Shown here: positions 1 to 64,000 of the stretch, in pieces
Layout of the letters: every line of letters begins with the position of its first letter
Position numbering within the stretch: position 1 is the first letter of the stretch
Made by a program: the position numbers and the translations under genes
Notes under the pieces: generated by a model
What the model saw: the letters and a program-made list of their open reading frames with translations, nothing else
The model's database searches: none
What the model was told of the DNA's origin: nothing
NCBI RefSeq assembly: GCF_900474295.1
Contig: NZ_UCOB01000003.1
Span: 1 to 64,000 of the forward strand
DNA length: 64,000 nt
DNA from: Synechococcus sp. UW140
GTDB taxonomy: Bacteria > Cyanobacteriota > Cyanobacteriia > PCC-6307 > Cyanobiaceae
Direction: 5' to 3'

Positions 1-196
1 GGTCCTCGCAATCACGGCTGGCGAGGAAGCCACCTCCGTTCGGGCCGCGACCACCAATGGCGACTGAATCACAGCCGCCGGCATCGCCAAAGCTGTTGTA
101 AGGATTGGCTTGTGCAGCAGGGCCTGCAACAGACATCAAGGTGGCACCAGCGGCGAGGGAGGCAGCGGCGGCGGCGATGGTTTTGATCGTGGTCAT
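1..196 (-). CDS. Small secreted protein, N-terminal part (cut by window edge)
   Basis: An ATG at 194-196 opens a frame that runs off the left edge after 65 codons. The N-terminus is a textbook export signal: Met-Thr-Thr-Ile-Lys, an Ala-rich hydrophobic core, then Ala-Gln-Ala, with likely cleavage near residue 30. The visible mature part is rich in Gly and Asn (Asn-Pro-Tyr-Asn-Ser-Phe-Gly-Asp-Ala) and has a Cys either side of a Gly-rich stretch. This pattern is common among small secreted proteins of marine Synechococcus. Function unknown. The signal peptide is clear; the family is not recognised. Confidence 0.7.
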   Translation of the reverse strand, partial: MTTIKTIAAAAASLAAGATLMSVAGPAAQANPYNSFGDAGGCDSVAIGGRGPNGGGFLASRDCED

Positions 197-402
197 TGCT
201 CTGATGGCGGTGATGCGTGGGGCGGGATCGCTCCCTCCGATGCATTCACCATCTCCGGAATCACCAGCTGGCCTGCTGATCTGACTCAAGGAGTGCTGTG
301 AGCCTGCTCACAACAGCGCAGAAGCCTTTTGGAGACAGGGTTGAGTCATCGATCGCGTTTACCCACACGGCCAAGAGCGCTCGGTCAGACGCGCCACAAC
401 GT

Positions 403-840
403 TCAGGCTCTCGAGAGCAATGCTGATGAGCAGCTGCTGAGCGTGTTCTTCGCAGCTGCCTGCCATTGGCACGCCATCTCCACAATCATGCGGTTCTGCT
501 CAGAAGGCAATGCGCGATTCGACCGATGCCAAACACCCCCTAGCGGGTGGAAAGTAAGGCCATCGAGATCGGAGGTGCCCATGACGGCCGACACTCCACC
601 AGCGCAGATCACAGAAGCAGACTGACTTTCTGGCCCCTGCTCCAACAGTCTCAACCATGACCAGGGTTGGTCCTTTGGTAGGCATGCATCGGTCCGCCAC
701 GCCAATCGACGCTCCACTTGCACCGCCCTAGGTGCCCTCGGAGTCAACGACCCAACACCTAGAGCCAATGGCCCCAGGGCGCCTTGAGCCAGACGCTTCC
801 ACCCTCTCTCTTCTGACGTGATGGGTTGAACCATGCACAA
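403..840 (-). CDS. Hypothetical protein, ~145 aa
   Basis: An open minus-strand frame starting Met-Cys-Met-Val-Gln-Pro-Ile-Thr; Met3 is an equally good start. It has no signal peptide or membrane span and a Trp/Arg/Leu-rich middle. I do not recognise a domain. It is the longest and most protein-like frame between the secreted protein at the left edge and tRNA-Ser. Gly/Ala-rich stretches and scattered Trp suggest a small globular protein, but it could be a spurious high-GC frame. Codon bias looks like that of neighbouring core genes. Confidence 0.45.
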   Translation of the reverse strand: MCMVQPITSEERGWKRLAQGALGPLALGVGSLTPRAPRAVQVERRLAWRTDACLPKDQPWSWLRLLEQGPESQSASVICAGGVSAVMGTSDLDGLTFHPLGGVWHRSNRALPSEQNRMIVEMACQWQAAAKNTLSSCSSALLSRA

Positions 841-852
841 ACGAGCGAGCTA

Positions 853-880
853 GGCCGTCTCTCCATCGGGAGGGGCGGCC
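853..880 (+). terminator. Strong GC hairpin with pyrimidine tail
   Basis: A 12-bp stem (GGCCGTCTCTCC against GGAGGGGCGGCC, with G-U pairs) closes a 4-base loop and is followed on the plus strand by TTCCTCTTT. It resembles a rho-independent terminator for plus-strand transcription, although no convincing plus-strand gene lies just upstream. It may instead be a structured 5' region for the minus-strand frame beginning at 840. The rest of 881-1054 shows nothing recognisable. Confidence 0.4.
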
Positions 881-1054
881 TTCCTCTTTGGAACCGAGTC
901 AATCGGTCAGCCTCGGCTCGATTTTGAACCGAGATGCCCGGCCTCTCCGCCCATTGTTGACCGAGCTGACGTTGAGCATGCGTTGATCACAGATGCCCTC
1001 GACCTTTCTCTCGCTGCGAGAACTGATCCGTTTGATGTCTGGGATCGGACAATG

Positions 1055-1080
1055 AAAAACCCTGTCTGGAACAGGGTTTT
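1055..1080 (-). terminator. Rho-independent terminator after tRNA-Ser
   Basis: A 10-bp perfect stem (AAAACCCTGT / ACAGGGTTTT) with loop CTGGA. Read on the minus strand it ends in a run of T and lies about 17 bases past the 3' end of tRNA-Ser, so it most likely terminates that transcript. Confidence 0.8.
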
Positions 1081-1096
1081 AGGTCTCTGATTGGAA

Positions 1097-1181
1097 CGGA
1101 GAGGGTGGGATTCGAACCCACGGATGCTTTCACATCGCTGGTTTTCAAGACCAGAGCCATCAACCACTCGACCACCTCTCC
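1097..1181 (-). tRNA. tRNA-Ser(UGA)
   Basis: On the minus strand the sequence folds as a class II tRNA. Acceptor stem GGAGAGG pairs with CCTCTCC, the discriminator is G, the T arm is GTGGG-TTCGAAT-CCCAC, and there is a long variable arm. The anticodon loop reads CTTGAAA, giving anticodon TGA, which decodes UCA (and UCN by wobble). CCA is not encoded. The gene is intact, so nothing appears to be integrated in it. Confidence 0.95.
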
Positions 1182-1235
1182 AGGTGGATCAGCCCGGCGT
1201 ACCGGGACGATCCCATTTTAAGGCCTGAGGTCGAC

Positions 1236-3566
1236 TCAGTTCGTCGGTTTTGCCAGCGGTAACAGGCATTTGTCGGAATCGCAGCCTGCAGGCCCTGCTT
1301 CGGTGAGCTCACCACTGTCGTAACGCTTGAGTGCGTCGAAGAAGTTGGTGTTGACTCGCCGCTTCACCACCTCTAACTGCATCTGCTCATAGGTCGCCGC
1401 ATCAATCGGCTCAAATGGCAAACGTGGGAAGGTGGCGTTGGCATCGAAACGAGCTAGGAGGGCAGCGGAGATATAGCCTTCGCCACGCTCGATGGTTTGA
1501 TGCAAGGCTTCAGCTAGTGGCTCGATCTCATGCTCACGAAACTCGATCGTGGCTGAGGTGTTATGCGCCGTGTAGTGGCTCTGAACCTGCATATAAAAGT
1601 CGAACTGTGCCATTGCTGAGAAGGCATTGATGTCGACCGCATCCGCTCCAGGCAGATTGGCCCAGCTCACCTCGGTTGGGATCTCAACCAACCATTCGGT
1701 GCAGCGTGAATCGAACGGATCATCGAGCAAACGGCCCTGGTCATCTTTGTCTGACTGAGATGGCACCACGGTGTAGCCGTAGTCCATGCAGGCCATGGCC
1801 ACTGGATCGTTCTTGCGGAAGGTGATGCGACGGATGAAACGCTGAGCCTTGGGGGGGTGCCAGCCAGGAGCGGCACCTGTCAGCAGACTCTTGGTGCCGG
1901 CGGGTTGCACCGTGGTGCAACGGTTCGGCCGACGTAGCCCCTGACGGTCGCAGTAGTCCCACACCGTTTCATTGACGATGGTCTTCCAGCGGCTCAGGAA
2001 AGCGGCTTCTTGACGCTTGAATTCCTGTCCCTCTTCTGTGTCGGGGCGTCCGGCTTCCCACCAGTTGAGCCAGGGCGTCCCGAAGGCATGCACGAAGAAA
2101 TCGAACAGCCCCGTGAAGCTCACCCCCACAATCGGATCCCAATCTCTGCTTTGGCGATAGCGTTCGACCTCGAACTTGTGGTTCAGCAGGCAGGCCACAG
2201 ACAGAGCGCCTGCTCGGAAGGCATCCCGCTGGCCCTCTTCGTCGCTGGGGTCGATCTGGTTGAGGTGAATCTCAGCCAAATTGCAGTGGAAATCAGCTCC
2301 GAGGATTTCGCCACAGGGGTTGAGGCCGTAACGGCTTAAGCGGTGCTCAAGTTCTGCCGCCTCGATTGGGCCGTGGTTCAGGCTGAGCCAGCGAGCCGCT
2401 TCCTCGCGTCCCTGGTCGCAGTAGATATCGATGAACTCTTTGCGTAGTTCAGGTGTGGTGAGCAGGTCTGCATTGGAGCGGGCGATCGCTTCAGGGGCGA
2501 ATTGGATTGCACCTTCACCGCTGTGGAACTGCTTGATCACTGCTTCGCGCAGCACGTCCTTACTGGGACGGGTGTGATAGACGCGTGTGTGGTTGGCCAT
2601 CCGCAGGGCATCCCGTTCGGGATCAATGCGCCAGTTCCCTTCGTCATCCTGTTGCCAGAGATTGTCTTTGGCCGAGGAGGCTTCCTGGTCATTGGCTGCG
2701 AACTGGCGCATGCCTGCACTGCGCCGGATGTTGCCGGCCACGATGGTGACTGCGGCTTCATCAATCAGCAAGCAACATTCAATCGAGGTGAGCCTGCGGT
2801 TGATGGCTTTGCCCAGCAGCCGTGCAACCCGCGCGTAGAGATCTTTCAGCTTGACGGGATTGGCCATGCCGCCGAACCCCTTGAGGGTTTCTCCGACAGG
2901 GCGTACATCGGAGAGATCAACAGTGACTTGGACCAGTTCACCGTTGAAGCGTGCATCGCTTGAAAGCTCAAGCAGCAATTGATAGCTGTCGACCCAACCG
3001 CGACGCGTATCCCCGACTTTGATTGACACCTTGTTCCCCACGATCTCGTGGGTCGTGGTCTCCTGGCGTTGGCCAGCGGGGGTGATGCCGATATCGCTGA
3101 CGCCCAGGACTTCAATCGGGTTGCGCACGATTGGCAGCCGATCGATCAGTCTCGGCTCAATGATGGCGCCGGTTCCACAGCCCATCATCGCCAGGTCCAT
3201 CATCAGACCAAAGGCTTCCCAGTCGATCAGATTCGTGGATGTGCAGTTGTAGGCGCCTGAGAAATTTTCCTGCTGCTCGATCCAAGGGGTTCCACCGATC
3301 CAGAGCCAACGTCCCGAGGGCAAGGCCTTCTTTTCGGTCTGCATGCGCTGCATCAGCGCAATCTCGTCCTGATTGAGTTGTCCTAGCTGCCGCAGACCCT
3401 CGAGGTTGCGCTGACCGACTTGCTCCCAGCTTTCCCGTCCTGTGGTGGTTTTGCGGCTGTAGGTCCTGTAAAAGACCGGATTGGCGGCGGGGGCAGTGGC
3501 CGGGAAGTCACCGTTGGTGAGATGGAGCGTTTGTGCGTCCGTCGCACGGCTGGGTGTGAGGGTCAC
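1236..3566 (-). CDS. nrdJ: Class II (adenosylcobalamin-dependent) ribonucleotide reductase
   Basis: Reduces ribonucleotides (triphosphates in the RTPR type) to deoxyribonucleotides using an adenosylcobalamin-derived thiyl radical, so it makes DNA synthesis B12-dependent and oxygen-independent. At 776 aa it matches the monomeric Lactobacillus RTPR-like form. Visible markers are Asn-Pro-Cys-Gly-Glu with Cys418 as the expected thiyl radical site, Cys108 and Cys428 as the likely active-site redox pair, and a C-terminal Cys762-x4-Cys767 pair for re-reduction by thioredoxin. The start is GTG at 3566; a nearby ATG at 3578-3580 is out of frame. This is the usual RNR of marine picocyanobacteria, and it fits with the CobW-like metallochaperone gene at 52.4 kb. 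The gene diverges from the MscS gene across about 180 bp. Confidence 0.97.
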   Translation of the reverse strand: MTLTPSRATDAQTLHLTNGDFPATAPAANPVFYRTYSRKTTTGRESWEQVGQRNLEGLRQLGQLNQDEIALMQRMQTEKKALPSGRWLWIGGTPWIEQQENFSGAYNCTSTNLIDWEAFGLMMDLAMMGCGTGAIIEPRLIDRLPIVRNPIEVLGVSDIGITPAGQRQETTTHEIVGNKVSIKVGDTRRGWVDSYQLLLELSSDARFNGELVQVTVDLSDVRPVGETLKGFGGMANPVKLKDLYARVARLLGKAINRRLTSIECCLLIDEAAVTIVAGNIRRSAGMRQFAANDQEASSAKDNLWQQDDEGNWRIDPERDALRMANHTRVYHTRPSKDVLREAVIKQFHSGEGAIQFAPEAIARSNADLLTTPELRKEFIDIYCDQGREEAARWLSLNHGPIEAAELEHRLSRYGLNPCGEILGADFHCNLAEIHLNQIDPSDEEGQRDAFRAGALSVACLLNHKFEVERYRQSRDWDPIVGVSFTGLFDFFVHAFGTPWLNWWEAGRPDTEEGQEFKRQEAAFLSRWKTIVNETVWDYCDRQGLRRPNRCTTVQPAGTKSLLTGAAPGWHPPKAQRFIRRITFRKNDPVAMACMDYGYTVVPSQSDKDDQGRLLDDPFDSRCTEWLVEIPTEVSWANLPGADAVDINAFSAMAQFDFYMQVQSHYTAHNTSATIEFREHEIEPLAEALHQTIERGEGYISAALLARFDANATFPRLPFEPIDAATYEQMQLEVVKRRVNTNFFDALKRYDSGELTEAGPAGCDSDKCLLPLAKPTN

Positions 3567-3746
3567 AGAGAGGACTCATTGTCAAGCGTCTCCGCACACT
3601 AACGCCACCCATGGGGGCTGCAAGTTATCAATGCCACCATTGGCAGTGGCTTGGTTCGGAAAGGTTGTTGCCTATAGCGGCTCCCGCCTCGTGGACGCTA
3701 TTGGGCTTGATGGCCAGATTGCTGGATATGAGCCTCTTGATGATTG

Positions 3747-5921
3747 ATGTGCCTGAATCGATCGCTGCGCTGCTTGCTTGCTCTGGCCCTGGGCCTACTC
3801 CTGGCATTCATCGGCATCGGTCCAGGTGATTCTGCGGAAACCCAGGGAGCGGGCCCAATTCTTCCCAAAGTTTCAGCGCCTATTCCAATAGAGGAGCAGT
3901 CGTTCTATCCCATCCTTGTGCGGGATGCCGATCAGTGGTCGGATGTGGTGCTGGGGCAGGTCGTGGGCGATAGCCCCCAGGCCACCCTGCTCAATTTTTA
4001 TGCGGTGATGGCAGAGGTCGGTCGGCGTGCTGATCGACTTGGTCGTTTTAGTGAGCTGCAGGAAGCCCATAGTGCTGGCCTTGATCGCAAGGAACAGATT
4101 GAAGACACATCGCTGCTCTTCCATCTTGCGGTACGGGCTCTGGATGCGTCGGTGTTCCCGGAAAGTGTCCGACTCGATATGTCTGAAGAGGCGGCGATTC
4201 AGCTGAAACATGTGCTGGATTATGTATTTACTCACAGCCTGCACTCGCTTTCTGTTCCCGATGCGGTGGCCATGAAGGAACTGAACGCCAAACGCACCAA
4301 CCCAAGCGACTCCTGGAGGATTCCTGGAACGGCAATCACTCTCACGACCAGCCTGAATGGAGACCCGACCAATCAGGAATACTTCTTCTCCGCGGAAACG
4401 GTGTCGCAGATTGGCGAAATGTACGGAGAGATTTCGCATTATCCAATAGTCGCTCAGCAGTTTGCGACACCAAGTTTTTACAAGGATTTTATTCATACCC
4501 CTGGTTATCTCGTTCCCCCTGATTGGTATCTGCGTCTCCCTCGCGCTTGGCGTCATGCTTTTGAAGTGCCAATTCTAGAGCAAACGCTTTTTCAGATTCT
4601 CTGTACGGTCGCGATCCTTTCAGCATATTTTGTGCTGACATTCCTTTTGGTCAGGCTCTTCTTGGCAACCTGGCGCGAAACTGCTGCCCAGAAGCGAAAG
4701 GCTGATGACCGAGCTCAGATTCGTCTTGTGTGGCAACGATTTGTCTTTATCTTGCCGCTAGCACCCCTAACTAAATTCGCGGAATATCTCATCGACGATG
4801 TTGTTAACTTTACCGGATTGCCGCTTGTGATCATTACTTATTCTGCCTATGTGATTCGGCATCTTTCGGCGGCCTTGTTGGTCTACCTCCTGCTTGAAGC
4901 TCTTGGGCGGTCTCTATCTCTCACTCGCAAGCGAGGCTCCCAATCGGCGTTGCGCCAGCAAAGAGTATCCAGTTTGCTCATCCCGATGAGCCGTGCAATC
5001 GGTGTGTTGCTGGCGGTGTTGATCCTCTATCAACTGCTTCTGCTGTTGGGGCTTCCCTCCAGCACTGTGCTTGCCTTTTCGGCCGTGCCAGGTCTGGCCA
5101 TTGGCTTGGGAGCGTCGAAGCTGTTGGGCAATTTGTTTGCTGGTCTCTCGATCCAAACAGACCGCCCCCTGCGCGTGGGCGAGTTCTGTCGTGTTGGCGG
5201 CAATCTCGGTTACATCACCAAAATCGGTTTGCGATCACTCGAACTTCAGACGCTCGAAAGTCGGGTCACCATTCCAAATTCCGTTGCAGATGAAGCAACA
5301 ATCATCAATTTCTCCAGCAGAGATCTTGAGCTTCAGCATCGCTCGATGCAGGGCTTGGATCTCAAGCTGCCTTTGTCTGATTCTTTCAACCCTTTTAAGC
5401 TTCGGCAGCTGCTTTCACAGGCACGCCGTGTGCTGAAAGAGCACTCTGATCTGCATGAGACGCTCGTCACGATTGAACCCCAGCCTGAAGATGATTCTTA
5501 TTACCTGGTCGTCTTTGCTTTAGTTGAGATGCGAGGATGGCATTCGTATCTTTCGTTGCGCGAACAATTGCTTGTCCAGCTTGGGCAAGCAATTGCTCGC
5601 GCCAAGCGCTCGGAAATTTACCTCAGAATTGCCTACGGCACCAGTCCGGATCTGTTGCGAAAAATGCCTGAGTTGATGGAGGCAGCGGTTGCTTATGACC
5701 CTCAATTTCAATTTCTGTCATGTCGTCTAAAACGCATCGGAGACTTTAGTTATGACCACGTGATTCAGATTAGTTCGGAGCACAGCGCCCATGGTGAATT
5801 TATGGATGGCCTCAACGCTCTAAATCGTCGCATTATTGAAATCCTGGCTTCCAATGGCATCGAAATTCCTTTGCCCACTCAAACCTTGAAACTCACTCCT
5901 TCGGATGCAGCGAACTCCTGA
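3747..5921 (+). CDS. MscS-family mechanosensitive channel protein
   Basis: An inner-membrane channel of the large MscS type, which in the family opens under membrane tension to relieve osmotic stress. It has an N-terminal signal or first membrane segment (residues about 5-25), a long non-membrane region to about 275, then several membrane helices. The pore helix and MscS beta-domain follow from about residue 435: Gly-Leu-Ala-Ile-Gly-Leu-Gly-Ala, then Asp-Arg-Pro-Leu-Arg-Val-Gly-Glu, and Ile-Pro-Asn-Ser. A C-terminal alpha/beta region runs to 724. The ATG at 3747 is preferred over the TTG one codon earlier. The gene's end overlaps the downstream methyltransferase by 17 bp, suggesting co-translation. 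Confidence 0.88.
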   Translation: MCLNRSLRCLLALALGLLLAFIGIGPGDSAETQGAGPILPKVSAPIPIEEQSFYPILVRDADQWSDVVLGQVVGDSPQATLLNFYAVMAEVGRRADRLGRFSELQEAHSAGLDRKEQIEDTSLLFHLAVRALDASVFPESVRLDMSEEAAIQLKHVLDYVFTHSLHSLSVPDAVAMKELNAKRTNPSDSWRIPGTAITLTTSLNGDPTNQEYFFSAETVSQIGEMYGEISHYPIVAQQFATPSFYKDFIHTPGYLVPPDWYLRLPRAWRHAFEVPILEQTLFQILCTVAILSAYFVLTFLLVRLFLATWRETAAQKRKADDRAQIRLVWQRFVFILPLAPLTKFAEYLIDDVVNFTGLPLVIITYSAYVIRHLSAALLVYLLLEALGRSLSLTRKRGSQSALRQQRVSSLLIPMSRAIGVLLAVLILYQLLLLLGLPSSTVLAFSAVPGLAIGLGASKLLGNLFAGLSIQTDRPLRVGEFCRVGGNLGYITKIGLRSLELQTLESRVTIPNSVADEATIINFSSRDLELQHRSMQGLDLKLPLSDSFNPFKLRQLLSQARRVLKEHSDLHETLVTIEPQPEDDSYYLVVFALVEMRGWHSYLSLREQLLVQLGQAIARAKRSEIYLRIAYGTSPDLLRKMPELMEAAVAYDPQFQFLSCRLKRIGDFSYDHVIQISSEHSAHGEFMDGLNALNRRIIEILASNGIEIPLPTQTLKLTPSDAANS

Positions 5922-6609
5922 GCCGGAATTGATGGAGGCCCCCCACCAGGTGGAGGCCTATGCCAGCGCTGACTTCAGTGCCAGTGATGCCGCTCTGCTT
6001 GAGCGTTTTGCAGGTCTTTGCAACCAACATGCATGCCACGCCGGTCGCGAGCAGGTGCTAATTGATCTTGGTTGCGGCCCTGGAAACATCAGCGAGCGTC
6101 TGGCCCAAGCATTCCCTGGTTCCACTGTCATTGGTGTGGATGCCTCCTCCCCGATGTTGGCCATGGCCCGCCAACGCCAGGCCTCGGCCATGCCACCCAT
6201 GGGTCATGTGTCTTACCTGCAGGCGACGTTGGCCCAGCTCGTTTCGCCCACTACCGACTCGAAACCGTTGCCCCTCGGGGCCGCATCCGCCGTGGTGAGC
6301 AACAGCCTTCTCCATCATCTGCATCAACCTGCACAGTTGTGGCAAGCCACTCTGCGCTTGGCTGCGCCTGGTGCTTTGGTGTTACATCGTGACCTGCGCA
6401 GGCCGGATGATCCTGGGGCCGCCTTGGCCCTGCAGGACCTGCATCTGGGTGCAGCGCCTGAGGTGCTTCGCCGTGATTATTTAGCGTCTTTGCATGCGGC
6501 TTTCACCATGACAGAAGTTCGCCAGCAGCTCAACGACGCCGGCCTTCATTGTCTTGAGGTGGTTGAAGTGAACGACCGCTACCTCGACGTGATTGGTCGA
6601 CTTCCCTAG
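5905..6609 (+). CDS. SAM-dependent methyltransferase (class I)
   Basis: A 234-aa cytoplasmic protein with the class I methyltransferase fold. Motif I is [10 protein letters not shown] near residue 52, followed by Val-Ile-Gly-Val-Asp-Ala-Ser (acidic motif II) and a His-His-Leu-His segment in the motif IV region. The substrate cannot be read from the sequence. The start lies inside the end of the MscS frame (17-bp overlap), so the two genes are probably one transcript, although no functional link is known. Confidence 0.85.
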
Positions 6610-6665
6610 CCCAAGAGGCCCGAACCGTTCTGGCAGGCTGTTGCCATCCTCTGAGCCACGCACCG

Positions 6666-8321
6666 GTGTCCGCCAACCTGAACAGCGCTTCAAAGGCAGA
6701 TGGCACCTCTGTGGAGGAACTGGCTCAAGCCGTTGATCGGCGACGCAATTTCGCCATCATTTCTCATCCGGATGCCGGCAAAACAACATTGACCGAGAAA
6801 CTGCTGCTCTACGGCGGCGCGATTCAACAGGCGGGTGCCGTTAAAGCACGCGGTGAGCAGCGCAAGGTGACGTCCGACTGGATGGAGCTCGAGAAGCAGC
6901 GCGGTATCTCGATTACGTCAACGGTGCTGCAGTTTGACTACGGCCCCAACACCATCAACCTTCTCGATACTCCTGGTCACCAGGATTTTTCCGAGGACAC
7001 CTACCGCACCCTGGCTGCAGCCGATAACGCTGTGATGCTTGAGGACGCCGCCAAGGGGCTTGAGCCACAGACCCGCAAGCTGTTTGAGGTCTGCAGGATG
7101 AGGGAGATTCCGATCTTCACCTTCATCAACAAGATGGACCGGCCTGGGCGAGAGCCGCTGTCCTTGTTAGATGAGATTGAAGCCGAGCTCGGACTCACCC
7201 CCTGGGCTGTGAATTGGCCGATCGGCAGCGGCGAGCAGTTCCGTGGTGTGATCGACCGTCGCACCCGTCGGGTGATTCTGTTCAGTCGTGCTGAGCGCGG
7301 CCGTCAGTCGGAGGAGCAGGTGCTCGCCCTAGACGACCCAAAGCTCAAGGAGTTGGTGGAAGACGATCTGCTGGAGCAGGCGGTCGAGGAAATGGATCTG
7401 CTCGAGGCGGCTGGCGCAGAACTCGATCTTGAGATGGTGCATGCCGGCGAACTCACCCCGGTGTTCTTTGGGTCAGCCATGACCAACTTTGGTGTGCGGC
7501 CATTCCTCGATGCGTTTCTGGAGATGGCACAGCGTCCCATCGCCCGCAGTGGCAGTGAGGGCCCGATCGATCCTTTACGGCCTGATTTCAGTGGCTTCGT
7601 CTTCAAGCTTCAGGCCAACATGGATCCGCGCCATCGGGATCGTGTGGCGTTCGTGCGCGTCTGCAGTGGCCGCTTTGAAAAGGATATGAATGTCCGTCAC
7701 GCCCGCACGGGCAAGACAATCCGCCTATCCCGCCCCCAGAAGCTCTTCGGTCAAGAGCGCGCCGTCGTTGAAGATGCCTATCCCGGGGATGTGATTGGAC
7801 TGAACAACCCAGGCATGTTTGCGATTGGCGACACCCTCTACACCGGTACGAAAGTGGAGTTTGAAGGGATTCCCTGTTTCAGTCCTGAGATCTTTAGCTG
7901 GCTTCGTAACCCCAACCCTTCAGCCTTCAAGAATTTCCGGAAAGGGGTGAATGAGCTCCGAGAAGAGGGAGCTGTACAGATTTTGTACGACACCGATCAG
8001 AGCCGTCGTGATCCAATTTTGGCCGCTGTGGGTCAGTTGCAATTGGAGGTGGTGCAGCACCGTCTTGAAAATGAATACGGCGTGGAGACAAGGCTTGAGC
8101 CTCTTGGCTATCAAGTGGCTCGCTGGGTCAATGGTGGTTGGGCTGCCCTCGATAAAGTCGGGCGGATCTTCAACTGCAAGACGGTGCAAGACGCTTGGTC
8201 CCGACCGGTTCTGTTGTTCAAGAACACCTGGAACCTCAATCAATTGCAGGAAGAGCACGTTGATCTTGAGCTCAGTTCGGTGGCCCCAGTGGTGAGCGGT
8301 GTGGAGCCCATCTCTCTCTAG
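6666..8321 (+). CDS. prfC: Peptide chain release factor 3
   Basis: A translational GTPase that recycles RF1/RF2 from the ribosome after peptide release. G1 is Ser-His-Pro-Asp-Ala-Gly-Lys-Thr-Thr, G3 is Asp-Thr-Pro-Gly-His-Gln-Asp-Phe, and G4 is Asn-Lys-Met-Asp-Arg. Domain II and the RF3 C-terminal domain follow ([11 protein letters not shown]). The length of 551 aa is slightly above the E. coli protein (about 529), mostly from a short N-terminal extension. Start is GTG at 6666. Confidence 0.96.
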
Positions 8322-8399
8322 GCCCAGTGCTTGAAGGCTCACCTCACTCGCGCTCTTTGGATCGTTTCGCCAAACTCGTAGGACTGAATTTGAACCGCG

Positions 8400-8624
8400 A
8401 TGGTCGACACCATCTGGTTGCACCGAGCCAGCGACGATGGAGGAATTGACTACGTCTGTTTTCGTTCCTGCCAAAACGATGTCGAGATTGTGGAGGGCTA
8501 TCACCTTCCTCCCCAGATGCCTCTGATCAAAACTCGGTCGTCCCTTGGCTCTCTGCAGGCACGCGATCGGCGTGATCATTTCGAACATTGCCTCGGTTAC
8601 CGTCACGGCCCACCGGTGTTTTGA
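8400..8624 (+). CDS. Hypothetical protein, 74 aa
   Basis: A small acidic/His-containing frame between prfC and the CPP1-like gene, starting Met-Val-Asp-Thr-Ile-Trp-Leu-His and ending Gly-Pro-Pro-Val-Phe. There is no signal peptide, membrane span or known domain. It has an even amino-acid mix with a Cys-x4-Asn pattern. No strong ribosome-binding site is seen. It is the only plausible gene in the 390-bp gap, and 8625-8710 holds nothing recognisable. Confidence 0.4.
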   Translation: MVDTIWLHRASDDGGIDYVCFRSCQNDVEIVEGYHLPPQMPLIKTRSSLGSLQARDRRDHFEHCLGYRHGPPVF

Positions 8625-8710
8625 TTTGCCACTGTTTGATTGGACACGCTGGCTAAGCACGTCGCATCGGCGTCTGTGTCGATACGCTCTAGTTAGCGTT
8701 TAAAGGGCTT

Positions 8711-9400
8711 ATGGCCTCCGGGGTTGATTCCGGCTCAGATTCCGGTTCCCAGGATCCCTACTCACGCCTTGGCATTACGCCTGACAGCGGTTTTGAGGCG
8801 GTACAGAAGGCCAAGGCATCGGCGCTAGAGGCTGCCGGGGAAGACCCTCAGGCCAGAGCCAAGGTAGAAGTTGCCTATGACGCTGTGCTGATGGCACGTT
8901 TACGCGAGCGTCAATCAGGTCGTGTGAGCATCGCTGCGGCTAGCGCCTCCGAGCGTGAACAGCAGGTGAACTCCCAGGCAACCCCCTCCAGCCCTGGTTC
9001 GGGAGTGCTAACCCGACTGCGTCAGTTCTCTCTTCCCACTCCATCCGGATCGGCAGGCAGCTGGATGCCGGAACTCTCCATGGTGGAGGGGCAGGGACTG
9101 GTTGTTCGAACCGTTGCCGGGGGGCTTGGGGTGCTGCTGCTGCTGGTTGCCTCCGGCACGGCTGAACTCGTGCTCTCTCTGTCCACCATCGGCTTGTTCC
9201 TGAGCCAGGTTCGACGGGGGCGTCGTCCACTCGCCTCTCTTGGCTGGAGTCTTCTGCTTCTGGCCGTGGGCTTGGGTTTAGGTGTTTTGATCCTCAGCTT
9301 GGTTGGTGCTGCGTCAGTTGGGCTGCCTTTGGCAGTGGATCAGCTGCAGGCTCTCCCGGCCGTGCTTGTGATGCTTGCAGGAGCCCTGTTGCTGGCTTGA
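8711..9400 (+). CDS. CPP1-like (DUF3353) J-domain-derived membrane protein
   Basis: The N-terminal 70 residues resemble a degenerate J domain (Asp-Pro-Tyr-Ser-Arg-Leu-Gly-Ile then Ala-Tyr-Asp-Ala-Val-Leu-Met), lacking the His-Pro-Asp motif of true DnaJ proteins. A low-complexity Ser/Pro linker and three or four C-terminal membrane helices follow. This is the CPP1/DUF3353 family of cyanobacteria and plastids; plant members stabilise light-dependent protochlorophyllide oxidoreductase. A similar role in thylakoid chlorophyll synthesis here is inference. The gene converges with hslO, whose stop abuts its own. Confidence 0.85.
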   Translation: MASGVDSGSDSGSQDPYSRLGITPDSGFEAVQKAKASALEAAGEDPQARAKVEVAYDAVLMARLRERQSGRVSIAAASASEREQQVNSQATPSSPGSGVLTRLRQFSLPTPSGSAGSWMPELSMVEGQGLVVRTVAGGLGVLLLLVASGTAELVLSLSTIGLFLSQVRRGRRPLASLGWSLLLLAVGLGLGVLILSLVGAASVGLPLAVDQLQALPAVLVMLAGALLLA

Positions 9401-10318
9401 TCAACCGGCTTGACGAGCCTCGCTGATCAGCTGTTTGAGTCCGTTGGCATCGACGCGATACACCTCATTGCAGAAGTGGCAGATCAGTTCAGCCCCGCCA
9501 TCCTCCTCAAGCATCGTGGTTAGTTCCTCGGGGCCCAGCAGCTGAAGGGCACCAAGACTGCGCTCATAGCTACAGGGGCAATGGAATCTGATCGCTTGGC
9601 TTGGTTCCCCCGCTGGGATCGGCTGGGGGTCAAGATCTGGGAAAACATCGTGCAGCAGTTCTTCGAGGTTGTTGTTGCAGGCAGAAAGCCGTCCGCTGAA
9701 GTTGGCGATCTCTCGGCAACGCTCCTCGAGTAACGCCACCAGTGCCGGTTCTTCCGCTGCCTTGGGAAGAACCTGCACCAACAAGGCTCCGCTGCATTGC
9801 AAACCGCTGCTGTTGATCTTCTCCCCGACAAACACGGCAGAGGGAGTTTGTTCCGAATGGAGCAGATAGGAGGCCACGTCCTCTCCGATCCCTCCCTTCA
9901 CCAGTTCTACTGTGCTGCTGAAAGGCTCTCCCTTGCCTTCATCACGCACCACATGCAGATAGCCCGTGCCAGCGGCTTCTGCGAAATCAAAGCTGAAGTG
10001 GCCATCCGTATCGGGCACGGGATCCAGTTCGAGCGTGGGGTTGCCGACATGGCCGCGCACAGTGCCATTGCGACCGGCATCCACAATCAGGCCGCGCAAG
10101 GGGCCATCTGACCCAATGCGCAGATTGACGCGTCCATGGCTCACCTTCATCGAACTGGCGAGCAGCAGACCTGCACCCATGGCCCGTCCCAGCATCACGG
10201 TGGTGAGATAAGAAAGCCCATGCCGACGGCTTGCTTCCCTTGTGGTTTCGGTGGTTGACACGGCGACGAGTCGAATCCCCCCGCCCGCTGCGGTCGCCCG
10301 GACAAGGCGGTCACTCAT
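9401..10318 (-). CDS. hslO: Hsp33 redox-regulated chaperone
   Basis: A cytoplasmic holdase that becomes active when its zinc-binding cysteines are oxidised, protecting proteins during oxidative stress. The C-terminal zinc site is visible as Cys-Pro-Cys and, about 30 residues later, Cys-His-Phe-Cys. The body has the Hsp33 signature around Gly-Arg-Ala-Met-Gly-Ala-Gly-Leu-Leu. The ATG at 10318 gives about 305 aa, the usual family size; a longer frame back to 10396 would run into the upstream ABC gene. It starts 5 bp after that ABC ATPase gene ends, so the two are probably co-transcribed. Confidence 0.95.
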
Positions 10319-10323
10319 GGCGA

Positions 10324-10971
10324 TCACTCTGCTGCGGCCAATGGTGACAGAGCACGGAGCTGTCCTCCCTGCAGTTTCCACTGCTCGCACTCCCACCGAT
10401 GGAACAGATCCGGTTCATGGGTGACCACGATCAAGACCTTGTCTTTGGCCAAGTGCTGCAGCAGTGCAAGCACGTCGTCGCGAACCGACCAATCCAAACC
10501 TGCAGTGGGTTCATCAAGGAGCAGCACATCAGGCTCCCTCAGCAGTTGAACCGCGAGGGCGAGGCGACGCTGTTGACCACCGCTGAGTCGTTCCGGTGCC
10601 TGCTTCAGATCCAGATCATTCAGCCCAACCCGGCGTAGACCTTGATGCAGTCGCTCTGTGCTCATGCGGCGGTGCCCGAGCTTGAGTTCTTGGCTCACGC
10701 TCAGACCCAGGAAATGGCGTTCTGGGAATTGGAACACCACACCACACAGCCAGCGACGTTGCCGGCGGTTCAGCTGTTGCCCTTGCCAGGTCACACTGCC
10801 CCGTTGTGCACCTGATAGACCGCTGATCACCTCGATCAAGCTTGTTTTGCCGCTGCCACTGGCTCCTGAGATCAGCGCTGGGCGTCCTGGAGACACCTTC
10901 AGATCGATCGCTTCCAACACCGACTGGGCTGCCGTGGCCGGTTGGTAGTGAAGGCTTTTCAGTTCAAGCAT
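10324..10971 (-). CDS. ABC transporter ATP-binding protein (CbiO/EcfA-like)
   Basis: A 215-aa ATPase subunit. Walker A is Gly-Ala-Ser-Gly-Ser-Gly-Lys-Thr-Ser, the Q loop is Phe-Gln-Phe-Pro-Glu, the signature is Leu-Ser-Gly-Gly-Gln-Gln-Arg-Arg, Walker B is Leu-Leu-Leu-Asp-Glu-Pro, and the H-loop is Thr-His-Glu. The Phe-Pro-Glu after the Q loop is typical of energy-coupling-factor ATPases and of the chloroplast ABCI11-like group. No permease gene lies beside it, so the partner and substrate are unknown. It sits upstream of hslO with 5-bp spacing. Confidence 0.88.
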
Positions 10972-11066
10972 CGTTCCCCGCCTTGGCCGGTTGCGTGGAT
11001 TCCGTGGCCACAGCTTGAAGGATCAGCGCCCCCCTGCAGCGATGATGAGGGAGTGATTGCTCGACC

Positions 11067-11516
11067 ATGAACGTACGTTTTCGCGAGGTTGACCCGTTCA
11101 ACTGCTGGCTGTGGCTTCGCTTCACCGAGATTCCCAGTCAGGGTGAGCGTAACTATGTCGATGGCGTCTTCGATAGTTGGTATGTGCTGGGTCGACTCGG
11201 GGGCTTCAATGCCGAAAACCTGCAGACCCAAGAAGAAGGTGATCAGCTCAGTTGGATGAGTTATGACAACGACGCGGCAGCGGCGGCGATGCCTGCCCTG
11301 ATGCACAACATGGGGCAGCTGGAGTACCACCAGCAATGGGGACGTTGCTGGGTTGATCTCGGAACCACCGATGCCATCGCTCTTGATGTGCTGATCAATT
11401 CCTTGCGCCAGCTGGACAGTGATGTCGTGCAGTTGGAGGAATTGTTGGTGGGTGGTGAAAACGAGGATTGGCCAGTGGAAGAGCACCCTGACAGCGTCTT
11501 CCCTTCATCCAACTGA
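11067..11516 (+). CDS. DUF3531 family protein
   Basis: A 149-aa conserved protein of cyanobacteria and plastids, rich in Trp (Cys-Trp-Leu-Trp-Leu-Arg-Phe) and acidic near the C-terminus. It starts Met-Asn-Val-Arg-Phe-Arg-Glu-Val-Asp-Pro-Phe, matching DUF3531 as I know it. No biochemical role is established to my knowledge. It ends 5 bp before rsmE on the same strand, so the pair likely forms an operon. Confidence 0.8.
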   Translation: MNVRFREVDPFNCWLWLRFTEIPSQGERNYVDGVFDSWYVLGRLGGFNAENLQTQEEGDQLSWMSYDNDAAAAAMPALMHNMGQLEYHQQWGRCWVDLGTTDAIALDVLINSLRQLDSDVVQLEELLVGGENEDWPVEEHPDSVFPSSN

Positions 11517-11521
11517 GCCGC

Positions 11522-12316
11522 ATGGCGGAACTTCGTCGTCTGCTGATCAGGCCAGAGCGGCTGCAAGACAGCGGGTCTGGGATTCAGCTTCAGACGAAGG
11601 AAAGCCATTATCTGCGCCGAGTTCTGAGATTGAGGCCAGGCGATGCTCTGGCTGTGGTGGATGGACAGGGCCACCTTTGGACCGCCCGAGTAGTGGATGG
11701 TGAGCACCTAGAGCTGGGTCAGTCGCAGGCGCATCCCTGCCTGAGCGAGAGCTCTCCTTGCCCTCGTTTGGGTTTGGCTGTGGTGGGTGTGCGTCGTGGC
11801 ATGGATGACCTGATGCGGATGGCGTGTGAGTTAGGCATCGATTGCATCCAACCGCTCAGGTCCCATTGGCGTACGCCCCAAGCTGAGGATCGTCCTGATC
11901 GTTGGCAGGTCATCCTCGAGGAGGCTGTTGAACAGAGCGAGCGTCTTTGGATGCCGCGGCTGCTGTCCACAAAGGCTGTGGCTGATTGGTGGGGTGAGCC
12001 GGATCCCGCTTGGGCCCGCTGTTACGCCACAACACGGAAGGCCTCGCTGCCCCGCCTGTCGACCTGGCTTGAGCAAAGGCTGATTACATCTGACAACCCT
12101 CGTCCAGCCGAGGTTTGGATCGCCATCGGACCTGAAGCGGGCTGGACCGAGGCTGAACAGCAGCAGGCCGGCGCATTGGGGTGGACTCCAGTGCAGATGG
12201 GTTGTTCGATCCTTCGAACTGCAACGGCGGCGGTGACGGCCACGGCTTTAATGACCAGCTGTCGGGCGACAGCCGTTGAGCTAGAGCGCAGTCAGTCACG
12301 CTCTGTGGAGAAGTAG
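11522..12316 (+). CDS. rsmE: 16S rRNA m3U1498 methyltransferase
   Basis: A SPOUT-class methyltransferase that methylates N3 of U1498 in 16S rRNA. It has an N-terminal PUA-like domain (Arg-Arg-Leu-Leu-Ile then His-Tyr-Leu-Arg-Arg-Val-Leu-Arg) and the C-terminal SPOUT knot with Ile-Gly-Pro-Glu-Ala-Gly-Trp-Thr-Glu and Ile-Leu-Arg-Thr-Ala-Thr-Ala. At 264 aa it is slightly longer than E. coli RsmE. Start ATG at 11522. Confidence 0.95.
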   Translation: MAELRRLLIRPERLQDSGSGIQLQTKESHYLRRVLRLRPGDALAVVDGQGHLWTARVVDGEHLELGQSQAHPCLSESSPCPRLGLAVVGVRRGMDDLMRMACELGIDCIQPLRSHWRTPQAEDRPDRWQVILEEAVEQSERLWMPRLLSTKAVADWWGEPDPAWARCYATTRKASLPRLSTWLEQRLITSDNPRPAEVWIAIGPEAGWTEAEQQQAGALGWTPVQMGCSILRTATAAVTATALMTSCRATAVELERSQSRSVEK

Positions 12317-12348
12317 TCGCACCTGGCTCTCTCTGGTCGGGATTGAAC

Positions 12349-12861
12349 TCAGCGCAGTAGATCGCTGACTGCGACGCAGAAGGTCAGCACCTCGACCTTT
12401 CCTTCCTCCTTCAGGACGGCTAAGACAGGCACCTCGTCTGGCCAACAACCGCGAGCTTTGGAAACGAAATGAGCCAGGTCACCGGCACTGACGGTTCCGT
12501 GGCCTCGGCGCTGCACATCTTTTCTCCAGGCGTCGTAGAGACCCGCGAACTCACCAGCCTTCTCCAGGTTTGTGTCGCTCAGCATGGATTCGAGTGCTTT
12601 TGCGGGGCCCTCATTCAGGGTCAGATTGAGCCACTCCTGGATGAGGGGGTGGTCAACGTGCTCGCACACGGTGAGGTGATTGCCGATCGCACTGACAGGG
12701 ATGACGACAGCCTCTCCGCACTCTTTGACAAGCACAACTGGTGAGCTGAAGCTCCAGACGTTTTCCTCCCCGATTCGCTGGGCGCATTGGCGCAGGCTGG
12801 TCTCGTGGAGCTCGACCAGCGCTTCAGACATCGACTCTGAGTGGCTTGGGTCCCCTGTCAT
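12349..12861 (-). CDS. Conserved hypothetical protein, ~170 aa
   Basis: A soluble, acidic protein with no signal peptide. Visible features are Leu-Val-Lys-Glu-Cys-Gly-Glu-Ala-Val-Val-Ile-Pro, a His-Val-Asp-His pair near the middle and a mixed alpha/beta C-terminus. Met11 (12831) is an alternative start beginning Ser-Glu-Ala-Leu-Val-Glu-Leu-His. No domain recognised. It converges on rsmE with a 32-bp gap. Confidence 0.65.
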   Translation of the reverse strand: MTGDPSHSESMSEALVELHETSLRQCAQRIGEENVWSFSSPVVLVKECGEAVVIPVSAIGNHLTVCEHVDHPLIQEWLNLTLNEGPAKALESMLSDTNLEKAGEFAGLYDAWRKDVQRRGHGTVSAGDLAHFVSKARGCWPDEVPVLAVLKEEGKVEVLTFCVAVSDLLR

Positions 12862-12913
12862 GGGAACAGGTTAGGCATCCTCAGTGTCAGTTCAAACCAG
12901 GCCATCAGGTCTT

Positions 12914-12970
12914 AAGACGCCAGAGGATGTGATGGTGGCGTCTTGACTAATGCCCGGGGCACATAGCCCC
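12914..12970. other. Two tandem hairpins in an intergenic gap
   Basis: A perfect 9-bp stem AAGACGCCA (12914-12922) / TGGCGTCTT (12936-12944) is followed by GGGGC (12956-12960) / GCCCC (12966-12970) with loop ACATA. Neither is followed by a T run on the plus strand. They could belong to a small RNA or a processed transcript end; this is uncertain. Confidence 0.35.
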
Positions 12971-13106
12971 TGATGGCTTGCCTCAGGTCGCTGTTCGCTT
13001 CGAAAGATCTGCTGCCAAAACCTGGCTGAAACCAGGTTGTCCACCTCCCTCGCAGTCCGACTGGCTCGCAGGATCTTGAGCTACAGAGTGGCAAAGGGAG
13101 AGTCTC

Positions 13107-13385
13107 TTGGTGTTGTCCGTGTCGCTCCTCCTGGCCTTGGTGGTGACAGCACCCCATCCAGGCAGTGTCGACTTCGTCCCCAATCGTTATGCCCTAACCC
13201 CTCCAGAACTCGAGCGGCAGGGACTGATTAGCCCAGCTGTGCGTGCGGTGCTGGAGCGTCATCAGGCAACGACCCCGCTTGAGCGTGTGGAGGTGCTTGA
13301 TCAAGCCTGTAATCGCGGTGAGCTCTCCGCTAGCGAATGTCAGGCCATCGGGCGAGGTCGACGCAGGAGGCGGCGCGATGACTGA
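13107..13385 (+). CDS. Small secreted basic protein
   Basis: A TTG at 13107 opens 92 codons. A hydrophobic N-terminus (Val-Leu-Ser-Val-Ser-Leu-Leu-Leu-Ala-Leu-Val-Val) acts as signal peptide, followed by about 70 residues with two Cys and a very basic tail (eight Arg among the last eleven residues). Arg-rich tails like this suggest binding to nucleic acid or a charged surface, but that is speculation. Start choice is uncertain because no ATG is available in frame before the hydrophobic segment. It converges with the next gene. Confidence 0.6.
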   Translation: MVLSVSLLLALVVTAPHPGSVDFVPNRYALTPPELERQGLISPAVRAVLERHQATTPLERVEVLDQACNRGELSASECQAIGRGRRRRRRDD

Positions 13386-13401
13386 CTGATTCGCCAAGCC
13401 C

Positions 13402-13713
13402 TTAACGGCGAAAACAGTAAAAACCGTTCCTTGTGGCCACTGAACGATTGAAGGCTCCTAACACAGGGATCGGTTGCCCCTCGGTGAAAGTCCTGAAGGG
13501 CCAGTAAGGCCTGGTGTCACAGATCAGCTTTTGGCAACTGCAGATGTACTTTTCTGCGCTGAGTCCTTTTTGATCCCATTCGGCAAAGATCTCGCTAATC
13601 GGGATGTTCTGATGCTCGAAGCGTTTTGTCGCTGGTTCCTGTCCGTAGGCAGAGACAGCGGTGAGCAGTGCAAAAGCCAACCCAACTGGTAGGTACAACG
13701 TCCGCATTTTCAT
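13402..13713 (-). CDS. Small secreted protein with Cys cluster
   Basis: Starting at Met-Lys-Met-Arg-Thr-Leu (ATG at 13713) the protein has 103 aa with a clear signal peptide ending Ala-Tyr-Gly-Gln. The mature part carries Tyr-Ile-Cys-Ser-Cys-Gln-Lys-Leu-Ile-Cys and a terminal Tyr-Cys-Phe-Arg-Arg, so it probably forms disulfides outside the cytoplasm. A longer frame to 13776 adds 21 residues that look non-coding. No known family recognised. Confidence 0.65.
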   Translation of the reverse strand: MKMRTLYLPVGLAFALLTAVSAYGQEPATKRFEHQNIPISEIFAEWDQKGLSAEKYICSCQKLICDTRPYWPFRTFTEGQPIPVLGAFNRSVATRNGFYCFRR

Positions 13714-13837
13714 TCCGACGCAAGTCACTGATCTCATAGTGCGCAGAGGTCTGGATGGGGGCCAGGGTTCAAACAAGGATGAGATCTTCTGGCGTTATGG
13801 CTGAGCTCTGGTTCTGGACAGGCTTGGTTGAGCTGGC

Positions 13838-14053
13838 TCAGAGGATGACCTTTCCGCAGAAACCTGATGGGCGGATCGAGTGCTGATCGGCGCCAGCGTC
13901 TTGCGGAATCGTGGCTAAGCAGGCTTGGGCCGGGCTGGAGCTGTTCAGGAGGATCGTATGCATCGCTAAGGCTGAACCCAGCATCAGCACAGAACCTCCT
14001 GCGACCCCCGCTGTGAAGGCGAGCAGCGATTTGATGGTGACTTGAACTTGCAT
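13838..14053 (-). CDS. Small membrane-anchored or secreted protein, 71 aa
   Basis: Starts Met-Gln-Val-Gln-Val-Thr-Ile-Lys followed by a hydrophobic span (Leu-Leu-Ala-Phe-Thr-Ala-Gly-Val-Ala-Gly-Gly), then a short polar domain with two Cys about 20 residues apart. One membrane anchor or an uncleaved signal is likely. Unrecognised; one of several small exported proteins clustered at 13.1-14.3 kb. Confidence 0.5.
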   Translation of the reverse strand: MQVQVTIKSLLAFTAGVAGGSVLMLGSALAMHTILLNSSSPAQACLATIPQDAGADQHSIRPSGFCGKVIL

Positions 14054-14132
14054 TGGTCGTCTTTGTCGATGCCATCAACATCGACTGGGCTTTGGTGAAA
14101 GCCCGTGATCCTTTCTGTGCAAGTGCAGGAGG

Positions 14133-14321
14133 ATGTCTGGTGAAAACCTGGTGAACGAGGCCCGACGGACGATCAGCTTGGGGTCGATGGGCGCAGCGCA
14201 CTTAAGTCGGGTCGGTGCAGCCCCGCTGTTTGCCTGTCTGTGTCTTGTCTTTTGGATGCTGTTGAACCGGTCTCACAAACAGATTGGAGACCCGCTTGGC
14301 TGGTATGGGCTCAGAGGTTGA
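14133..14321 (+). CDS. Possible small single-pass membrane protein, 62 aa
   Basis: The frame starts Met-Ser-Gly-Glu-Asn-Leu and contains one membrane segment (Ala-Pro-Leu-Phe-Ala-Cys-Leu-Cys-Leu-Val-Phe-Trp). AGGAGG abuts the ATG directly, which is closer than a normal ribosome-binding site. It is the only candidate in the gap 14054-14348 and could be chance. Confidence 0.3.
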   Translation: MSGENLVNEARRTISLGSMGAAHLSRVGAAPLFACLCLVFWMLLNRSHKQIGDPLGWYGLRG

Positions 14322-14348
14322 GCATGGCCTTGCTGCACGGAAGCAGCG

Positions 14349-14771
14349 TTAGAGACTGTTCTCACGACCTGTGTTCGGGCCTTTGAACAGATCGTTGGCC
14401 ATCGAACGGAAGCCCTTAAGGCTGGCCCCAGGACGACGACGTTGTTGCCGCAGGGCATTCCCCGGTTGAAGGGCTTCGGGCGCAAAGGTGCTCAGGGTCG
14501 CCACGGGACGCTCAGCTTCGGCCGCTGCGAGTTCAGCGGCAATCGCCTCGGCGGTTGTGAGGGAGGGATCGCTGGCTGTTTTGGTCTTGTCAGCGGGGCT
14601 GGAAGCAGGCTTCGCTGACCCTGCTTTCTGCTTCGGATTGCTCGCTTTGGCCGCGGCAGACTCCTTAACAGGTTCAGCTTCCCTGACAGGCGCAACGGTC
14701 ACTGAAGCAGTGCTCGAGGTCTTGGCACCATCCTCGAGTTCGAGGAAAAAGCCTTTCTTTTTGAACACCAT
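14349..14771 (-). CDS. Conserved hypothetical, Ala/Lys/Pro-rich, ~140 aa
   Basis: From ATG at 14771: Met-Val-Phe-Lys-Lys-Lys-Gly-Phe-Phe-Leu-Glu, then a long low-complexity Ala/Lys/Ser/Pro stretch, and a basic C-terminus with Arg-Gln-Gln-Arg-Arg-Arg-Pro-Gly. It looks intrinsically disordered between two short ordered ends. No signal peptide. It is divergent from the DUF92 gene, with 56 bp between starts. No function recognised. Confidence 0.6.
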   Translation of the reverse strand: MVFKKKGFFLELEDGAKTSSTASVTVAPVREAEPVKESAAAKASNPKQKAGSAKPASSPADKTKTASDPSLTTAEAIAAELAAAEAERPVATLSTFAPEALQPGNALRQQRRRPGASLKGFRSMANDLFKGPNTGRENSL

Positions 14772-14827
14772 GTCGTGATCTCGACAGTGACCTTGGCTGA
14801 TTATCCGTTGCTTCAGCCCCTTCACGG

Positions 14828-15610
14828 TTGATGCTTAGGGCAGTGCAACACAGGCTGATGGCATTTCCGACTCAGGATCTCACCATCTGGGGGATCGCTT
14901 TCGCCCTCAACGGCGTGTTGATCGCCCTCGCTCAACGATTGCCTTTGCTGACCAGAGCTGGCTGGGTGCATGCAGGGATTCTTGGCACGATTCTCTGGGG
15001 TTGCCTTGGTTGGCGTGGCTGGCTGGCCGTGGTGATGTACCTGGTGTTGGGCTCCCTTGTCACCAGAGTTGGCCTTAAACGCAAGCAGGAAAAGGGACTG
15101 GCGGAGGCCCGTGGAGGACGTCGCAGCCCGGCCAATGTGTGGGGATCAGCTGCGGTTGGTGCCCTAATTGCTCTGTTGATCGGTGCGGGACTCGAGCCGG
15201 TTGGCCTCCTGCTGGTGGGATTCGCTGCCAGTTTTGCCGCCAAGTTGGCTGACACCTTTGGCAGTGAAATTGGCAAGCGCTGGGGACGCACCACCGTTCT
15301 GATTACGACGCTCCGACGCGTCCCTGCTGGCACTGAAGGGGCCGTGAGCCTTGAAGGAACCCTTGCGAGTGCTGCCGGCAGTGCACTGATGACGTTGGTG
15401 ACCGTGGCGTTGCAGTTGGTGCCTGCTGGGCCTGAAGCCTTACTCGTCGCCAGTGTTGGCTTGGTGGCCACCCTGATTGAAAGCGTTGTTGGGGCTTTGG
15501 TGCAGGAGCGCATCTCCTGGCTCAGTAATGAACTTGTGAATGGGCTGCAGACAGCGATCGCGGCGATGCTGGCGATCGCTGCCGCGAACCTGCTTCAGTG
15601 CATTGGCTGA
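14828..15610 (+). CDS. DUF92 / VTE6-like integral membrane protein
   Basis: A hydrophobic 260-aa protein with about six membrane helices and the DUF92 signature (Leu-Ala-Asp-Thr-Phe-Gly-Ser-Glu-Ile-Gly, then Gly-Ala-Val-Ser-Leu-Glu-Gly-Thr). The plant homologue VTE6 is a phytyl-phosphate kinase of tocopherol synthesis and chlorophyll phytol recycling, and a Synechocystis member has been tied to the same step. That role here is inferred from the family. Start could be Met2 or Met11. The last 16 bp overlap the end of the broken sigma gene on the opposite strand. Confidence 0.8.
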   Translation: MMLRAVQHRLMAFPTQDLTIWGIAFALNGVLIALAQRLPLLTRAGWVHAGILGTILWGCLGWRGWLAVVMYLVLGSLVTRVGLKRKQEKGLAEARGGRRSPANVWGSAAVGALIALLIGAGLEPVGLLLVGFAASFAAKLADTFGSEIGKRWGRTTVLITTLRRVPAGTEGAVSLEGTLASAAGSALMTLVTVALQLVPAGPEALLVASVGLVATLIESVVGALVQERISWLSNELVNGLQTAIAAMLAIAAANLLQCIG

Positions 15611-16082
15611 ACCCACACCCCGTGTCTGCCTGCCGCCATCTCTTGCAACAGTTGCAGGGATTGCCTGAGCACCGTTGTTACCTCGAGGTGACTTAGGCCC
15701 TTCTGGCTCCCAATCTGGCGAACGGTCTCTCCAAGGACGTAATGGCGAATGAGTAGCTGACGGGCATGGTCAGGCAATTGGCGCATCGCTTGATGCAACC
15801 ATTCCAGTTGGTGATCGGTCTTGGTGTCTGTGCGCGAGTCCGCGAGTTGTTCAATGAACGCCGTAGCTGCTGCACCTGTGGATGCTGCGGTGCTGGTTCC
15901 CGGTTGGTGAAGGCTGACCAGATGGCGATGCTGATGGGCCTCGAGCGCCTGCAGCCAGCGGTCCACTGAGACATCAAGAGCGTCCGCGAGCTGTCTGCTC
16001 AAAAAAGGAGGCAAGCCTTGTTGAAGCCGTTATTGCTGGAGTTTCATCCCCTTTGCATGCAGGTTCAGCAGCCGCCAAGGAA
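15595..16082 (-). pseudogene. Sigma-70 family factor, distal half (regions 3/4), separated by the integrated element
   Basis: The minus-strand frame from the left junction (16074-16082) reads Pro-Trp-Arg-Leu-Leu-Asn-Leu-His-Ala-Lys-Gly-Met-Lys-Leu-Gln-Gln, then TAA (16030-16032), then continues in the same frame Arg-Leu-Gln-Gln-Gly-Leu-Pro-Pro through region 3 (Ala-Asp-Ala-Leu-Asp-Val-Ser) to region 4 (Leu-Pro-Asp-His-Ala-Arg-Gln-Leu-Leu-Ile-Arg-His-Tyr) and a stop at 15595. Downstream of the TAA a TTG at 16014 could start a 139-aa remnant. It matches the C-terminal part of cyanobacterial alternative sigma factors. The N-terminal half lies 8.2 kb away at 24253-24646 in the same orientation. 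The TAA is one base from CAA (Gln). Confidence 0.85.
16074..16082 (+). other. Left attachment core (attL), GCCAAGGAA
   Basis: A 9-bp direct repeat also found at 24253-24261. It lies exactly where sigma-factor sequence stops matching and the AT-richer element begins. On the minus strand it encodes Pro-Trp of the sigma protein. The integrase gene begins just inside it. Confidence 0.8.
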
Positions 16083-16131
16083 GTGTCTAGTCCCTGTTAC
16101 AACAACGGATTTAGGACACCATTGTATCGTC

Positions 16132-16149
16132 ATACCAATGAGATACCAG
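16132..16149. repeat. Left-arm repeats (ATACCAA and ATACCAG)
   Basis: Two near copies of the octamer found at the right end, ATACCAA (16132-16138) and ATACCAG (16143-16149), spaced 11 bp apart, one helical turn. They lie 50-67 bp inside the left core and are probably integrase arm-binding sites, by analogy with phage attP arms. Confidence 0.6.
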
Positions 16150-16151
16150 CT

Positions 16152-17534
16152 ATGCCAAAGGTCACTCAAAAGCACGATGTGCTGAACGGCGCTGGCTCGC
16201 TTGTTCAATATGGGTCTGGCACCAGCAGTGGTAAATGGTTCTTCCGTCAGTGGATAAAGAGTGAGAAGCGATACATCCAACGGCAGATACCTGGCGCAAA
16301 AACTCTTGATGAAGCAATGTCAGGTGTTTTGGACGTAGCGTTTGAGGTCAAGAACGAGATTGAGCAACCCAACCTTCAGGCGGGTAGCAGCAGTAGGCGA
16401 GCTCGGACAAAGAACAAAGACAAGGTGAAGCGTGAAGCTATAGACACAGCGATTGGAAATTTCCTTGCCGTTCAACTAGATAGGGCGGAAGCAGGCTTGA
16501 TTGAGTTTGAGACAGTGAGAAACCGCTCCAACCTGTTCACTAATTACGTATTGCCTTATCTCAACGGTAAAGGTATTTATTGCACTGATTCCATTGATCT
16601 CACGACCTTTGATGATTACTTGGTTTATCGTGCTGAGACCACACCATTGCAAAGACAGCAGGAGGTAAAGCTAATCAAGTATTGGTGTCGATCATACCTT
16701 GTGAAGAGAGGACTGATTAATCCAATCCTATTGTTTGATAAGAGCTTCTTGCCAAAGCAAAAGGTGACTGAGAGCGATAGGTTAAAGAATCCTGCGATAC
16801 CGGCTGAAGATTGGAAGATGATAGTTGATTATGTCAGGGATGAGTGGAGGCATAAGGTAAAGGATAATTTCAACCAGCGTTATTGGTATTGGCGCAATCT
16901 GTTCTGGCATTACCTGTTGTTCTCAATCAATACTGGTATGTCGCCTGAAGAGGTCGTAAGGATGAAATGGAAACAAATAGAATTGGTTGATGAAGGAAGG
17001 ATAGATAGCAAGGGAGATCGTCAGGTATGGGAGGTAGCTTATGTATCAACCATTAGGTCAAAGACTAAGGCACCAAGAGAGATACCGTGTAATCAGGCAA
17101 GGGAGCTGAGACGGTGGAAAGATTTCGTTGCTGACTATTGCATCTCTCATAAACTACCTTTGCCTACAAAGGATACGCCTGTATTTGGTAATCCATTCCC
17201 TAGGTCAGGTAGTCCTGAAGGGTGGAGGCCTTATCACCGCACTTCATTCAGTGGAACTTGGAGAGAGATCCGTGCTTCATTGAAGGATAAATTGAACGGC
17301 CATAGGTACAGCCCACACCCTTTTACCTTGTATTCATTGAGGTCTTCCTTCATTGAGAACCATTTGCTTAAGGGAACCCCAGTGATTGAGGTCGCAAGGA
17401 TGGCAGGCCATAATATTCAAGAGACGCAGCGTAGTTATGAACGTCTTGACTTGAGAAGGAGGGGTATGGAAATTACTGCGCCAAAGTTTGGTAGCAGCAG
17501 AACAAATAAAAAGACATCAGAGCAGCTTTTCTGA
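16152..17534 (+). CDS. Tyrosine recombinase / integrase
   Basis: Presumed to catalyse integration and excision of the 8.18-kb element between the GCCAAGGAA cores. The C-terminal catalytic domain shows Tyr-Ser-Leu-Arg (box II Arg), Met-Ala-Gly-His-Asn and the nucleophile Tyr in Gln-Arg-Ser-Tyr-Glu-Arg. Box I reads Asn-Thr-Gly-Met-Ser-Pro-Glu-Glu, with Ser where the catalytic Arg usually stands, and Tyr replaces the usual His of HxxR. A SAM-like core-binding domain lies at roughly residues 90-200. The ATG at 16152 (460 aa) is chosen; the frame stays open back to 16053, but those codons cross the left core into the sigma gene. The next gene starts 2 bp after its stop. Confidence 0.88.
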   Translation: MPKVTQKHDVLNGAGSLVQYGSGTSSGKWFFRQWIKSEKRYIQRQIPGAKTLDEAMSGVLDVAFEVKNEIEQPNLQAGSSSRRARTKNKDKVKREAIDTAIGNFLAVQLDRAEAGLIEFETVRNRSNLFTNYVLPYLNGKGIYCTDSIDLTTFDDYLVYRAETTPLQRQQEVKLIKYWCRSYLVKRGLINPILLFDKSFLPKQKVTESDRLKNPAIPAEDWKMIVDYVRDEWRHKVKDNFNQRYWYWRNLFWHYLLFSINTGMSPEEVVRMKWKQIELVDEGRIDSKGDRQVWEVAYVSTIRSKTKAPREIPCNQARELRRWKDFVADYCISHKLPLPTKDTPVFGNPFPRSGSPEGWRPYHRTSFSGTWREIRASLKDKLNGHRYSPHPFTLYSLRSSFIENHLLKGTPVIEVARMAGHNIQETQRSYERLDLRRRGMEITAPKFGSSRTNKKTSEQLF

Positions 17535-17536
17535 AA

Positions 17537-18142
17537 ATGATGACTAGAGAGACCCCAGAAATTAATGATTTCATAGCCATCTCAACGATGAGAAATAGGC
17601 AATTACCTGACTGGAGTAGAGCGCGACATCTCGAGATTGATACTGAAGTCTTCCTTGCTGATGATGATGCTGAACCAAAAGAAAAGGTAGGTCTGATGAA
17701 GCTGTGGAAGATTCCAGGAGTTTGGGACGACGATGTAATTGATGTGTTGGACGAGTTAAGTTCCGACAATCTCGAAGTGGGTGAGGCCATTGCCAAAGTG
17801 TGTGATATGTATAGTCCATTATGGGATGAAGAAGTCTTCAACAATCAAGCTTCAGGTAACTATCTCGTTGAATGGTTTGAAGTCTTGCAAGAGTTCAGAG
17901 GTAAACGATTGGGTCATGCAATCTTTCATGCCGCTCTTCAGGCGTCAGGAGCAGAAGGACATCCCGTGTTTCTGTTTCCATCACTAGACGATGAACGCCA
18001 CGCTGGTCGAGACTATCTTAGAAAATTTTATGAGGATGCTGATGAAAAGTCTTATCTAGTTGAAGGCACTAACATCCACTGCTTCTCATCTTATAATGGC
18101 GAGGGAAGTGTTATGAAAAAACGCAAGGATCTCGGTAAGTAA
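17537..18142 (+). CDS. GNAT-like acetyltransferase candidate, 201 aa
   Basis: An acidic soluble protein directly behind the integrase (2-bp gap, likely co-transcribed). The segment Val-Leu-Gln-Glu-Phe-Arg-Gly-Lys-Arg-Leu-Gly-His-Ala-Ile-Phe resembles GNAT motif A (Arg/Gln-x-x-Gly-x-Gly/Ala), which binds acetyl-CoA, and a later Tyr-Leu-Arg-Lys-Phe-Tyr resembles motif B. The match is partial, so the call is tentative. The N-terminal 90 residues match nothing I recognise. Possible roles include modifying a host protein or small molecule. Confidence 0.5.
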   Translation: MMTRETPEINDFIAISTMRNRQLPDWSRARHLEIDTEVFLADDDAEPKEKVGLMKLWKIPGVWDDDVIDVLDELSSDNLEVGEAIAKVCDMYSPLWDEEVFNNQASGNYLVEWFEVLQEFRGKRLGHAIFHAALQASGAEGHPVFLFPSLDDERHAGRDYLRKFYEDADEKSYLVEGTNIHCFSSYNGEGSVMKKRKDLGK

Positions 18143-18397
18143 AAGATAGCATTGTGATGCATCCTTTATTCAGTTATCAAGAGTCTAGTCAAAGGCATGC
18201 CAAGATCAACATTGACAGATAGCGGCATATTTTGAAGCCTTTACTAGCAGCAACTAGAAGACACCAGAGCACCAATTAGGGAAGGCGAGGTAGCCACACC
18301 CAACCCAATCCTTCCCCCACCGCCCTCACAGAGTCATACACCGACTCCTCAGAGGCCGCGGCAACCTACACATAAACCACATTCACAATCACTAAAG

Positions 18398-18613
18398 ATG
18401 GATACAACTGATCGTGACTATCAAATCAAGCGTGCAGCACTAGGAGAGAATGCGACTAAGGAAGATATGGATGCTGTCGTTGCTTACGGGTTAGAACAAC
18501 ACCAAAAGAACTTTCCACATCTATACCAAAGCAATAAGTCGAAACTTAAACCACCAGCGAAACCACAAGAGAACAGAAATCACACTATCGAAGCATTCAT
18601 GAAGTGGATGTAG
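18398..18613 (+). CDS. Small hydrophilic element protein, 71 aa
   Basis: Starts Met-Asp-Thr-Thr-Asp-Arg-Asp-Tyr-Gln and ends Glu-Ala-Phe-Met-Lys-Trp-Met. Mostly helical and charged; no signal or membrane segment. A decayed paralogue lies at 20109-20270 on the other side of the surface-protein gene, so the sequence was under coding selection at some time. Unknown function. The upstream gap 18143-18397 and the downstream gap 18614-18865 hold no other gene that I can support. Confidence 0.65.
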   Translation: MDTTDRDYQIKRAALGENATKEDMDAVVAYGLEQHQKNFPHLYQSNKSKLKPPAKPQENRNHTIEAFMKWM

Positions 18614-18865
18614 CCTGCTTGATCTGGAGATCATCAGCTTCAAGAATTGGCGACTAAACGACTGAATAGTTCCTGTTAGATACCCCTAATGTCAAGCCAC
18701 TAGATCCAGACAAGCAAAGGATACAAAAACTTCTAGGAATTTCCAAGTTCTACAAGTCAAGTCCATTAGCCATTGTGTTCAAAGTCAGGCAAAAGCCATT
18801 AAGTAATACATCAAAACTGATATCATGGTTGCCAGCATTTAAGCTCTAGTAAATAAACAACTTAG

Positions 18866-20089
18866 ATGAATTTTGCCAAGCGCTTATTCCTTGGACTGGC
18901 TTCGTGCACAGCCTTGTCGATAATCTCTACGCCTGGCTCTGCTCAGGAGTGGACTGATATCTTGTATTGGATTAACGATGGCGATGGAGAAGATCAATCT
19001 TGGGTTTTTTATGATTTCAATGAGAATACTGGAAAAAAGAAATTATTCTCTAGGAAAAAGTTCGGAAAATCAAACAGTCTGTATAAAGGTTATTCGTTTT
19101 TCAATGAGCAGAATGGAAATCTAAGCGTTACAAGAGAGGACGGCAGGATTTTTGAATTCAATAGAGAATCCTCAAAATGGGTTAGGAAGGGGAGAAACAG
19201 TAAAGTAGATCAATTTTACAAGGGTGGGTCCGCTATAACGTTTCTGCCAATTCCTGGCATTCGAAGCAATTTGGATGGCACAGTTGATGTTGGCATTGGC
19301 CAACGTACAATCACATTGGATGGTGAAGGTGTTAGTTCAAAGGGTACAAACTTGATATCTAACAAAAATGACGTGATTCACATTGGCGAAAACTCACTCA
19401 TCACCCACGAAGAAGATGGCATCCAAAAACTATATGCACAAGATGCAGAAGGTAATCCAATCCCAATCAACATCACTGAAGGAACTGACCTACAAATCAA
19501 TGGGGTTAGCGTTCAGAGTCAAATCGAAACCAATCAACAAGACATCAAGACAAATGCAGCAGAAATCCGCTCGAACCGCCGTGCCATCAACGCGATCGAA
19601 GACAATGTGAATGATCTTGGCTTTGGTGTCGCTGGTGCAACAGCACTCTCCACTGCAATGACAGCACTTCCAACGGTTGCAGAAGACTCACCATTATCTT
19701 GTGGTGTTGGAACTGGTGGATATAGCAGTCGTTATGCAATGAGTGTTGGTTGTGCTGTGAAGGCAACTGAACGACTTTCTTTTAATGCTGGTGGTTCTTA
19801 TGTCTTTGGTGGTGCTGCTGACTATGGGAATGGCTCTCTTTCCAATGTTGCTGGCAGAGCAGGTTTTGTGTTCAAGTTAGGTGAGGTTAAGTCCTCGTCA
19901 AAGGGTGATCTTCAAGCACGTGTTACTGACCTAGAGAAGGCTAATCAAACAATTTTGGAAGCCAACCAGACGATCCTGGAAGAGAATGCCTCTATCAAAT
20001 CCATCAATAACGATTTGATGGCTCGCCTTGAACGTCTTGAAGCAATTGCTTCTTCATCACATACAGATAGAGACTTGGCTTCTAGGTAG
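18866..20089 (+). CDS. YadA-like trimeric autotransporter / surface adhesin
   Basis: A 407-aa exported protein. The signal peptide runs to about residue 26 (Pro-Gly-Ser-Ala-Gln). A passenger with beta-rich and Gly/Asn-rich segments follows (27-215), then a coiled-coil stalk (Ile-Glu-Thr-Asn-Gln-Gln-Asp-Ile-Lys, about 215-245). A YadA-type membrane anchor spans about 245-338 (Gly-Val-Ala-Gly-Ala-Thr-Ala-Leu, then Gly-Tyr-Ser-Ser-Arg-Tyr-Ala, and Gly-Arg-Ala-Gly-Phe-Val-Phe-Lys-Leu-Gly). Family members trimerise in the outer membrane and mediate adhesion. Unusually, the anchor is not C-terminal: about 65 further residues form a second coiled coil with a short internal repeat (Ala-Asn-Gln-Thr-Ile-Leu-Glu twice). 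AT-rich codon use suggests transfer. Confidence 0.8.
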   Translation: MNFAKRLFLGLASCTALSIISTPGSAQEWTDILYWINDGDGEDQSWVFYDFNENTGKKKLFSRKKFGKSNSLYKGYSFFNEQNGNLSVTREDGRIFEFNRESSKWVRKGRNSKVDQFYKGGSAITFLPIPGIRSNLDGTVDVGIGQRTITLDGEGVSSKGTNLISNKNDVIHIGENSLITHEEDGIQKLYAQDAEGNPIPINITEGTDLQINGVSVQSQIETNQQDIKTNAAEIRSNRRAINAIEDNVNDLGFGVAGATALSTAMTALPTVAEDSPLSCGVGTGGYSSRYAMSVGCAVKATERLSFNAGGSYVFGGAADYGNGSLSNVAGRAGFVFKLGEVKSSSKGDLQARVTDLEKANQTILEANQTILEENASIKSINNDLMARLERLEAIASSSHTDRDLASR

Positions 20090-20108
20090 TCATTCTATTG
20101 TAGATATA

Positions 20109-20270
20109 AAATACCGAGGAGAGCTTGATGCTGAGGTTTTGTAAAAGTCGGAACAATATCGAGAGAATTTCTCACATCTATACCAAACCAATAAATCAAA
20201 GCTAAAACCGTCAGCGAATCCACCCGAGACTAAGAATCATATTGTGGAATCAATTATGAAGTGGATGTAG
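20109..20270 (+). pseudogene. Decayed copy of the 71-aa element gene
   Basis: In frame from about 20109 the translation aligns with the 71-aa protein at 18398. Asp-Ala-Glu-Val-Leu-stop-Lys-Ser-Glu-Gln pairs with Asp-Ala-Val-Val-Ala-Tyr-Gly-Leu-Glu-Gln, and both end in Met-Lys-Trp-Met-stop. The Tyr codon has become TAA at 20142-20144 and the N-terminal third is unrecognisable. It lies 20 bp past the adhesin gene. Confidence 0.75.
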
Positions 20271-20274
20271 CTAT

Positions 20275-20427
20275 CTACTGTGCTGGCTGCTTGTCTCTAG
20301 AGGTCTCGACGGATTTAATCAACCCAATAGTAACTAGAACGAAGTTCTTAGCTGCCATTAATGCTATGTAACCGATCTTGGCGGCGATATTAAGAAGCAA
20401 GCGCAATGTTTGGAGTAATGCTTTCAT
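20275..20427 (-). CDS. Possible small membrane-associated protein, 50 aa
   Basis: An ATG at 20427 opens Met-Lys-Ala-Leu-Leu-Gln-Thr-Leu-Arg, then a hydrophobic/amphipathic stretch and a polar tail ending Lys-Gln-Pro-Ala-Gln-stop. One membrane helix is likely. It has no recognised homologue and could be chance. The stretch 20428-20810 beyond it shows no gene I can support. Confidence 0.4.
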   Translation of the reverse strand: MKALLQTLRLLLNIAAKIGYIALMAAKNFVLVTIGLIKSVETSRDKQPAQ

Positions 20428-20810
20428 GGTTTAGATCACTTTTGTTAATTCAACAGTATCCTGGACTGTCCTCAAGTCAAGAACAAATCCATGCAATCTC
20501 AATCCTTTGGGATCTTCGCATTGAAGGCTTGAGAGGTTTCCGGGATTCGTCTGCCGTGGCCAATTCTCACGGAGGTAGCTTGATGAATACCAATAAGCTC
20601 GGTGATTTGCCAGAAGACTCTTCTGTATGTCGATGTTGGATGCTCTCCAGAAGACCCTCAAGGCTCCGCAAATCACCTCGTTTTAGGCATGAATAAAGAC
20701 CAAAGACAAGCTGCTAGGTCAAACTCTAGAAACTCAGTCCCCACCTGGGTTTAGCGCTAACAGGCACCTTATACAGGGAGGAGAGAGGGTGGACTCGATT
20801 CCTTGGACTA

Positions 20811-20836
20811 GGGGAAGACACAAATCTTCCCCTTTT
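20811..20836 (+). terminator. Rho-independent terminator inside the element
   Basis: Stem GGGGAAGA / TCTTCCCC with loop CACAAA, followed by TTTT. It would end plus-strand transcription from the adhesin side. A second small hairpin (ATGTCC...GGACAT) follows at 20841-20860. Confidence 0.7.
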
Positions 20837-20941
20837 ACTAATGTCCCCGGGAATGGACATTCCGTAAAGACCACCAAAACCAACCCGACATAAATGAACT
20901 AACTCCTGATGATTTTGGACTTACTGTATTACCATTAATGT

Positions 20942-20995
20942 AATTACTGTAGTCACTTATCATCCTTTGATTACCTCCACCAACTACATGCATAA
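20942..20995 (+). repeat. 54-bp imperfect direct repeat, copy 1
   Basis: Matches 21198-21251 at 39 of 54 positions by my count, best in the first 37 (29 of 37), sharing TAGTC-n2-TTATCATC and TTGATT. It ends over the ATG of the thyX remnant, so it may be a duplicated promoter or 5' leader. Confidence 0.6.
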
Positions 20996-21146
20996 ACTTA
21001 CTTACTTACATAGTACAGAACAAGGTGATGATCTCATTGCTTACATGGCACGAGTCTCTAATCCATCTAATCAAAACAACACTGAAACCAGTGCTCGTCT
21101 GATTAAATATATTGCTAGACATAAATATTTGTTTGTAGCTCTATGA
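20988..21146 (+). pseudogene. thyX: N-terminal remnant of flavin-dependent thymidylate synthase (ThyX)
   Basis: A 52-codon frame contains Asp-Leu-Ile-Ala-Tyr-Met-Ala-Arg-Val-Ser-Asn-Pro-Ser-Asn-Gln and Ala-Arg-Leu-Ile-Lys-Tyr-Ile, the N-terminal signature of phage-type ThyX, which methylates dUMP. It stops after His-Lys-Tyr-Leu-Phe-Val-Ala-Leu, just where the family motif with Trp-Ser-Pro-Phe-Glu should come. The catalytic region is gone, so it cannot be active. Cyanophages often carry thyX, so a phage source is likely. Confidence 0.7.
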
Positions 21147-21197
21147 GGGAGGCTGCTCGTGAAAATGATCTTTGACTTGCCTCATTGCTTTCAGTCT

Positions 21198-21251
21198 AAT
21201 TGCTATAGTCGATTATCATCTATTGATTGCCTTCGTTCATTAAATGAATAA
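21198..21251 (+). repeat. 54-bp imperfect direct repeat, copy 2
   Basis: Second copy, 256 bp after the first. It also ends over an ATG (21244), here followed by only ten codons (Met-Asn-Asn-Asn-Phe-Glu-Ser-Leu-Gly-Arg-stop), so it appears to lead into a dead or truncated gene. Confidence 0.6.
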
Positions 21252-21340
21252 CAACTTCGAATCATTAGGTAGATGAATTGTTTACTTCATAGTGTCTTTG
21301 TTTACTTCTTGGCTACACTACAAGTAGACAAGTATTTACT

Positions 21341-21652
21341 GTGCAGCTAATCCCACTTGCCTTCCTTGCTGTATCGGGGATTTACAGCCTTTTAATGTGT
21401 ATGTATTGGCTTCTAGTCACTCATTCTCCGTTACATATGGAGTTGGTACGTTTCGAGAGCTTGTTCACTGGTTTGATTTATGGCGTGTTGCAATTCACAT
21501 TGCTGTTTCTTGCTCTTCTGATCTCATTGGTGGTTTTGTTTACTAAAAAATATTCAAACAAATCAGTGTCTCTAGGTATAACGTTTGTATTGGCTATATT
21601 CAATGTCACGTTCTTTATTTGGGTGATAGACCACGTTCTTCTTCTGCTTTGA
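21341..21652 (+). CDS. Small membrane protein, three spans, 103 aa
   Basis: GTG at 21341 starts a very hydrophobic protein with helices at about 3-28, 44-68 and 78-102, joined by short charged loops (Thr-Lys-Lys-Tyr-Ser-Asn-Lys). No motif recognised. It lies inside the element, tail-to-tail with the double-glycine peptide gene on the other strand; an immunity or export role for that peptide would be pure conjecture. Confidence 0.55.
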   Translation: MQLIPLAFLAVSGIYSLLMCMYWLLVTHSPLHMELVRFESLFTGLIYGVLQFTLLFLALLISLVVLFTKKYSNKSVSLGITFVLAIFNVTFFIWVIDHVLLLL

Positions 21653-21684
21653 AGTTATTGTAGTCCAATTATTAAAGCAACTTC

Positions 21685-21837
21685 TTAGCCTCCCTCGCTC
21701 ATTGGGACTTGAGTGGGATTCTCTTTGTGGTGATGAAACTTAAATCCTCCTGTGATTTCATTTGCCTCACTATCGGATAGCTCAACAAGTTTTTCATCCT
21801 TGTTTTCAGAGTCTTTTTTCGTCTGATCTTTTGTCAT
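21685..21837 (-). CDS. Double-glycine-leader peptide precursor (RiPP/microcin-like), 50 aa
   Basis: From ATG at 21837 the peptide has a charged leader ending Glu-Leu-Ser-Asp-Ser-Glu-Ala-Asn-Glu-Ile-Thr-Gly-Gly, the classic double-glycine motif cleaved by C39-peptidase ABC exporters. A 19-residue core follows, Phe-Lys-Phe-His-His-His-Lys to Ser-Glu-Gly-Gly, with a His triplet that could bind metal. Family knowledge: marine Synechococcus and Prochlorococcus carry many such precursors. A longer frame to 21888 adds 17 basic residues unlike a leader, and the TATAAT at 21859-21864 supports the shorter form. No exporter or modifying enzyme is in the window. Confidence 0.65.
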   Translation of the reverse strand: MTKDQTKKDSENKDEKLVELSDSEANEITGGFKFHHHKENPTQVPMSEGG

Positions 21838-21858
21838 TGATCTTATGGCTTTACGCCT

Positions 21859-21864
21859 ATTATA
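21859..21864 (-). promoter_or_regulatory. Likely -10 box for the double-glycine peptide
   Basis: The minus strand reads TATAAT here, 21 bases upstream of the ATG at 21837, which would give a leader of about 15 bases. No convincing -35 box is seen, as is common in picocyanobacteria. Confidence 0.4.
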
Positions 21865-22025
21865 GCTACAATTTTTTCGATAGAGCAACCTCTTAGTGAT
21901 TCAATACAGGTGCAATTCCTGTTGGTTGTATTGCCAATGGAATTGATGAACCCATTGGTAGAACTTGAAGGGTGGATCAAGTTTTAACTACTCATCATGT
22001 CATTAAAAAAGCTAGCTCTCTTTGA

Positions 22026-22100
22026 GCGGCGGTGTCCTAGTGGATAGGAACAGTGATCATCTGGTGATCTTTGTGTTGGTTCGATTCCGACAGTTCACAT
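22026..22100 (+). other. Degenerate tRNA-like sequence
   Basis: It contains a D-arm-like TCCTAGTGGATAGGA, an anticodon-like hairpin with loop ATCTGGT (would read CTG, Gln), and a good T arm (GTTGG-TTCGATT-CCGAC, 22075-22091). The 5' acceptor strand (GCGGCGG) does not pair with the 3' side (AGTTCAC), so it is not a functional tRNA as folded. Another T-arm-like hairpin, ACAGG-TGCAATT-CCTGT, lies at 21906-21922. Both look like remnants of phage or host tRNAs. Confidence 0.5.
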
Positions 22101-22157
22101 TCGGTGAGTTTTCCACGTCCTTAGTGATGTGGTTAAAACTACACCCTTCAAATAATA

Positions 22158-22487
22158 ATGAAAACAGCTAAGCAAATTAAAGTAGACAACAGAATTACCA
22201 CAATCATCACTTGTGATAACTGCGGTAAGGAAACACAAGTCAAGGCGAGTATCGATACCAAGACTGTCTCTAAGGCACTTGAGCGATCTTGTTCATCGTG
22301 TCAACCACACTTCTATGTCGATGGGTGGTGGCAACAGTTTGGACTTAAAGCCAATCCCTACGTATATGGTCCTATGCAACGTCTACGGACTAGTAGAGAC
22401 TATCGAATGCAAGAAGCGAGGCGAATGGGATGGATGGCTTGGACTTGGGATGACGAGTACACAGAGTCTGGAAAGTGTCCGTCCTAA
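22158..22487 (+). CDS. Zinc-ribbon hypothetical protein, 109 aa
   Basis: Has Cys-Asp-Asn-Cys-Gly at about residue 20 and Cys-Ser-Ser-Cys-Gln about 26 residues later, a four-Cys zinc ribbon. A Trp/Tyr-rich region (Asp-Gly-Trp-Trp-Gln-Gln-Phe) and basic segments follow. It could bind nucleic acid or protein. Its AT-rich codon use is like that of its element neighbours. It ends 4 bp past the stop of the convergent beta-barrel gene. Confidence 0.6.
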   Translation: MKTAKQIKVDNRITTIITCDNCGKETQVKASIDTKTVSKALERSCSSCQPHFYVDGWWQQFGLKANPYVYGPMQRLRTSRDYRMQEARRMGWMAWTWDDEYTESGKCPS

Positions 22488-23482
22488 AATCCCAAAAACT
22501 GCCCCTTTCGTCCAGCACGTAGCGTATGTCGTGCACCCTTAGTGTCAAATCTATGGTCGTGCACCCTCACATCCCGGTTGCTTGGCGTTGATGTTAATGC
22601 ATTGATCACAGGCAGTTGTTGAACATCTTTGCGCTGTGCTGTTGTACTAGCGCCGCCAAAGCGAACTTTAATATCAGCTGAAACTCTTGTATCGAATGCT
22701 TCGTCGTAGGAGAGATTTACTCCTGCTGTGACGCCACTTGTCATTTCATAAGCCAAGCGTCCACGCACACCAGAACCATCAGCGGATCCAAGGTCGCCAT
22801 GTTGGTAGTAGTAGCCAACAGAGGAATTCAGCTCAGGCGTGATGAAATAGCCAACATCAAGCCCATAGGTATCCAGTGCACCACCTTGGTAATACCAGTT
22901 CAGTTTCTGCTCGGTATCTCCAATAGGAATCAAGGCATAGGCATTGAGGTTCCAGGCATTGGAAACAGCTTCTGCATTGACAGCCACCTGCTGGAAGAAG
23001 GCACTCTTCTCTGTGCCGCTGACATCGACCCAGGTGTCGGTTCCGCCTGTATTCATCGGGCGGCTGTCATAACCAGCATTCAGCCCGTACATCCAGCTGC
23101 GGTCACCATTCAGCCAGCGATAACCCAGACGTGATGAGGTGGAGATGGTGGTACCAGCCACATCGGTATTGATGATGCTGCTATCGCCCTCACGGTCAGC
23201 GAAGTTGACGTTCGCCAGCACGTCAGCAAAGAAGACGCTGTTCTCGCCAACAGAGATCGGAAGGAAGCCGCCGATACCTGCTTGATTCGGTGTTCCAGCA
23301 CCCTGCAAGGCACCTTGGAAGCCAACCCGTGGCTTGACGAAGTCTTTGAGGCTGATGCTCATCACCCCAAGGTCGTCCGCACTGCCGTCCTCTTGAGCAG
23401 CGGTAGGCAGCAGAGGAGTATTTGCAACTGCCATTGCAGCAATACCAATCAGCGATAGATACAGTCTTCCAGGAGGCCGCAC
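22484..23482 (-). CDS. Outer-membrane beta-barrel protein, inverse-autotransporter-like
   Basis: GTG at 23482 gives 332 aa with a signal peptide (hydrophobic residues 7-28, then Thr-Ala-Ala-Gln). The body has the features of the inverse autotransporter (intimin/invasin) beta domain: Phe-Val-Lys-Pro-Arg-Val-Gly-Phe-Gln-Gly, Val-Phe-Phe-Ala-Asp-Val-Leu, Ser-Ser-Arg-Leu-Gly-Tyr-Arg-Trp-Leu, and alternating aromatic strands. The large extracellular passenger of adhesins is missing: the protein ends after the barrel with a basic polar tail. By eye its base composition is closer to the chromosome than to the other element genes. It may be a pore or the remains of an adhesin. Confidence 0.7.
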   Translation of the reverse strand: MRPPGRLYLSLIGIAAMAVANTPLLPTAAQEDGSADDLGVMSISLKDFVKPRVGFQGALQGAGTPNQAGIGGFLPISVGENSVFFADVLANVNFADREGDSSIINTDVAGTTISTSSRLGYRWLNGDRSWMYGLNAGYDSRPMNTGGTDTWVDVSGTEKSAFFQQVAVNAEAVSNAWNLNAYALIPIGDTEQKLNWYYQGGALDTYGLDVGYFITPELNSSVGYYYQHGDLGSADGSGVRGRLAYEMTSGVTAGVNLSYDEAFDTRVSADIKVRFGGASTTAQRKDVQQLPVINALTSTPSNRDVRVHDHRFDTKGARHTLRAGRKGQFLGF

Positions 23483-23854
23483 TGGGATAGATGCGAAATT
23501 CCACTCATTGTCTGGTCTTTGTATAAGCGTGCAACCAAGTCACATCAATTGTGGTAATTAACATCCTCACGAAGTCTCTATGTCTTGACCGGTTCAGATG
23601 CGGCAGTTCAGGCACATACGGTTGGGAGTCGGATTATCCCCAAAAAAATAAAATAAATCTCTGAAGTCCTATACGTATATATGAGGACCTATGATTTACC
23701 CGATAGGGTCCCTACTTGCTGTTGTATCCGAGGCTTTGATCCGGGAGGCGCACACAGTCCGTAATGTCTTGAATAGATCCTCCATCTCAATTTCTCTATA
23801 TCCACTTCAATAGTAAGTGCAGGCTCCCGGTTGTACCAAGCTTTTTGGCCTGGC

Positions 23855-24195
23855 GTTGGTATCGATTAGGTGTGTTGTTGGTATGTGCAAATCAATCCGA
23901 GTGTTCTCTAGTTTTTTAATCGTAGCCTTCGTTAAACATCGCTTAGTTGCAGCTAATGGTCCCTCTTTGGGTTCGGATAACAGCAATCTCCGCTGTGATG
24001 GCCACGTCTGTTGCGCTCAGCTGGTGGTCTTGTGGTCCAATCCTCGGCTTGTGTCGTTGGTAACGATGAGTCGACATAAGGGTTGAGGGAGCTCGCTCCT
24101 AGAAGGCATCCCTGTTGCTGATCTCAGTGGTAGCTGTCCAGGTACTGACTGTTGGTATGTCTCGTTGGTATTCAAGCTTGTGTCTCCATACCAAC
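23855..24195. repeat. Right-arm repeats GTTGGTAT (five exact copies)
   Basis: Exact copies at 23855-23862, 23877-23884, 24151-24158, 24164-24171 and, inverted, 24188-24195; a one-mismatch copy lies near 24056. The pair at 24151/24164 mirrors the left-end pair at 16132/16143. By chance a given octamer would be expected about 0.01 times in 400 bp of double strand. They fit integrase arm sites. Apart from these, 23483-24244 holds no gene I can support. Confidence 0.65.
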
Positions 24196-24244
24196 TGCAT
24201 ACTCGCTAGTAAAATCGCTACAAAGCACTGTCATGACTAGACTT

Positions 24245-24646
24245 CTAGGACGGCCAAGGAATGTGCAATGTGCGCTCTCGATCCCGACGAAAGTGCATGA
24301 TCTGGCCATTCGCCAGAGCCATCACATAGCTGCTGATGCGGTGCCCGCGCGATGGGTCAAATCGTTCTGAAGCTTTGATGAGACCCAGTTGGGCTTCCTG
24401 GAGAAGATCATCATGTTCGCCTGTGCCGCGGGCCAGCTGACGGCTTGCAGCCAGGTGTGCCAGACCGAGATTGCGCAGAACCCGTTCATTGCGTCGTCGG
24501 ACGCTGGGATCGAGCTGCCTTCGGTTTTCTTGGCGGATCCGTTGTTGCTCGACTGTTGCTTGATCTGAGTCTTGGACCTTGCGTCTACGAACCATGAATG
24601 GTGGAACCACTGCATTCACGCTCCGTGTTTTCAAGGGCGGTTCCAT
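24245..24646 (-). pseudogene. Sigma-70 family factor, proximal half (region 2), separated by the integrated element
   Basis: An ATG at 24646 (or Met at 24595, Met-Val-Arg-Arg-Arg-Lys) leads into conserved region 2: Asn-Leu-Gly-Leu-Ala-His-Leu, Asp-Asp-Leu-Leu-Gln-Glu-Ala-Gln-Leu-Gly-Leu, Ala-Ser-Glu-Arg-Phe-Asp-Pro-Ser-Arg-Gly, Arg-Ile-Ser-Ser-Tyr. It ends Arg-Glu-Arg-Thr-Leu-His-Ile-Pro-Trp, then two element-coded residues and TAG (24243-24245). Region 2 binds core RNA polymerase and the -10 element. Joined to 15595-16082 it would be an alternative sigma factor of roughly 290 residues. Alone it lacks region 4 and cannot work normally, though it could still be expressed from its own promoter. 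Confidence 0.85.
24253..24261 (+). other. Right attachment core (attR), GCCAAGGAA
   Basis: Second copy of the 9-bp core. On the minus strand it carries the Pro-Trp codons at which the sigma factor N-terminal half stops matching; just past it the frame reads Pro-Ser-stop in element sequence. The palindromic-like GACTAGAC at 24235-24242 mirrors GTCTAGTC at 16085-16092 inside the left core. Confidence 0.8.
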
Positions 24647-24667
24647 CACCCTCAGGAGTGATTCTGT

Positions 24668-24919
24668 TCAACCCAGAGGGGGTATGAATTCCTGCTTCAG
24701 CACGGCAATCAGCTCTAGGCATGAACGCATGGGCATGCCGTTGTCGAGACTTGGCTGAATTTCCGCTTCCAATGTTCGGATCACAGACTCAGCACTTTCC
24801 CCCCGCTGCATGAGTTCCCTCACCGCGAGGATGGCGGCCTCTTCGGTAAAGCCGAGCAGAAATTCCTTCAACTGGTCTGTGCTGGCCTTTGCAATGATCG
24901 CGGCAGTGGGGTTGGGCAC
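24668..24919 (-). CDS. Conserved hypothetical protein, 83 aa
   Basis: GTG at 24919 starts a small helical acidic protein: Met-Pro-Asn-Pro-Thr-Ala-Ala-Ile-Ile-Ala-Lys, then Leu-Leu-Gly-Phe-Thr-Glu-Glu-Ala and Leu-Glu-Leu-Ile-Ala-Val-Leu-Lys. It looks like a conserved small cyanobacterial protein; no function recognised. It lies about 20 bp upstream of the sigma start on the same strand, so it may be the first gene of that transcript. Confidence 0.6.
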   Translation of the reverse strand: MPNPTAAIIAKASTDQLKEFLLGFTEEAAILAVRELMQRGESAESVIRTLEAEIQPSLDNGMPMRSCLELIAVLKQEFIPPLG

Positions 24920-24967
24920 AGGCTGGTCCCTTTAGCAGGCAACTTTAGGGAAACTGATTGTGCCCAA

Positions 24968-25654
24968 TTAGCTCCAGAGCGGCGTCGTCTGGGTTTGAGC
25001 TTCTAATCCTGCCCAGCTGAGTAGAGCTGGCCAATGCATCACCCGTTGGTGGATCCAGTGGTGCCCATCGGCATTGAGATGAATCCCGTCCGGCTCGATC
25101 CATCCCAGCCAACCCGTTTCCTGTTGCATCGCCTGATGCAAAGGCAGGAATGGCACATCCGCTTCTAGGCAGGCCTCTTCCAGCTGTGCCTCGTAGACCG
25201 CAACGGAGGCATTGTCGTACCAGAGGCACTGCGCGAATGGCATCGCAGCTTCATCCACGGCCGTGAGCCCCAGCACCATCACCTGCGTTCGCGGTGCCAT
25301 CGCCCGAATCAGTTGTTCGACCCCAAAGCGATAGGCCTCAACCGAGAGTTGGCGTCGCCCATCGGCACGACCGACCCTGGCGCTGTCGTTGAGGCCAACG
25401 GCCAGAAGCAAGCCAGCCGGTGTCTGACGACGGAGCTCTCCGCGACCCTCCCATTCTTGTTCCCATCGTTTTGCCACGTTTTCCAGGCCATCACCGCGCA
25501 CGCCGAGTGGATAAATCAACGGCATATCCGGTGTTTGCATCCAGCTCAGGCGCAGTCGCTCACACCAACCACCGCCCACTCGGTCTCCCCATCCGTAGAC
25601 GCCGCTGTCGCCGATCACCGTGAGTTGGCGTGGTGCTCGCATCGCTGAGGGCAT
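24968..25654 (-). CDS. GDSL/SGNH-family hydrolase
   Basis: An esterase or lipase-like hydrolase of 228 aa. Block I is Val-Ile-Gly-Asp-Ser-Gly-Val-Tyr-Gly-Trp (nucleophile Ser about residue 17), block III has Gly-Leu-Asn-Asp (Asn oxyanion), and block V is Glu-Pro-Asp-Gly-Ile-His-Leu-Asn (catalytic Asp and His). No signal peptide, so probably cytoplasmic. The substrate is unknown; the family includes acyl esterases and lysophospholipases. It lies 22 bp downstream of phnE on the same strand. Confidence 0.85.
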   Translation of the reverse strand: MPSAMRAPRQLTVIGDSGVYGWGDRVGGGWCERLRLSWMQTPDMPLIYPLGVRGDGLENVAKRWEQEWEGRGELRRQTPAGLLLAVGLNDSARVGRADGRRQLSVEAYRFGVEQLIRAMAPRTQVMVLGLTAVDEAAMPFAQCLWYDNASVAVYEAQLEEACLEADVPFLPLHQAMQQETGWLGWIEPDGIHLNADGHHWIHQRVMHWPALLSWAGLEAQTQTTPLWS

Positions 25655-25676
25655 GTTCTCTCACAGCTTTGCAGGC

Positions 25677-27224
25677 TCAGGTGGACGCGGTCTCGCCTGG
25701 GGTTCGTAACCAGCGCTGTCGGAGTCCATCACTGATGTGTTCTCCCGCCAGGGTGAGCAGTGCGAAACAGATGATGATGAGCAGTACCGCCGCCCAGTGA
25801 AAGGAACTGAGGGATTCGATCAGCATCCAGCCCAGTCCGGTGCCGCCTACCAGACCGACGACGAGCGTTTCTCGCAGAATCACGTCCGTGCGATAGGCCC
25901 CGTACGCCAGGTAGGAACGGCTCTGTGGGCTGAGGCAACCAAGCAGCCATGCCTGTCTTGGCCCTGCTGCCGTGACTTCGATGGCCTTCATCGTTCCACG
26001 GTTTTGCTGGTCCAGTCCCTCCACCAGCAGGCGTCCCATCACCCCGGCGTTCTGAAGGCCGAGGGCCAGGGCTGCCAACGCCAGGGAGGGCAGATTGGCC
26101 AATAGAAGCATCAAGAGCGTGAGCGGTGGCGGAAGGACTCTTTGAAGCGTCCAGAGACCGAGGAAGACCTGTTTCGCGATCCTTCCGGGGAAGATCAGCA
26201 GGCAGAGGGGCGGAAGGGCAATGGCAATCCCTGCTGCCAAAAGCGTGAGTCGCAAGGTTTGCTCGATCATCCGCAGCCATGGCAGCTCTGTGGCAGCGAG
26301 CTGTAAGGCGCTGATATCAGGGAGCGGTGGCAGCATCAGTTGCAGGGTTGTGCCGCTGGTGGGCAGGAGTTGCTGGAGCCAGTGGCCACCACCCAGAACA
26401 GCCAGCACGGTCATGGTCAGAACGCTGACACCGTTCCATTGGCTGGGGTTTGTTTGTTGTCGATGCCTCCAGAACGTCAGACCTTGTTCCAACAGCACGC
26501 TGAGGAGGATTAACAGCCAGAGGCCCGACCAGAATTCAGCGAACCGAAGGGACTGGAGGGTGAGTTGCAGCTCTGTGCCGATCCCGCCCAGACCGAACAC
26601 ACCCAGCAAGGTGGCGCTGCGAAGGGCGCATTCCAGTCGATAGCCGCCATAGCTCAGCAAGATCGGCTGAAGCGGTGGGCCGATGCTGGAAACAAGTGCT
26701 GCGGGAGCTGAAGCTCCGCTCTGCAGCACCGCGGTCAGCCTTCGCCGGTCGATGCTGTCGATTTGGTCTCGAAACACCCGGGCGACCAGAGCCGAATAGG
26801 GAATGGTGATCGCCGCAACTGCAACCCAGGGATGCAACCCCAAGACTTGCAACAGCAGCAGACCCCAAAGCAGTTCGTGGATCGCTCTGGGCAGTGCTAG
26901 CAGGCTGCGTATGGCGGCAGCAGGCCAGGTGGGGATCTTGGCACTCTCCCAGAGCACATCACTGCTGAAGACCCCCAGCAGCAGGCCGATCAGGGTGCTA
27001 AGCCCCCAGCTAACCAAGGCTGTGGCCAGGGTGACCTGCAATCCATCCCACAGCGATTTCAGCAAGAGAGGGTCCTTGCTCGGCTGCACGGCTCCTTGCA
27101 GGAATCGCCACCAGGTTTCGAACCCGCCGCCATGCAGTCCCTGCCCCACCACGATCAACACGGGAACGAGAGCGAGAGCCGGTAGCAGGCAGAGCAGAGG
27201 AGCGCTGAGGACGGGTCGCTTCAT
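25677..27224 (-). CDS. phnE: Phosphonate/phosphite-type ABC transporter permease (fused two-domain PhnE)
   Basis: An inner-membrane permease of 515 aa, about twice a typical PhnE, with two repeats of the binding-protein-dependent permease domain (about residues 60-250 and 310-505). Each carries an EAA-type loop (for example Glu-Val-Thr-Ala-Ala-Gly-Pro-Arg-Gln in the second). A single polypeptide would thus form the whole channel. It follows phnC with an ATGA overlap. Substrate is inferred from the PhnD partner: phosphonate, phosphite or phosphate. Confidence 0.85.
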   Translation of the reverse strand: MKRPVLSAPLLCLLPALALVPVLIVVGQGLHGGGFETWWRFLQGAVQPSKDPLLLKSLWDGLQVTLATALVSWGLSTLIGLLLGVFSSDVLWESAKIPTWPAAAIRSLLALPRAIHELLWGLLLLQVLGLHPWVAVAAITIPYSALVARVFRDQIDSIDRRRLTAVLQSGASAPAALVSSIGPPLQPILLSYGGYRLECALRSATLLGVFGLGGIGTELQLTLQSLRFAEFWSGLWLLILLSVLLEQGLTFWRHRQQTNPSQWNGVSVLTMTVLAVLGGGHWLQQLLPTSGTTLQLMLPPLPDISALQLAATELPWLRMIEQTLRLTLLAAGIAIALPPLCLLIFPGRIAKQVFLGLWTLQRVLPPPLTLLMLLLANLPSLALAALALGLQNAGVMGRLLVEGLDQQNRGTMKAIEVTAAGPRQAWLLGCLSPQSRSYLAYGAYRTDVILRETLVVGLVGGTGLGWMLIESLSSFHWAAVLLIIICFALLTLAGEHISDGLRQRWLRTPGETAST

Positions 27225-27988
27225 GGCTTGGGAGCAGCCCGGCGTCCTTCTGATGAGGCGCGGTAGAGCAGGTCTAGATCCTTGGTCTTGATCGATGCGG
27301 AAGGCGCATCCATCACGACCTGTCCATCGCGTAGGGCAATCACCCGGCCAAAACGATCGATCAGATCTGGACGGTGCAGGCAGACCACCGTTGTGCTCGC
27401 CAAGATGTCCCCTGCAGATGTCGGTGTTTGCCGCAACAGGGTGTTGAGCAAGTCCTGCACCAGTGCTGGGTCGAGATTGGAGAGCGGCTCATCCGCCAGC
27501 ACAAGATCCGGTCGTTGCCGAAAGAGGCGTGCCAGCGCAACGCGTTGGCGTTGCCCTCCTGAGAGGGTTGTTACGGAGCGATCAATCAAGTCTTGCTGCA
27601 GACCTGCCTGCTTCAGGCAGGTCATGCAGGCATCTCGTTCCAAAGGCACCAGCAGATTGGCCAGGGCCCAAAACAGGGAACGACGCCCAAGCGCACCGCA
27701 ATTGATGTTTTGGGCCACCGACAATTCCTCCACCAGGTGGAGGTCCTGCCAGAGGGTGCCGATGCGTCGACGCTGGCGACGTGGAAGTTGATGCACTGGT
27801 GTGCCCTGCCAGAGCACAGTGCCGCTGCTCGGTTTGAGACTTCCATTGGCGATGGAGAGCAGAGTGCTCTTGCCGGCACCACTGGGTCCGATCAGGGCAA
27901 TGGTCTCCCCTGCCCTGAAGGTCAGGGAGACGTGATTGAGGCGAGGGCTGTCGCGGCTAGTGAGACAGACATCGCGCAGCTCAAGCAT
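27221..27988 (-). CDS. phnC: Phosphonate-type ABC transporter ATPase
   Basis: Powers import by the PhnDCE system. Walker A Gly-Pro-Ser-Gly-Ala-Gly-Lys-Ser-Thr, signature Leu-Ser-Gly-Gly-Gln-Arg-Gln-Arg, Walker B Leu-Val-Leu-Ala-Asp-Glu-Pro, His switch Cys-Leu-His-Arg. The ATG at 27988 (Met-Leu-Glu-Leu-Arg-Asp) is preferred over a TTG at 27997 that would overlap the phnD stop. It overlaps phnE by 4 bp. Confidence 0.9.
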   Translation of the reverse strand: MLELRDVCLTSRDSPRLNHVSLTFRAGETIALIGPSGAGKSTLLSIANGSLKPSSGTVLWQGTPVHQLPRRQRRRIGTLWQDLHLVEELSVAQNINCGALGRRSLFWALANLLVPLERDACMTCLKQAGLQQDLIDRSVTTLSGGQRQRVALARLFRQRPDLVLADEPLSNLDPALVQDLLNTLLRQTPTSAGDILASTTVVCLHRPDLIDRFGRVIALRDGQVVMDAPSASIKTKDLDLLYRASSEGRRAAPKP

Positions 27989-27993
27989 CACGG

Positions 27994-28893
27994 TCAACGG
28001 ATCTTGCCCAGTTGCCTCCCGACGGTTTCGATCGGCGCATACTGTGAGGCCGATGCAGGGATGAACTCTTCAGCGGCAAACAGGCTCAGGATTGTTTTGC
28101 CGTTGGCGGTTGTTGGTTTGATCCCAAGAATGGCTTTTTGCAGCTTTGTTGTGAATCCGCCACCGAATCGTTTGTCCAGGCCTGGACGAGCAACCCAGTG
28201 GTAATCCACATACGTAGGCGTACGCCAGATCACCGTCACTTTGTTCGGATCGGCTGCTCCGGATTTCAGCGCACTGGTCCAAACCTGTTCGTTTAAGGCA
28301 CCGGCTTCGTAGGAGCCGCTATGCACAAGAGCGATCGTTGCGTCATGGCTGCCGCTGAAGCCAGGCCGTCCCCCAGCGAATTGATTGGGAGTGACACCGC
28401 CCTGCTGGAGGAAGTGCTGAGGCATCAATCTCCCGGACGTGGAGCTTTCCGATCCGAACGTGAACCGTTTCCCCTTGAGGGTCTGCAGTCCTTCCAGGCT
28501 GCTGATCGATTGCAGACCAGACTGGGTATTGGCGATGAAGACGCTGCGGAATTTGGCATCGATGTCCCTCTGGGCAAGCACCGTGGCCCCGGGGGTCTGG
28601 AGACGTGCCTGCACCCCGGTCAGTCCGCCAAACCAAACGACGTCGAGGCCTCCGGTGCGAAAGGCACTGACCGCCGCTGGGTAATTGCTAACAGGCACGT
28701 AGCGAACGGGCACCTGAAGCTTCTGGCTGAGCTCTTGGGCCAGAAGTCCGTAGAGCCTGTTCAGTTTCTCGGGGTTCTGATCGGGAATGGCACCGATCCG
28801 CAGGGTTTCAGCTGCCCAACTTGGAAGGGCCGTCGTTGAAAGACAGCAGAGCAGTGCAAGGCAGACGACGGCCCGGTGTTCTCGTGCTGGCAT
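27994..28893 (-). CDS. phnD: Phosphonate/phosphite-binding periplasmic protein
   Basis: A solute-binding lipidless periplasmic protein of 299 aa. Signal peptide to about residue 28 (Leu-Pro-Ser-Trp-Ala-Ala), then Leu-Arg-Ile-Gly-Ala-Ile-Pro-Asp-Gln-Asn and Tyr-Val-Pro-Val-Ser-Asn-Tyr, typical of PhnD/PtxB. Marine picocyanobacterial PhnD homologues are known to bind phosphite or methylphosphonate, and some bind phosphate; which applies here cannot be read. It starts 33 bp after aspC on the same strand. Confidence 0.9.
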   Translation of the reverse strand: MPAREHRAVVCLALLCCLSTTALPSWAAETLRIGAIPDQNPEKLNRLYGLLAQELSQKLQVPVRYVPVSNYPAAVSAFRTGGLDVVWFGGLTGVQARLQTPGATVLAQRDIDAKFRSVFIANTQSGLQSISSLEGLQTLKGKRFTFGSESSTSGRLMPQHFLQQGGVTPNQFAGGRPGFSGSHDATIALVHSGSYEAGALNEQVWTSALKSGAADPNKVTVIWRTPTYVDYHWVARPGLDKRFGGGFTTKLQKAILGIKPTTANGKTILSLFAAEEFIPASASQYAPIETVGRQLGKIR

Positions 28894-28925
28894 CAAGGAA
28901 TGGAATGGTCTGAAGATGATTCGGT

Positions 28926-30107
28926 TCAGAGCTGGCTGGCGAGCAGGGGCTCGAGCCGACTGAGACCGTCTTCGATCGTCTCATGCGAGACGGCACAGGA
29001 GAGGCGGACACAGCGGTCATCACCAAAGGCGGCGCCAGGGACAAGAGCTAGGCCTTCCCTTTCCAAGGCAGCCTCACAAAATGCCAGTGAGCTGCTGACA
29101 TGATCCGGCAGTTTCGGGAATGCATAGAAGGCTCCACGGGGAGGGACCAAGGTGAGTCCATCCAGGGCCTTGAGTCCCTGTGTCAACAACCGACGACGGC
29201 TATTGAAGCTGGCTGCCATGCTTTTGACGCAATCCTGAGAGCCACGCAAGGCGGCTAGAGCACCTCTCTGGGCGAAGCTGCACACATTGCTGGTGCTCTG
29301 GCTCTGAAGCGCTGCTGCCGCTTTGATCACCTCGGGTGGTGCGACTAGATAGCCAAGTCGCCAGCCAGTCATTGCCCAGCCTTTCGCGAATCCGTTCACC
29401 ACCATCGTGCGTTCTGCAAGATCGGGTGCCAGTGCAGCAAAGCTGTGGTGGGTTTCACCCTCTTCGAGGAGATACTCGTAGATCTCGTCACTCATCACCA
29501 GCAACTGGGGATGACGTCTCACGATCTCGGCAACTGCCAACATTTCGCTGCGTTCAATCACCCGACCGGTTGGGTTGCCGGGGCTGTTGATCACCAGTAG
29601 GCGCGTGTTCGGGGTGATCGCTGCTTCCAGTGCGTCCAGATCAAGGCTGAAGCCCTCTTCGGCCGAGGAGGGAATTACCACGGGTTCGGCTCCGGCCAGT
29701 CGGGCCATTTCTGGATAGCTGAGCCAGTAAGGGGCAGGGATCAGAACCTGATCACCAGGGTTGAGTAGCACCTGGAACAGGTTGAAGATCGCTTGCTTCC
29801 CACCGTTGGTGACCAGCACGTTGGTGGCAGTGGAGGGAATGTTGTTGTGCTGAGTGAGTTTGTCGGCAATGGCCTCGCGGAGCTCAGGGTCGCCTGCCGC
29901 AGGCCCGTAGCGGGTGACTCCATCGCGAAGGGCCTTAATCGCTGCCTCAACGATGAAATCGGGAGTGTTGAAGTCAGGCTCCCCTGCCGACATGCTGCAG
30001 ATGTCACGACCATCCTGTTGCAGTGCCTTGGCGCGGGCACTGATGGCGAGGGTGAGGGATGGCTTGAGGGCTTCGGCCCGATTTGAGAGCACGGTCGGGC
30101 GGGGCAT
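28926..30107 (-). CDS. aspC: Class I aminotransferase (aspartate aminotransferase type)
   Basis: A PLP enzyme that probably transfers the amino group between aspartate and 2-oxoglutarate. The PLP lysine lies in Asn-Gly-Phe-Ala-Lys-Gly-Trp-Ala-Met-Thr-Gly-Trp-Arg-Leu-Gly, and the family motif Asn-Ser-Pro-Gly-Asn-Pro-Thr-Gly is present. The ATG at 30107 gives 393 aa, the usual size; the extra 10 codons upstream look non-coding. Only 33 bp separate it from phnD downstream. Confidence 0.93.
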   Translation of the reverse strand: MPRPTVLSNRAEALKPSLTLAISARAKALQQDGRDICSMSAGEPDFNTPDFIVEAAIKALRDGVTRYGPAAGDPELREAIADKLTQHNNIPSTATNVLVTNGGKQAIFNLFQVLLNPGDQVLIPAPYWLSYPEMARLAGAEPVVIPSSAEEGFSLDLDALEAAITPNTRLLVINSPGNPTGRVIERSEMLAVAEIVRRHPQLLVMSDEIYEYLLEEGETHHSFAALAPDLAERTMVVNGFAKGWAMTGWRLGYLVAPPEVIKAAAALQSQSTSNVCSFAQRGALAALRGSQDCVKSMAASFNSRRRLLTQGLKALDGLTLVPPRGAFYAFPKLPDHVSSSLAFCEAALEREGLALVPGAAFGDDRCVRLSCAVSHETIEDGLSRLEPLLASQL

Positions 30108-30216
30108 CAGCGCGGCACCCCTCCACCGGGTGCGCATTAAGACACCATCCTGCCTGATCTGGTGTCGTGGACAACCGTATCTGCGTCAACATTTGTGGGT
30201 GTAGATACAGCGCCGA

Positions 30217-30621
30217 ATGTCCGACCCAGGATCCGCTGGCGTACAACTCAGCTGGGTTCTTGCCTCGAGCCAACCTGAGCGGATCGCCCTCTTTTATGCA
30301 CGGCTTCTCGGCCTGACTCCCCAGCCAGGAACCTCCTCAGCTCACTGGCTTGTGACCACTGCTGAAGGGGAACGCCTGCAGTTTTATCGACCGTCCAGCC
30401 AACGACCCCAGCAAGCTCAGGGTCGGGCCTGGTCGCCCTGCTTCACCATGGCGACAGAAACGGCACCAATGCAGCGCTTGGATTGTTGGTGCAGAGACGC
30501 TTTGGACCAGGGTGCATCGCTCCACGAGGCCGCCCGGATGGAACCTTTTGGGGCTGAGTGCTGGATGAAGGACCCCGATGAGAATGACTTCCTTCTGTTG
30601 GTGACTCCGTTGCTGCTCTGA
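30217..30621 (+). CDS. Glyoxalase/bleomycin-resistance (VOC) family protein
   Basis: A 134-aa single VOC domain: Val-Leu-Ala-Ser-Ser-Gln-Pro-Glu-Arg-Ile-Ala-Leu-Phe-Tyr-Ala-Arg-Leu-Leu-Gly-Leu at the N-terminus and Lys-Asp-Pro-Asp-Glu-Asn at the C-terminus, where the metal-binding Glu normally lies. The substrate is unknown. It diverges from aspC and precedes the UDG gene by 7 bp, so it may be co-transcribed with it. Confidence 0.8.
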   Translation: MSDPGSAGVQLSWVLASSQPERIALFYARLLGLTPQPGTSSAHWLVTTAEGERLQFYRPSSQRPQQAQGRAWSPCFTMATETAPMQRLDCWCRDALDQGASLHEAARMEPFGAECWMKDPDENDFLLLVTPLLL

Positions 30622-30628
30622 TGCTCCG

Positions 30629-31264
30629 ATGGCCGTAATGCCTTCCCCTCCTGGTTCTTTCAAACAGTCCTGGCTCGAGCGTTGCCGGCAGTGCAGTCGT
30701 TGCGGCCTCTCCGCTGAGCGTCAGCATGTCGTGATCAGTCGCGGCGACCCAAGGGCCAAGGTGATGGTGATCGGTGAAGCGCCTGGAGCCAGCGAAGACA
30801 TTCAGGGCCTTCCATTTGTCGGACGCTCCGGGCAGTTGCTCGATCAGTTGCTCCGTTCCGTTGGCTTTGACCCTGACTCTGATCTCTTCATCTGCAACGT
30901 TGTGAAGTGCCGTCCACCCGACAACCGCAAACCGTCCTCGGCTGAATTGCGCGCCTGTCGCCCTTGGATTGAAGAGCAGTTAGCGCATGTCGATCCCCTT
31001 GTTGTGGTCCTTGTGGGTGCGACTGCTGTGGCGGCGATGCTGAAGCGCAAACAAGCCATGCGCAGTCTGCGCGGTGTTTGGATTGAGCAGGCTGGCCGCC
31101 TATGGATGCCGGTCTTTCATCCCGCCTATCTGTTGCGCAACCCTTCTCGAGAACCAGGCAAGCCCATGGCCATGACGCTCGAAGATTTGCGTCAGGTGCG
31201 GCTGCGGTTATGCCAGTGTTATCCGGCATCCGGCGCGCTGTTCCCTAGTCCGCCATCACCGTGA
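30629..31264 (+). CDS. Family 4 uracil-DNA glycosylase
   Basis: A [4Fe-4S] uracil-DNA glycosylase that starts base-excision repair of deaminated cytosine. Motif A is Val-Ile-Gly-Glu-Ala-Pro-Gly-Ala and motif B is His-Pro-Ala-Tyr-Leu-Leu-Arg-Asn-Pro. Cluster cysteines include Cys-x2-Cys near residue 21 and Cys-Asn-Val-Val-Lys-Cys. The last 4 bp (GTGA) overlap the GTG start of ispG, suggesting translational coupling. Confidence 0.9.
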
Positions 31265-32481
31265 CCGCCACCACCGTGACCGCCATCAACGCGCAGTCCC
31301 GTCGTTACGACACTCAGATTCATCGGCGGGTGACCCGCTCGGTGATGGTGGGTGATGTCCCCGTCGGCAGTGAACACCCAGTGGTGGTGCAGTCGATGAT
31401 CAACGAGGACACGCTTGATATCGAAGCCGCCGTGGCCGGAATCCGTCGTCTTGCTGATGCCGGTTGTGAGATTGTGCGCGTCACAACGCCTTCTATGGCC
31501 CATGCCAAGGCCATGGGGGACATTCGGGCGGCGCTTCGTTCCCAGGGCTGCACTGTTCCTTTGGTGGCTGACGTTCACCACAACGGAATTCGCATCGCGC
31601 TCGAGGTGGCGAAGCATGTCGACAAAGTGCGAATCAATCCAGGACTGTTTGTCTTCGACAAACCGGACCCCTCCCGTCAGGATTTTTCTCAAGAGGAATT
31701 TGATGCCATTGGCCAGCGCATCAAAGATGACTTCAGGCCGCTTGTAGAAGTTCTCAAGTCTCAAAACAAGGCGCTCCGCATCGGGGTGAACCATGGCTCC
31801 CTCGCCGAGAGGATGCTTTTCACCCATGGCGACACACCCCAGGGAATGGTGGAGTCGGCGATGGAGTTCGTGCGCATTTGCGACGAACTTGATTTCCACA
31901 ACATCTTGATCTCGATGAAGGCCTCACGTGCCCCGGTGATGCTTGCCGCCTACCGATTGATGGCGGACACCTTGGATGCCGAAGGGTTCAACTACCCGCT
32001 CCACCTCGGCGTGACTGAGGCTGGAGATGGCGACTACGGACGTGTGAAAAGCACGGCTGGTATCGCAACACTTCTTGCTGAAGGTTTGGGTGACACCATC
32101 AGGGTGTCGCTGACTGAAGCGCCTGAGAAGGAGATTCCTGTCTGCTTCTCGATCCTGCAGGCCCTAGGTCTGCGCAAGACGATGGTCGAATACGTGGCCT
32201 GCCCGAGTTGCGGTCGCACTTTGTTTAATCTTGAGGAGGTGCTGAATCAGGTGCGCGACGCCACCTCTCACCTCACTGGTCTCGACATCGCCGTAATGGG
32301 TTGCATTGTGAATGGGCCCGGCGAAATGGCAGATGCTGACTACGGTTACGTTGGTAAGACCCCCGGAGTGATCTCTCTCTATAGGGGGCGAGAGGAAATC
32401 CGAAAGGTGCCTGAGCAGGAAGGGGTGTCGGCCTTGATTCAATTGATCAAGGACGACGGACGCTGGGTGGAACCTGCTTGA
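31261..32481 (+). CDS. ispG: 4-hydroxy-3-methylbut-2-enyl diphosphate synthase
   Basis: Penultimate step of the MEP isoprenoid pathway, converting MEcPP to HMBPP with a [4Fe-4S] cluster. Cluster ligands are visible in Cys-Pro-Ser-Cys-Gly-Arg and Gly-Cys-Ile-Val-Asn-Gly-Pro-Gly-Glu. The N-terminal TIM barrel begins Arg-Arg-Val-Thr-Arg-Ser-Val-Met-Val. At 406 aa it has the usual cyanobacterial size. GTG start overlaps the UDG stop. Confidence 0.97.
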
Positions 32482-32663
32482 GCTCGTTCGGCTTTGTGTA
32501 AACCATGAGGTAAGGCCTGCAAAGTCCAGCAGTAATGCGGTGGTGGCCCTAAACGCTGATCGAGAACCGCAGCAATGGGCAGCCGCATGTTGAAACGATT
32601 GGTGAGCAGTGCAAGCACTAGAAGTAAGAGGAAGAGGATTTCACCAGGCCTGTCATTGCTCAT
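32439..32663 (-). CDS. Possible small membrane protein, ~75 aa
   Basis: From ATG at 32663: Met-Ser-Asn-Asp-Arg-Pro-Gly-Glu followed by one strong membrane helix ([12 protein letters not shown]) and a basic/polar tail. Its 3' end overlaps ispG on the other strand by 43 bp. The rest of the 388-bp gap (32664-32869) shows no other gene and probably holds the ctpA promoter. Confidence 0.4.
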
Positions 32664-32869
32664 GGGCTGTTGATGCGAGGTGGCGATGGACGCGATCGAT
32701 TTCGTGTCTGCATATTCATACGTGCCTTCCCGCTCGTTTTTTTGGATCTGTCGCCCCGACCTACTGCAGCAGAACACCGATCGAATTTGGTCATAACTGA
32801 TCGAGTAGTTTGTAGTGTTCATGCGGGTTGACAACCGTTAGGCTGAAGAATCAGGCCTGAGCAGTTGTC

Positions 32870-34222
32870 ATGTCCGAGTTAAAGCCCAACCGTTCGAGCC
32901 ATTCTTCCTGGTTGGTCTTGCTTGGTGCCGGAGGCTTGTCAGCTGCGGTGGCCCTGTCTGCCCCGGGGTTGGGTTTGCCAACCAGTGGCTCTTCCTCGAT
33001 CACGGATAGTCCCAAGGAGGTCATTGATCAGGTCTGGCAGATTGTTTATCGCGATTATCTCGATTCCACCGGTGAATACGATCCTCAGAAATGGAAAAAA
33101 CTGAGGCGAGATCTTCTCGCAAAGCCTTACACCGGCACTTCTGAATCGTATGAGGCAATCCGTGGCATGCTCGCAAGCCTGGATGACCCATATACCCGTT
33201 TTCTTGATCCGAAAGAGTTCAAGGAAATGCAGATTGAAACCTCAGGTGAGCTGATGGGGGTGGGTATTCAGATTTCACTCGATAAGGACACAAAAGAAAT
33301 TGTTGTTGTGTCCCCGATTGAGGGCACTCCAGCTTCCCGGGCAGGCGTACAGCCCAAGGATGTGATTGTTTCAATTGATGGTCGCTCCACAAAGGGAATG
33401 ACCACAGAGGATGCCGTTAAATTAATCCGAGGCAAAGAAGGAACAGAAGTCACTCTCGGTCTGCGCCGGAAGGGTGAGGTGATCGCCTTGCCAATGGTGA
33501 GGGCTCGAATCGAAATTCATGCGGTCGATAGCCAACTCAACACCTCTCCTGGTGGCGAGAAGGTTGGATATATCCGTTTGAAGCAGTTCAATGCCAATGC
33601 TGCAAAGGAGATGCGAGCGGCGATCCGTCAGCTCGAAGCCGAAGGGGCAAGCGGCTATGTCCTTGACCTGCGCAGCAATCCCGGTGGCCTGCTGGAAGCG
33701 AGTGTGGATATTGCGCGGCAGTGGCTTGATGAGGGAACGATTGTTAGCACCAAAACGCGCAATGGCATCCAGGATGTGCGCAGGGCAACGGGTTCAGCGC
33801 TGACTCAGCGCCCGGTGGTCGTGCTCGTGAATGAAGGCTCTGCTAGTGCCAGTGAGATTCTCTCTGGTGCCCTTCAAGACAATCACCGAGCCCAGCTTGT
33901 CGGTCAGAAAACATTCGGAAAGGGCCTCGTTCAGTCGGTTCGAGGTCTTGCCGATGGCTCAGGACTCACCGTCACCATTGCTAAATACCTCACTCCGAAC
34001 GGCACCGATATCCACAAGAACGGGATTCGGCCCGATGTGACCGTGGAAATGACGCAGGAGGAGGTGAAGTCTCTGACTATCGAGGACCTCGGGACCAACA
34101 AAGACAGTCAGTACCGGATTGCGGAAACGACCCTGATGAAAGCTCTCAAGTCAGCGAATGCAACGCAAACGTTCCGACCTGGGCTCAGCAATCTCACATC
34201 GGCATTGACTACGAAACGCTGA
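32870..34222 (+). CDS. ctpA: C-terminal processing protease (S41)
   Basis: A periplasmic or lumenal serine protease; in cyanobacteria CtpA removes the C-terminal extension of photosystem II D1, and paralogues have other targets. Signal/anchor at about residues 14-35, a PDZ domain (Gly-Val-Gly-Ile-Gln-Ile through Asp-Val-Ile-Val-Ser-Ile-Asp-Gly), then the catalytic Ser in Asn-Glu-Gly-Ser-Ala-Ser-Ala-Ser-Glu-Ile and the Lys in Gly-Gln-Lys-Thr-Phe-Gly-Lys-Gly. Length 450 aa. Which paralogue (CtpA, B or C) is not decided by sequence reading alone. Confidence 0.93.
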   Translation: MSELKPNRSSHSSWLVLLGAGGLSAAVALSAPGLGLPTSGSSSITDSPKEVIDQVWQIVYRDYLDSTGEYDPQKWKKLRRDLLAKPYTGTSESYEAIRGMLASLDDPYTRFLDPKEFKEMQIETSGELMGVGIQISLDKDTKEIVVVSPIEGTPASRAGVQPKDVIVSIDGRSTKGMTTEDAVKLIRGKEGTEVTLGLRRKGEVIALPMVRARIEIHAVDSQLNTSPGGEKVGYIRLKQFNANAAKEMRAAIRQLEAEGASGYVLDLRSNPGGLLEASVDIARQWLDEGTIVSTKTRNGIQDVRRATGSALTQRPVVVLVNEGSASASEILSGALQDNHRAQLVGQKTFGKGLVQSVRGLADGSGLTVTIAKYLTPNGTDIHKNGIRPDVTVEMTQEEVKSLTIEDLGTNKDSQYRIAETTLMKALKSANATQTFRPGLSNLTSALTTKR

Positions 34223-34279
34223 ATGGATCTTGATCTTCAACCGTGATCCCCATCGCCGCGGCCCACTCCTCGAGGTGTC

Positions 34280-34744
34280 TCATTTAATCCTCGTTGAATT
34301 TGAACTCTTGGTAGACCTCGCTGATTCGCCGTAGCCCATTGCCTCGAGGGAGCCCGCCTCACAGAAGTGATTTGCAAATTCCTGCTCCCCCATTCCTCCA
34401 TTGATGCCGCTGAGCTTGGCTCCCGAGTCGGTGCATCGAACCTCCCATCGCGCTTTGATCCTCCAATCCTCTGCGTCGTAGAGGTTGAACGTGCCGCCTT
34501 TGGCACTGACGCCAAGCTCAGGGCAGATGCGACCGCTTTTGGATGTGCTCGAGAAGAGCTTCTTCTCGCTCGTCACGCACAAGTTTTCCAGGACTGGCTT
34601 GCGTACCGGAACGCTTCGATCCAGAGAAACGATTGTCGTTTCGAGCAGCGAGCATCCCGAGCAGAGCAGCACGACGACTGGCCAAGCAAGGGGGAAAAGA
34701 CGTTTTTGCAATGGATTGAGCTCGCTGATGCTCAAAATCGCCAA
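34280..34744 (-). CDS. Hypothetical lipoprotein
   Basis: The N-terminal hydrophobic stretch ends in Leu-Cys-Ser-Gly-Cys-Ser, a lipobox with the lipidated Cys near residue 31. The mature part has further Cys residues (Leu-Cys-Val, Ile-Cys-Pro, Arg-Cys-Thr, Phe-Cys-Glu) and likely disulfides. No family recognised. Convergent with ctpA. Confidence 0.6.
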   Translation of the reverse strand: MAILSISELNPLQKRLFPLAWPVVVLLCSGCSLLETTIVSLDRSVPVRKPVLENLCVTSEKKLFSSTSKSGRICPELGVSAKGGTFNLYDAEDWRIKARWEVRCTDSGAKLSGINGGMGEQEFANHFCEAGSLEAMGYGESARSTKSSNSTRIK

Positions 34745-34795
34745 ATTGAATCTGATTCTGCCGCTCTACCGACTGATGGATCTGGTCACGAGCGG

Positions 34796-34972
34796 TCAGG
34801 AGACCGGTTGCATCAGCCCACCACCAGGTGTTGAATCATCATCATCATTTTCAGTGTCGCTCTGAAGCAGAGCGAATAGACCAAGGGCAGCAGCGCCGAT
34901 CAAGCTTCCGTACAGGCCAATGGGGCCGGATGACGTGATTGGTTCAATGATTTCGCCCATTCCTGAACCCAT
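34796..34972 (-). CDS. Small single-pass membrane protein, 58 aa
   Basis: ATG at 34972 (alternative 34960): Met-Gly-Ser-Gly-Met-Gly-Glu-Ile-Ile, a membrane segment (Gly-Ser-Leu-Ile-Gly-Ala-Ala-Ala-Leu-Gly-Leu-Phe), then an acidic tail with four Asp in a row. It sits 61 bp after mfd on the same strand. Function unknown; the clean helix plus charged tail supports a real gene. Confidence 0.5.
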   Translation of the reverse strand: MGSGMGEIIEPITSSGPIGLYGSLIGAAALGLFALLQSDTENDDDDSTPGGGLMQPVS

Positions 34973-35033
34973 CCAAGTCGACACAGTGTAACGAAGAATT
35001 GCGGGCTGTGGCGAATTGTTCTCATCTTCGCGC

Positions 35034-38000
35034 TTAAACGCTGAGAACCTTGTCGTTGGAACGATTCTGCTGCTCCTGGCGCTGCTCCGTGGTGAGCCCA
35101 TCGGCACCGGGGATCTGTGCTGCCATCTGTTCGAGCCAGCTCTTGAGTTCCTCCAATTGCTTGTCCATGGCCAGTACACCCAACCCTCGGGCCAGCACCT
35201 TGGCGGTACTGCCACTTCCAGCCTGATAGATCAGTCGGCCATGGAGGTGCTTGGGAAGGCCCTGACGCAGCAGTCTGAAGGCGGGTTCCTCCATCGGTGT
35301 TTCCAGCGCAATGTTCGGTTTCTCGGGGCGGATTCGGGCAAAGCCACAACGCTTGGCCAGCAGCTTCAGTTCCATCAGTTGCAGCAATGACTGCACAGGT
35401 CCTGGTAGGGCGCCGTAGCGGTCGGCCCAGCCCGCGGCCATCTCGACCAATGCTTCCTGGCTCTGACATTCGGCTGCGGAGCGATAGGCACCCATCTTTT
35501 CGTCCGCATCCGTGATCCAGTCGGCAGGGATGAAGGCAGTGACCTGGAGATCCACCTGGGTGTCGTCAACGGCGGGGATGTCTTGCCCTTGGATGTCGGC
35601 CAGGGATTCCTGCAGCATCTCCATATAAAGGTCGAAGCCAATCGCCTCCATCTGGCCGCTCTGTTCCACGCCTAGAAGGTTTCCCACACCTCGGATTTCC
35701 ATATCGCGCATGGCCAGCTGGTAGCCGCTGCCCAGTTGGGCAAATTCCTGAATGGCTCGTAAGCGCTGGCGGGCTGCATCGCTGAGGGAGGCGTTGCCTG
35801 GATAGAACAGCCAGGCATGGGCCTGAATACCACTGCGTCCTACACGGCCCCTCAGCTGGTAGAGCTGGGCAAGGCCGAAGCGGTGAGCATCTTCGATCAG
35901 GATGGTGTTGACGCGGGGAATATCCAGACCGCTTTCCACAATCGTGGTGCAGAGCATCACATCGGCCTCGCCGCCGTTGAACGCCACCATGGCGCTTTCA
36001 AGTTCACCCTCGGCCATCTGGCCATGGGCCACGAGCAGCTTGAGGTCCGGCAGCATCTGACGCAGATTTTCTGCGACCTCCTCAATGCCCTCCACGCGCG
36101 GTACGACATAAAACACCTGGCCGCCGCGATCCAGTTCCTGTCGGATGGCACTGCGCACCACTTCATCGTCCAATGCGGCTAGATGGGTTTTGATCGGCCT
36201 GCGTAAGGGCGGAGGTGTGGTGATCAGGCTCATTTCACGCACACCCGAGAGGCTCATATAAAGCGTGCGCGGAATGGGGGTTGCCGACAGGGTGAGAACG
36301 TCGACGTCCTTACGCAGGGCTTTGATCTTCTCCTTCTGATTCACTCCGAAGCGTTGTTCTTCGTCCACCACCAGCAGGCCGAGCTTGTCGAAGGCTGTGC
36401 TCTTACTCAGGAGCTGATGGGTTCCCACCACGGCATCGATGGTGCCCGAACCGAGCCCCTCAAGGATCACTTTGCGCTCGCTGGTTGTTCTGAAGCGGTT
36501 GAGCAGCGCCACCTTGATTGGATAAGGGGCAAAACGCTCTGAAAGGGTGCGCCAGTGCTGCTGAGCCAACACGGTTGTGGGGGCCAGCATTGCCACTTGC
36601 TTCCCAGCGGTGATCGCCTTGAAGATTGCCCTGATCGCGACTTCGGTCTTACCGAATCCCACATCTCCACACACGAGGCGATCCATCGGCTGTGCCTTCT
36701 CCATATCGCGCTTCACTTCGGCAGTCGCCTTGACCTGGTCTGGGGTCGGTTCGTAGGGGAAGGAATCTTCCAGCTCCAGCTGCCACGGCCCATCAATCGG
36801 GAAGGCAAAACCAGCTGCCTGATGCCTCTCGGCATAGAGCTTGACCAGATCAACGGCCACCTTGCGTACGGCCTTGCTAGCCCGTTCTTTGGCTTTCACC
36901 CAGGCCGAACCACCCATCTTGCTCAGCTGGGGTGGGCTGTCACTGTTGGCTCGATAGCGACCGAGGCTGCCCAGTTGATCGGCCGCTACACGCAGGATGC
37001 CGTCGGCGTATTGCACCACCAGGTAGTCGCGTGCTTCGCCACTGATCGCTAATTTTTCGAGCTGCTTGAACCGACCGATTCCGTGGTTGCGATGGACCAC
37101 GAAATCCCCCTGCTGCATCTTGTTGGGATCCACCGTGCGGCTCGCTGCCTTGCGTCGCCGGCGGATGTAGCCGCTGCTCGTGAGGTTCTGTTGCCCGAAA
37201 AACTCTCGGTCGGTGATCAGCACCACTCGCCAGGCTGGCAATTGCAGCCCTTCGAGTTCGGCGGTTCCTTTGGTTTTGAGTGCAACAGGAGTGCCCTGCT
37301 CAATTAAGCGGGCAATGGCCTGATGGTCCGCAGCATTGGGTACAAACCTGCTGACGCAGTCGTGTTCTTCAAGTAGCGCGACGGCGCGGCTGGGCTGGGC
37401 TGAGATCAGCCACACCGCCTGACGCTCGCGTTGGTAGTCCTTCAGTAGTTCCCCTAGTTTTCCGAATTGATTGGGGTAGGCCGGGACGGCTCGACTGGCC
37501 AGGTCAAAAGCGTTGAGGTGGTCATCACTTTCATGAAGTTCCGCTAGATCAAATCCGGGGAAGACATCGGTCAGCCCCATCGCCTCCTCAATTCCGCGGT
37601 GCAATAACGGCAGTGGCAGGGCGAGTTCGCTGTGGTGTTCGGTGGCATGGTCCAACCACTGCTGACCATGGGCTTTGCCGTGACGTCTTTCATCAATCGC
37701 CACACAGCACTGCTCGGGTAAGTAATCCAGCAGAGAGGCCGGCTCTGACCAGGCCAGCCCCATCAACCGACGCATGCCTTCTGGGGTATTGCCTTCCAAG
37801 AGCGCACTGATTTGCTCTTCGTCGAGCAGTTGATCGAGCCCTTCCGGCATCGTTTCGCGCAGTTGTTCGGCGATCAGTGGGCTGAAGCCGGTGGGAGTCA
37901 GTCGCAGCTGTTCCACTGGATCGAGGGATCGCTGACTTGCTGGGTCAAATTCCCGCAGTTTGTCGAGCTCATCCCCGAAGAATTCCAGGCGTACCGGTAG

Positions 38001-38576
38001 TTCGCTGCTCACCGGATAGATGTCAACGATGTCGCCGCGGCGGCTCCAACTGCCTTCCTGGTCAATGCTGGAGACCCGCTCGTATCCGAGTTGGCTGAGG
38101 GTGAGGGCCAGCTCTTCAAGGTCGATGCTGTCGCCTTTGCGGACTGTGCGGCAGCGCGCGGCAAGCGCCTGCGGTGGGGGTAGATGGGGCTGCAGGCAAC
38201 GCTCAGTGGCGACAATCGCCATCCCCTCACGGCCGCACTGATCCTGCAACTCGCTCAGCACTTGCAGTTGTCCCCAAGTGATTTCTGTCGTGGGGTCGAA
38301 GGGTTCGTAAGGAGACCCTTCGCTGGTTGGGTAGAGCTGAGCTGATGGCCAACCCATCAGCTCTAGGAGTGCCGTCCATCGACCGGCCTCTTCCAGGGTG
38401 GGAACGACCACCAGCAGGGATTGATCTGCGCGTCTGGCCAGGGCACTGGCAATCAACGCTCTGGCGGCACGATTGGCGCCCCGTAGTAGCAGGCGTTCTG
38501 GTCGCTGGCTGCGCTCCTGTAGCTCTCCGGTCAACGCCGTCGTCTGCAGCAGGCGCACCAGGGAGTTCAGGGGCAT
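35034..38576 (-). CDS. mfd: Transcription-repair coupling factor
   Basis: An ATP-driven translocase that removes stalled RNA polymerase at DNA lesions and recruits UvrA. In order: UvrB-like N-terminal region, RNA-polymerase-interacting region (about residues 480-560), and a RecG-like helicase with Walker A Gly-Asp-Val-Gly-Phe-Gly-Lys-Thr-Glu and DExQ-type box Val-Asp-Glu-Glu-Gln-Arg-Phe-Gly-Val (most bacteria have His where this has Glu). Motifs IV-VI include Gln-Leu-Arg-Gly-Arg-Val-Gly-Arg-Ser, and a C-terminal UvrA-regulating domain follows. 1180 aa, full length. Confidence 0.97.
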   Translation of the reverse strand: MPLNSLVRLLQTTALTGELQERSQRPERLLLRGANRAARALIASALARRADQSLLVVVPTLEEAGRWTALLELMGWPSAQLYPTSEGSPYEPFDPTTEITWGQLQVLSELQDQCGREGMAIVATERCLQPHLPPPQALAARCRTVRKGDSIDLEELALTLSQLGYERVSSIDQEGSWSRRGDIVDIYPVSSELPVRLEFFGDELDKLREFDPASQRSLDPVEQLRLTPTGFSPLIAEQLRETMPEGLDQLLDEEQISALLEGNTPEGMRRLMGLAWSEPASLLDYLPEQCCVAIDERRHGKAHGQQWLDHATEHHSELALPLPLLHRGIEEAMGLTDVFPGFDLAELHESDDHLNAFDLASRAVPAYPNQFGKLGELLKDYQRERQAVWLISAQPSRAVALLEEHDCVSRFVPNAADHQAIARLIEQGTPVALKTKGTAELEGLQLPAWRVVLITDREFFGQQNLTSSGYIRRRRKAASRTVDPNKMQQGDFVVHRNHGIGRFKQLEKLAISGEARDYLVVQYADGILRVAADQLGSLGRYRANSDSPPQLSKMGGSAWVKAKERASKAVRKVAVDLVKLYAERHQAAGFAFPIDGPWQLELEDSFPYEPTPDQVKATAEVKRDMEKAQPMDRLVCGDVGFGKTEVAIRAIFKAITAGKQVAMLAPTTVLAQQHWRTLSERFAPYPIKVALLNRFRTTSERKVILEGLGSGTIDAVVGTHQLLSKSTAFDKLGLLVVDEEQRFGVNQKEKIKALRKDVDVLTLSATPIPRTLYMSLSGVREMSLITTPPPLRRPIKTHLAALDDEVVRSAIRQELDRGGQVFYVVPRVEGIEEVAENLRQMLPDLKLLVAHGQMAEGELESAMVAFNGGEADVMLCTTIVESGLDIPRVNTILIEDAHRFGLAQLYQLRGRVGRSGIQAHAWLFYPGNASLSDAARQRLRAIQEFAQLGSGYQLAMRDMEIRGVGNLLGVEQSGQMEAIGFDLYMEMLQESLADIQGQDIPAVDDTQVDLQVTAFIPADWITDADEKMGAYRSAAECQSQEALVEMAAGWADRYGALPGPVQSLLQLMELKLLAKRCGFARIRPEKPNIALETPMEEPAFRLLRQGLPKHLHGRLIYQAGSGSTAKVLARGLGVLAMDKQLEELKSWLEQMAAQIPGADGLTTEQRQEQQNRSNDKVLSV

Positions 38577-38690
38577 GGACGATTAACAGCTGCCAACGGT
38601 TGATCTTCGCAACTGGATGTGCTCGCTGTGGAGAGCCGGCTCGGCTTCAGCGCGGATTAGGGTCAAAGCGCTGGATGGATGGGTTCAGGA

Positions 38691-39779
38691 ATGGACCGGA
38701 TCATCGATGACCCACTGGCGATTACGCCCACCTGGCTTGAGGGGCAACTCAGGTGCATTTCCTCATTCAAGGATCTCAAGGTCACAACTGTCGAAACAGA
38801 AACGATTGGTGCGGCGACTGGATTCCTCTCGCGAATTGCAAGGCTGACGCCAACCTATGGCGCCAAGGCTCCACAGGCGCCATCAACATTGATTCTGAAG
38901 GTTCAAACCAATCGAGAAGGTTTTACGGATGTGGCTGAACGGCTGCAAGCCTTTGAACGTGAGCTTGGCTTTTACAAAGATTTTGCGCCAGATCTACAAG
39001 CCCGATTGCCCAGGGTTTTCGGTGGCTATGCCGAAGGTGGCAAGGGCTGGATCTTGATGGAGGATCTCTCGGCCTGGAGCCAGGGTGATCAGGTCTTCGG
39101 CATCAGTCATGACCAAGTCAAGTCCACATTGAAAATAATGGCTGCAGTGCATGCCGGTTATTGGCAGTGCGATCAGTTGGGTATGAAATCATGGCTTCCT
39201 TGCCATGATTTCTGGTTTCATGATGACCTTGGCGTCACTTGGGCAACCATTAAAAAGAGCTATGCCCTACGTCTTGGCGAAGCGGCGGTTGCCCTTATAG
39301 ACCGTGTGGTGAACAACTACGAAAATCTGATCGAAGAGTTGGACAGACTCCCTCAGACCTTGGTGCATGGAGATCTGAGGGCGGACAATCTTCTTCTCTC
39401 TTCCCCTGCTTCTTCCGGGTCCGATGTGATCGTGATCGATTGGCAGACAGTCACCCGCAGTCTTGCTTGTATCGATCTAGCGTTTCTGATTGGTGGTAGC
39501 GAACCCACCGCAGAACGGCATGGCCATGCTCAAGACCTTTTGCGTTTCTGGCATCAGCAACTGGTGGCTCATGGTGTGTGTGATTACCCCTATCAACAGG
39601 CTCTGCATCACTTGCGTTTGGCATTGCTGATTTGTCTCGCTGTGCCGATTGTTGCCTTCAAAGAACTTGATGGACCCAGCTTTCACAGTGCGCGAGAAGC
39701 GCAGCTGGCCGAATGCTTTCTTTTTCGACACACCCAGGCAGCGCTCGACTGGTCTGCCGAGATTGCGTTGCAAGACTGA
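38691..39779 (+). CDS. Aminoglycoside-phosphotransferase-like (EcKinase-like) kinase
   Basis: A small-molecule kinase fold of about 362 aa. The N-lobe has Leu-Ile-Leu-Lys-Val-Gln (ATP Lys) and Ile-Leu-Met-Glu-Asp-Leu. The catalytic loop is Leu-Val-His-Gly-Asp-Leu-Arg-Ala-Asp-Asn-Leu and the metal-binding motif Val-Ile-Asp-Trp-Gln. It resembles the choline/ecdysteroid kinase branch (PF02958-like). The natural substrate in cyanobacteria is not known to me; antibiotic resistance is not implied. Met5 of the longer frame (38691) is preferred. Divergent from mfd. Confidence 0.82.
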   Translation: MDRIIDDPLAITPTWLEGQLRCISSFKDLKVTTVETETIGAATGFLSRIARLTPTYGAKAPQAPSTLILKVQTNREGFTDVAERLQAFERELGFYKDFAPDLQARLPRVFGGYAEGGKGWILMEDLSAWSQGDQVFGISHDQVKSTLKIMAAVHAGYWQCDQLGMKSWLPCHDFWFHDDLGVTWATIKKSYALRLGEAAVALIDRVVNNYENLIEELDRLPQTLVHGDLRADNLLLSSPASSGSDVIVIDWQTVTRSLACIDLAFLIGGSEPTAERHGHAQDLLRFWHQQLVAHGVCDYPYQQALHHLRLALLICLAVPIVAFKELDGPSFHSAREAQLAECFLFRHTQAALDWSAEIALQD

Positions 39780-39814
39780 ATTGAGCTTTACGATCAGTGC
39801 AGACTCCTTGGCTG

Positions 39815-40102
39815 ATGCCCCGTTTTCGTTGTCCGGATTGCTGTTGTGGGCCAGCGATCGTGCTGCATCCCCCCAGAGGGGCTACGCCGATTTGCTCACG
39901 ATGTGGAGGTGTATTAGAGCGCCAACCTCTGATTCGTCCAGTGCCGATGCTGGTGTTTTTAGCCGTGACGACTGCTTTCATCGGTCTCTCCTTTCCGGTG
40001 CTGTTTGTGCCTCGTCCCGAACCCAGGCGCCGTCCATTGATTCCAGCGTCTCCCACGGCTGAGCTCGATGCACGCCATCGTGAGATAGTCCCTGTTGCTT
40101 GA
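39815..40102 (+). CDS. Zinc-ribbon membrane protein, 95 aa
   Basis: From ATG at 39815: Met-Pro-Arg-Phe-Arg-Cys-Pro-Asp-Cys-Cys-Cys, then Cys-Ser-Arg-Cys-Gly-Gly, forming a four-Cys zinc ribbon. One membrane helix follows (Met-Leu-Val-Phe-Leu-Ala-Val-Thr-Thr-Ala-Phe) and a Pro/Arg-rich tail. Conserved small proteins of this layout occur in cyanobacteria; no role known to me. Two more tiny membrane-protein frames follow. Confidence 0.65.
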   Translation: MPRFRCPDCCCGPAIVLHPPRGATPICSRCGGVLERQPLIRPVPMLVFLAVTTAFIGLSFPVLFVPRPEPRRRPLIPASPTAELDARHREIVPVA

Positions 40103-40111
40103 TCTGAGCTG

Positions 40112-40225
40112 ATGACGTCTCTTGAAACTCAGCTTGTGGCTTTTCTCGCCTTTGGGGCCGCGGTGTCAACGCTTGCTGCCTGGATGCTCTCCAGCCTGGG
40201 GACAAGTGCAAGAAGCAAGCGCTGA
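40112..40225 (+). CDS. Tiny membrane protein, 37 aa
   Basis: ATG at 40112: Met-Thr-Ser-Leu-Glu-Thr-Gln-Leu-Val-Ala-Phe-Leu-Ala-Phe-Gly, one helix through Leu-Ala-Ala-Trp-Met-Leu, then a short basic end Ala-Arg-Ser-Lys-Arg-stop. The topology matches small thylakoid complex subunits, but I cannot match it to a named Psa, Psb, Pet or Ndh protein. It lies 9 bp after the zinc-ribbon gene, so may be co-transcribed. Confidence 0.5.
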   Translation: MTSLETQLVAFLAFGAAVSTLAAWMLSSLGTSARSKR

Positions 40226-40272
40226 GGATAAACCCCTCAATTGGTTATGCACATGCATGCCAATGTTTAGGA

Positions 40273-40440
40273 ATGGATATCGATTTTGCCTCGAACTGGA
40301 AAGAGTTCCTGCCTTTTGTCAGCCCTGTCTATCTGCCTTTGCTCAAGGCATCAGAGACGCCTAAGTACTTTTTCTTTGCTTCTTGTGGATACTTTGTGGG
40401 GTGGCTGTCTGGCTGCTGGATGATTGATTTAAAAAATTGA
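40273..40440 (+). CDS. Small aromatic-rich membrane protein, 55 aa
   Basis: ATG at 40273: Met-Asp-Ile-Asp-Phe-Ala-Ser-Asn-Trp-Lys-Glu-Phe-Leu, a Pro-rich hinge, then Lys-Tyr-Phe-Phe-Phe-Ala-Ser-Cys-Gly-Tyr-Phe-Val-Gly-Trp-Leu as membrane helix and a short polar end. Amino-acid make-up is protein-like in this frame only. No family recognised. The rest of the gap to 40520 shows no gene. Confidence 0.5.
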   Translation: MDIDFASNWKEFLPFVSPVYLPLLKASETPKYFFFASCGYFVGWLSGCWMIDLKN

Positions 40441-40520
40441 TTCAATCTCGAGTGCTGTCCAAGCGAGAGTTTGCTAATGCTCTCCATTTCTGTGTAATTG
40501 AAAGCTGAAAAGTGAACGCT

Positions 40521-40549
40521 AAAAAAGATCCACCCATTGAGGGCGGATC
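40521..40549 (-). terminator. Rho-independent terminator of rpe
   Basis: Minus strand: stem GATCCGCCC / GGGTGGATC with loop TCAAT (one A-C mismatch), followed by TTTTTT. It lies 45 bp past the rpe stop. Confidence 0.75.
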
Positions 40550-40593
40550 ATGATACTTCGAGTTGGTTCAGATTTGTTGAGTGAACCGCTTGC

Positions 40594-41262
40594 TCAGGAA
40601 CTCTTGCTATCGCGGATTCCTTGGATAGCAGCTGCGTAATCGGGTTGGTTGAACACTCCAGATCCACTCACGATTGCGTTAGCACCTGCTTCGATCACCT
40701 TCCAGGCATTAGCTCCCTTGATGCCCCCGTCCACTTCAATCCATGGATCGACACCCTTCTCTTCACACATCCGGCGTAGATCACGGATTTTTTGCACTTG
40801 ATTGTCGATGAAGCTCTGGCCTCCGAAACCGGGATTCACACTCATGATCAGCACCAAGTCGCACAGTTCGAGGCAGTACTCCAGGGTGTCGATCGGGGTA
40901 CCGGGGTTGAGGACGGCTCCAGCCATTTTTCCCAGATCCTTAATCTGGCCAAGATTGCGGTGTAAGTGGGGGCAGGCTTCCACCTGCACAGAGATGATGT
41001 CTGCTCCAGCCTTGGCAAAGTCAGGGACGTATTTCTCCGGCTCCACGATCATCAGATGAACGTCCAGAGGCTTTTCAGTCACAGGACGCAGCGCATCAAC
41101 GATCAGTGGCCCAATGGTGATGTTGGGCACGAAACGGCCATCCATCACATCCACATGGATCCAGTCAGCACCGGCCTGATCCACCGCTTTCACTTCTTCA
41201 CCAAGGCGAGCAAAGTCAGCTGAAAGGATGGATGGAGAGATCACCAGGGGCTTGGTGCTCAT
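40594..41262 (-). CDS. rpe: Ribulose-phosphate 3-epimerase
   Basis: Interconverts ribulose-5-P and xylulose-5-P in the Calvin and pentose phosphate cycles. TIM-barrel metal and catalytic residues are seen in [11 protein letters not shown], His-Leu-Met-Ile and Glu-Val-Asp-Gly-Gly-Ile. ATG at 41262 gives 222 aa, the normal size; the longer frame adds 31 unlikely residues. It diverges from glpX with 170 bp between starts, so the two Calvin-cycle genes may share regulation. Confidence 0.96.
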
Positions 41263-41432
41263 GGGGGGATCCGCGGGAATGCGCGGCGATTGTAGGAACC
41301 GCTGAATGCGCTGATACAGTGAGCCGCGCTCTTGAGCTGAGAAGTCCTGCGGCATCGGGTTCCTTGCCCTTCCCGTGGATCGCCAGGTCAGCTCACCGTT
41401 CGCTGCACCCTTTACCCCAACGCCGCATACCC

Positions 41433-42437
41433 GTGGATCGCACTCTTATCCAGGAAATTCTCGAGGTCGTTGAGCAGGCGGCTATCGCTTCCGCAAAGCT
41501 CACCGGTCTCGGTAAAAAGGACGAAGCTGACGCCGCAGCTGTTGAAGCAATGCGTCAGCGCATGGGCCAGATCCAGATGCAAGGTCGCATTGTGATCGGT
41601 GAGGGCGAGCGTGATGAAGCTCCGATGCTCTACATCGGTGAGGAAGTCGGCAGCGGCACCGGCCCTGGAGTGGACTTCGCTGTGGATCCTTGCGAGGGCA
41701 CCAACCTTTGTGCCAACAACCAGCGAGGCTCCATGGCAGTCCTCGCCGCTTCCGACCGAGGTGGTTTGTTCAACGCTCCAGACTTCTATATGAAGAAACT
41801 GGCTGCTCCCCCGGCCGCCAAGGGCAAGGTGGACATTCGCAAGTCGGCCACTGAGAACATCAAAATTCTGAGTGAGTGTCTTGGCATTGCGGTCAGCGAC
41901 CTCACCATTGTCGTGATGGATCGTGCCCGTCACAAAGATCTGATTGCTGAAATCCGTGCCACCGGTGCCCGTGTTCAGCCCATTTCCGATGGCGACGTTC
42001 AGGCAGCAATTGCCTGTGGTTTTGCCGGCACTGGCACCCACTGTCTGATGGGTATCGGTGCAGCCCCCGAAGGCGTGATTTCTGCCGCTGCCATGCGTGC
42101 TCTTGGTGGCCATTTCCAGGGCCAGTTGGTCTATGACCCTGCCGTTGCTCAGACCCAGGAATGGGCTGACCTCACCAAGGAAGGCAACCTTGCACGCCTT
42201 GAGGAGATGGGGATCACCGATCCAGACAAGATCTACGAAGCCGAGGAGCTTGCCTCCGGAGAGCATGTTGTCTTCGCTGGCGGTGGCATCACTGATGGCC
42301 TGCTCTTCGACGGCGTTAAGTTCGAGAAGGACTGCACCCGGACCAGCAGCCTGGTGATCAGCAACCTTGACAACACCTGTCGCTTCACCGACACGGTCCA
42401 TATCAAGGACGGCGCTCAGAGCATCGCGCTGAACTGA
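41433..42437 (+). CDS. glpX: Class II fructose-1,6-/sedoheptulose-1,7-bisphosphatase
   Basis: A dual phosphatase of the Calvin cycle in cyanobacteria, cutting FBP and SBP. GTG at 41433 gives 334 aa: [10 protein letters not shown]. GlpX motifs are [11 protein letters not shown] and Asp-Pro-Cys-Glu-Gly-Thr-Asn, metal-binding as in the lithium-sensitive phosphatase superfamily. It heads the plus-strand run glpX-hemA-glgC-gnd-pgl; hemA starts 31 bp after its stop. Confidence 0.96.
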
Positions 42438-42468
42438 CCTTCAACGACTGGATAAGAGGAGCATCTCC

Positions 42469-43779
42469 ATGCACATTGCCGTCGTCGGCCTCAGTCATCG
42501 CACGGCACCGGTCGAAATCCGTGAAAAGCTCAGTATTCCTGAGCAAACCATGGAGACCTCTCTCCAGACCCTCCGTGGTCATGAGCAGGTGCTTGAGGCT
42601 TCCATCCTCAGTACCTGCAACAGGCTTGAGATCTATACCCTGGTGCGTCATCCCGAACTCGGAATCTCCGCCGTACGGGAGTTCCTCAGTGGGCACTCAG
42701 GCCTGGCTACAGAGGCCCTTTCTCCTCATCTTTTCGCTTATCACCATCACGAAGCTGTCGATCACCTGCTCAAGGTCTCGGCTGGTCTCGACAGTCTTGT
42801 TCTAGGCGAGGGGCAGATCCTCTCCCAGGTCAAGAAAATGATGCGTCTGGGTCAAGAACACAAATCCATCGGTCCGATTCTCAACCGGTTGCTGACACAA
42901 GCCGTCAGTACTGGGAAGCGAGTTCGCTCTGAAACCAATCTGAGCACGGGTGCGGTATCAGTCAGTTCTGCTGCTGTCGAACTGGCCCAGCTCAAGCTCG
43001 GCCAATCCCGAGGCCTCGACCAGCTCGTCACCCTTGAGACTGAAAAGGTCGCCGTGGTTGGAGCTGGCCGAATGAGTCGGCTGCTGCTTCAGCACCTTCA
43101 GTCCAAAGGTTGTTCCGGCGTTCAGTTGCTCAATCGCACGCGCGAGAGAGCACTCGCGCTCGCTGAAGATTTTCCTGGGTTGCCAGTGGAGTGCCGATCC
43201 CTTGAGGATCTTGATCACTGCCTCAGTACATGCTCGTTGGTCTTCACCAGTACGGCCACCGAAGAACCGATCATCGATGCAGCCCGTCTCAATCAGCTGG
43301 ATCGCTTGAACTCCCTCCGCCTGATTGATATCGGTGTGCCGCGAAACATCGCCGCCGATGTTGAGGGCATTGCAGGCGTTGAATCCCATGATGTGGACGA
43401 TCTCCAGGAGGTCGTGGCCCGCAACCAGGAGGCACGCCAGCAGGTGGCGATGGAAGCCCAAGGTTTGCTTGATGTTGAATCGCGGCTTTTCCTTGAGTGG
43501 TGGGACAGCCTTGAGGCAGTGCCAACCATTAACCGCTTAAGGGCGTCACTTGAACAGATCCGTACTGAGGAGCTTCAAAAGGCTCTCAGCCGCATGGGGC
43601 CTGACTTCTCCGCGCGGGAACGCAAAGTTGTGGAGGCCCTCACGAAGGGCATCCTCAACAAGATCCTGCACACGCCAGTCACCCAGTTGCGTAGCCCTCA
43701 GCCCCGCTCTGAGCGCCAGGAAGCCCTCCGTGTGGTTGAGCGCGTGTTTTCCCTTGGGGAGGACCAATCCACCAGCTGA
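42469..43779 (+). CDS. hemA: Glutamyl-tRNA reductase
   Basis: First committed step of tetrapyrrole (chlorophyll, haem, bilin, B12) synthesis, reducing Glu-tRNA to glutamate-1-semialdehyde. The catalytic Cys is in Leu-Ser-Thr-Cys-Asn-Arg-Leu-Glu (about residue 48), the NADPH domain in Val-Val-Gly-Ala-Gly-Arg-Met-Ser, and the C-terminal dimerisation helices are present. 436 aa. The ribosome site GAGGAG lies 8 bp upstream. Close spacing behind glpX suggests co-transcription, linking pigment and carbon supply. Confidence 0.97.
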   Translation: MHIAVVGLSHRTAPVEIREKLSIPEQTMETSLQTLRGHEQVLEASILSTCNRLEIYTLVRHPELGISAVREFLSGHSGLATEALSPHLFAYHHHEAVDHLLKVSAGLDSLVLGEGQILSQVKKMMRLGQEHKSIGPILNRLLTQAVSTGKRVRSETNLSTGAVSVSSAAVELAQLKLGQSRGLDQLVTLETEKVAVVGAGRMSRLLLQHLQSKGCSGVQLLNRTRERALALAEDFPGLPVECRSLEDLDHCLSTCSLVFTSTATEEPIIDAARLNQLDRLNSLRLIDIGVPRNIAADVEGIAGVESHDVDDLQEVVARNQEARQQVAMEAQGLLDVESRLFLEWWDSLEAVPTINRLRASLEQIRTEELQKALSRMGPDFSARERKVVEALTKGILNKILHTPVTQLRSPQPRSERQEALRVVERVFSLGEDQSTS

Positions 43780-43914
43780 GATCGCCTGAGAGGCAAGGGC
43801 TGAGCCCAGTCTCGATCAGAGTCTCATCGTTCTTGGTTGATCTGGGGCTGCTGATGGTTTTTTAAGCACAAAGTCCGTTAGGTTTGCCCCCGTCTCCAGT
43901 GTTAAGGCACCGGC

Positions 43915-45210
43915 ATGAAGCGCGTTCTGTCAATAATTCTTGGTGGAGGAGCGGGTACCCGTCTTTACCCACTCACCAAAATGAGGGCTAAGCCAGCTGT
44001 CCCTTTGGCGGGTAAATACCGACTGATTGATATCCCCATCAGTAACTGCATCAACTCCAACATCACCAAGATGTATGTGTTGACTCAGTTCAACAGCGCA
44101 TCACTTAACCGCCATCTTTCCCAGACTTACGACCTCAGCGCTGGTTTCGGTCAGGGATTTGTTGAGGTTCTAGCTGCCCAACAAACCCCGGAGAGTCCGT
44201 CATGGTTTGAAGGCACAGCTGATGCTGTACGTAAATACCAGTGGCTATTCCAGGAATGGGATGTTGATGAATACCTGATCCTTTCCGGTGATCAGCTGTA
44301 TCGCATGGATTACAGCTTGTTTGTTGAGCATCACCGTAAATCCGGCGCCGATCTCACTGTTGCTGCACTCCCTGTCGATCCGAAGCAGGCTGAATCGTTT
44401 GGCTTGATGCGCACTGATGATGACGGTGCAATTCAGGAATTCCGAGAGAAGCCAAAGGGTGATGCTCTTAAGGAAATGGCTGTTAATACAGCCCGTTTTG
44501 GCCTGTCTCCCGAGTCAGCCCAGGAGAAGCCCTATCTCGCTTCGATGGGAATCTATGTTTTCAGTCGAAAGGCCCTTTTTGGTCTCCTGAATGATTACCC
44601 CACCTATAAGGATTTTGGTAAGGAGCTGATTCCTGAAGCTCTTAAGTCTGGTATGAATCTTAGGAGTTATGTGTTTGACGACTATTGGGAAGATATTGGG
44701 ACTATTGGGGCTTTTTACGAGGCTAATCTTGCCTTGACAGAGCAGCCTAAGCCTCCATTTAGTTTCTACGACGAAGACTTTCCTATTTATACAAGGCCGC
44801 GTTATTTGCCCCCTAGTAAGTTGGTTGATGCGCAGATCGTTAACTCCAGCATTGGTGAGGGGACGATTCTGAAATCTTGCAGCATCAATCATTGCGTCCT
44901 CGGTGTTCGAAGCCGCGTCGAGAACAATGTCGTTCTCCAAGATTCGTTGCTGATGGGGAGCGACTTCTTTGAATCCACCTCAGAGCGTGAGGAGCTGCGT
45001 CAAAACGGCGGTACGCCACTTGGTGTGGGCGAAGGCTCAACTGTGAAGCGTTCCATCCTTGACAAGAACACCCGAATTGGCCGAAATGTCACCATTGTCA
45101 ATAAGGACAATGTTGAGGAGGCCGATCGTCCGGAGCTTGGTTTCTACATCCGCAACGGCATTGTTGTCGTGGTGAAAAATGCCACCATCCCTGATGGCAT
45201 GGTGATCTGA
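43915..45210 (+). CDS. glgC: Glucose-1-phosphate adenylyltransferase
   Basis: Makes ADP-glucose for glycogen and is allosterically activated by 3-phosphoglycerate in cyanobacteria. N-terminal [12 protein letters not shown], substrate Lys in Glu-Phe-Arg-Glu-Lys-Pro-Lys-Gly, and a C-terminal left-handed beta-helix. 431 aa, the usual size. ATG at 43915. Confidence 0.97.
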
Positions 45211-45310
45211 AGCCTGACTTTGGTTTCCTCTTTCTGACAGACGGTGTTCTGAGGGCAGCGGTTTCTCTGCCCGATGGTCACACTGAGGACATTGCAAACC
45301 ACCTTTGACG

Positions 45311-46729
45311 ATGTCCAAGGCTCATTTCGGCCTGATCGGTCTCGGAGTAATGGGCGAGAACCTTGTGCTCAACGCAGAGCGCAACGGCTTCTCGAGTGTG
45401 GTTTACAACCGCACCTACTCCAAAACCGAAGAATTTCTTGCCGGCCAAGGGGCTGGCAAGAACATTCAAGGAGCGACAGATCTTCAGGATTTTGTTGGCA
45501 AACTCCAGCATCCCCGCCGCATCCTCATGATGGTGAAGGCGGGGGCACCTGTTGATGCTGTGATTCAACAGATCTCCCCCTATCTCGAGCAAGGTGATCT
45601 ACTGATCGACGGCGGTAACTCGGAGTATCACGACACGGAACGTCGAGTTGCCGAACTGGAAAGCAAGAGCTTTGGCTTCATCGGCATGGGTGTGTCTGGT
45701 GGTGCCAAAGGAGCCCTTGAAGGGCCAAGCATGATGCCTGGTGGAACAAAAGCTTCTTACGACGCGATTGAAAGCCTGGTCACCAAAATGGCAGCCCAGG
45801 TTGAGGACGGACCTTGCGTCACCTATATCGGGCCTGGTGGTTCGGGTCATTTTGTCAAGACCGTTCATAACGGAATTGAATACGGAATTGAGCAGATCCT
45901 TGCCGAGGGCTACGACCTGATGAAGCGGGTCGGTGGCATGAATGGTTCTCAGATGGCTGATGTGTTTGCCCATTGGAACAGCACTGAGGAGCTGGCCTCT
46001 TATTTGGTGGAGATCACAGAGGTCTGCTTGCGGACAAAAGACCCGGATGATGGTGCTGATCTCGTCGAGCGGATTCAGGACAAGGCTGGTCAGAAGGGTA
46101 CTGGGCTTTGGACAGTGGTCAGTGCCTTGAAGATGGGTGCGTCTGTACCCACGATCTATGCCGCATTAAACGGGCGGGTGATGAGTTCGATGAAGGATCA
46201 GCGTGTCAAGGCCGAAGAGGTTTTGCACGGACCTGCCACGACCCCGTTTGACATGGGAAGCCCCGACGATGGAATGGCTCCTTTGATGGATGCGATGGTT
46301 TTAGCTTGTGTGGCTAGCTATGCCCAAGGCATGGAGCTAATGCGCATAGCCTCTGCTGAGCATGACTACAACCTGAACATGCCTTCCATTGCTCAGATCT
46401 GGAAGGGCGGTTGCATCATCCGAGCTCGCTTACTGAAGCGCATTCAGGATGCGTTCAATGCTGATCCACAACTTCCCAATCTTCTGATTGACCCCTGGTT
46501 TGCGGATCAGGTCAACCGTCGGTTGCCTGGTTTGGCCAAGGTCGTGGCCGGAGCTGCCCAAGCAGGGATTCCAGTTCCTTGCCTGAGCAGCACCCTCGAC
46601 TACATCAACAGCTATCGCACGGGCCGACTTCCCCAGAATCTGGTGCAGGCCATGCGTGACTGTTTTGGCTCCCATACCTATGAGCGGACCGACAAACCGG
46701 GTACTTTTCACACGGAATGGCTGGATTGA
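45311..46729 (+). CDS. gnd: 6-phosphogluconate dehydrogenase (decarboxylating)
   Basis: Oxidative pentose phosphate step yielding NADPH and ribulose-5-P. The nucleotide fold is Gly-Leu-Ile-Gly-Leu-Gly-Val-Met-Gly-Glu-Asn, the substrate motif is Gly-Val-Ser-Gly-Gly-Ala-Lys-Gly-Ala, and the catalytic Lys follows in Val-Lys-Thr-Val-His-Asn-Gly-Ile-Glu. ATG at 45311 (472 aa) is chosen over a TTG two codons earlier. It lies 9 bp before pgl, making an operon for dark NADPH supply. Confidence 0.97.
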   Translation: MSKAHFGLIGLGVMGENLVLNAERNGFSSVVYNRTYSKTEEFLAGQGAGKNIQGATDLQDFVGKLQHPRRILMMVKAGAPVDAVIQQISPYLEQGDLLIDGGNSEYHDTERRVAELESKSFGFIGMGVSGGAKGALEGPSMMPGGTKASYDAIESLVTKMAAQVEDGPCVTYIGPGGSGHFVKTVHNGIEYGIEQILAEGYDLMKRVGGMNGSQMADVFAHWNSTEELASYLVEITEVCLRTKDPDDGADLVERIQDKAGQKGTGLWTVVSALKMGASVPTIYAALNGRVMSSMKDQRVKAEEVLHGPATTPFDMGSPDDGMAPLMDAMVLACVASYAQGMELMRIASAEHDYNLNMPSIAQIWKGGCIIRARLLKRIQDAFNADPQLPNLLIDPWFADQVNRRLPGLAKVVAGAAQAGIPVPCLSSTLDYINSYRTGRLPQNLVQAMRDCFGSHTYERTDKPGTFHTEWLD

Positions 46730-46738
46730 GGTTGATTG

Positions 46739-47461
46739 ATGAGCATGACTCCGTATCAACTCGTGCGCACCGGGGATTCTCAGGATCTCGCTCGTCGTGC
46801 CGCAGAAACGATTGCGACAGCCATTGATCTCGCTCTTGATCAACGCGATCGGGCCCAGATTGCTTTGTCCGGTGGCACGACCCCGGCTAAGGCCTATGCG
46901 TTGCTCTCTCAACAGCATCTCCCCTGGGACCGGGTCGATGTCTTGCTTGGTGATGAGCGCTGGGTCTCTGCTGAGGACCCCTCCAGCAATGCCCGGATGC
47001 TCCGTCACACGCTTATGGATCCAGGATCTCCAGGTGCTCAGGCCTGTTTTCATCCTGTCCCCACAGTTGAACTGGAGAGTCCTGAAGCCAGTTCCGAGGC
47101 TTTTGCTGATCTGATTGGGGGGCTTTGCCCGGGAGATCCACCCGTGTTTGATCTGATGTTGCTTGGTCTTGGTGATGATGGTCATACGGCCTCACTATTT
47201 CCAGGCACGGACGCTCCTCTGGTGACCAATCGCTGGACGACCATTGGTCGAGGTAAAGGTCTTGATCGGATCACCCTCACCGCACCCGTTCTCAGCGCTG
47301 CTCGTCAAGTCGTTTTCCTGGTTGGTGGCGAAGGCAAGCGTCAGGCTCTGAGTCGATTGCTCGATCCCATGGAGTCACCAGAACGCACACCTGCCAAGTT
47401 GGTGCAATCTCAACAGCCGATCACGATCCTTTGTGATCAAGCTGCTGCACCTGATCAGTGA
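46739..47461 (+). CDS. pgl: 6-phosphogluconolactonase
   Basis: Hydrolyses 6-phosphogluconolactone, the step before Gnd. DevB-type family motifs are Leu-Ser-Gly-Gly-Thr-Thr-Pro, Gly-Asp-Glu-Arg-Trp-Val and Gly-Leu-Gly-Asp-Asp-Gly-His-Thr-Ala-Ser-Leu-Phe-Pro-Gly. ATG at 46739 gives 240 aa. The zwf gene, often nearby, is not in the window. The 231-bp gap after it is AT-rich and shows no gene. Confidence 0.95.
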   Translation: MSMTPYQLVRTGDSQDLARRAAETIATAIDLALDQRDRAQIALSGGTTPAKAYALLSQQHLPWDRVDVLLGDERWVSAEDPSSNARMLRHTLMDPGSPGAQACFHPVPTVELESPEASSEAFADLIGGLCPGDPPVFDLMLLGLGDDGHTASLFPGTDAPLVTNRWTTIGRGKGLDRITLTAPVLSAARQVVFLVGGEGKRQALSRLLDPMESPERTPAKLVQSQQPITILCDQAAAPDQ

Positions 47462-47692
47462 AGCTTCCTATTGGAATGAAGTTGATCGGATCAATTTTGC
47501 TTTGTTAGAAGCAGTTTGCTTGATTACCACTTTTCTTTGAATTTAGTCTATTTTGATTTCGCTTCACCTCTAGGCTTGAATTGAAGGATCGTATTGGTCT
47601 CGATTTGTCAAACTAGGCCCGCCGCTTTCAGGGCCATCTTCAAAACTCAATCTTATGCTGTTGTCTAGAACCATTGATCCCGTTTAGGCCCG

Positions 47693-48226
47693 ATGGTGTA
47701 TTCGATTGGAGGCCTTCGTGAATGGTCTGTGCTTAACGACACAATCATGGGTGGGTCCAGTTCTTCTGCTTGTCGACTCACCGCGGAAGGCCTTCTTCTC
47801 GAGGGAAATATAGTTGAACAAGGTGGAGGATTTGTGAGTTGTCGATCTCCACGTTTCCAGCCTCCTCTCAACCTTTCGGCGTATCGTGCCTTGAGAATTT
47901 GTGTTGATGGAGAGGGTCGTACTCTTAAGTTTGCCGTGGCCTGCAGTGATGGTGTGATGGGCCTGAGTGAATTGATCCCCGGTGGTTTGCGTTGGGTACA
48001 TGCCATCCCCACCCACAGCACAGGAACCACGGTGGCTGAGATTCACTTCAAGGATTTACGGCCTGTGATACGTGCCAAACCTCTTCGTCTCCCGTTGAAT
48101 TTTGAAGCATCAGCCCTGACCCGTCTTCAGCTTCTCCATTCCCGCTTCGACGACCACGGAGATGCCAATCCTGGATTCAGAGCAGGTTCGATTCGACTGC
48201 TCTTGCGTTCCATCGAGGCGTTCTGA
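47693..48226 (+). CDS. CIA30 / NDUFAF1-family protein
   Basis: A single CIA30 domain of 177 aa: Trp-Ser-Val-Leu-Asn-Asp-Thr-Ile-Met-Gly-Gly-Ser-Ser at the start and a beta-rich body. The mitochondrial member helps assemble complex I; cyanobacterial members are uncharacterised to my knowledge, so a role in NDH-1 is only a possibility. The next gene follows after 3 bp. Confidence 0.85.
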   Translation: MVYSIGGLREWSVLNDTIMGGSSSSACRLTAEGLLLEGNIVEQGGGFVSCRSPRFQPPLNLSAYRALRICVDGEGRTLKFAVACSDGVMGLSELIPGGLRWVHAIPTHSTGTTVAEIHFKDLRPVIRAKPLRLPLNFEASALTRLQLLHSRFDDHGDANPGFRAGSIRLLLRSIEAF

Positions 48227-48229
48227 AGG

Positions 48230-48667
48230 ATGGATTTGGCATTTCGGGATGACAGTGCCGATCCGTCGGTCGACCTTCTTGTTCTGATTGCATCTGCTGC
48301 TGACGTGTGCCGAAAACCATTCCGCCACGCTGTTGTGTTGTTGGACAATGCCAACGAGATCTCAGATGCTCCAAGGCTTCTCACTGACCTTCTGGAGAGT
48401 GGTCATGACCTTCACCTCAGAATTGAGTGCAGAGATCCGGATGGAGAGCGCTGTCCAGATGAGGACCTTGAGCTGGAGCTCTACCGCAGCGGTCAGGATC
48501 TGAACCTCATGCTTGCTTGGTGGAATCAGCCAGACCGCCCTCTGCTCTGGCAGGGGCAGCATCCGGTCTGGATGAATGCCGACAGTGGTCAGCGCTGTTC
48601 GGCCCCAGAGGATGGCGCGCCACTTGAGGCTCTGACTCGCCGGCTAAGGGCCCTATTCAAGGTTTGA
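48230..48667 (+). CDS. Hypothetical acidic protein, 145 aa
   Basis: A strongly acidic soluble protein with Asp/Glu-rich stretches (Asp-Glu-Asp-Leu-Glu-Leu-Glu-Leu) and a Trp-rich patch (Leu-Ala-Trp-Trp-Asn-Gln). No known domain. It lies between the CIA30 gene and a secreted protein gene on the same strand with almost no spacing, suggesting one transcript. Confidence 0.6.
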   Translation: MDLAFRDDSADPSVDLLVLIASAADVCRKPFRHAVVLLDNANEISDAPRLLTDLLESGHDLHLRIECRDPDGERCPDEDLELELYRSGQDLNLMLAWWNQPDRPLLWQGQHPVWMNADSGQRCSAPEDGAPLEALTRRLRALFKV

Positions 48668-48693
48668 ATGGTGGGATCTCTGAACTGTTTTTC

Positions 48694-49044
48694 GTGAGCA
48701 AAGTATTGCCCGTTGTCCTTTTGGCGCCATGGGTGGCTGCGGTCGCTGTCTCCGGATCCGTTCAGGCCCGCCCACTCTCGCCTGCACAGAGAATCAATAT
48801 TGCAGCATTCATGGGTCGAGAAAGCGCAGCGCTCTACTGCCAGGGCAATGACCTCAAAGCAGCGATCGAGAAGAGCGTGATCAAAACGATGCTCGATCAG
48901 GATCTGGATCCCGAGTCGATGGATCAGATCGATTTAGACCAGAAGGAAATAGGAATTGCCTTTTTTGAAAATGTCTTTGCTGATGCCTTCGCCAACTGCC
49001 CTTCAAGGGCTAGGCAAATCTGGCGCCAGATGACGGAGATGTGA
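48694..49044 (+). CDS. Small secreted protein, ~116 aa
   Basis: GTG at 48694 opens a signal peptide (Leu-Pro-Val-Val-Leu-Leu-Ala-Pro-Trp-Val-Ala-Ala) with likely cleavage after Val-Gln-Ala. The mature part has two Cys (Leu-Tyr-Cys-Gln and Ala-Asn-Cys-Pro) and is helical. A TTG at 48664 would overlap the upstream stop and is less likely. No family recognised. Converges on ilvD. Confidence 0.6.
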   Translation: MSKVLPVVLLAPWVAAVAVSGSVQARPLSPAQRINIAAFMGRESAALYCQGNDLKAAIEKSVIKTMLDQDLDPESMDQIDLDQKEIGIAFFENVFADAFANCPSRARQIWRQMTEM

Positions 49045-49062
49045 GTTTGGCCTCGGCACAGC

Positions 49063-50733
49063 TCAGGGTTGGTCTGTGACCGCCCCTTCGCTGGCGCATG
49101 ACACCAGTCGGCTGTACTTGCCGAGAATACCGGTGCGGTATTTCGGTGTTGGAGTGCTCCAAGCACTGCGACGTCGATCGAGCTCACTGTTGTCCACATT
49201 CAATTGCAACAACAGTTGGTTGGCATCCACAGTGATGCTGTCGCCTTCTTGAATGAGGCCGATGGTGCCGCCCACCGCAGCCTCCGGGGATACATGGCCG
49301 ATGACCAGCCCATAGGAGCCACCTGAGAAACGGCCATCGGTGATCAAGGCCACCTTGTCGAGCAGACCCTGCCCCACGATTGCTGAGGTTGGGCTCAGCA
49401 TTTCGCGCATGCCGGGTCCCCCCACCGGTCCCTCATTGCGAACCACCACCACATCTCCAGCCTTGATCTGGTTGTCAAGGATGGCGGCTAGACAGCTTTC
49501 CTCACTTTCAAACACCCTTGCCGGGCCAGTGATGACGGGATTCTTGACGCCACTGATCTTGGCAACGGCCCCCTGCTCGGCCAGATTGCCCTTCATGATC
49601 GCCAGATGTCCCTTGGCGTAGAGCGGATTGGACAGGGGGCGAATCACGTCCTGATCGGCAGGTGGCATGGCAGGAACATCGGCCAGCCGTTCTTTCAGGC
49701 TCTTGCCTTCGATCGTGCGGCAGTCGCCATGGAGAAGGCCTGCATCAAGCAGGAGTTTCATTACTTGTGGAATGCCACCAGCTTGATGTAGATCAACGGT
49801 TACATACTTGCCGCTTGGCTTGAGATCGCAGATCACAGGGACGCGCTGGCGAATGCTTTCAAAGTCGTCGATGTTGAGATCGATTCCCGCGGTGCGCGCG
49901 ATGGCCAGCAGATGCAGCACCGAATTGGTGGAGCCTCCCACCGCCATGATCACGCTGATGGCGTTTTCGAATGCTTCTCGGGTGAGCAGCTCTCGTGGAC
50001 GGATATCGGATTTGATCGCCTCGACCAGCACTTCGGCGGAGCGGGCCGCACTGTCGGCCTTTTCGGCATCCTCTGCAGCCATAGTTGAGCTGTAGGGGAG
50101 GCTCAGACCCAGCGTTTCGATTGCGGCACTCATCGTGTTGGCCGTGAACATTCCTCCACAGCTGCCGGCTCCCGGACAAGCGTTCTTTTCGATCGCGGTG
50201 AGCTGTTCTTCGTCAATCTTGCCGCTTGTGATCTGACCGACAGCTTCAAAGGCACTGACCACAGTGAGATCGCAACCTCCAAGCTTCCCTGGCTTGATCG
50301 TGCCGCCGTACACAAAGATTGAGGGGATGTTCATCCGGGCCATGGCGAGCATGGCGCCGGGCATGTTCTTGTCGCAGCCCCCGACGGCCAGCACTCCGTC
50401 CATGCTTTGGCCGTTGCAGGCGGTTTCAATCGCATCAGCGATCACTTCCCTGCTCACGAGGGAATACTTCATCCCCTCGGTGCCCATTGAGATGCCATCA
50501 CTGACGGTGATGGTGCCGAAGGTCTGAGGCATCCCTCCGGCCATGCGTGTGGCCTCTTCGGCCCTCATGGCCAGATCGTTCAGCCCCACGTTGCAGGGAG
50601 TAATGGTGCTGTAGCCGTTGGCGATGCCAATAATCGGCTTGCCGAAATCGGCATCACCGAACCCGACTGCACGCAACATCGCTCGGTTTGGTGAGCGCTG
50701 GATTCCCTGCGTGACGGCGTCGGAGCGGAGCAT
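49063..50733 (-). CDS. ilvD: Dihydroxy-acid dehydratase
   Basis: Fe-S dehydratase in valine, isoleucine and pantothenate synthesis. Cluster cysteines lie in Ile-Thr-Pro-Cys-Asn, Gly-Gly-Cys-Asp-Lys-Asn-Met-Pro-Gly and [10 protein letters not shown]. 556 aa, full length. Confidence 0.97.
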
Positions 50734-50787
50734 CGATGGCAGCCGGTGGCCGGTGAATGACTGTCGCCAACCTACCGACTGCAGGGT

Positions 50788-51075
50788 TCAGCTTCTGGCT
50801 CCCAGATCCTCGAGCTGCCGACGTACATCGGCGATCGCCGCATTCAGCTGTTCGACGCGATGCTCTAGCTGGCCATCCTGGACCACTTTCTCAGTGGCAT
50901 CGAAGGCTTCACTGCCGTCTTGGATGCGCGGCGCGTAAAGCATGGATCGCTGGCGTTTGGAATGTTGTCGACGATCCGCTTCCGAAAGCAGCCACCAAGC
51001 CAGACCGGCAGCGCCCATGACGGCGCCGCTGATCAGGGTGGCAAGGGTGCCGGAAGCCGTCTCGCGCTGGGCCAT
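50788..51075 (-). CDS. Small membrane protein with coiled coil, 95 aa
   Basis: One membrane helix near the N-terminus (Leu-Ile-Ser-Gly-Ala-Val-Met-Gly-Ala-Ala-Gly-Leu-Ala-Trp-Trp) and a C-terminal coiled coil (Glu-His-Arg-Val-Glu-Gln-Leu-Asn-Ala-Ala-Ile). Conserved in appearance; unknown role. It is followed by ilvD 54 bp downstream and preceded by the UPRT-like gene 23 bp upstream. Confidence 0.65.
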   Translation of the reverse strand: MAQRETASGTLATLISGAVMGAAGLAWWLLSEADRRQHSKRQRSMLYAPRIQDGSEAFDATEKVVQDGQLEHRVEQLNAAIADVRRQLEDLGARS

Positions 51076-51098
51076 GGTCTGCTGCTGATGCTTTCAGG

Positions 51099-51719
51099 TT
51101 AGGTGGCTGATCCAGTTCTGATCTGCATTCGCTGTACAGGGTCACCGATGCCAGGCAGAACCCTGCCTTTTTCATCCAGGCTTTCATCGATGCAAGCGGT
51201 GTGAATGGTCAAATCAGGGATCTGCTCGCCGATCTGCTTTAGGCCTGGGCTGGCGGCCACCGCCGTGATCATCCGAACCCGGCGCATGTCATCCACTCCG
51301 CAACCTGCAAGTTTGTCCAAGGCCTTCAGGCATTGGTTGCCATCGCTGATCTGGTCACAAAACAGCACCACGCCGGCTTGGGGCTCAATCATCTCTGGAA
51401 CACCATCAAGGCAAACCAGTGCATTGGGCAGCACCTGACGTGCGCCCTGCCAGAGACTGAGTCCTCCCGGCATCAACGGGATGGTCAGTAGTGGCACAGA
51501 AGCCTCGATCACGCTGCCTTCTGTGTCTTGAAGCGGTGTGGTGACGGCTTCCCTGCGATGGGGTAGCCAATCGCGCATCGCCTCATAGCAGAGCCATCGG
51601 CCAAGCTCCTCCATACCGGTCGCGTAAAGGGCTGCTGGTGTTCCCGCATGCCTCAGCACCGTGAGCCAGTGGGCGATCAGGGGATGGGGGGGAACCACCA
51701 CCCTCAGAGTCTTGGCCAT
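51099..51719 (-). CDS. Uracil phosphoribosyltransferase-like protein (divergent)
   Basis: The 206-aa frame aligns in outline with UPRT: Pro-Leu-Ile-Ala-His-Trp-Leu-Thr near the N-terminus (His-Pro-Leu-Ile-xx-Lys-Leu in true enzymes) and a C-terminus Cys-Ile-Asp-Glu-Ser-Leu-Asp-Glu-Lys-Gly-Arg-Val-Leu-Pro-Gly-Ile-Gly-Asp, very close to UPRT. The PRPP loop, normally Asp-Pro-Met-Leu-Ala-Thr-Gly-Gly, reads Cys-Asp-Gln-Ile-Ser-Asp-Gly-Asn here. It may have lost or changed its activity, for example to a regulatory nucleotide-binding role. Such a form seems to be shared by cyanobacteria and plastids, though this is from memory. Confidence 0.7.
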   Translation of the reverse strand: MAKTLRVVVPPHPLIAHWLTVLRHAGTPAALYATGMEELGRWLCYEAMRDWLPHRREAVTTPLQDTEGSVIEASVPLLTIPLMPGGLSLWQGARQVLPNALVCLDGVPEMIEPQAGVVLFCDQISDGNQCLKALDKLAGCGVDDMRRVRMITAVAASPGLKQIGEQIPDLTIHTACIDESLDEKGRVLPGIGDPVQRMQIRTGSAT

Positions 51720-51811
51720 GTCGCGTGGATTGGTGGGCAGCTGCCATAACGTGACGTTTCAAACTACGGCAGGTGCTTCGCCGCTTGGCCGTCAGATCCA
51801 ATCCCACGACC

Positions 51812-52360
51812 ATGGTCGCCTTTTTTTGCGGTCTTGCCGCACGGCTCAAGCACACTCGTGCCATTGCCGCTGGACTGCTGACAGCGTTGGTTTGCCTAGC
51901 TGGCACTTTGTTGTCTTCGGGAGCGGAGCCTGCTCTGGCGATCACCGCCCCTGAGCTCCGTGGCCAATTTGCTGTGCAGGAGATCAGCGCTGATATGCAT
52001 GGGTTGGACCTGAAGGAGAAGGAATTCCTCAAGGCTGATCTCCAGGGCGTTGATCTATCGGACAGCGATCTTCGTGGTGCCGTGATCAATACCTCAATGC
52101 TTCAGGGTGCAGACCTCCAAAGGGCAGACCTCGGTGACGTAGTGGCCTTTGCGAGTCGTTTTGATGGTGCTGATCTTCGCGATGCCCGTTTTGAGAACGC
52201 GATGATGATGCAGAGCCGATTTACAGATGCCCGCATTGATGGTGCTGATTTCAGCAACGCCGTGATAGATCTTTCACAGCAGAAAGCACTGTGTGCCCGG
52301 GCTGATGGGGTGAACAGTGTTACTTCCATCAGTACCCGCGAGAGTCTTGGTTGTCGATGA
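51812..52360 (+). CDS. Exported pentapeptide-repeat protein
   Basis: ATG at 51812 (alternative 51773) leads a signal peptide (Ala-Ala-Gly-Leu-Leu-Thr-Ala-Leu-Val-Cys-Leu-Ala) ending Ala-Leu-Ala. Tandem A(D/N)LxX pentapeptides follow (Ala-Asp-Leu-Gln-Gly, Val-Asp-Leu-Ser-Asp, Ala-Asp-Leu-Gln-Arg, Ala-Asp-Leu-Arg-Asp), forming a right-handed beta-helix of about 100 residues, and a short tail with two Cys. Similar proteins sit in the thylakoid lumen. Its stop overlaps the cobW start (ATGA at 52357). Confidence 0.82.
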   Translation: MVAFFCGLAARLKHTRAIAAGLLTALVCLAGTLLSSGAEPALAITAPELRGQFAVQEISADMHGLDLKEKEFLKADLQGVDLSDSDLRGAVINTSMLQGADLQRADLGDVVAFASRFDGADLRDARFENAMMMQSRFTDARIDGADFSNAVIDLSQQKALCARADGVNSVTSISTRESLGCR

Positions 52361-53424
52361 TGCGTCGTCTCCCTGTCACCGTGATTACCGGCTTTCTTGG
52401 TGCCGGAAAAACCACCCTGCTTCGCCACTTGCTGACCAACAGTGGTCAGCGACTTGCCGTGATGGTGAACGAATTCGGAACCGTCGGTCTTGATGGAGAT
52501 CTGATCCGCAACTGCGGATTTTGTCCTGAGGATGAGCTCGAGGGACGTCTTGTTGAACTCAATAACGGCTGTCTCTGCTGCACTGTGCAGGATGATTTTC
52601 TGCCAACCATGGAGACCCTTCTCCAGCGAGCAGATTCCCTAGACGGCATCGTGGTTGAAACCAGTGGTCTTGCTCTGCCGCGCCCCCTTTTACAGGCTCT
52701 CGAATGGCCAGACGTGCGTTCCAGAGTTGTGGTGAACGGTGTGATTACGGTTGTGGATGGTGAATCTCTTGCTGGCGGCAGCCCCGTGGGGGATCTCGAG
52801 GCGATCGAGCGTCAACGACAGGACGATCCGAGCCTCGATCACATCAGTGCCATTGAAGAATTGTTTGCTGACCAGCTGGAGGCTGCAGATCAGGTTCTGA
52901 TCAGTCGTGCCGATCTGATTAACGCCGATCAGATCAGTGGTGTTCGTGAGCTGCTCAGCAGCAAGGTTCGAAGTGGCACGCCCTTGCTGGCGATCGAGCG
53001 GGGCGTTGTTGATCCGGCTTTGGTGCTCGGCATCGATCGACAAGCTGTTGCATCTGCAACGCCTGAGGTGGACCATCATCACGACCATCACGACCATCAC
53101 GACCATCACGACCACACCCATGTCGAGGCGGTCAGTGGCCTTCTGCGCATGGAGAGCTCCGTCTCTCGAGAGGCTCTGGAACAGTTGCTCCCCGACTTCG
53201 TAGCTCGCAATCAGGTGGTGCGATTGAAAGGTCGGGTTTGGCTCCCGGGTAAAGCCCTGCCCCTACAACTGCAGATGGTTGGTCCACGTCTTGAATCGTG
53301 GTTCGAAGCTGCGCCTGATCAAGCCTGGCGGCCTGATAGTGGGGCCGGTCTTGATTTGGTGGTGATCGGCTTTGTTGCGGATGCTGCAGACCGTTTGGGT
53401 GAACTCTTGCCCGTCCCTGCGTGA
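52357..53424 (+). CDS. cobW: CobW/COG0523-family metallochaperone GTPase
   Basis: A GTPase that delivers metal to client enzymes, cobalt for B12 synthesis in the CobW branch. Walker A Gly-Phe-Leu-Gly-Ala-Gly-Lys-Thr-Thr-Leu, metal motif Asn-Asn-Gly-Cys-Leu-Cys-Cys, and G4-like Ser-Arg-Ala-Asp (Asn/Ser-Lys-x-Asp in relatives). A striking His/Asp-rich linker at about residues 239-256 is coded by a 9-bp tandem repeat. The C-terminal CobW_C domain follows. The B12-dependent RNR at 1.2 kb makes a B12-cobalt role plausible, but zinc is also possible in this superfamily. Confidence 0.85.
   Translation: MMRRLPVTVITGFLGAGKTTLLRHLLTNSGQRLAVMVNEFGTVGLDGDLIRNCGFCPEDELEGRLVELNNGCLCCTVQDDFLPTMETLLQRADSLDGIVVETSGLALPRPLLQALEWPDVRSRVVVNGVITVVDGESLAGGSPVGDLEAIERQRQDDPSLDHISAIEELFADQLEAADQVLISRADLINADQISGVRELLSSKVRSGTPLLAIERGVVDPALVLGIDRQAVASATPEVDHHHDHHDHHDHHDHTHVEAVSGLLRMESSVSREALEQLLPDFVARNQVVRLKGRVWLPGKALPLQLQMVGPRLESWFEAAPDQAWRPDSGAGLDLVVIGFVADAADRLGELLPVPA
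53077..53112 (+). repeat. 9-bp tandem repeat (CATCACGAC x4) coding a His-rich linker
   Basis: Four perfect units in the cobW gene code for His-His-Asp triplets. The unit is codon-phased, so slippage would add or remove metal-binding His without breaking the frame. Confidence 0.85.
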
Positions 53425-53655
53425 ATCGGAAGCCTTGTATTCGGGGGGAATGCTTCAGCCGCGATGATCCTCGCCATCCATCCTCTCCAGGCAAGCTCTG
53501 TCCAAGTCACTGAGGTGGAAGGCTCGTCTTGAAGGGAATTCCAGTCAGCCCTAAGCCCACAAGACTGGTCAATCCGGAGGCACCATCACCAACGATTGAG
53601 GAGGGCAGGCTCTGATCTCACGAAGACAGTCGACAAGAGATCTGATTGCCAATGC

Positions 53656-54288
53656 TCAGTGGGTCACAACGAGTTCCCGAATTTTGGCTCGTTCCACTTG
53701 TTGCGCTAAATCCAAGAGGTCATTGCGATCGATCAGGCCAATGCAGCCAAGCGTTCCGCTGTTGCCATTGCGTCCGGCGCTTGGATCTTGGTGAATCCCT
53801 AGAACCCTGCGACCGGTCGTAAATGTTGGTTCGATGCTGATCCAGATGGGACCGAGCTCCGGGTAGGCGCCTGCCGCCAGTGGTTCCACGGGGCCAAGGG
53901 TGTAGTGGCCAGCGGGAAGAGGTGCGCGGCTTCCCATCTGGTCGCGATCGGCATGCTGGCGGTTGGCTCGACCACTGAGTGCGTCGTAGTGACGGACCGG
54001 ATGGCCAGGTATTTCAAGGCGCAGATCCCAGATGGGATCACCCGTGCCTGCTAACTGTCGATGGGTCTTTTCGAGAACGAGTACCGATTCCCCTTCCTGT
54101 TGCAGGCGTGCCAGTAGTTCCTCTGGCGCAATGCTGCTGGTGGCGGGCGTCGTGCTTTGGGTCCTTGCCAGGGCAATGGTGGCCAGGGCCTGCTCGAGGG
54201 TCTGAGCCGTTGCTAATCCAGGTGCTGTCAGAACAGCAGAGAGCATCACAAGCGTGATCGAGAAGCGTCCCTTCAGCATCCGCACCAC
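53656..54288 (-). CDS. L,D-transpeptidase (YkuD-like), secreted
   Basis: Signal peptide (Ile-Thr-Leu-Val-Met-Leu-Ser-Ala-Val-Leu, cleavage near Thr-Ala-Gln). The C-terminal catalytic motif is Gly-Ile-His-Gln-Asp-Pro, about eight residues, then Ser-Gly-Thr-Leu-Gly-Cys-Ile-Gly-Leu, matching the His-x(n)-Ser-x-Gly-Cys signature of YkuD L,D-transpeptidases that cross-link or anchor to peptidoglycan. 210 aa. The flanking gaps hold no further gene. Confidence 0.8.
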   Translation of the reverse strand: MVRMLKGRFSITLVMLSAVLTAPGLATAQTLEQALATIALARTQSTTPATSSIAPEELLARLQQEGESVLVLEKTHRQLAGTGDPIWDLRLEIPGHPVRHYDALSGRANRQHADRDQMGSRAPLPAGHYTLGPVEPLAAGAYPELGPIWISIEPTFTTGRRVLGIHQDPSAGRNGNSGTLGCIGLIDRNDLLDLAQQVERAKIRELVVTH

Positions 54289-54397
54289 CGCAATGGATGC
54301 AGAAAGCTACGGATTGTTTTTTCCGCTCACGGAAGAAAAAGCCAGTTCCTTGTCTGACCTCCGGTCTCGCCTGAGACGTCAATGCGTTCCACCTGGG

Positions 54398-55657
54398 TCA
54401 GTGGATTAAGGGTGTGAAGGCTGTCTCACGGGTGTAGCCAATGCAGGTGATCAAGGTGATCAGACCTGCAGCTGCTGCCAGTAGAGCTGGACTGAGGGGC
54501 TGACCTGTGTGCAGCACTAGCCATGTGGCGGCAAGAGGGGTGAGGCCTCCAATCCATCCCTCTGCAACGTTGAAGGCAAGTGCCAGGCCGGTGTTGCGCA
54601 CCTCGCCAGGGATTAATTCGACGTTGGCCGGATTTTTGGCGCCAGCCAGGATTGCCACAGCCATCACAAGCCCCACCTCGCCACGAAGAATGTTGTTCAG
54701 GCTGTCGCTTTGGAGCAGGGTAAAGATGGGCCAGGCGCCAAGAACCAGCCAGCCGCTGCCGATCACAAAGAGTGGTTTTCGGCCAACCCGGTCGCTGATC
54801 CAGGCCGCGATTGGATAAAGAATCAACAGGAGCGCCATCACACGTGTATTCAGTGACAGGGCAGTTGCGGCTGAGAGTTTGTCGATGGTTTCAAGATCGC
54901 TGACAACGTAGACAAATAAGAGATAAAAACTGACGCTGCTGGCCACATTGAGCAACATCACTTTGGTAATCGGCGAACGGTGCTTCAGCACCATGCGCAG
55001 TGGTTGAGACGTCTTGTTGTGACTCAGCACCGCTGGTTTCAGATGCCTGCGAAGCATCACCCCAGCGAAAGCAATCAATGAACCCAGTGCAAACATTAGT
55101 CGCCAACCCCATTGCTCCAGCTGATCGGGTTGCAACAGTTGCGCCAGTCCGTCGCTGAGTGCCGAAGCCAGCAACATGCCAGCAACGGATCCCCATAATC
55201 CCCAGATTGAAAGAATGCCTCGTCTCCGTTCCGGTGAACGTTCGCAGAGAAAGACAATTGAGGTTGTGTATTCACCTCCTGCAGAGAGACCCTGAAGCAG
55301 GCGAAGGCTGACCAGCAGCACTGGTGCTGCCACGCCGATCTGTTCATAGGTGGGTAAGAACGCCATCAATGTTGTGGGAATGGCCATGGCCACAACACTG
55401 ATCAAAAGTGCTCTTTGGCTGCCGTGGCGATCGCCGATCCGACCGATGATTAGTCCACCAAGTGGTCTGACCAGGAAGCCCGCTGCAAAAGCAGCAAATG
55501 TTTCCAGAAGGGAAAGACCAGGATTATTGGAAGGAAAGAAGTGGTGACTGAGCGCGACAGCGAAATAGCCATAGAGCGAAAAGTCGTACCACTCCATGAC
55601 GTTGCCGACGATGCCTGCAGCGATCACGGACAATCGTTGATTGGTTGGGGCGCTCAT
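54398..55657 (-). CDS. MFS transporter, metabolite:H+ symporter type
   Basis: Twelve predicted membrane helices in 419 aa. It starts with the MHS-family signature Gly-Asn-Val-Met-Glu-Trp-Tyr-Asp-Phe-Ser-Leu-Tyr-Gly, and has Gly-Arg-Ile-Gly-Asp-Arg-His-Gly in loop 2-3 and Leu-Leu-Gln-Gly-Leu-Ser-Ala-Gly-Gly-Glu-Tyr. Relatives carry dicarboxylates, proline or betaine, or shikimate; the substrate here is not decided. It overlaps the start side of the upstream ICMT-like gene by 4 bp. Confidence 0.88.
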   Translation of the reverse strand: MSAPTNQRLSVIAAGIVGNVMEWYDFSLYGYFAVALSHHFFPSNNPGLSLLETFAAFAAGFLVRPLGGLIIGRIGDRHGSQRALLISVVAMAIPTTLMAFLPTYEQIGVAAPVLLVSLRLLQGLSAGGEYTTSIVFLCERSPERRRGILSIWGLWGSVAGMLLASALSDGLAQLLQPDQLEQWGWRLMFALGSLIAFAGVMLRRHLKPAVLSHNKTSQPLRMVLKHRSPITKVMLLNVASSVSFYLLFVYVVSDLETIDKLSAATALSLNTRVMALLLILYPIAAWISDRVGRKPLFVIGSGWLVLGAWPIFTLLQSDSLNNILRGEVGLVMAVAILAGAKNPANVELIPGEVRNTGLALAFNVAEGWIGGLTPLAATWLVLHTGQPLSPALLAAAAGLITLITCIGYTRETAFTPLIH

Positions 55658-56229
55658 GATGCGTCCTCAATGGACCAGTTCAGCCCTGGGATCCACGCCA
55701 CGATGGCCGGTTGACCAGAGAACATTGTTCTGTAGTCAGGATGGCGTCTGACCAGGCCTTGTTCTTCGCGTTTCGCCTTTCCTCGCAAGGTCATTGCTAG
55801 TGCGATCAGCAGCGCAAGGTGCAGAGTGCTATGGCGTATCAACATCACTCCGGCTGCGCAGATCAGGACAGCTAGATACAGCGGATGGCGGCAGAGTCGA
55901 TAGGGACCTGACTGGACGAGCTTGATTCCAGGTTTTGGCTCTGGTAGGGGCGAAAGATTGCCTCCCAGTGCAAAAAACGACGCCACCGCTAGCACGACAC
56001 CTCCAGCCAGGAGGCTTCCTCCGCTGATCATCAGGCAGTTGCGCCAGGTCAGGCTTAGGCCTGTCAAGGCACTCTGAGGCCATGCCGGCAGGATGATCAC
56101 CGCCAGGATCAAGACGCCTTGGCCGAGCAGCCACCACTCTCCCTGTTGATTGCTGCAGAACCCTGCCCAGCTGAGGTTCCAACCGCTCAATGCGGCTTTG
56201 ATGCCGATCCCCCTTGCTCTCACTCCCAT
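55654..56229 (-). CDS. ICMT/phospholipid-methyltransferase-like membrane protein
   Basis: ATG at 56229 gives 191 aa with four or five helices and the C-terminal signature of isoprenylcysteine/phospholipid methyltransferases (Gly-Pro-Tyr-Arg-Leu-Cys-Arg-His-Pro-Leu-Tyr-Leu, then Glu-Glu-Gln-Gly-Leu-Val). It likely binds SAM at the membrane; the substrate is unknown. An upstream extension to 56343 overlaps the SDR start and looks non-coding. It overlaps the MFS gene (ATGA). Confidence 0.8.
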   Translation of the reverse strand: MGVRARGIGIKAALSGWNLSWAGFCSNQQGEWWLLGQGVLILAVIILPAWPQSALTGLSLTWRNCLMISGGSLLAGGVVLAVASFFALGGNLSPLPEPKPGIKLVQSGPYRLCRHPLYLAVLICAAGVMLIRHSTLHLALLIALAMTLRGKAKREEQGLVRRHPDYRTMFSGQPAIVAWIPGLNWSIEDAS

Positions 56230-56267
56230 TAGTCCAATCACAATTGCATTGTGATTGCTCTTTGACG

Positions 56268-56987
56268 ATGGAGAAGAAGAGACGCACGATCCTGCTGAGC
56301 GGTGCCTCTCGTGGGATCGGTCGTGCGATTGCTGAGCAGGCATTGCGAGATGGACACCGTCTCAGCCTTGGCCTACGCAATCCCGATGTTTTGAAAGGGT
56401 CGCTGCTTGATCCCGCCATCTCCGGCTCTGATCGCATTCAATTGGTGCCTTACGAAGCCGTTGATCCAGAGGCGGCCTCCCGGTGGGTGGAGGCCGCTGA
56501 TGCAGCATTCGCTGGCTTTGATGCGCTGATCCACTGTGCTGGGATCCTTCTCCCCACGCCTTTGCTGTTCTCCGATGCCCAGGGTCATGAGCCGGAACTG
56601 TTGCTCAAGGTGAATTTGATGGGTCCCTGGTGGCTGACTAGAGCGGCTTGGCCAAGGCTGCAGGCCCACGGCGACGCAAGGATTCAGGTGCTGGTCTCGA
56701 TGAGTGGCAAACGCAGTAAAGGTTGCTTGGCGGGTTACGCCAGCAGCAAGTTCGCCCTGATGGGTTTATGCCAAACGATGCGCAATGAAGGTTGGGAGTC
56801 CGGTATCCGCGTCACGGCCATCTGCCCGGGTTGGGTGAACACCCACATGGTGGAAGGCATCACCGACTTTCCTCCTGAAGCGATGACCCAGCCTCAAGAC
56901 TTGGCGGCACTGTCGTCTCGACTGCTTGAGCTGCCTGCTTCAGCGGTCCCGTTTGAACTTGCTGTCAGCTGCCTGCCGGAAGTCTGA
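56268..56987 (+). CDS. Short-chain dehydrogenase/reductase
   Basis: An SDR oxidoreductase of 239 aa. Cofactor motif Leu-Ser-Gly-Ala-Ser-Arg-Gly-Ile-Gly-Arg, Cys-Ala-Gly in place of Asn-Ala-Gly, catalytic Ser (Val-Ser-Met-Ser-Gly) and Tyr-x3-Lys (Gly-Tyr-Ala-Ser-Ser-Lys). The Arg after the motif hints at NADP(H). The substrate is not predicted. ATG at 56268 is preferred over an upstream ATG at 56214. Divergent from the ICMT-like gene. Confidence 0.88.
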   Translation: MEKKRRTILLSGASRGIGRAIAEQALRDGHRLSLGLRNPDVLKGSLLDPAISGSDRIQLVPYEAVDPEAASRWVEAADAAFAGFDALIHCAGILLPTPLLFSDAQGHEPELLLKVNLMGPWWLTRAAWPRLQAHGDARIQVLVSMSGKRSKGCLAGYASSKFALMGLCQTMRNEGWESGIRVTAICPGWVNTHMVEGITDFPPEAMTQPQDLAALSSRLLELPASAVPFELAVSCLPEV

Positions 56988-56998
56988 ACCCGGCGTGT

Positions 56999-57394
56999 TC
57001 AGTCCAGCGGCATGGCTCCACGCGCGCAGAGAGAACCCCAGCACAGCACTTGCTCTTCGGCCCAGCTGGATTGCACGGGGATCCAGTCGGCACCAGCACG
57101 GGATTGCATGCGCACGCTGCCGCTTCCATCGTGTTCAAAACGAATCCGTTGTTGGGCCACTTCGATCCACCACTGGCTGCCAATGCGGTTGATCCCCATC
57201 CGGCAGGGCAGCCAGGGACCTGCTTGATTGCGACACTCCAGAGCAATGGTCTCTGCCTGTTGGCTACGGGCTCTCGTCAGGTTTGAACTGATCAAGCCAA
57301 TCCCAGTCGAAACCGTGGCTGTCAGCACAACCGCTGTGATGGGAATGGAGGGATGTTGATGCACTGCGCCGCTGGGCCTCCCTTCAACCTGCAT
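56999..57394 (-). CDS. Membrane-anchored hypothetical protein, ~131 aa
   Basis: From Met at 57394 (Met-Gln-Val-Glu-Gly-Arg-Pro-Ser): one N-terminal membrane segment (Ile-Thr-Ala-Val-Val-Leu-Thr-Ala-Thr-Val), then a beta-rich domain with four Cys and several Trp (Gln-Trp-Trp-Ile-Glu-Val). Probably lumenal or periplasmic. No family recognised. Its 5' end faces purS. Confidence 0.55.
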   Translation of the reverse strand: MQVEGRPSGAVHQHPSIPITAVVLTATVSTGIGLISSNLTRARSQQAETIALECRNQAGPWLPCRMGINRIGSQWWIEVAQQRIRFEHDGSGSVRMQSRAGADWIPVQSSWAEEQVLCWGSLCARGAMPLD

Positions 57395-57454
57395 GTGCTG
57401 ATTCGGCCGCGGTGCCCCGGCCTGCCAAGATTTAACAATCCCTACGAGGTGACC

Positions 57455-57709
57455 GTGCCGCGTTATCAAGCCCGCGTATTGGTGAATCTGCGTTCGTCGG
57501 TGCTCGACCCGGCTGGTGAAGCGACTCGTTCAGCGGCATTCCGTCTGGGAGTCGATGGCGTCAGCAAATTACGTATCGGTAAGGCGGTGGAGCTTGAGCT
57601 CGAGGCCCCTGATGAGGATGAGGCGCGTCGCCGGTTGGAGCTCCTCAGCGACAGGCTTCTGGCCAACCCCGTGATGGAGAACTGGACTCTGGAGCTTCAG
57701 CAAGCATGA
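57455..57709 (+). CDS. purS: Phosphoribosylformylglycinamidine synthase, PurS subunit
   Basis: Small subunit of the three-part FGAM synthase of purine synthesis, bridging PurQ and PurL. GTG at 57455 (or 57449): [13 protein letters not shown], with Leu-Asp-Pro-Ala-Gly and Arg-Ile-Gly-Lys typical of PurS. 84 aa. Overlaps purQ by ATGA. purL is not in the window. Confidence 0.93.
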
Positions 57710-58359
57710 GTGTCGGAGTTGTGGTTTTCCCCGGTTCCAACTGTGATCGGGACGTGCGCTGGGCCAGTGAGGGGTGTCTAGGGATTCCCACGCGTTACCT
57801 CTGGCATGAGGAAAGGGATCTCAGTGGCTTGGATGCGGTTGTCTTGCCCGGTGGTTTCAGCTATGGCGACTATTTGCGTTGCGGTGCCATTGCCCGGTTC
57901 GCCCCGGTGCTCGAGTCCCTCGTTGACTTCGCAGCACGAGGTGGAAGGGTCCTTGGCATCTGCAACGGCTTTCAGGTGCTCACCGAGCTGGGGTTGCTCC
58001 CCGGTGCCTTAACGCGCAATCGCAATCTCCATTTCATTTGTGAGGATGCCGAACTGGAGATCGCTTCAGTCCGCACTCCCTGGACGAACGCAGCCAATGC
58101 GAGTGACAGGATCACGCTGCCAATTGCCCACGGAGAAGGCCGTTATCAGTGCTCTGACGACACACTGCGTCAATTGCAAGATGATGACTGCATCGCTTTT
58201 CGCTATCTCTCCAACCCCAATGGTTCCGTTGGCGATATCGCCGGCATCACCAATGCCGACGGCAATGTGCTCGGCCTGATGCCTCACCCCGAACGGGCCT
58301 GTGATCCGACTACCGGAGGTGTTGACGGGCGCTTGCTGATCAAGGCCCTGCTCAGTTGA
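57706..58359 (+). CDS. purQ: Phosphoribosylformylglycinamidine synthase, PurQ (glutaminase) subunit
   Basis: Class I glutamine amidotransferase that gives ammonia to PurL. Catalytic Cys in Leu-Gly-Ile-Cys-Asn-Gly-Phe-Gln, His/Glu in Met-Pro-His-Pro-Glu-Arg, and Val-Phe-Pro-Gly-Ser-Asn-Cys-Asp at the start. 217 aa. Coupled to purS. Confidence 0.96.
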
Positions 58360-58502
58360 ACCCACAGCTTTTTTGATGTCCTATGCATCGCAGAGTTCCG
58401 CGTCTTCGTTGTCTCCGTTCTGAACTGTCAGCGTTCGAGACCGGCTGCGGTGGCCTCTGATCAGCTCCAAACTGCTTGCAACCCTGCGCCGCTGGAGGTC
58501 TG

Positions 58503-59513
58503 GTGACCGATCGCAGCCATCTAGACCCTTTGTCCCGTCGCGCTTTGCTCCGCCTCGGATGTGTCGGAGCAGGTGTGCTGGGAAGCTCTGTTTTTGGGCC
58601 GTTTGCGGCCTTGGCTGAAGGCCGCAAATCGTTGTCTGTTTTGGCGCCACCCTCCCCTTTGCGCCGGGGGTCTCGACTGCGGGCGGTCAACCCAGGTACC
58701 TGGATTGATCCCGACACCGACCTCACCCCCCTGATTCAACGCTGTGCTGACGAGGGCTGGCACCTGGAGGTGCCTCCGAGTGTGATGGGCCAGTGGCGTT
58801 ATTTCTCTGGTCAAGACCACGAGCGCGTTGCTGAGTTGGAGGCTGCCTGGTCTGATCCCTCGGTGGATGGCGTGATCACCTTGGCCGGCGGCTGGGGAGG
58901 GGCTCGTGTTTTGGAAGGCGGGTTTCGTTTCCCGCGACGTGCCAAGTGGACCCTTGGTTTTTCAGATACAAGCGCCCTTTTATTGGCCCAGTGGGCCGCA
59001 GGACTGCCTGGTGCAATCCACGGCTTCAGTGGCGGATCGGATGTTCAGTGGCAGCGCACGGTGGACCTTCTCTCTGGTCGGGCTGTGGCGCCGCTAGTCG
59101 GCAGGTCTGTTCGGTCAGGCGTGGCGACTGGGCCACTTGTGGTGACCAATCTGACCGTGGCCACGCACCTGATCGGTACGGCCTGGATGCCAAACCTGAA
59201 GGGGGTGATTCTTGTGCTGGAGGATGTGGGTGAGGCGCCCTACCGCGTTGATCGCATGTTGACCCACTGGCGCATGGCTGGTCTGCTCGAGTCCCTCGCT
59301 GGAGTGGCCTGTGGTCGCTTCAGCTGGGCGAAGGACGACATCCTCCCAGGTGATTTCACGATGGAAGAAATTCTCGAAGAACGGCTCGGCGAACTGGGCA
59401 TCCCCTTGGTTCTGGACCTTCCTGTGGGCCATGGTCGTCCGAACATGGCACTGCCGTTGGGGAGGACCGCGCGTTTGGATGGCACACGCGGCAGGCTCAC
59501 CCTGCTCGGATGA
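58503..59513 (+). CDS. LD-carboxypeptidase (peptidase S66), exported
   Basis: GTG at 58503 with GGAGG 4 bases upstream gives 336 aa. A twin-arginine-type signal is seen (Leu-Ser-Arg-Arg-Ala-Leu-Leu-Arg-Leu-Gly-Cys), possibly also a lipobox. S66 catalytic sites are Ser in Gly-Phe-Ser-Asp-Thr-Ser, Glu in Leu-Glu-Asp-Val-Gly-Glu and His in Val-Gly-His-Gly. The family removes the terminal D-Ala from murein tetrapeptides. It overlaps ggt by ATGA, so both are made together; a shared role in peptide turnover is likely. Confidence 0.88.
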   Translation: MTDRSHLDPLSRRALLRLGCVGAGVLGSSVFGPFAALAEGRKSLSVLAPPSPLRRGSRLRAVNPGTWIDPDTDLTPLIQRCADEGWHLEVPPSVMGQWRYFSGQDHERVAELEAAWSDPSVDGVITLAGGWGGARVLEGGFRFPRRAKWTLGFSDTSALLLAQWAAGLPGAIHGFSGGSDVQWQRTVDLLSGRAVAPLVGRSVRSGVATGPLVVTNLTVATHLIGTAWMPNLKGVILVLEDVGEAPYRVDRMLTHWRMAGLLESLAGVACGRFSWAKDDILPGDFTMEEILEERLGELGIPLVLDLPVGHGRPNMALPLGRTARLDGTRGRLTLLG

Positions 59514-61258
59514 TCCGTTGTCTGACCCTGGTCATCAGCCTTGTGAGCGGTCTCGCTGTTGCGGCACCGGTCAGTCGTGATGATCCGGAACACGCTGGTC
59601 AGGTCCATACAGGTGGATCCGTTGCAGTCGGCACGGCCGTTGTGGTGACGGCCCATCCAGAGGCTAGTGCTGCCGCATTGGCTGTCTTGCAGGAGGGTGG
59701 GCAGGCCATCGATGCCCTCGTCGCAGCTCAGTCGGTGTTGGCGGTGGTGGAACCCCAAAGCTCCGGCCTTGGGGGCGGCGGCTTCTTGCTGCACTGGGAT
59801 GCGCGCCAACAGGAGCTGGAGGTGTTCGATGGTCGAGAAACGGCCCCTGCCAGCAGTCGTCCCGATGACTTGCTGACGCCGGAGGGACAACCGCTGCCTT
59901 GGCGTACGGCGAGCAGTCGCCTCACGTCGATTGGGGTTCCTGGCACCGTGGCGCTGCTGTGGGAGGCCCATCAGCGTCATGGCCTCTTGACCTGGCCACG
60001 CACTTTGCAGGCTGCGATTCGTCTGGCCCAAGATGGCTTTTTCCCTAGTCCTCGCTTACGGCGATCCATTGAGCTTGCTCAGCGGTTAGGGGTTGGGCAC
60101 AGCCCTGCGTTTCAGGCTCTCTATCTGCCGGATGGGCAGCCTCCTGCCTTGGATCAACGCTTCCGCAATCCGGCTCTCGCCCAAACCTTTGAGGAGTTGG
60201 CGCAGGTTGGTGCACCCGGTTTCTACCGCGGCAGCCTTGCCCAGCAGATGGTCAAGACGATCAACACTCTGGAGCCAAGCCAGATCGAATTCCGTGGTTG
60301 GTCGATCTCAGACCTTGGCTCCTATGCCGTGAGGCGTCGTGAACCACTGTGTCGTGATTTCAAACGCCATCGGCTTTGCACGCTCCCACCACCCAGCAGC
60401 GGTGGTCTTGGGCTGCTTCAAACCTTGGTGTTGCTCAACACAGCCGGTGATCTGCCGGGGCCAACCCATCCGGAGGCTTGGCAGCGACTGGCCCGTGCCA
60501 TTCCTCTAGCGGATGCGGACCGTCTCTATTGGCTTCGGGATCCCGTTGATGGCCCGTCACCGACTGAAGCCCTGCTGAAGCCCTCGTATCTGAGGCGGCG
60601 CGCCTTGCTGATGGAGTCTCCACAAGGCGTCTCTGCTCAGCCTGGTCTTCCCCCCGAGATCAGCCACTTTCCCTTTGCGTTGCCTGGTTCCGGTCATGAG
60701 CAGGGCACGACCCATGTGACGATTGTTGATCGCCACGGCAATGTGGCCAGTTACAGCGGATCGGTTGAAACGGTCTTCGGCAGTCGCTATGTCGTTCAGG
60801 GCATGGTGATGAACAATCAGCTCAGCGATTTTTCTTTCCGGCCTGATATCGCGGGTGTACCCGTTGCTAATCGCCGCATGCCCGGTCGTCGCCCACTGTC
60901 CTCGATGGCTCCGGTCATCGTGTTCCATGAGGGTGTCCCGGTGATGGCCCTGGGTAGTCCAGGGGGGCGCACCATCCCCCACTTCCTGAGCCGTGTTCTG
61001 ATCGCTTCATTGATCTGGAAGGAACCCCCTTACCGGTCTGTGGCCCTCCCCCATCTCTCCATCCGGCGCGGCTCCTTGGTGCTTGAAAAGGATCCACCTC
61101 TGGACTGGCCTTTTCCATTGACCGAGCTGAAGGATTCTCATCAGCCTTTGCGTCAGCAACGCTTTTCCAGCGGTACTGCTCTGCTTCATCGCATCAACGG
61201 TGTCTGGCATGGTGCCGCTGATCCTCGCCGTGAGGGAACAGCGCTGGCTCTCCCCTGA
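59510..61258 (+). CDS. ggt: Gamma-glutamyltranspeptidase
   Basis: An exported Ntn-hydrolase that cleaves gamma-glutamyl bonds (glutathione, murein-type peptides). Signal peptide at residues 1-20. Autoprocessing is expected before Thr400 in Gly-Thr-Thr-His-Val-Thr-Ile-Val-Asp. Small-subunit motifs include Ser-Ser-Met-Ala-Pro and Gly-Ser-Pro-Gly-Gly. 582 aa. Translationally coupled to the LD-carboxypeptidase gene. Confidence 0.94.
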   Translation: MIRCLTLVISLVSGLAVAAPVSRDDPEHAGQVHTGGSVAVGTAVVVTAHPEASAAALAVLQEGGQAIDALVAAQSVLAVVEPQSSGLGGGGFLLHWDARQQELEVFDGRETAPASSRPDDLLTPEGQPLPWRTASSRLTSIGVPGTVALLWEAHQRHGLLTWPRTLQAAIRLAQDGFFPSPRLRRSIELAQRLGVGHSPAFQALYLPDGQPPALDQRFRNPALAQTFEELAQVGAPGFYRGSLAQQMVKTINTLEPSQIEFRGWSISDLGSYAVRRREPLCRDFKRHRLCTLPPPSSGGLGLLQTLVLLNTAGDLPGPTHPEAWQRLARAIPLADADRLYWLRDPVDGPSPTEALLKPSYLRRRALLMESPQGVSAQPGLPPEISHFPFALPGSGHEQGTTHVTIVDRHGNVASYSGSVETVFGSRYVVQGMVMNNQLSDFSFRPDIAGVPVANRRMPGRRPLSSMAPVIVFHEGVPVMALGSPGGRTIPHFLSRVLIASLIWKEPPYRSVALPHLSIRRGSLVLEKDPPLDWPFPLTELKDSHQPLRQQRFSSGTALLHRINGVWHGAADPRREGTALALP

Positions 61259-61302
61259 GGATCTTGCTGGCAGGCAAGGAACACGGTCTCGTCCAAGCGA
61301 CC

Positions 61303-61328
61303 ATAAAAAAAGGGGGCCGAGGCCCCCC
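61303..61328 (-). terminator. Rho-independent terminator of the class II aldolase gene
   Basis: A GC stem (GGGGGC / GCCCCC, loop of four) followed on the minus strand by seven T. It lies 23 bp past the aldolase stop. Confidence 0.9.
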
Positions 61329-61350
61329 ATGCTGTTGATCAACGCGATGA

Positions 61351-62424
61351 TCAAGCGGCAACAGCAGCCTTGGGATCAAGAGCACCCTTGGCGTAGAGAC
61401 CGGCAAAGTAGTTGATGTCGCGCTGTTTGATCTTGCTGGCGTTGCCTGCAGCCCAGAACTGTTGGTAACGGTCGAGGCAGACCTGCTTCATGTACTTGCG
61501 AGCCGGCTTGTTGAAGTGACGGGGATCGAAGTTGGCGGGATCAGCTGCGGCTGCTTCGCGCACGGCTGCAGTGAAGGCCAAGCGGTTGTCGGTGTCGATG
61601 TTCACCTTGCGCACGCCGTTGCGAATGCCTTCCTGGATCTCCTCAACAGGGACGCCGTAGGTCTCGGGGATCTGACCGCCGTATTTGTTGATCATTTCCA
61701 GCCATTCCTGAGGAACGGAGGAGGAGCCATGCATCACCAGATGGGTGTTGGGGATGGCTTTGTGAATTTCAGCGATGCGGCTGATCGCAAGCACTTCGCC
61801 GGTGGGCTTGCGGGTGAATTTGTAGGCACCATGGCTTGTGCCAATGGCAATGGCCAGGGCATCAACCTTGGTCTTGGCGACGAAGTCAGCGGCCTCGGCG
61901 GGATCGGTGAGGAGCTGATCCTTGGAGAGCTCACCTTCGAAACCGTGACCGTCTTCGGCTTCACCTTTGCCGGTCTCGAGAGATCCGAGGCATCCCAGTT
62001 CGCCTTCGACGCTCACGCCAATGGCATGGGCCACGTCGACCACTTCCTTGGTGACTTGGACGTTGTAGTCATAGGAGGCAGGTGTCTTGGCGTCAGCTTC
62101 CAGAGAGCCGTCCATCATCACGGAGGTGAAGCCGTTGGCGGCAGCACCAAAACAGGTGGCGGGGCTGTTGCCATGGTCCTGGTGCATCACCACGGGGATG
62201 TCGGGATAGGTCTCGACAGCCGCGATGATTAGATGACGCAGAAAGTTTTCGCCGGCGTAGGTGCGGGCTCCGCGTGATGCCTGCAGGATCACCGGGGAGT
62301 CGGTTTCTTGAGCCGCCTCCATGATCGACTGAACCTGCTCAAGGTTGTTCACGTTGAAAGCAGGGATGCCGTAACCGTTCTCGGCTGCGTGATCGAGCAG
62401 AAGCCGAAGGGGAACTAGCGCCAT
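61351..62424 (-). CDS. fbaA: Fructose-bisphosphate aldolase, class II
   Basis: Zinc-dependent aldolase of the Calvin cycle and glycolysis. ATG at 62424 gives 357 aa: [13 protein letters not shown]. Metal-binding motifs are His-Gln-Asp-His-Gly-Asn-Ser and Met-His-Gly-Ser-Ser-Ser-Val. Cyanobacterial CbbA-type (class IIB). It lies 153 bp downstream of a class I aldolase gene on the same strand. Confidence 0.96.
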
Positions 62425-62577
62425 GGAGTACCTCGCAGGTGACCTGAAATCGGACATGAAGTCCGGACCGGCTGGGAGTGTACCCGCGAGGCGTCAGGAA
62501 TGTCACGTAAGCCTGACGTTTTGGCTACGCCAGGCTGTGACGGCTTCGGCTGAATCAGTGGTTGGTCAAGCGATCAA

Positions 62578-63645
62578 TCAATAGGTGTAGCCAGCCACGA
62601 ACAGCTGTTCATCCGAGGAGGGTTGAGATCCAGGAACGTAGCGCCCCATTGAAGCTTCAGAGTTGGCCTGGGCCCGCGCCATCAGGGCCTTCTGTCCAGC
62701 TGCGGTGTCAGAACCGCCCCATGCTTTCAGGCAGGAATGCTGAAGAGCCCGACCGTAGGAGAATCCAAGATTCCAACTGGCTTTTCGCTCAATCGTATTC
62801 ATGAGATTGAGGTAAATCGAGGCGGCTTCTTCGCTCAGTCCACCGGAGAGGAAGACGATGCCTGGAACACTGGCCGGCACGCTGCGCTCCAACGTCCGAA
62901 CTGTCATCGAAGCCACGGTCTTGGGGTCCGGCTTGGCGGAGCAATCCGCTCCCTGCACGGTCATGGATGGCTTCAACAGCGTTCCTTCCAGCAACACACC
63001 ATTGCGCTGACAAGCGATATAAACCTCTTTGATCACGCGTTCCTGAACGTGGGCGGTCTGTTCGATGGGGTGAGAGCCATCCATGAGGATTTCAGGCTCG
63101 ATAATCGGCACCAGGCCAGATTCCTGAACTGAACGGGCGTAACGAGCGAGGCCCCAAGCGTTTTCTCGAATCGACAGTTCTGATGGGCAGCCGTCTGCAG
63201 TGATCTGGAGCACCGCCCGCCATTTGGCGAATCGAGCACCTTGGGCGTAGTAATCGGCCGCGCGTTCGACCAGGCCGTCGAGTCCAGTGCAGAGGGTTTC
63301 GATTGGATGCGCTCCGGGTAGAGGACGCAGACCCATGTCGACTTTGATGCCAGCAATAATTCCGAGCTTTTTCAGCTTGTCGACCATCGACTCGCCGTCT
63401 GCGTGATTCTGGAAAAGCGTTTCCTCGTAAAGGATGGCGCCGCTGATGTAATCACCTAGGCCGGCTGAGGTGAACAGCATTCCCCGATAGGCCTTGCGGT
63501 TGGCCTCGGTGTTTTCAACGTTGATCGAACCCAGTCGCTTGCCGATGGTTTTGGTGGACTCATCAACAGCCAGGATTCCCTTTCCTGGAGTGGCCAGCGC
63601 TTTGGCAGTTGCAATCAGTTCACTCGAATGCAGAGACAGTGACAT
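62578..63645 (-). CDS. fda: Fructose-bisphosphate aldolase, class I (plant/red-algal type)
   Basis: A Schiff-base aldolase with no metal. It carries eukaryote-like motifs: Gly-Ile-Leu-Ala-Val-Asp-Glu-Ser near residue 24, the Schiff-base Lys225 in Gly-Thr-Leu-Leu-Lys-Pro-Ser-Met, and Phe-Leu-Ser-Gly-Gly-Leu-Ser-Glu. It ends Val-Ala-Gly-Tyr-Thr-Tyr, the conserved C-terminal Tyr of animal and plant enzymes. Published work, as I recall it, traces this picocyanobacterial gene to transfer from red algae into the site beside the native class II gene. 355 aa, ATG at 63645. Confidence 0.95.
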   Translation of the reverse strand: MSLSLHSSELIATAKALATPGKGILAVDESTKTIGKRLGSINVENTEANRKAYRGMLFTSAGLGDYISGAILYEETLFQNHADGESMVDKLKKLGIIAGIKVDMGLRPLPGAHPIETLCTGLDGLVERAADYYAQGARFAKWRAVLQITADGCPSELSIRENAWGLARYARSVQESGLVPIIEPEILMDGSHPIEQTAHVQERVIKEVYIACQRNGVLLEGTLLKPSMTVQGADCSAKPDPKTVASMTVRTLERSVPASVPGIVFLSGGLSEEAASIYLNLMNTIERKASWNLGFSYGRALQHSCLKAWGGSDTAAGQKALMARAQANSEASMGRYVPGSQPSSDEQLFVAGYTY

Positions 63646-63760
63646 GGGACCTCGCAGGGGCTCAAATCTTGTTTGAGCATGTTGGCCTTATGGCAATGGT
63701 TGTTACTTGGGCTGGTGGCGATCGCTACAAAAACCAGATTGCTTCGATCTCGCTTTTAGG

Positions 63761-64000
63761 TCACTTTTGAGCGATAGCGCCGACTGATTGATCACAGGCT
63801 TGTTGGCTCAGCAACCCTTCCAGGATGCCTGGAACCATCGGCCTGCCGCTGCGGATGCTGCTGGCCCACCAGTCATGGATCCTTGCCACAGGTGCCACCC
63901 TTCCATCGCTCCAAGTGGTAGCGAAAGCGAGGTCATCATCTGGAGAGAGAGGGCGCAGAGGCTCACCGCTTTTGGCATGCCAAAGGCCGAAACCATGGAC
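63761..64000 (-). CDS. Oxidoreductase C-terminus (Gfo/Idh/MocA-like), cut by window edge
   Basis: The minus-strand frame entering at 64000 reads 79 codons to TGA at 63761-63763: Val-His-Gly-Phe-Gly-Leu-Trp-His, later Arg-Ile-His-Asp-Trp-Trp and Pro-Met-Val-Pro-Gly-Ile-Leu-Glu-Gly. This ending resembles Gfo/Idh/MocA oxidoreductases of picocyanobacteria next to the aldolase genes, a tentative match. The N-terminal NAD domain is outside the window. It would lie upstream of the class I aldolase with about 115 bp between. Confidence 0.6.
   Translation of the reverse strand, partial: VHGFGLWHAKSGEPLRPLSPDDDLAFATTWSDGRVAPVARIHDWWASSIRSGRPMVPGILEGLLSQQACDQSVGAIAQK

What the first reader, a model, noticed from the sequence alone, without database searches (positions are those of the whole stretch)
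21685..21837. Double-glycine-leader peptide with a His-triplet core inside the element
Seen: a 50-aa frame with a leader ending Asn-Glu-Ile-Thr-Gly-Gly and a 19-aa core beginning Phe-Lys-Phe-His-His-His. Known: such leaders are cut by C39-peptidase exporters, and picocyanobacteria secrete peptides of this kind. Its place on a mobile element next to a small three-span membrane protein (21341-21652) raises the idea of a peptide plus helper pair; the link is inference. It may act in competition or as a metal-binding signal.
Basis: partly seen in the sequence, partly recalled or inferred. Interest (0 to 1): 0.55.

Follow-up and report, generated by a model that had tools for sequence, protein, structure and literature searches.

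The report
Exported peptide copying secretion-machine loop
A small export-tagged peptide of what looks like a marine cyanobacterium has a core that closely copies a conserved turn in one protein of the Dot/Icm secretion machine of quite different bacteria, which hints at an unknown way of interfering with such machines.

Summary
In detail: minus strand 21837-21685, ATG, 31-aa leader ending NEITGG, 19-aa core FKFHHHKENPTQVPMSEGG. It is not chance: 3 of 30 other genomes of the genus carry homologues, and the core is conserved better than the leader (core pN 0.07-0.23, pS 0.41-0.85). The genome has two C39 exporters with the catalytic-Cys motif. The His triplet is not conserved (1 of 4), and the "helper" membrane protein does not travel with the peptide. 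The gene sits in a 208-bp unit, bracketed by a 13-bp repeat, that is missing from a second copy (90-97% identical) of its surroundings. The surprise: the core matches the inter-helix turn of IcmD/DotP of Dot/Icm (type IVB) secretion systems. The core profile finds IcmD in 28 of 36 genomes of one order; a turn profile built from IcmD alone ranks the four peptides and one frameshifted relic as its top five hits in 400 genomes of the cyanobacterial family. I read it as an exported mimic of that turn, probably interfering with Dot/Icm-type machines. Export, target and effect are untested; convergence is an equal rival.

The parts
21685..21837 (-). Peptide precursor gene, 50 aa
   Evidence: homologues
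21745..21837 (-). 31-aa leader ending LSDSEANEITGG; at -4 I, at -7 A (L in the three homologues), at -12 L
   Evidence: the importance of -4/-7/-12 is recalled
21688..21744 (-). 19-aa core FKFHHHKENPTQVPMSEGG; its first 17 residues match the IcmD/DotP inter-helix turn; the final GG and the stop lie at the edge of the 208-bp unit, where homologues have P(R/L)DD
21676..21688 (+). Left copy of the 13-bp repeat, AGCAACTTCTTAG; contains the peptide's stop codon
21884..21896 (+). Right copy, AGCAACCTCTTAG (one mismatch); a single copy is present in the paralogous sequence on contig C23
   Evidence: the only two matches in the window at up to 1 mismatch (0.11 expected)
21676..21883 (.). 208-bp unit present here and absent from the paralogous C23 sequence
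21856..21866 (-). GCTATAATAGG with a TATAAT -10-like hexamer, 22-27 nt upstream of the ATG (seen by eye)
   Evidence: the promoter scan reported no site in 21600-22150
21341..21652 (+). 103-aa hydrophobic ORF; neighbour, not judged part of the system
22158..22487 (+). 109-aa ORF with weak Zn-ribbon likeness (under the Pfam cut-off); neighbour, duplicated together with the 103-aa ORF on contig C23
16053..17534 (+). Integrase-like ORF of the presumed mobile element

Best explanation
It is a double-glycine precursor peptide carried on a small unit that is present in one and absent from the other of two paralogous places. Shown: a conserved precursor family; two C39 ABC exporters with intact catalytic-Cys motif elsewhere in the genome; purifying selection on the core; a core that matches, at protein level, the turn between the two helices of IcmD/DotP of Dot/Icm type IVB secretion systems. 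Inferred: a C39 exporter cuts after GG and releases a linear 19-aa peptide without Cys; outside the cell the peptide imitates the IcmD turn and interferes with a Dot/Icm-type machine of another bacterium, for example by competing for the partner that holds that turn during assembly.
For: Homologues in 4 of 31 genomes; selection on the core; exporters. Forward test: core profile A2 against the order of G729, best E <= 0.01 in 28 of 36 genomes, down to 3.9e-11; against the class, 37 of 369. Of these I opened 56 loci (28 of 28, and 28 of the 37): 56 of 56 carry IcmD-like sequence and 54 of 56 also the IcmJ-like neighbour. Specificity: of 299 genomes drawn over the phylum only G729 itself matched at E <= 0.01. 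Reverse test: IcmD-turn profile A4 against 400 cyanobacterial-family genomes has as its top five the own peptide 3.9e-10, G029 8.2e-10, G005 6.2e-8, the relic in G126 3.3e-6, G024 1.0e-4; next 0.0126. Cores share 12-15 of 17 residues with the nearest turn; 1500 shuffles of each core reached at most 7-9, and 23 other GG cores of the clade 2-6. L017 carries DotG/IcmE at 958.9 bits, cut-off 750.
Against: No functional evidence. In IcmD the turn is expected on the cytoplasmic side (recalled positive-inside rule), so a peptide from outside would have to enter another cell. H and K of the IcmD 'HK' are changed in two homologues (HE in G005, QE in G024). Codons show no sign of recent transfer (6 of 14, 4 of 15, 5 of 13 and 3 of 12 shared residues with the same codon). 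The window leader has A at -7 and the core lacks the usual P(R/L)DD end. The IcmD-position protein of one conjugative MPF_I plasmid lacks the motif, so a general anti-conjugation role is not favoured. The turns in A4 came from loci that the core profile had already matched, so the reverse test is not fully independent; and four other cyanobacterial-phylum genomes match A2 at 8.6e-4 to 0.0095 by frames without a GG leader that look like chance, so A2 matches near 1e-3 count only where the locus itself is IcmD.
Confidence: 0.35

Rival explanations
1. Ordinary exported double-glycine peptide (competition or signalling) whose likeness to IcmD is convergent: both contain a short motif good for the same physical job, such as a helix end plus NPTQVP turn at a membrane surface, with no Dot/Icm target.
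For: Genomes of this clade carry many GG and Nif11-like peptides (PMC10783134, passages seen); codons unlike IcmD; H and K changed in two homologues.
Against: 12-15 of 17 residues shared; detection both ways with a clear gap; no other match at E <= 0.01 in 299 phylum-wide genomes; in the genome-contig scan by two exact patterns, 3 of 4 stretches were relatives and all 3 are IcmD.
Confidence: 0.35
2. Gene-fragment capture: a piece of an icmD gene became a new core for a GG leader, and the peptide now does something unrelated to Dot/Icm.
For: 208-bp unit with flanking repeats; the G029 copy lies near integrase-like, helicase-like and terminase-like genes; cores of this clade differ widely behind similar leaders.
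Against: No codon-level trace of icmD; core residues stay conserved while synonymous sites change.
Confidence: 0.2
3. Relic or unexpressed gene in this genome: the edge of the unit replaced the usual C-terminus, the leader has A at -7, and no promoter of the scanned type was reported.
Against: Frame intact; core residues of the window copy still conserved against the homologues.
Confidence: 0.1

Closest known systems
Double-glycine leader peptides exported by C39 ABC transporters (microcin and class II bacteriocin type; EbfG-type small secreted proteins of Synechococcus elongatus, name recalled, abstract start of PMC4997328 seen)
   Same: Short precursor, GG cleavage site, C39 exporters in the genome
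   Different: Core matches a secretion-system subunit turn; exporter not adjacent; activity unknown
IcmD/DotP of Dot/Icm type IVB secretion systems (weak DUF6750, PF20535, just under to well under cut-off)
   Same: 17-residue turn FKFHxHKxNPTQVPxS[QE]
   Different: Peptide has no helix pair and has a GG leader instead; not a member
Prochlorosins and other Nif11-leader peptides of picocyanobacteria
   Same: GG site, same kind of genome; the G029 and G005 copies lie near Nif11-like peptides
   Different: Leader 31-36 aa, no Nif11 match; no Cys in the core
CTB family bacteriocins (NCBIfam NF038167)
   Same: Weak leader likeness, 13.4 bits
   Different: Far under the 32-bit cut-off

Membership tests
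C39-exported double-glycine peptides | Gly-Gly at the leader end | tested here: met
   GG invariant in 4 of 4
C39-exported double-glycine peptides | Hydrophobic residues at -4, -7 and -12 (recalled) | tested here: inconclusive
   I, A, L in the window; in the three homologues L at -4, L at -7, and M, L, L at -12
C39-exported double-glycine peptides | C39 ABC exporter in the genome | tested here: met
C39-exported double-glycine peptides | Cleavage and secretion of the core | not testable with these tools
   Needs peptidomics
IcmD/DotP | Two hydrophobic helices around the turn | tested here: not met
   Peptide is leader plus turn only; the IcmD model is a helical hairpin with the turn at residues 84-89, mean pLDDT 64
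IcmD/DotP | Turn motif FKF(H/K)xHKxNPTQVP | tested here: met
   Window core fits; G005 and G024 depart at HK
Nif11/prochlorosin | Nif11 leader domain | tested here: not met
   No Pfam hit at E <= 10; NCBIfam only CTB and lasso models, both under cut-off
Nif11/prochlorosin | Cys in the core for thioether rings | tested here: not met
   No Cys in 4 of 4 cores
CTB bacteriocin NF038167 | Score over curated cut-off | tested here: not met
   13.4 of 32 bits; three homologues no hit at E <= 0.1
His-rich metal-binding peptide | Conserved His cluster | tested here: not met
   HHH in 1 of 4; only the first His is in all four

The most novel reading that the evidence does not exclude
A cyanobacterial exported peptide that mimics a structural turn of the Dot/Icm machine and so jams it: a mobile anti-secretion-system weapon, which would point to an unrecorded conflict between picocyanobacteria and Dot/Icm-bearing bacteria (for example inside shared protist grazers).
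Probability: 0.25. Interest if true: 0.88.

Novelty: new variant of a known kind. Interest (0 to 1): 0.68.

Why it matters
The targets of most cyanobacterial GG peptides are unknown (recalled; for prochlorosins PMC10783134 says function unknown, abstract start seen). Here the sequence itself names a candidate: one subunit of one secretion machine, with a residue-level map of the imitated turn. That makes a target test direct, would give a handle on the little-studied IcmD/DotP subunit, and suggests looking for other exported peptides that copy pieces of rival machines. In the library searched, the letter strings NPTQVP, HKDNPTQ, HKENPTQ and FKFHQHK occur in only 2 papers, both on vaccines against Acinetobacter (listing and abstract starts seen).

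Tried and rejected
Metal-binding reading: set aside, His triplet in 1 of 4. Peptide-plus-helper pair: rejected. Nif11/prochlorosin and CTB membership: rejected. Defence-system models: no hit for three proteins. Viral contigs: 34 pattern matches, no relative. Core query in plasmids and phages: no match. IcmD in plasmids: L017 protein none; two other IcmD queries 30 and 3 weak records. Two of these were opened: a conjugative MPF_I plasmid whose IcmD-position protein lacks the motif, and a Roseibium plasmid with no secretion gene among the 17 annotated features around the hit. Solved structures: no useful relative of IcmD. Fold search: no match at E <= 0.001, best a subunit-c hairpin at E 0.99, so a pilin-like reading of IcmD stays untested. 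Recent transfer of icmD DNA: not supported. The repeat finder did not report the imperfect 13-bp repeat around the window gene (it was found by alignment and by pattern search), so its silence on G005, and the short families it lists for G024, decide nothing about those copies. Empty-site search with the G024 flank gave mainly matches to other repeats and to the core itself in G029 and G005, no clear empty site.

Papers: PMC10783134, passages; all others only as search listings with abstract starts. Recalled or inferred: the icm gene order and the names IcmC, IcmD, IcmG, IcmJ, IcmB for the MAG genes, the position rules for GG leaders, the positive-inside rule, and the marine-picocyanobacterium reading of the host.

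Rows set aside: 16 of 400 genomes matched at E <= 0.01; four through leader and core, G126 and G059 (relics) and G237 (frame with two stops) in the core part, the rest mainly through the leader., 18 of 386 at E <= 0.1, five at E <= 0.01: the own genome and G700, G521, G109, G565, whose frames show no GG leader; I treat these four as chance. G059 (YKHHTHKANPSQALW) scores 7 in the identity test, within the range of shuffles, so it is only a possible relic., 76 of 400 at E <= 1; all but the top five (E >= 0.0126) taken as chance, most of them not opened., 37 genomes matched; 7 had no locus and were not opened, and G729 and G751 also belong to the order set. The turns in A4 and and the 23 comparison cores were picked by eye or by pattern from loci in hand.

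Full report
Observation. The 50-aa frame is real, on the minus strand 21837-21685. Its leader ends NEITGG and its core is FKFHHHKENPTQVPMSEGG. In a search of 31 genomes of the genus, 8 matched at E <= 1; the own genome and three others carry the same core: FKFHEHKQNPTQVPISQPLDD (G029), FKFHKHERNPTQVPLSEPRDD (G005), FKFHRQERNPTQVPLSEPRDD (G024). Codon comparison over GG plus the first 17 core residues gives pS 0.41-0.85 and pN 0.07-0.23 over the six pairs; the 14 leader codons before GG give pS 0.45-0.88 and pN 0.25-0.60. The core is what selection keeps. A search of 400 genomes of the family with the whole-peptide alignment found these four as clear members (E 1e-26 to 1e-30), and weak core-part matches in G126, G059 and G237. 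Of 386 genomes across the phylum, five matched the core profile at E <= 0.01: the own one, and four (8.6e-4 to 0.0095) whose frames show no GG leader and look like chance.

Export. Three C39 matches lie in the own genome. Two are ABC exporters with C39, membrane and ATPase domains and the ECGA catalytic-Cys motif; beside one lies a clear HlyD-type gene, beside the other an HlyD-like gene (21.5 bits, cut-off 22.2) and a TolC-type gene. The third exporter has Ser in place of Cys. None is beside the peptide, so export would be in trans. Cleavage is untested.

Setting. The own genome holds a second copy of the neighbourhood (contig C23, L147) with the 103-aa and 109-aa ORFs, 90.0% identical over 492 bp on the left and 97.4% over 618 bp on the right, but without the peptide gene. 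The difference is a 208-bp unit bracketed by AGCAACTTCTTAG and AGCAACCTCTTAG, the only two such sites in the window. Insertion with a target repeat and deletion between repeats would both leave this picture. The stop codon lies in the left repeat, which may explain why this core ends GG instead of P(R/L)DD. The G029 copy lies near integrase-like, helicase-like and terminase-like genes. The 103-aa protein is not a partner: G029 and G024 have no match to it at E <= 0.1 and G005 only a weak one about 384 kb from its peptide.

The unexpected match. A scan of genome contigs (84,980 species; records near the window's genome may be left out) with two exact patterns from the peptide alignment gave 4 stretches, of which 3 encode a relative. 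All three are the same gene, a 121-138-aa protein with hydrophobic helices in a Dot/Icm (type IVB) operon, after IcmG- and IcmC-like genes and followed, directly or after a second copy, by an IcmJ-like (HNH-type) gene; in L017 and L019 an IcmB-like ATPase follows, and the L018 contig ends before it. DotG of L017 is confirmed at 958.9 bits against a cut-off of 750; the other names rest on position and recall, with weak support for the ATPase (VirB4_CagE, E 8.7e-4) and for IcmD (TraQ E 0.0031, and a better E to TrbL, 6.6e-5, all under cut-off). Pfam gives DUF6750 at 26.3, 22.3 and 17.1 bits against a cut-off of 27. A conjugative plasmid record shows a similar order around DotG, an HNH gene and IcmB. 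The matching part is the turn between the helices: FFKFHQHKQNPTQVPLSQ. An AlphaFold model, mean pLDDT 64, puts NPTQVP at the turn (residues 84-89).

Tests of that match. Forward: the core profile A2, over the 36 genomes of the order of G729, has a best E <= 0.01 in 28, and over 369 genomes of the class in 37. Of 56 loci opened (28 and 28), 56 hold IcmD-like sequence (tblastn with the L017 protein, which is itself among them) and 54 the IcmJ-like neighbour, L124 and L136 being the exceptions; L100 and L101 have stops in the frame. Specificity: of 299 genomes drawn over the phylum only G729, already known, matched at E <= 0.01. Because chance-like frames reach 8.6e-4 with A2, class matches near that value count only because their loci are IcmD. 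Reverse: the turn profile A4, built only from IcmD turns, over 400 genomes of the cyanobacterial family gives own 3.9e-10, G029 8.2e-10, G005 6.2e-8, G126 3.3e-6, G024 1.0e-4, and then 0.0126; 76 genomes match at E <= 1. The A4 turns came from loci that A2 had matched, so the two tests are not fully independent. The G126 hit is a relic in another genus: leader LENVSGG and core FQFHQHKLNLTEVPLGKPFTDD lie in different frames. Cores share 12-15 of 17 residues with the nearest turn; residue shuffles (1500 per core) reach at most 7-9, and 23 other GG cores of the clade 2-6.

Limits. Codons do not point to recent transfer: of shared residues in the best pairs, 6 of 14, 4 of 15, 5 of 13 and 3 of 12 have the same codon. 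H and K of the IcmD 'HK' are changed in two homologues. The IcmD-position protein of one MPF_I plasmid lacks the motif. No promoter of the scanned type was reported.

Reading. I think the peptide is exported and imitates the IcmD turn, most likely to disturb a Dot/Icm-type machine of another bacterium (0.35). Convergence without a Dot/Icm target is about as likely (0.35). In the library searched, the motif strings occur only in two vaccine papers.

Noticed in passing
L147 (own contig C23, 111000-116698) against window 21197-22498: A second copy of the 103-aa and 109-aa ORFs sits near the end of contig C23, without the peptide unit; several hundred bases of the 3' part, including the tRNA-like stretch, are identical.
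   Followed up: partly
window 20967-21146: Short ThyX-like fragment (phrog_85 E 7e-9; Pfam Thy1 16.4 bits, under cut-off), suggesting phage-derived debris in the element.
   Followed up: no
window 22026-22100: tRNA-like stretch containing GGTTCGATTCC, seen by eye, not called by ARAGORN.
   Followed up: no
window 18866-20089: Protein with a YadA-like membrane anchor (PF03895, 31.9 bits, cut-off 22.7) inside the presumed element.
   Followed up: no
L148 (G126 contig C4), about 200-320: Relic with leader and IcmD-like core in different frames, in another genus.
   Followed up: partly
L081, L084, L086: IcmD occurs as three copies within about 1.5 kb in each of G758, G759 and G760.
   Followed up: no
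L005 1346-1504 and 1897-2169 (G029 contig C32 end): The homologue is preceded by a second GG peptide (core RARCPGTADFIRGDLK) and followed by a Nif11-like peptide.
   Followed up: no
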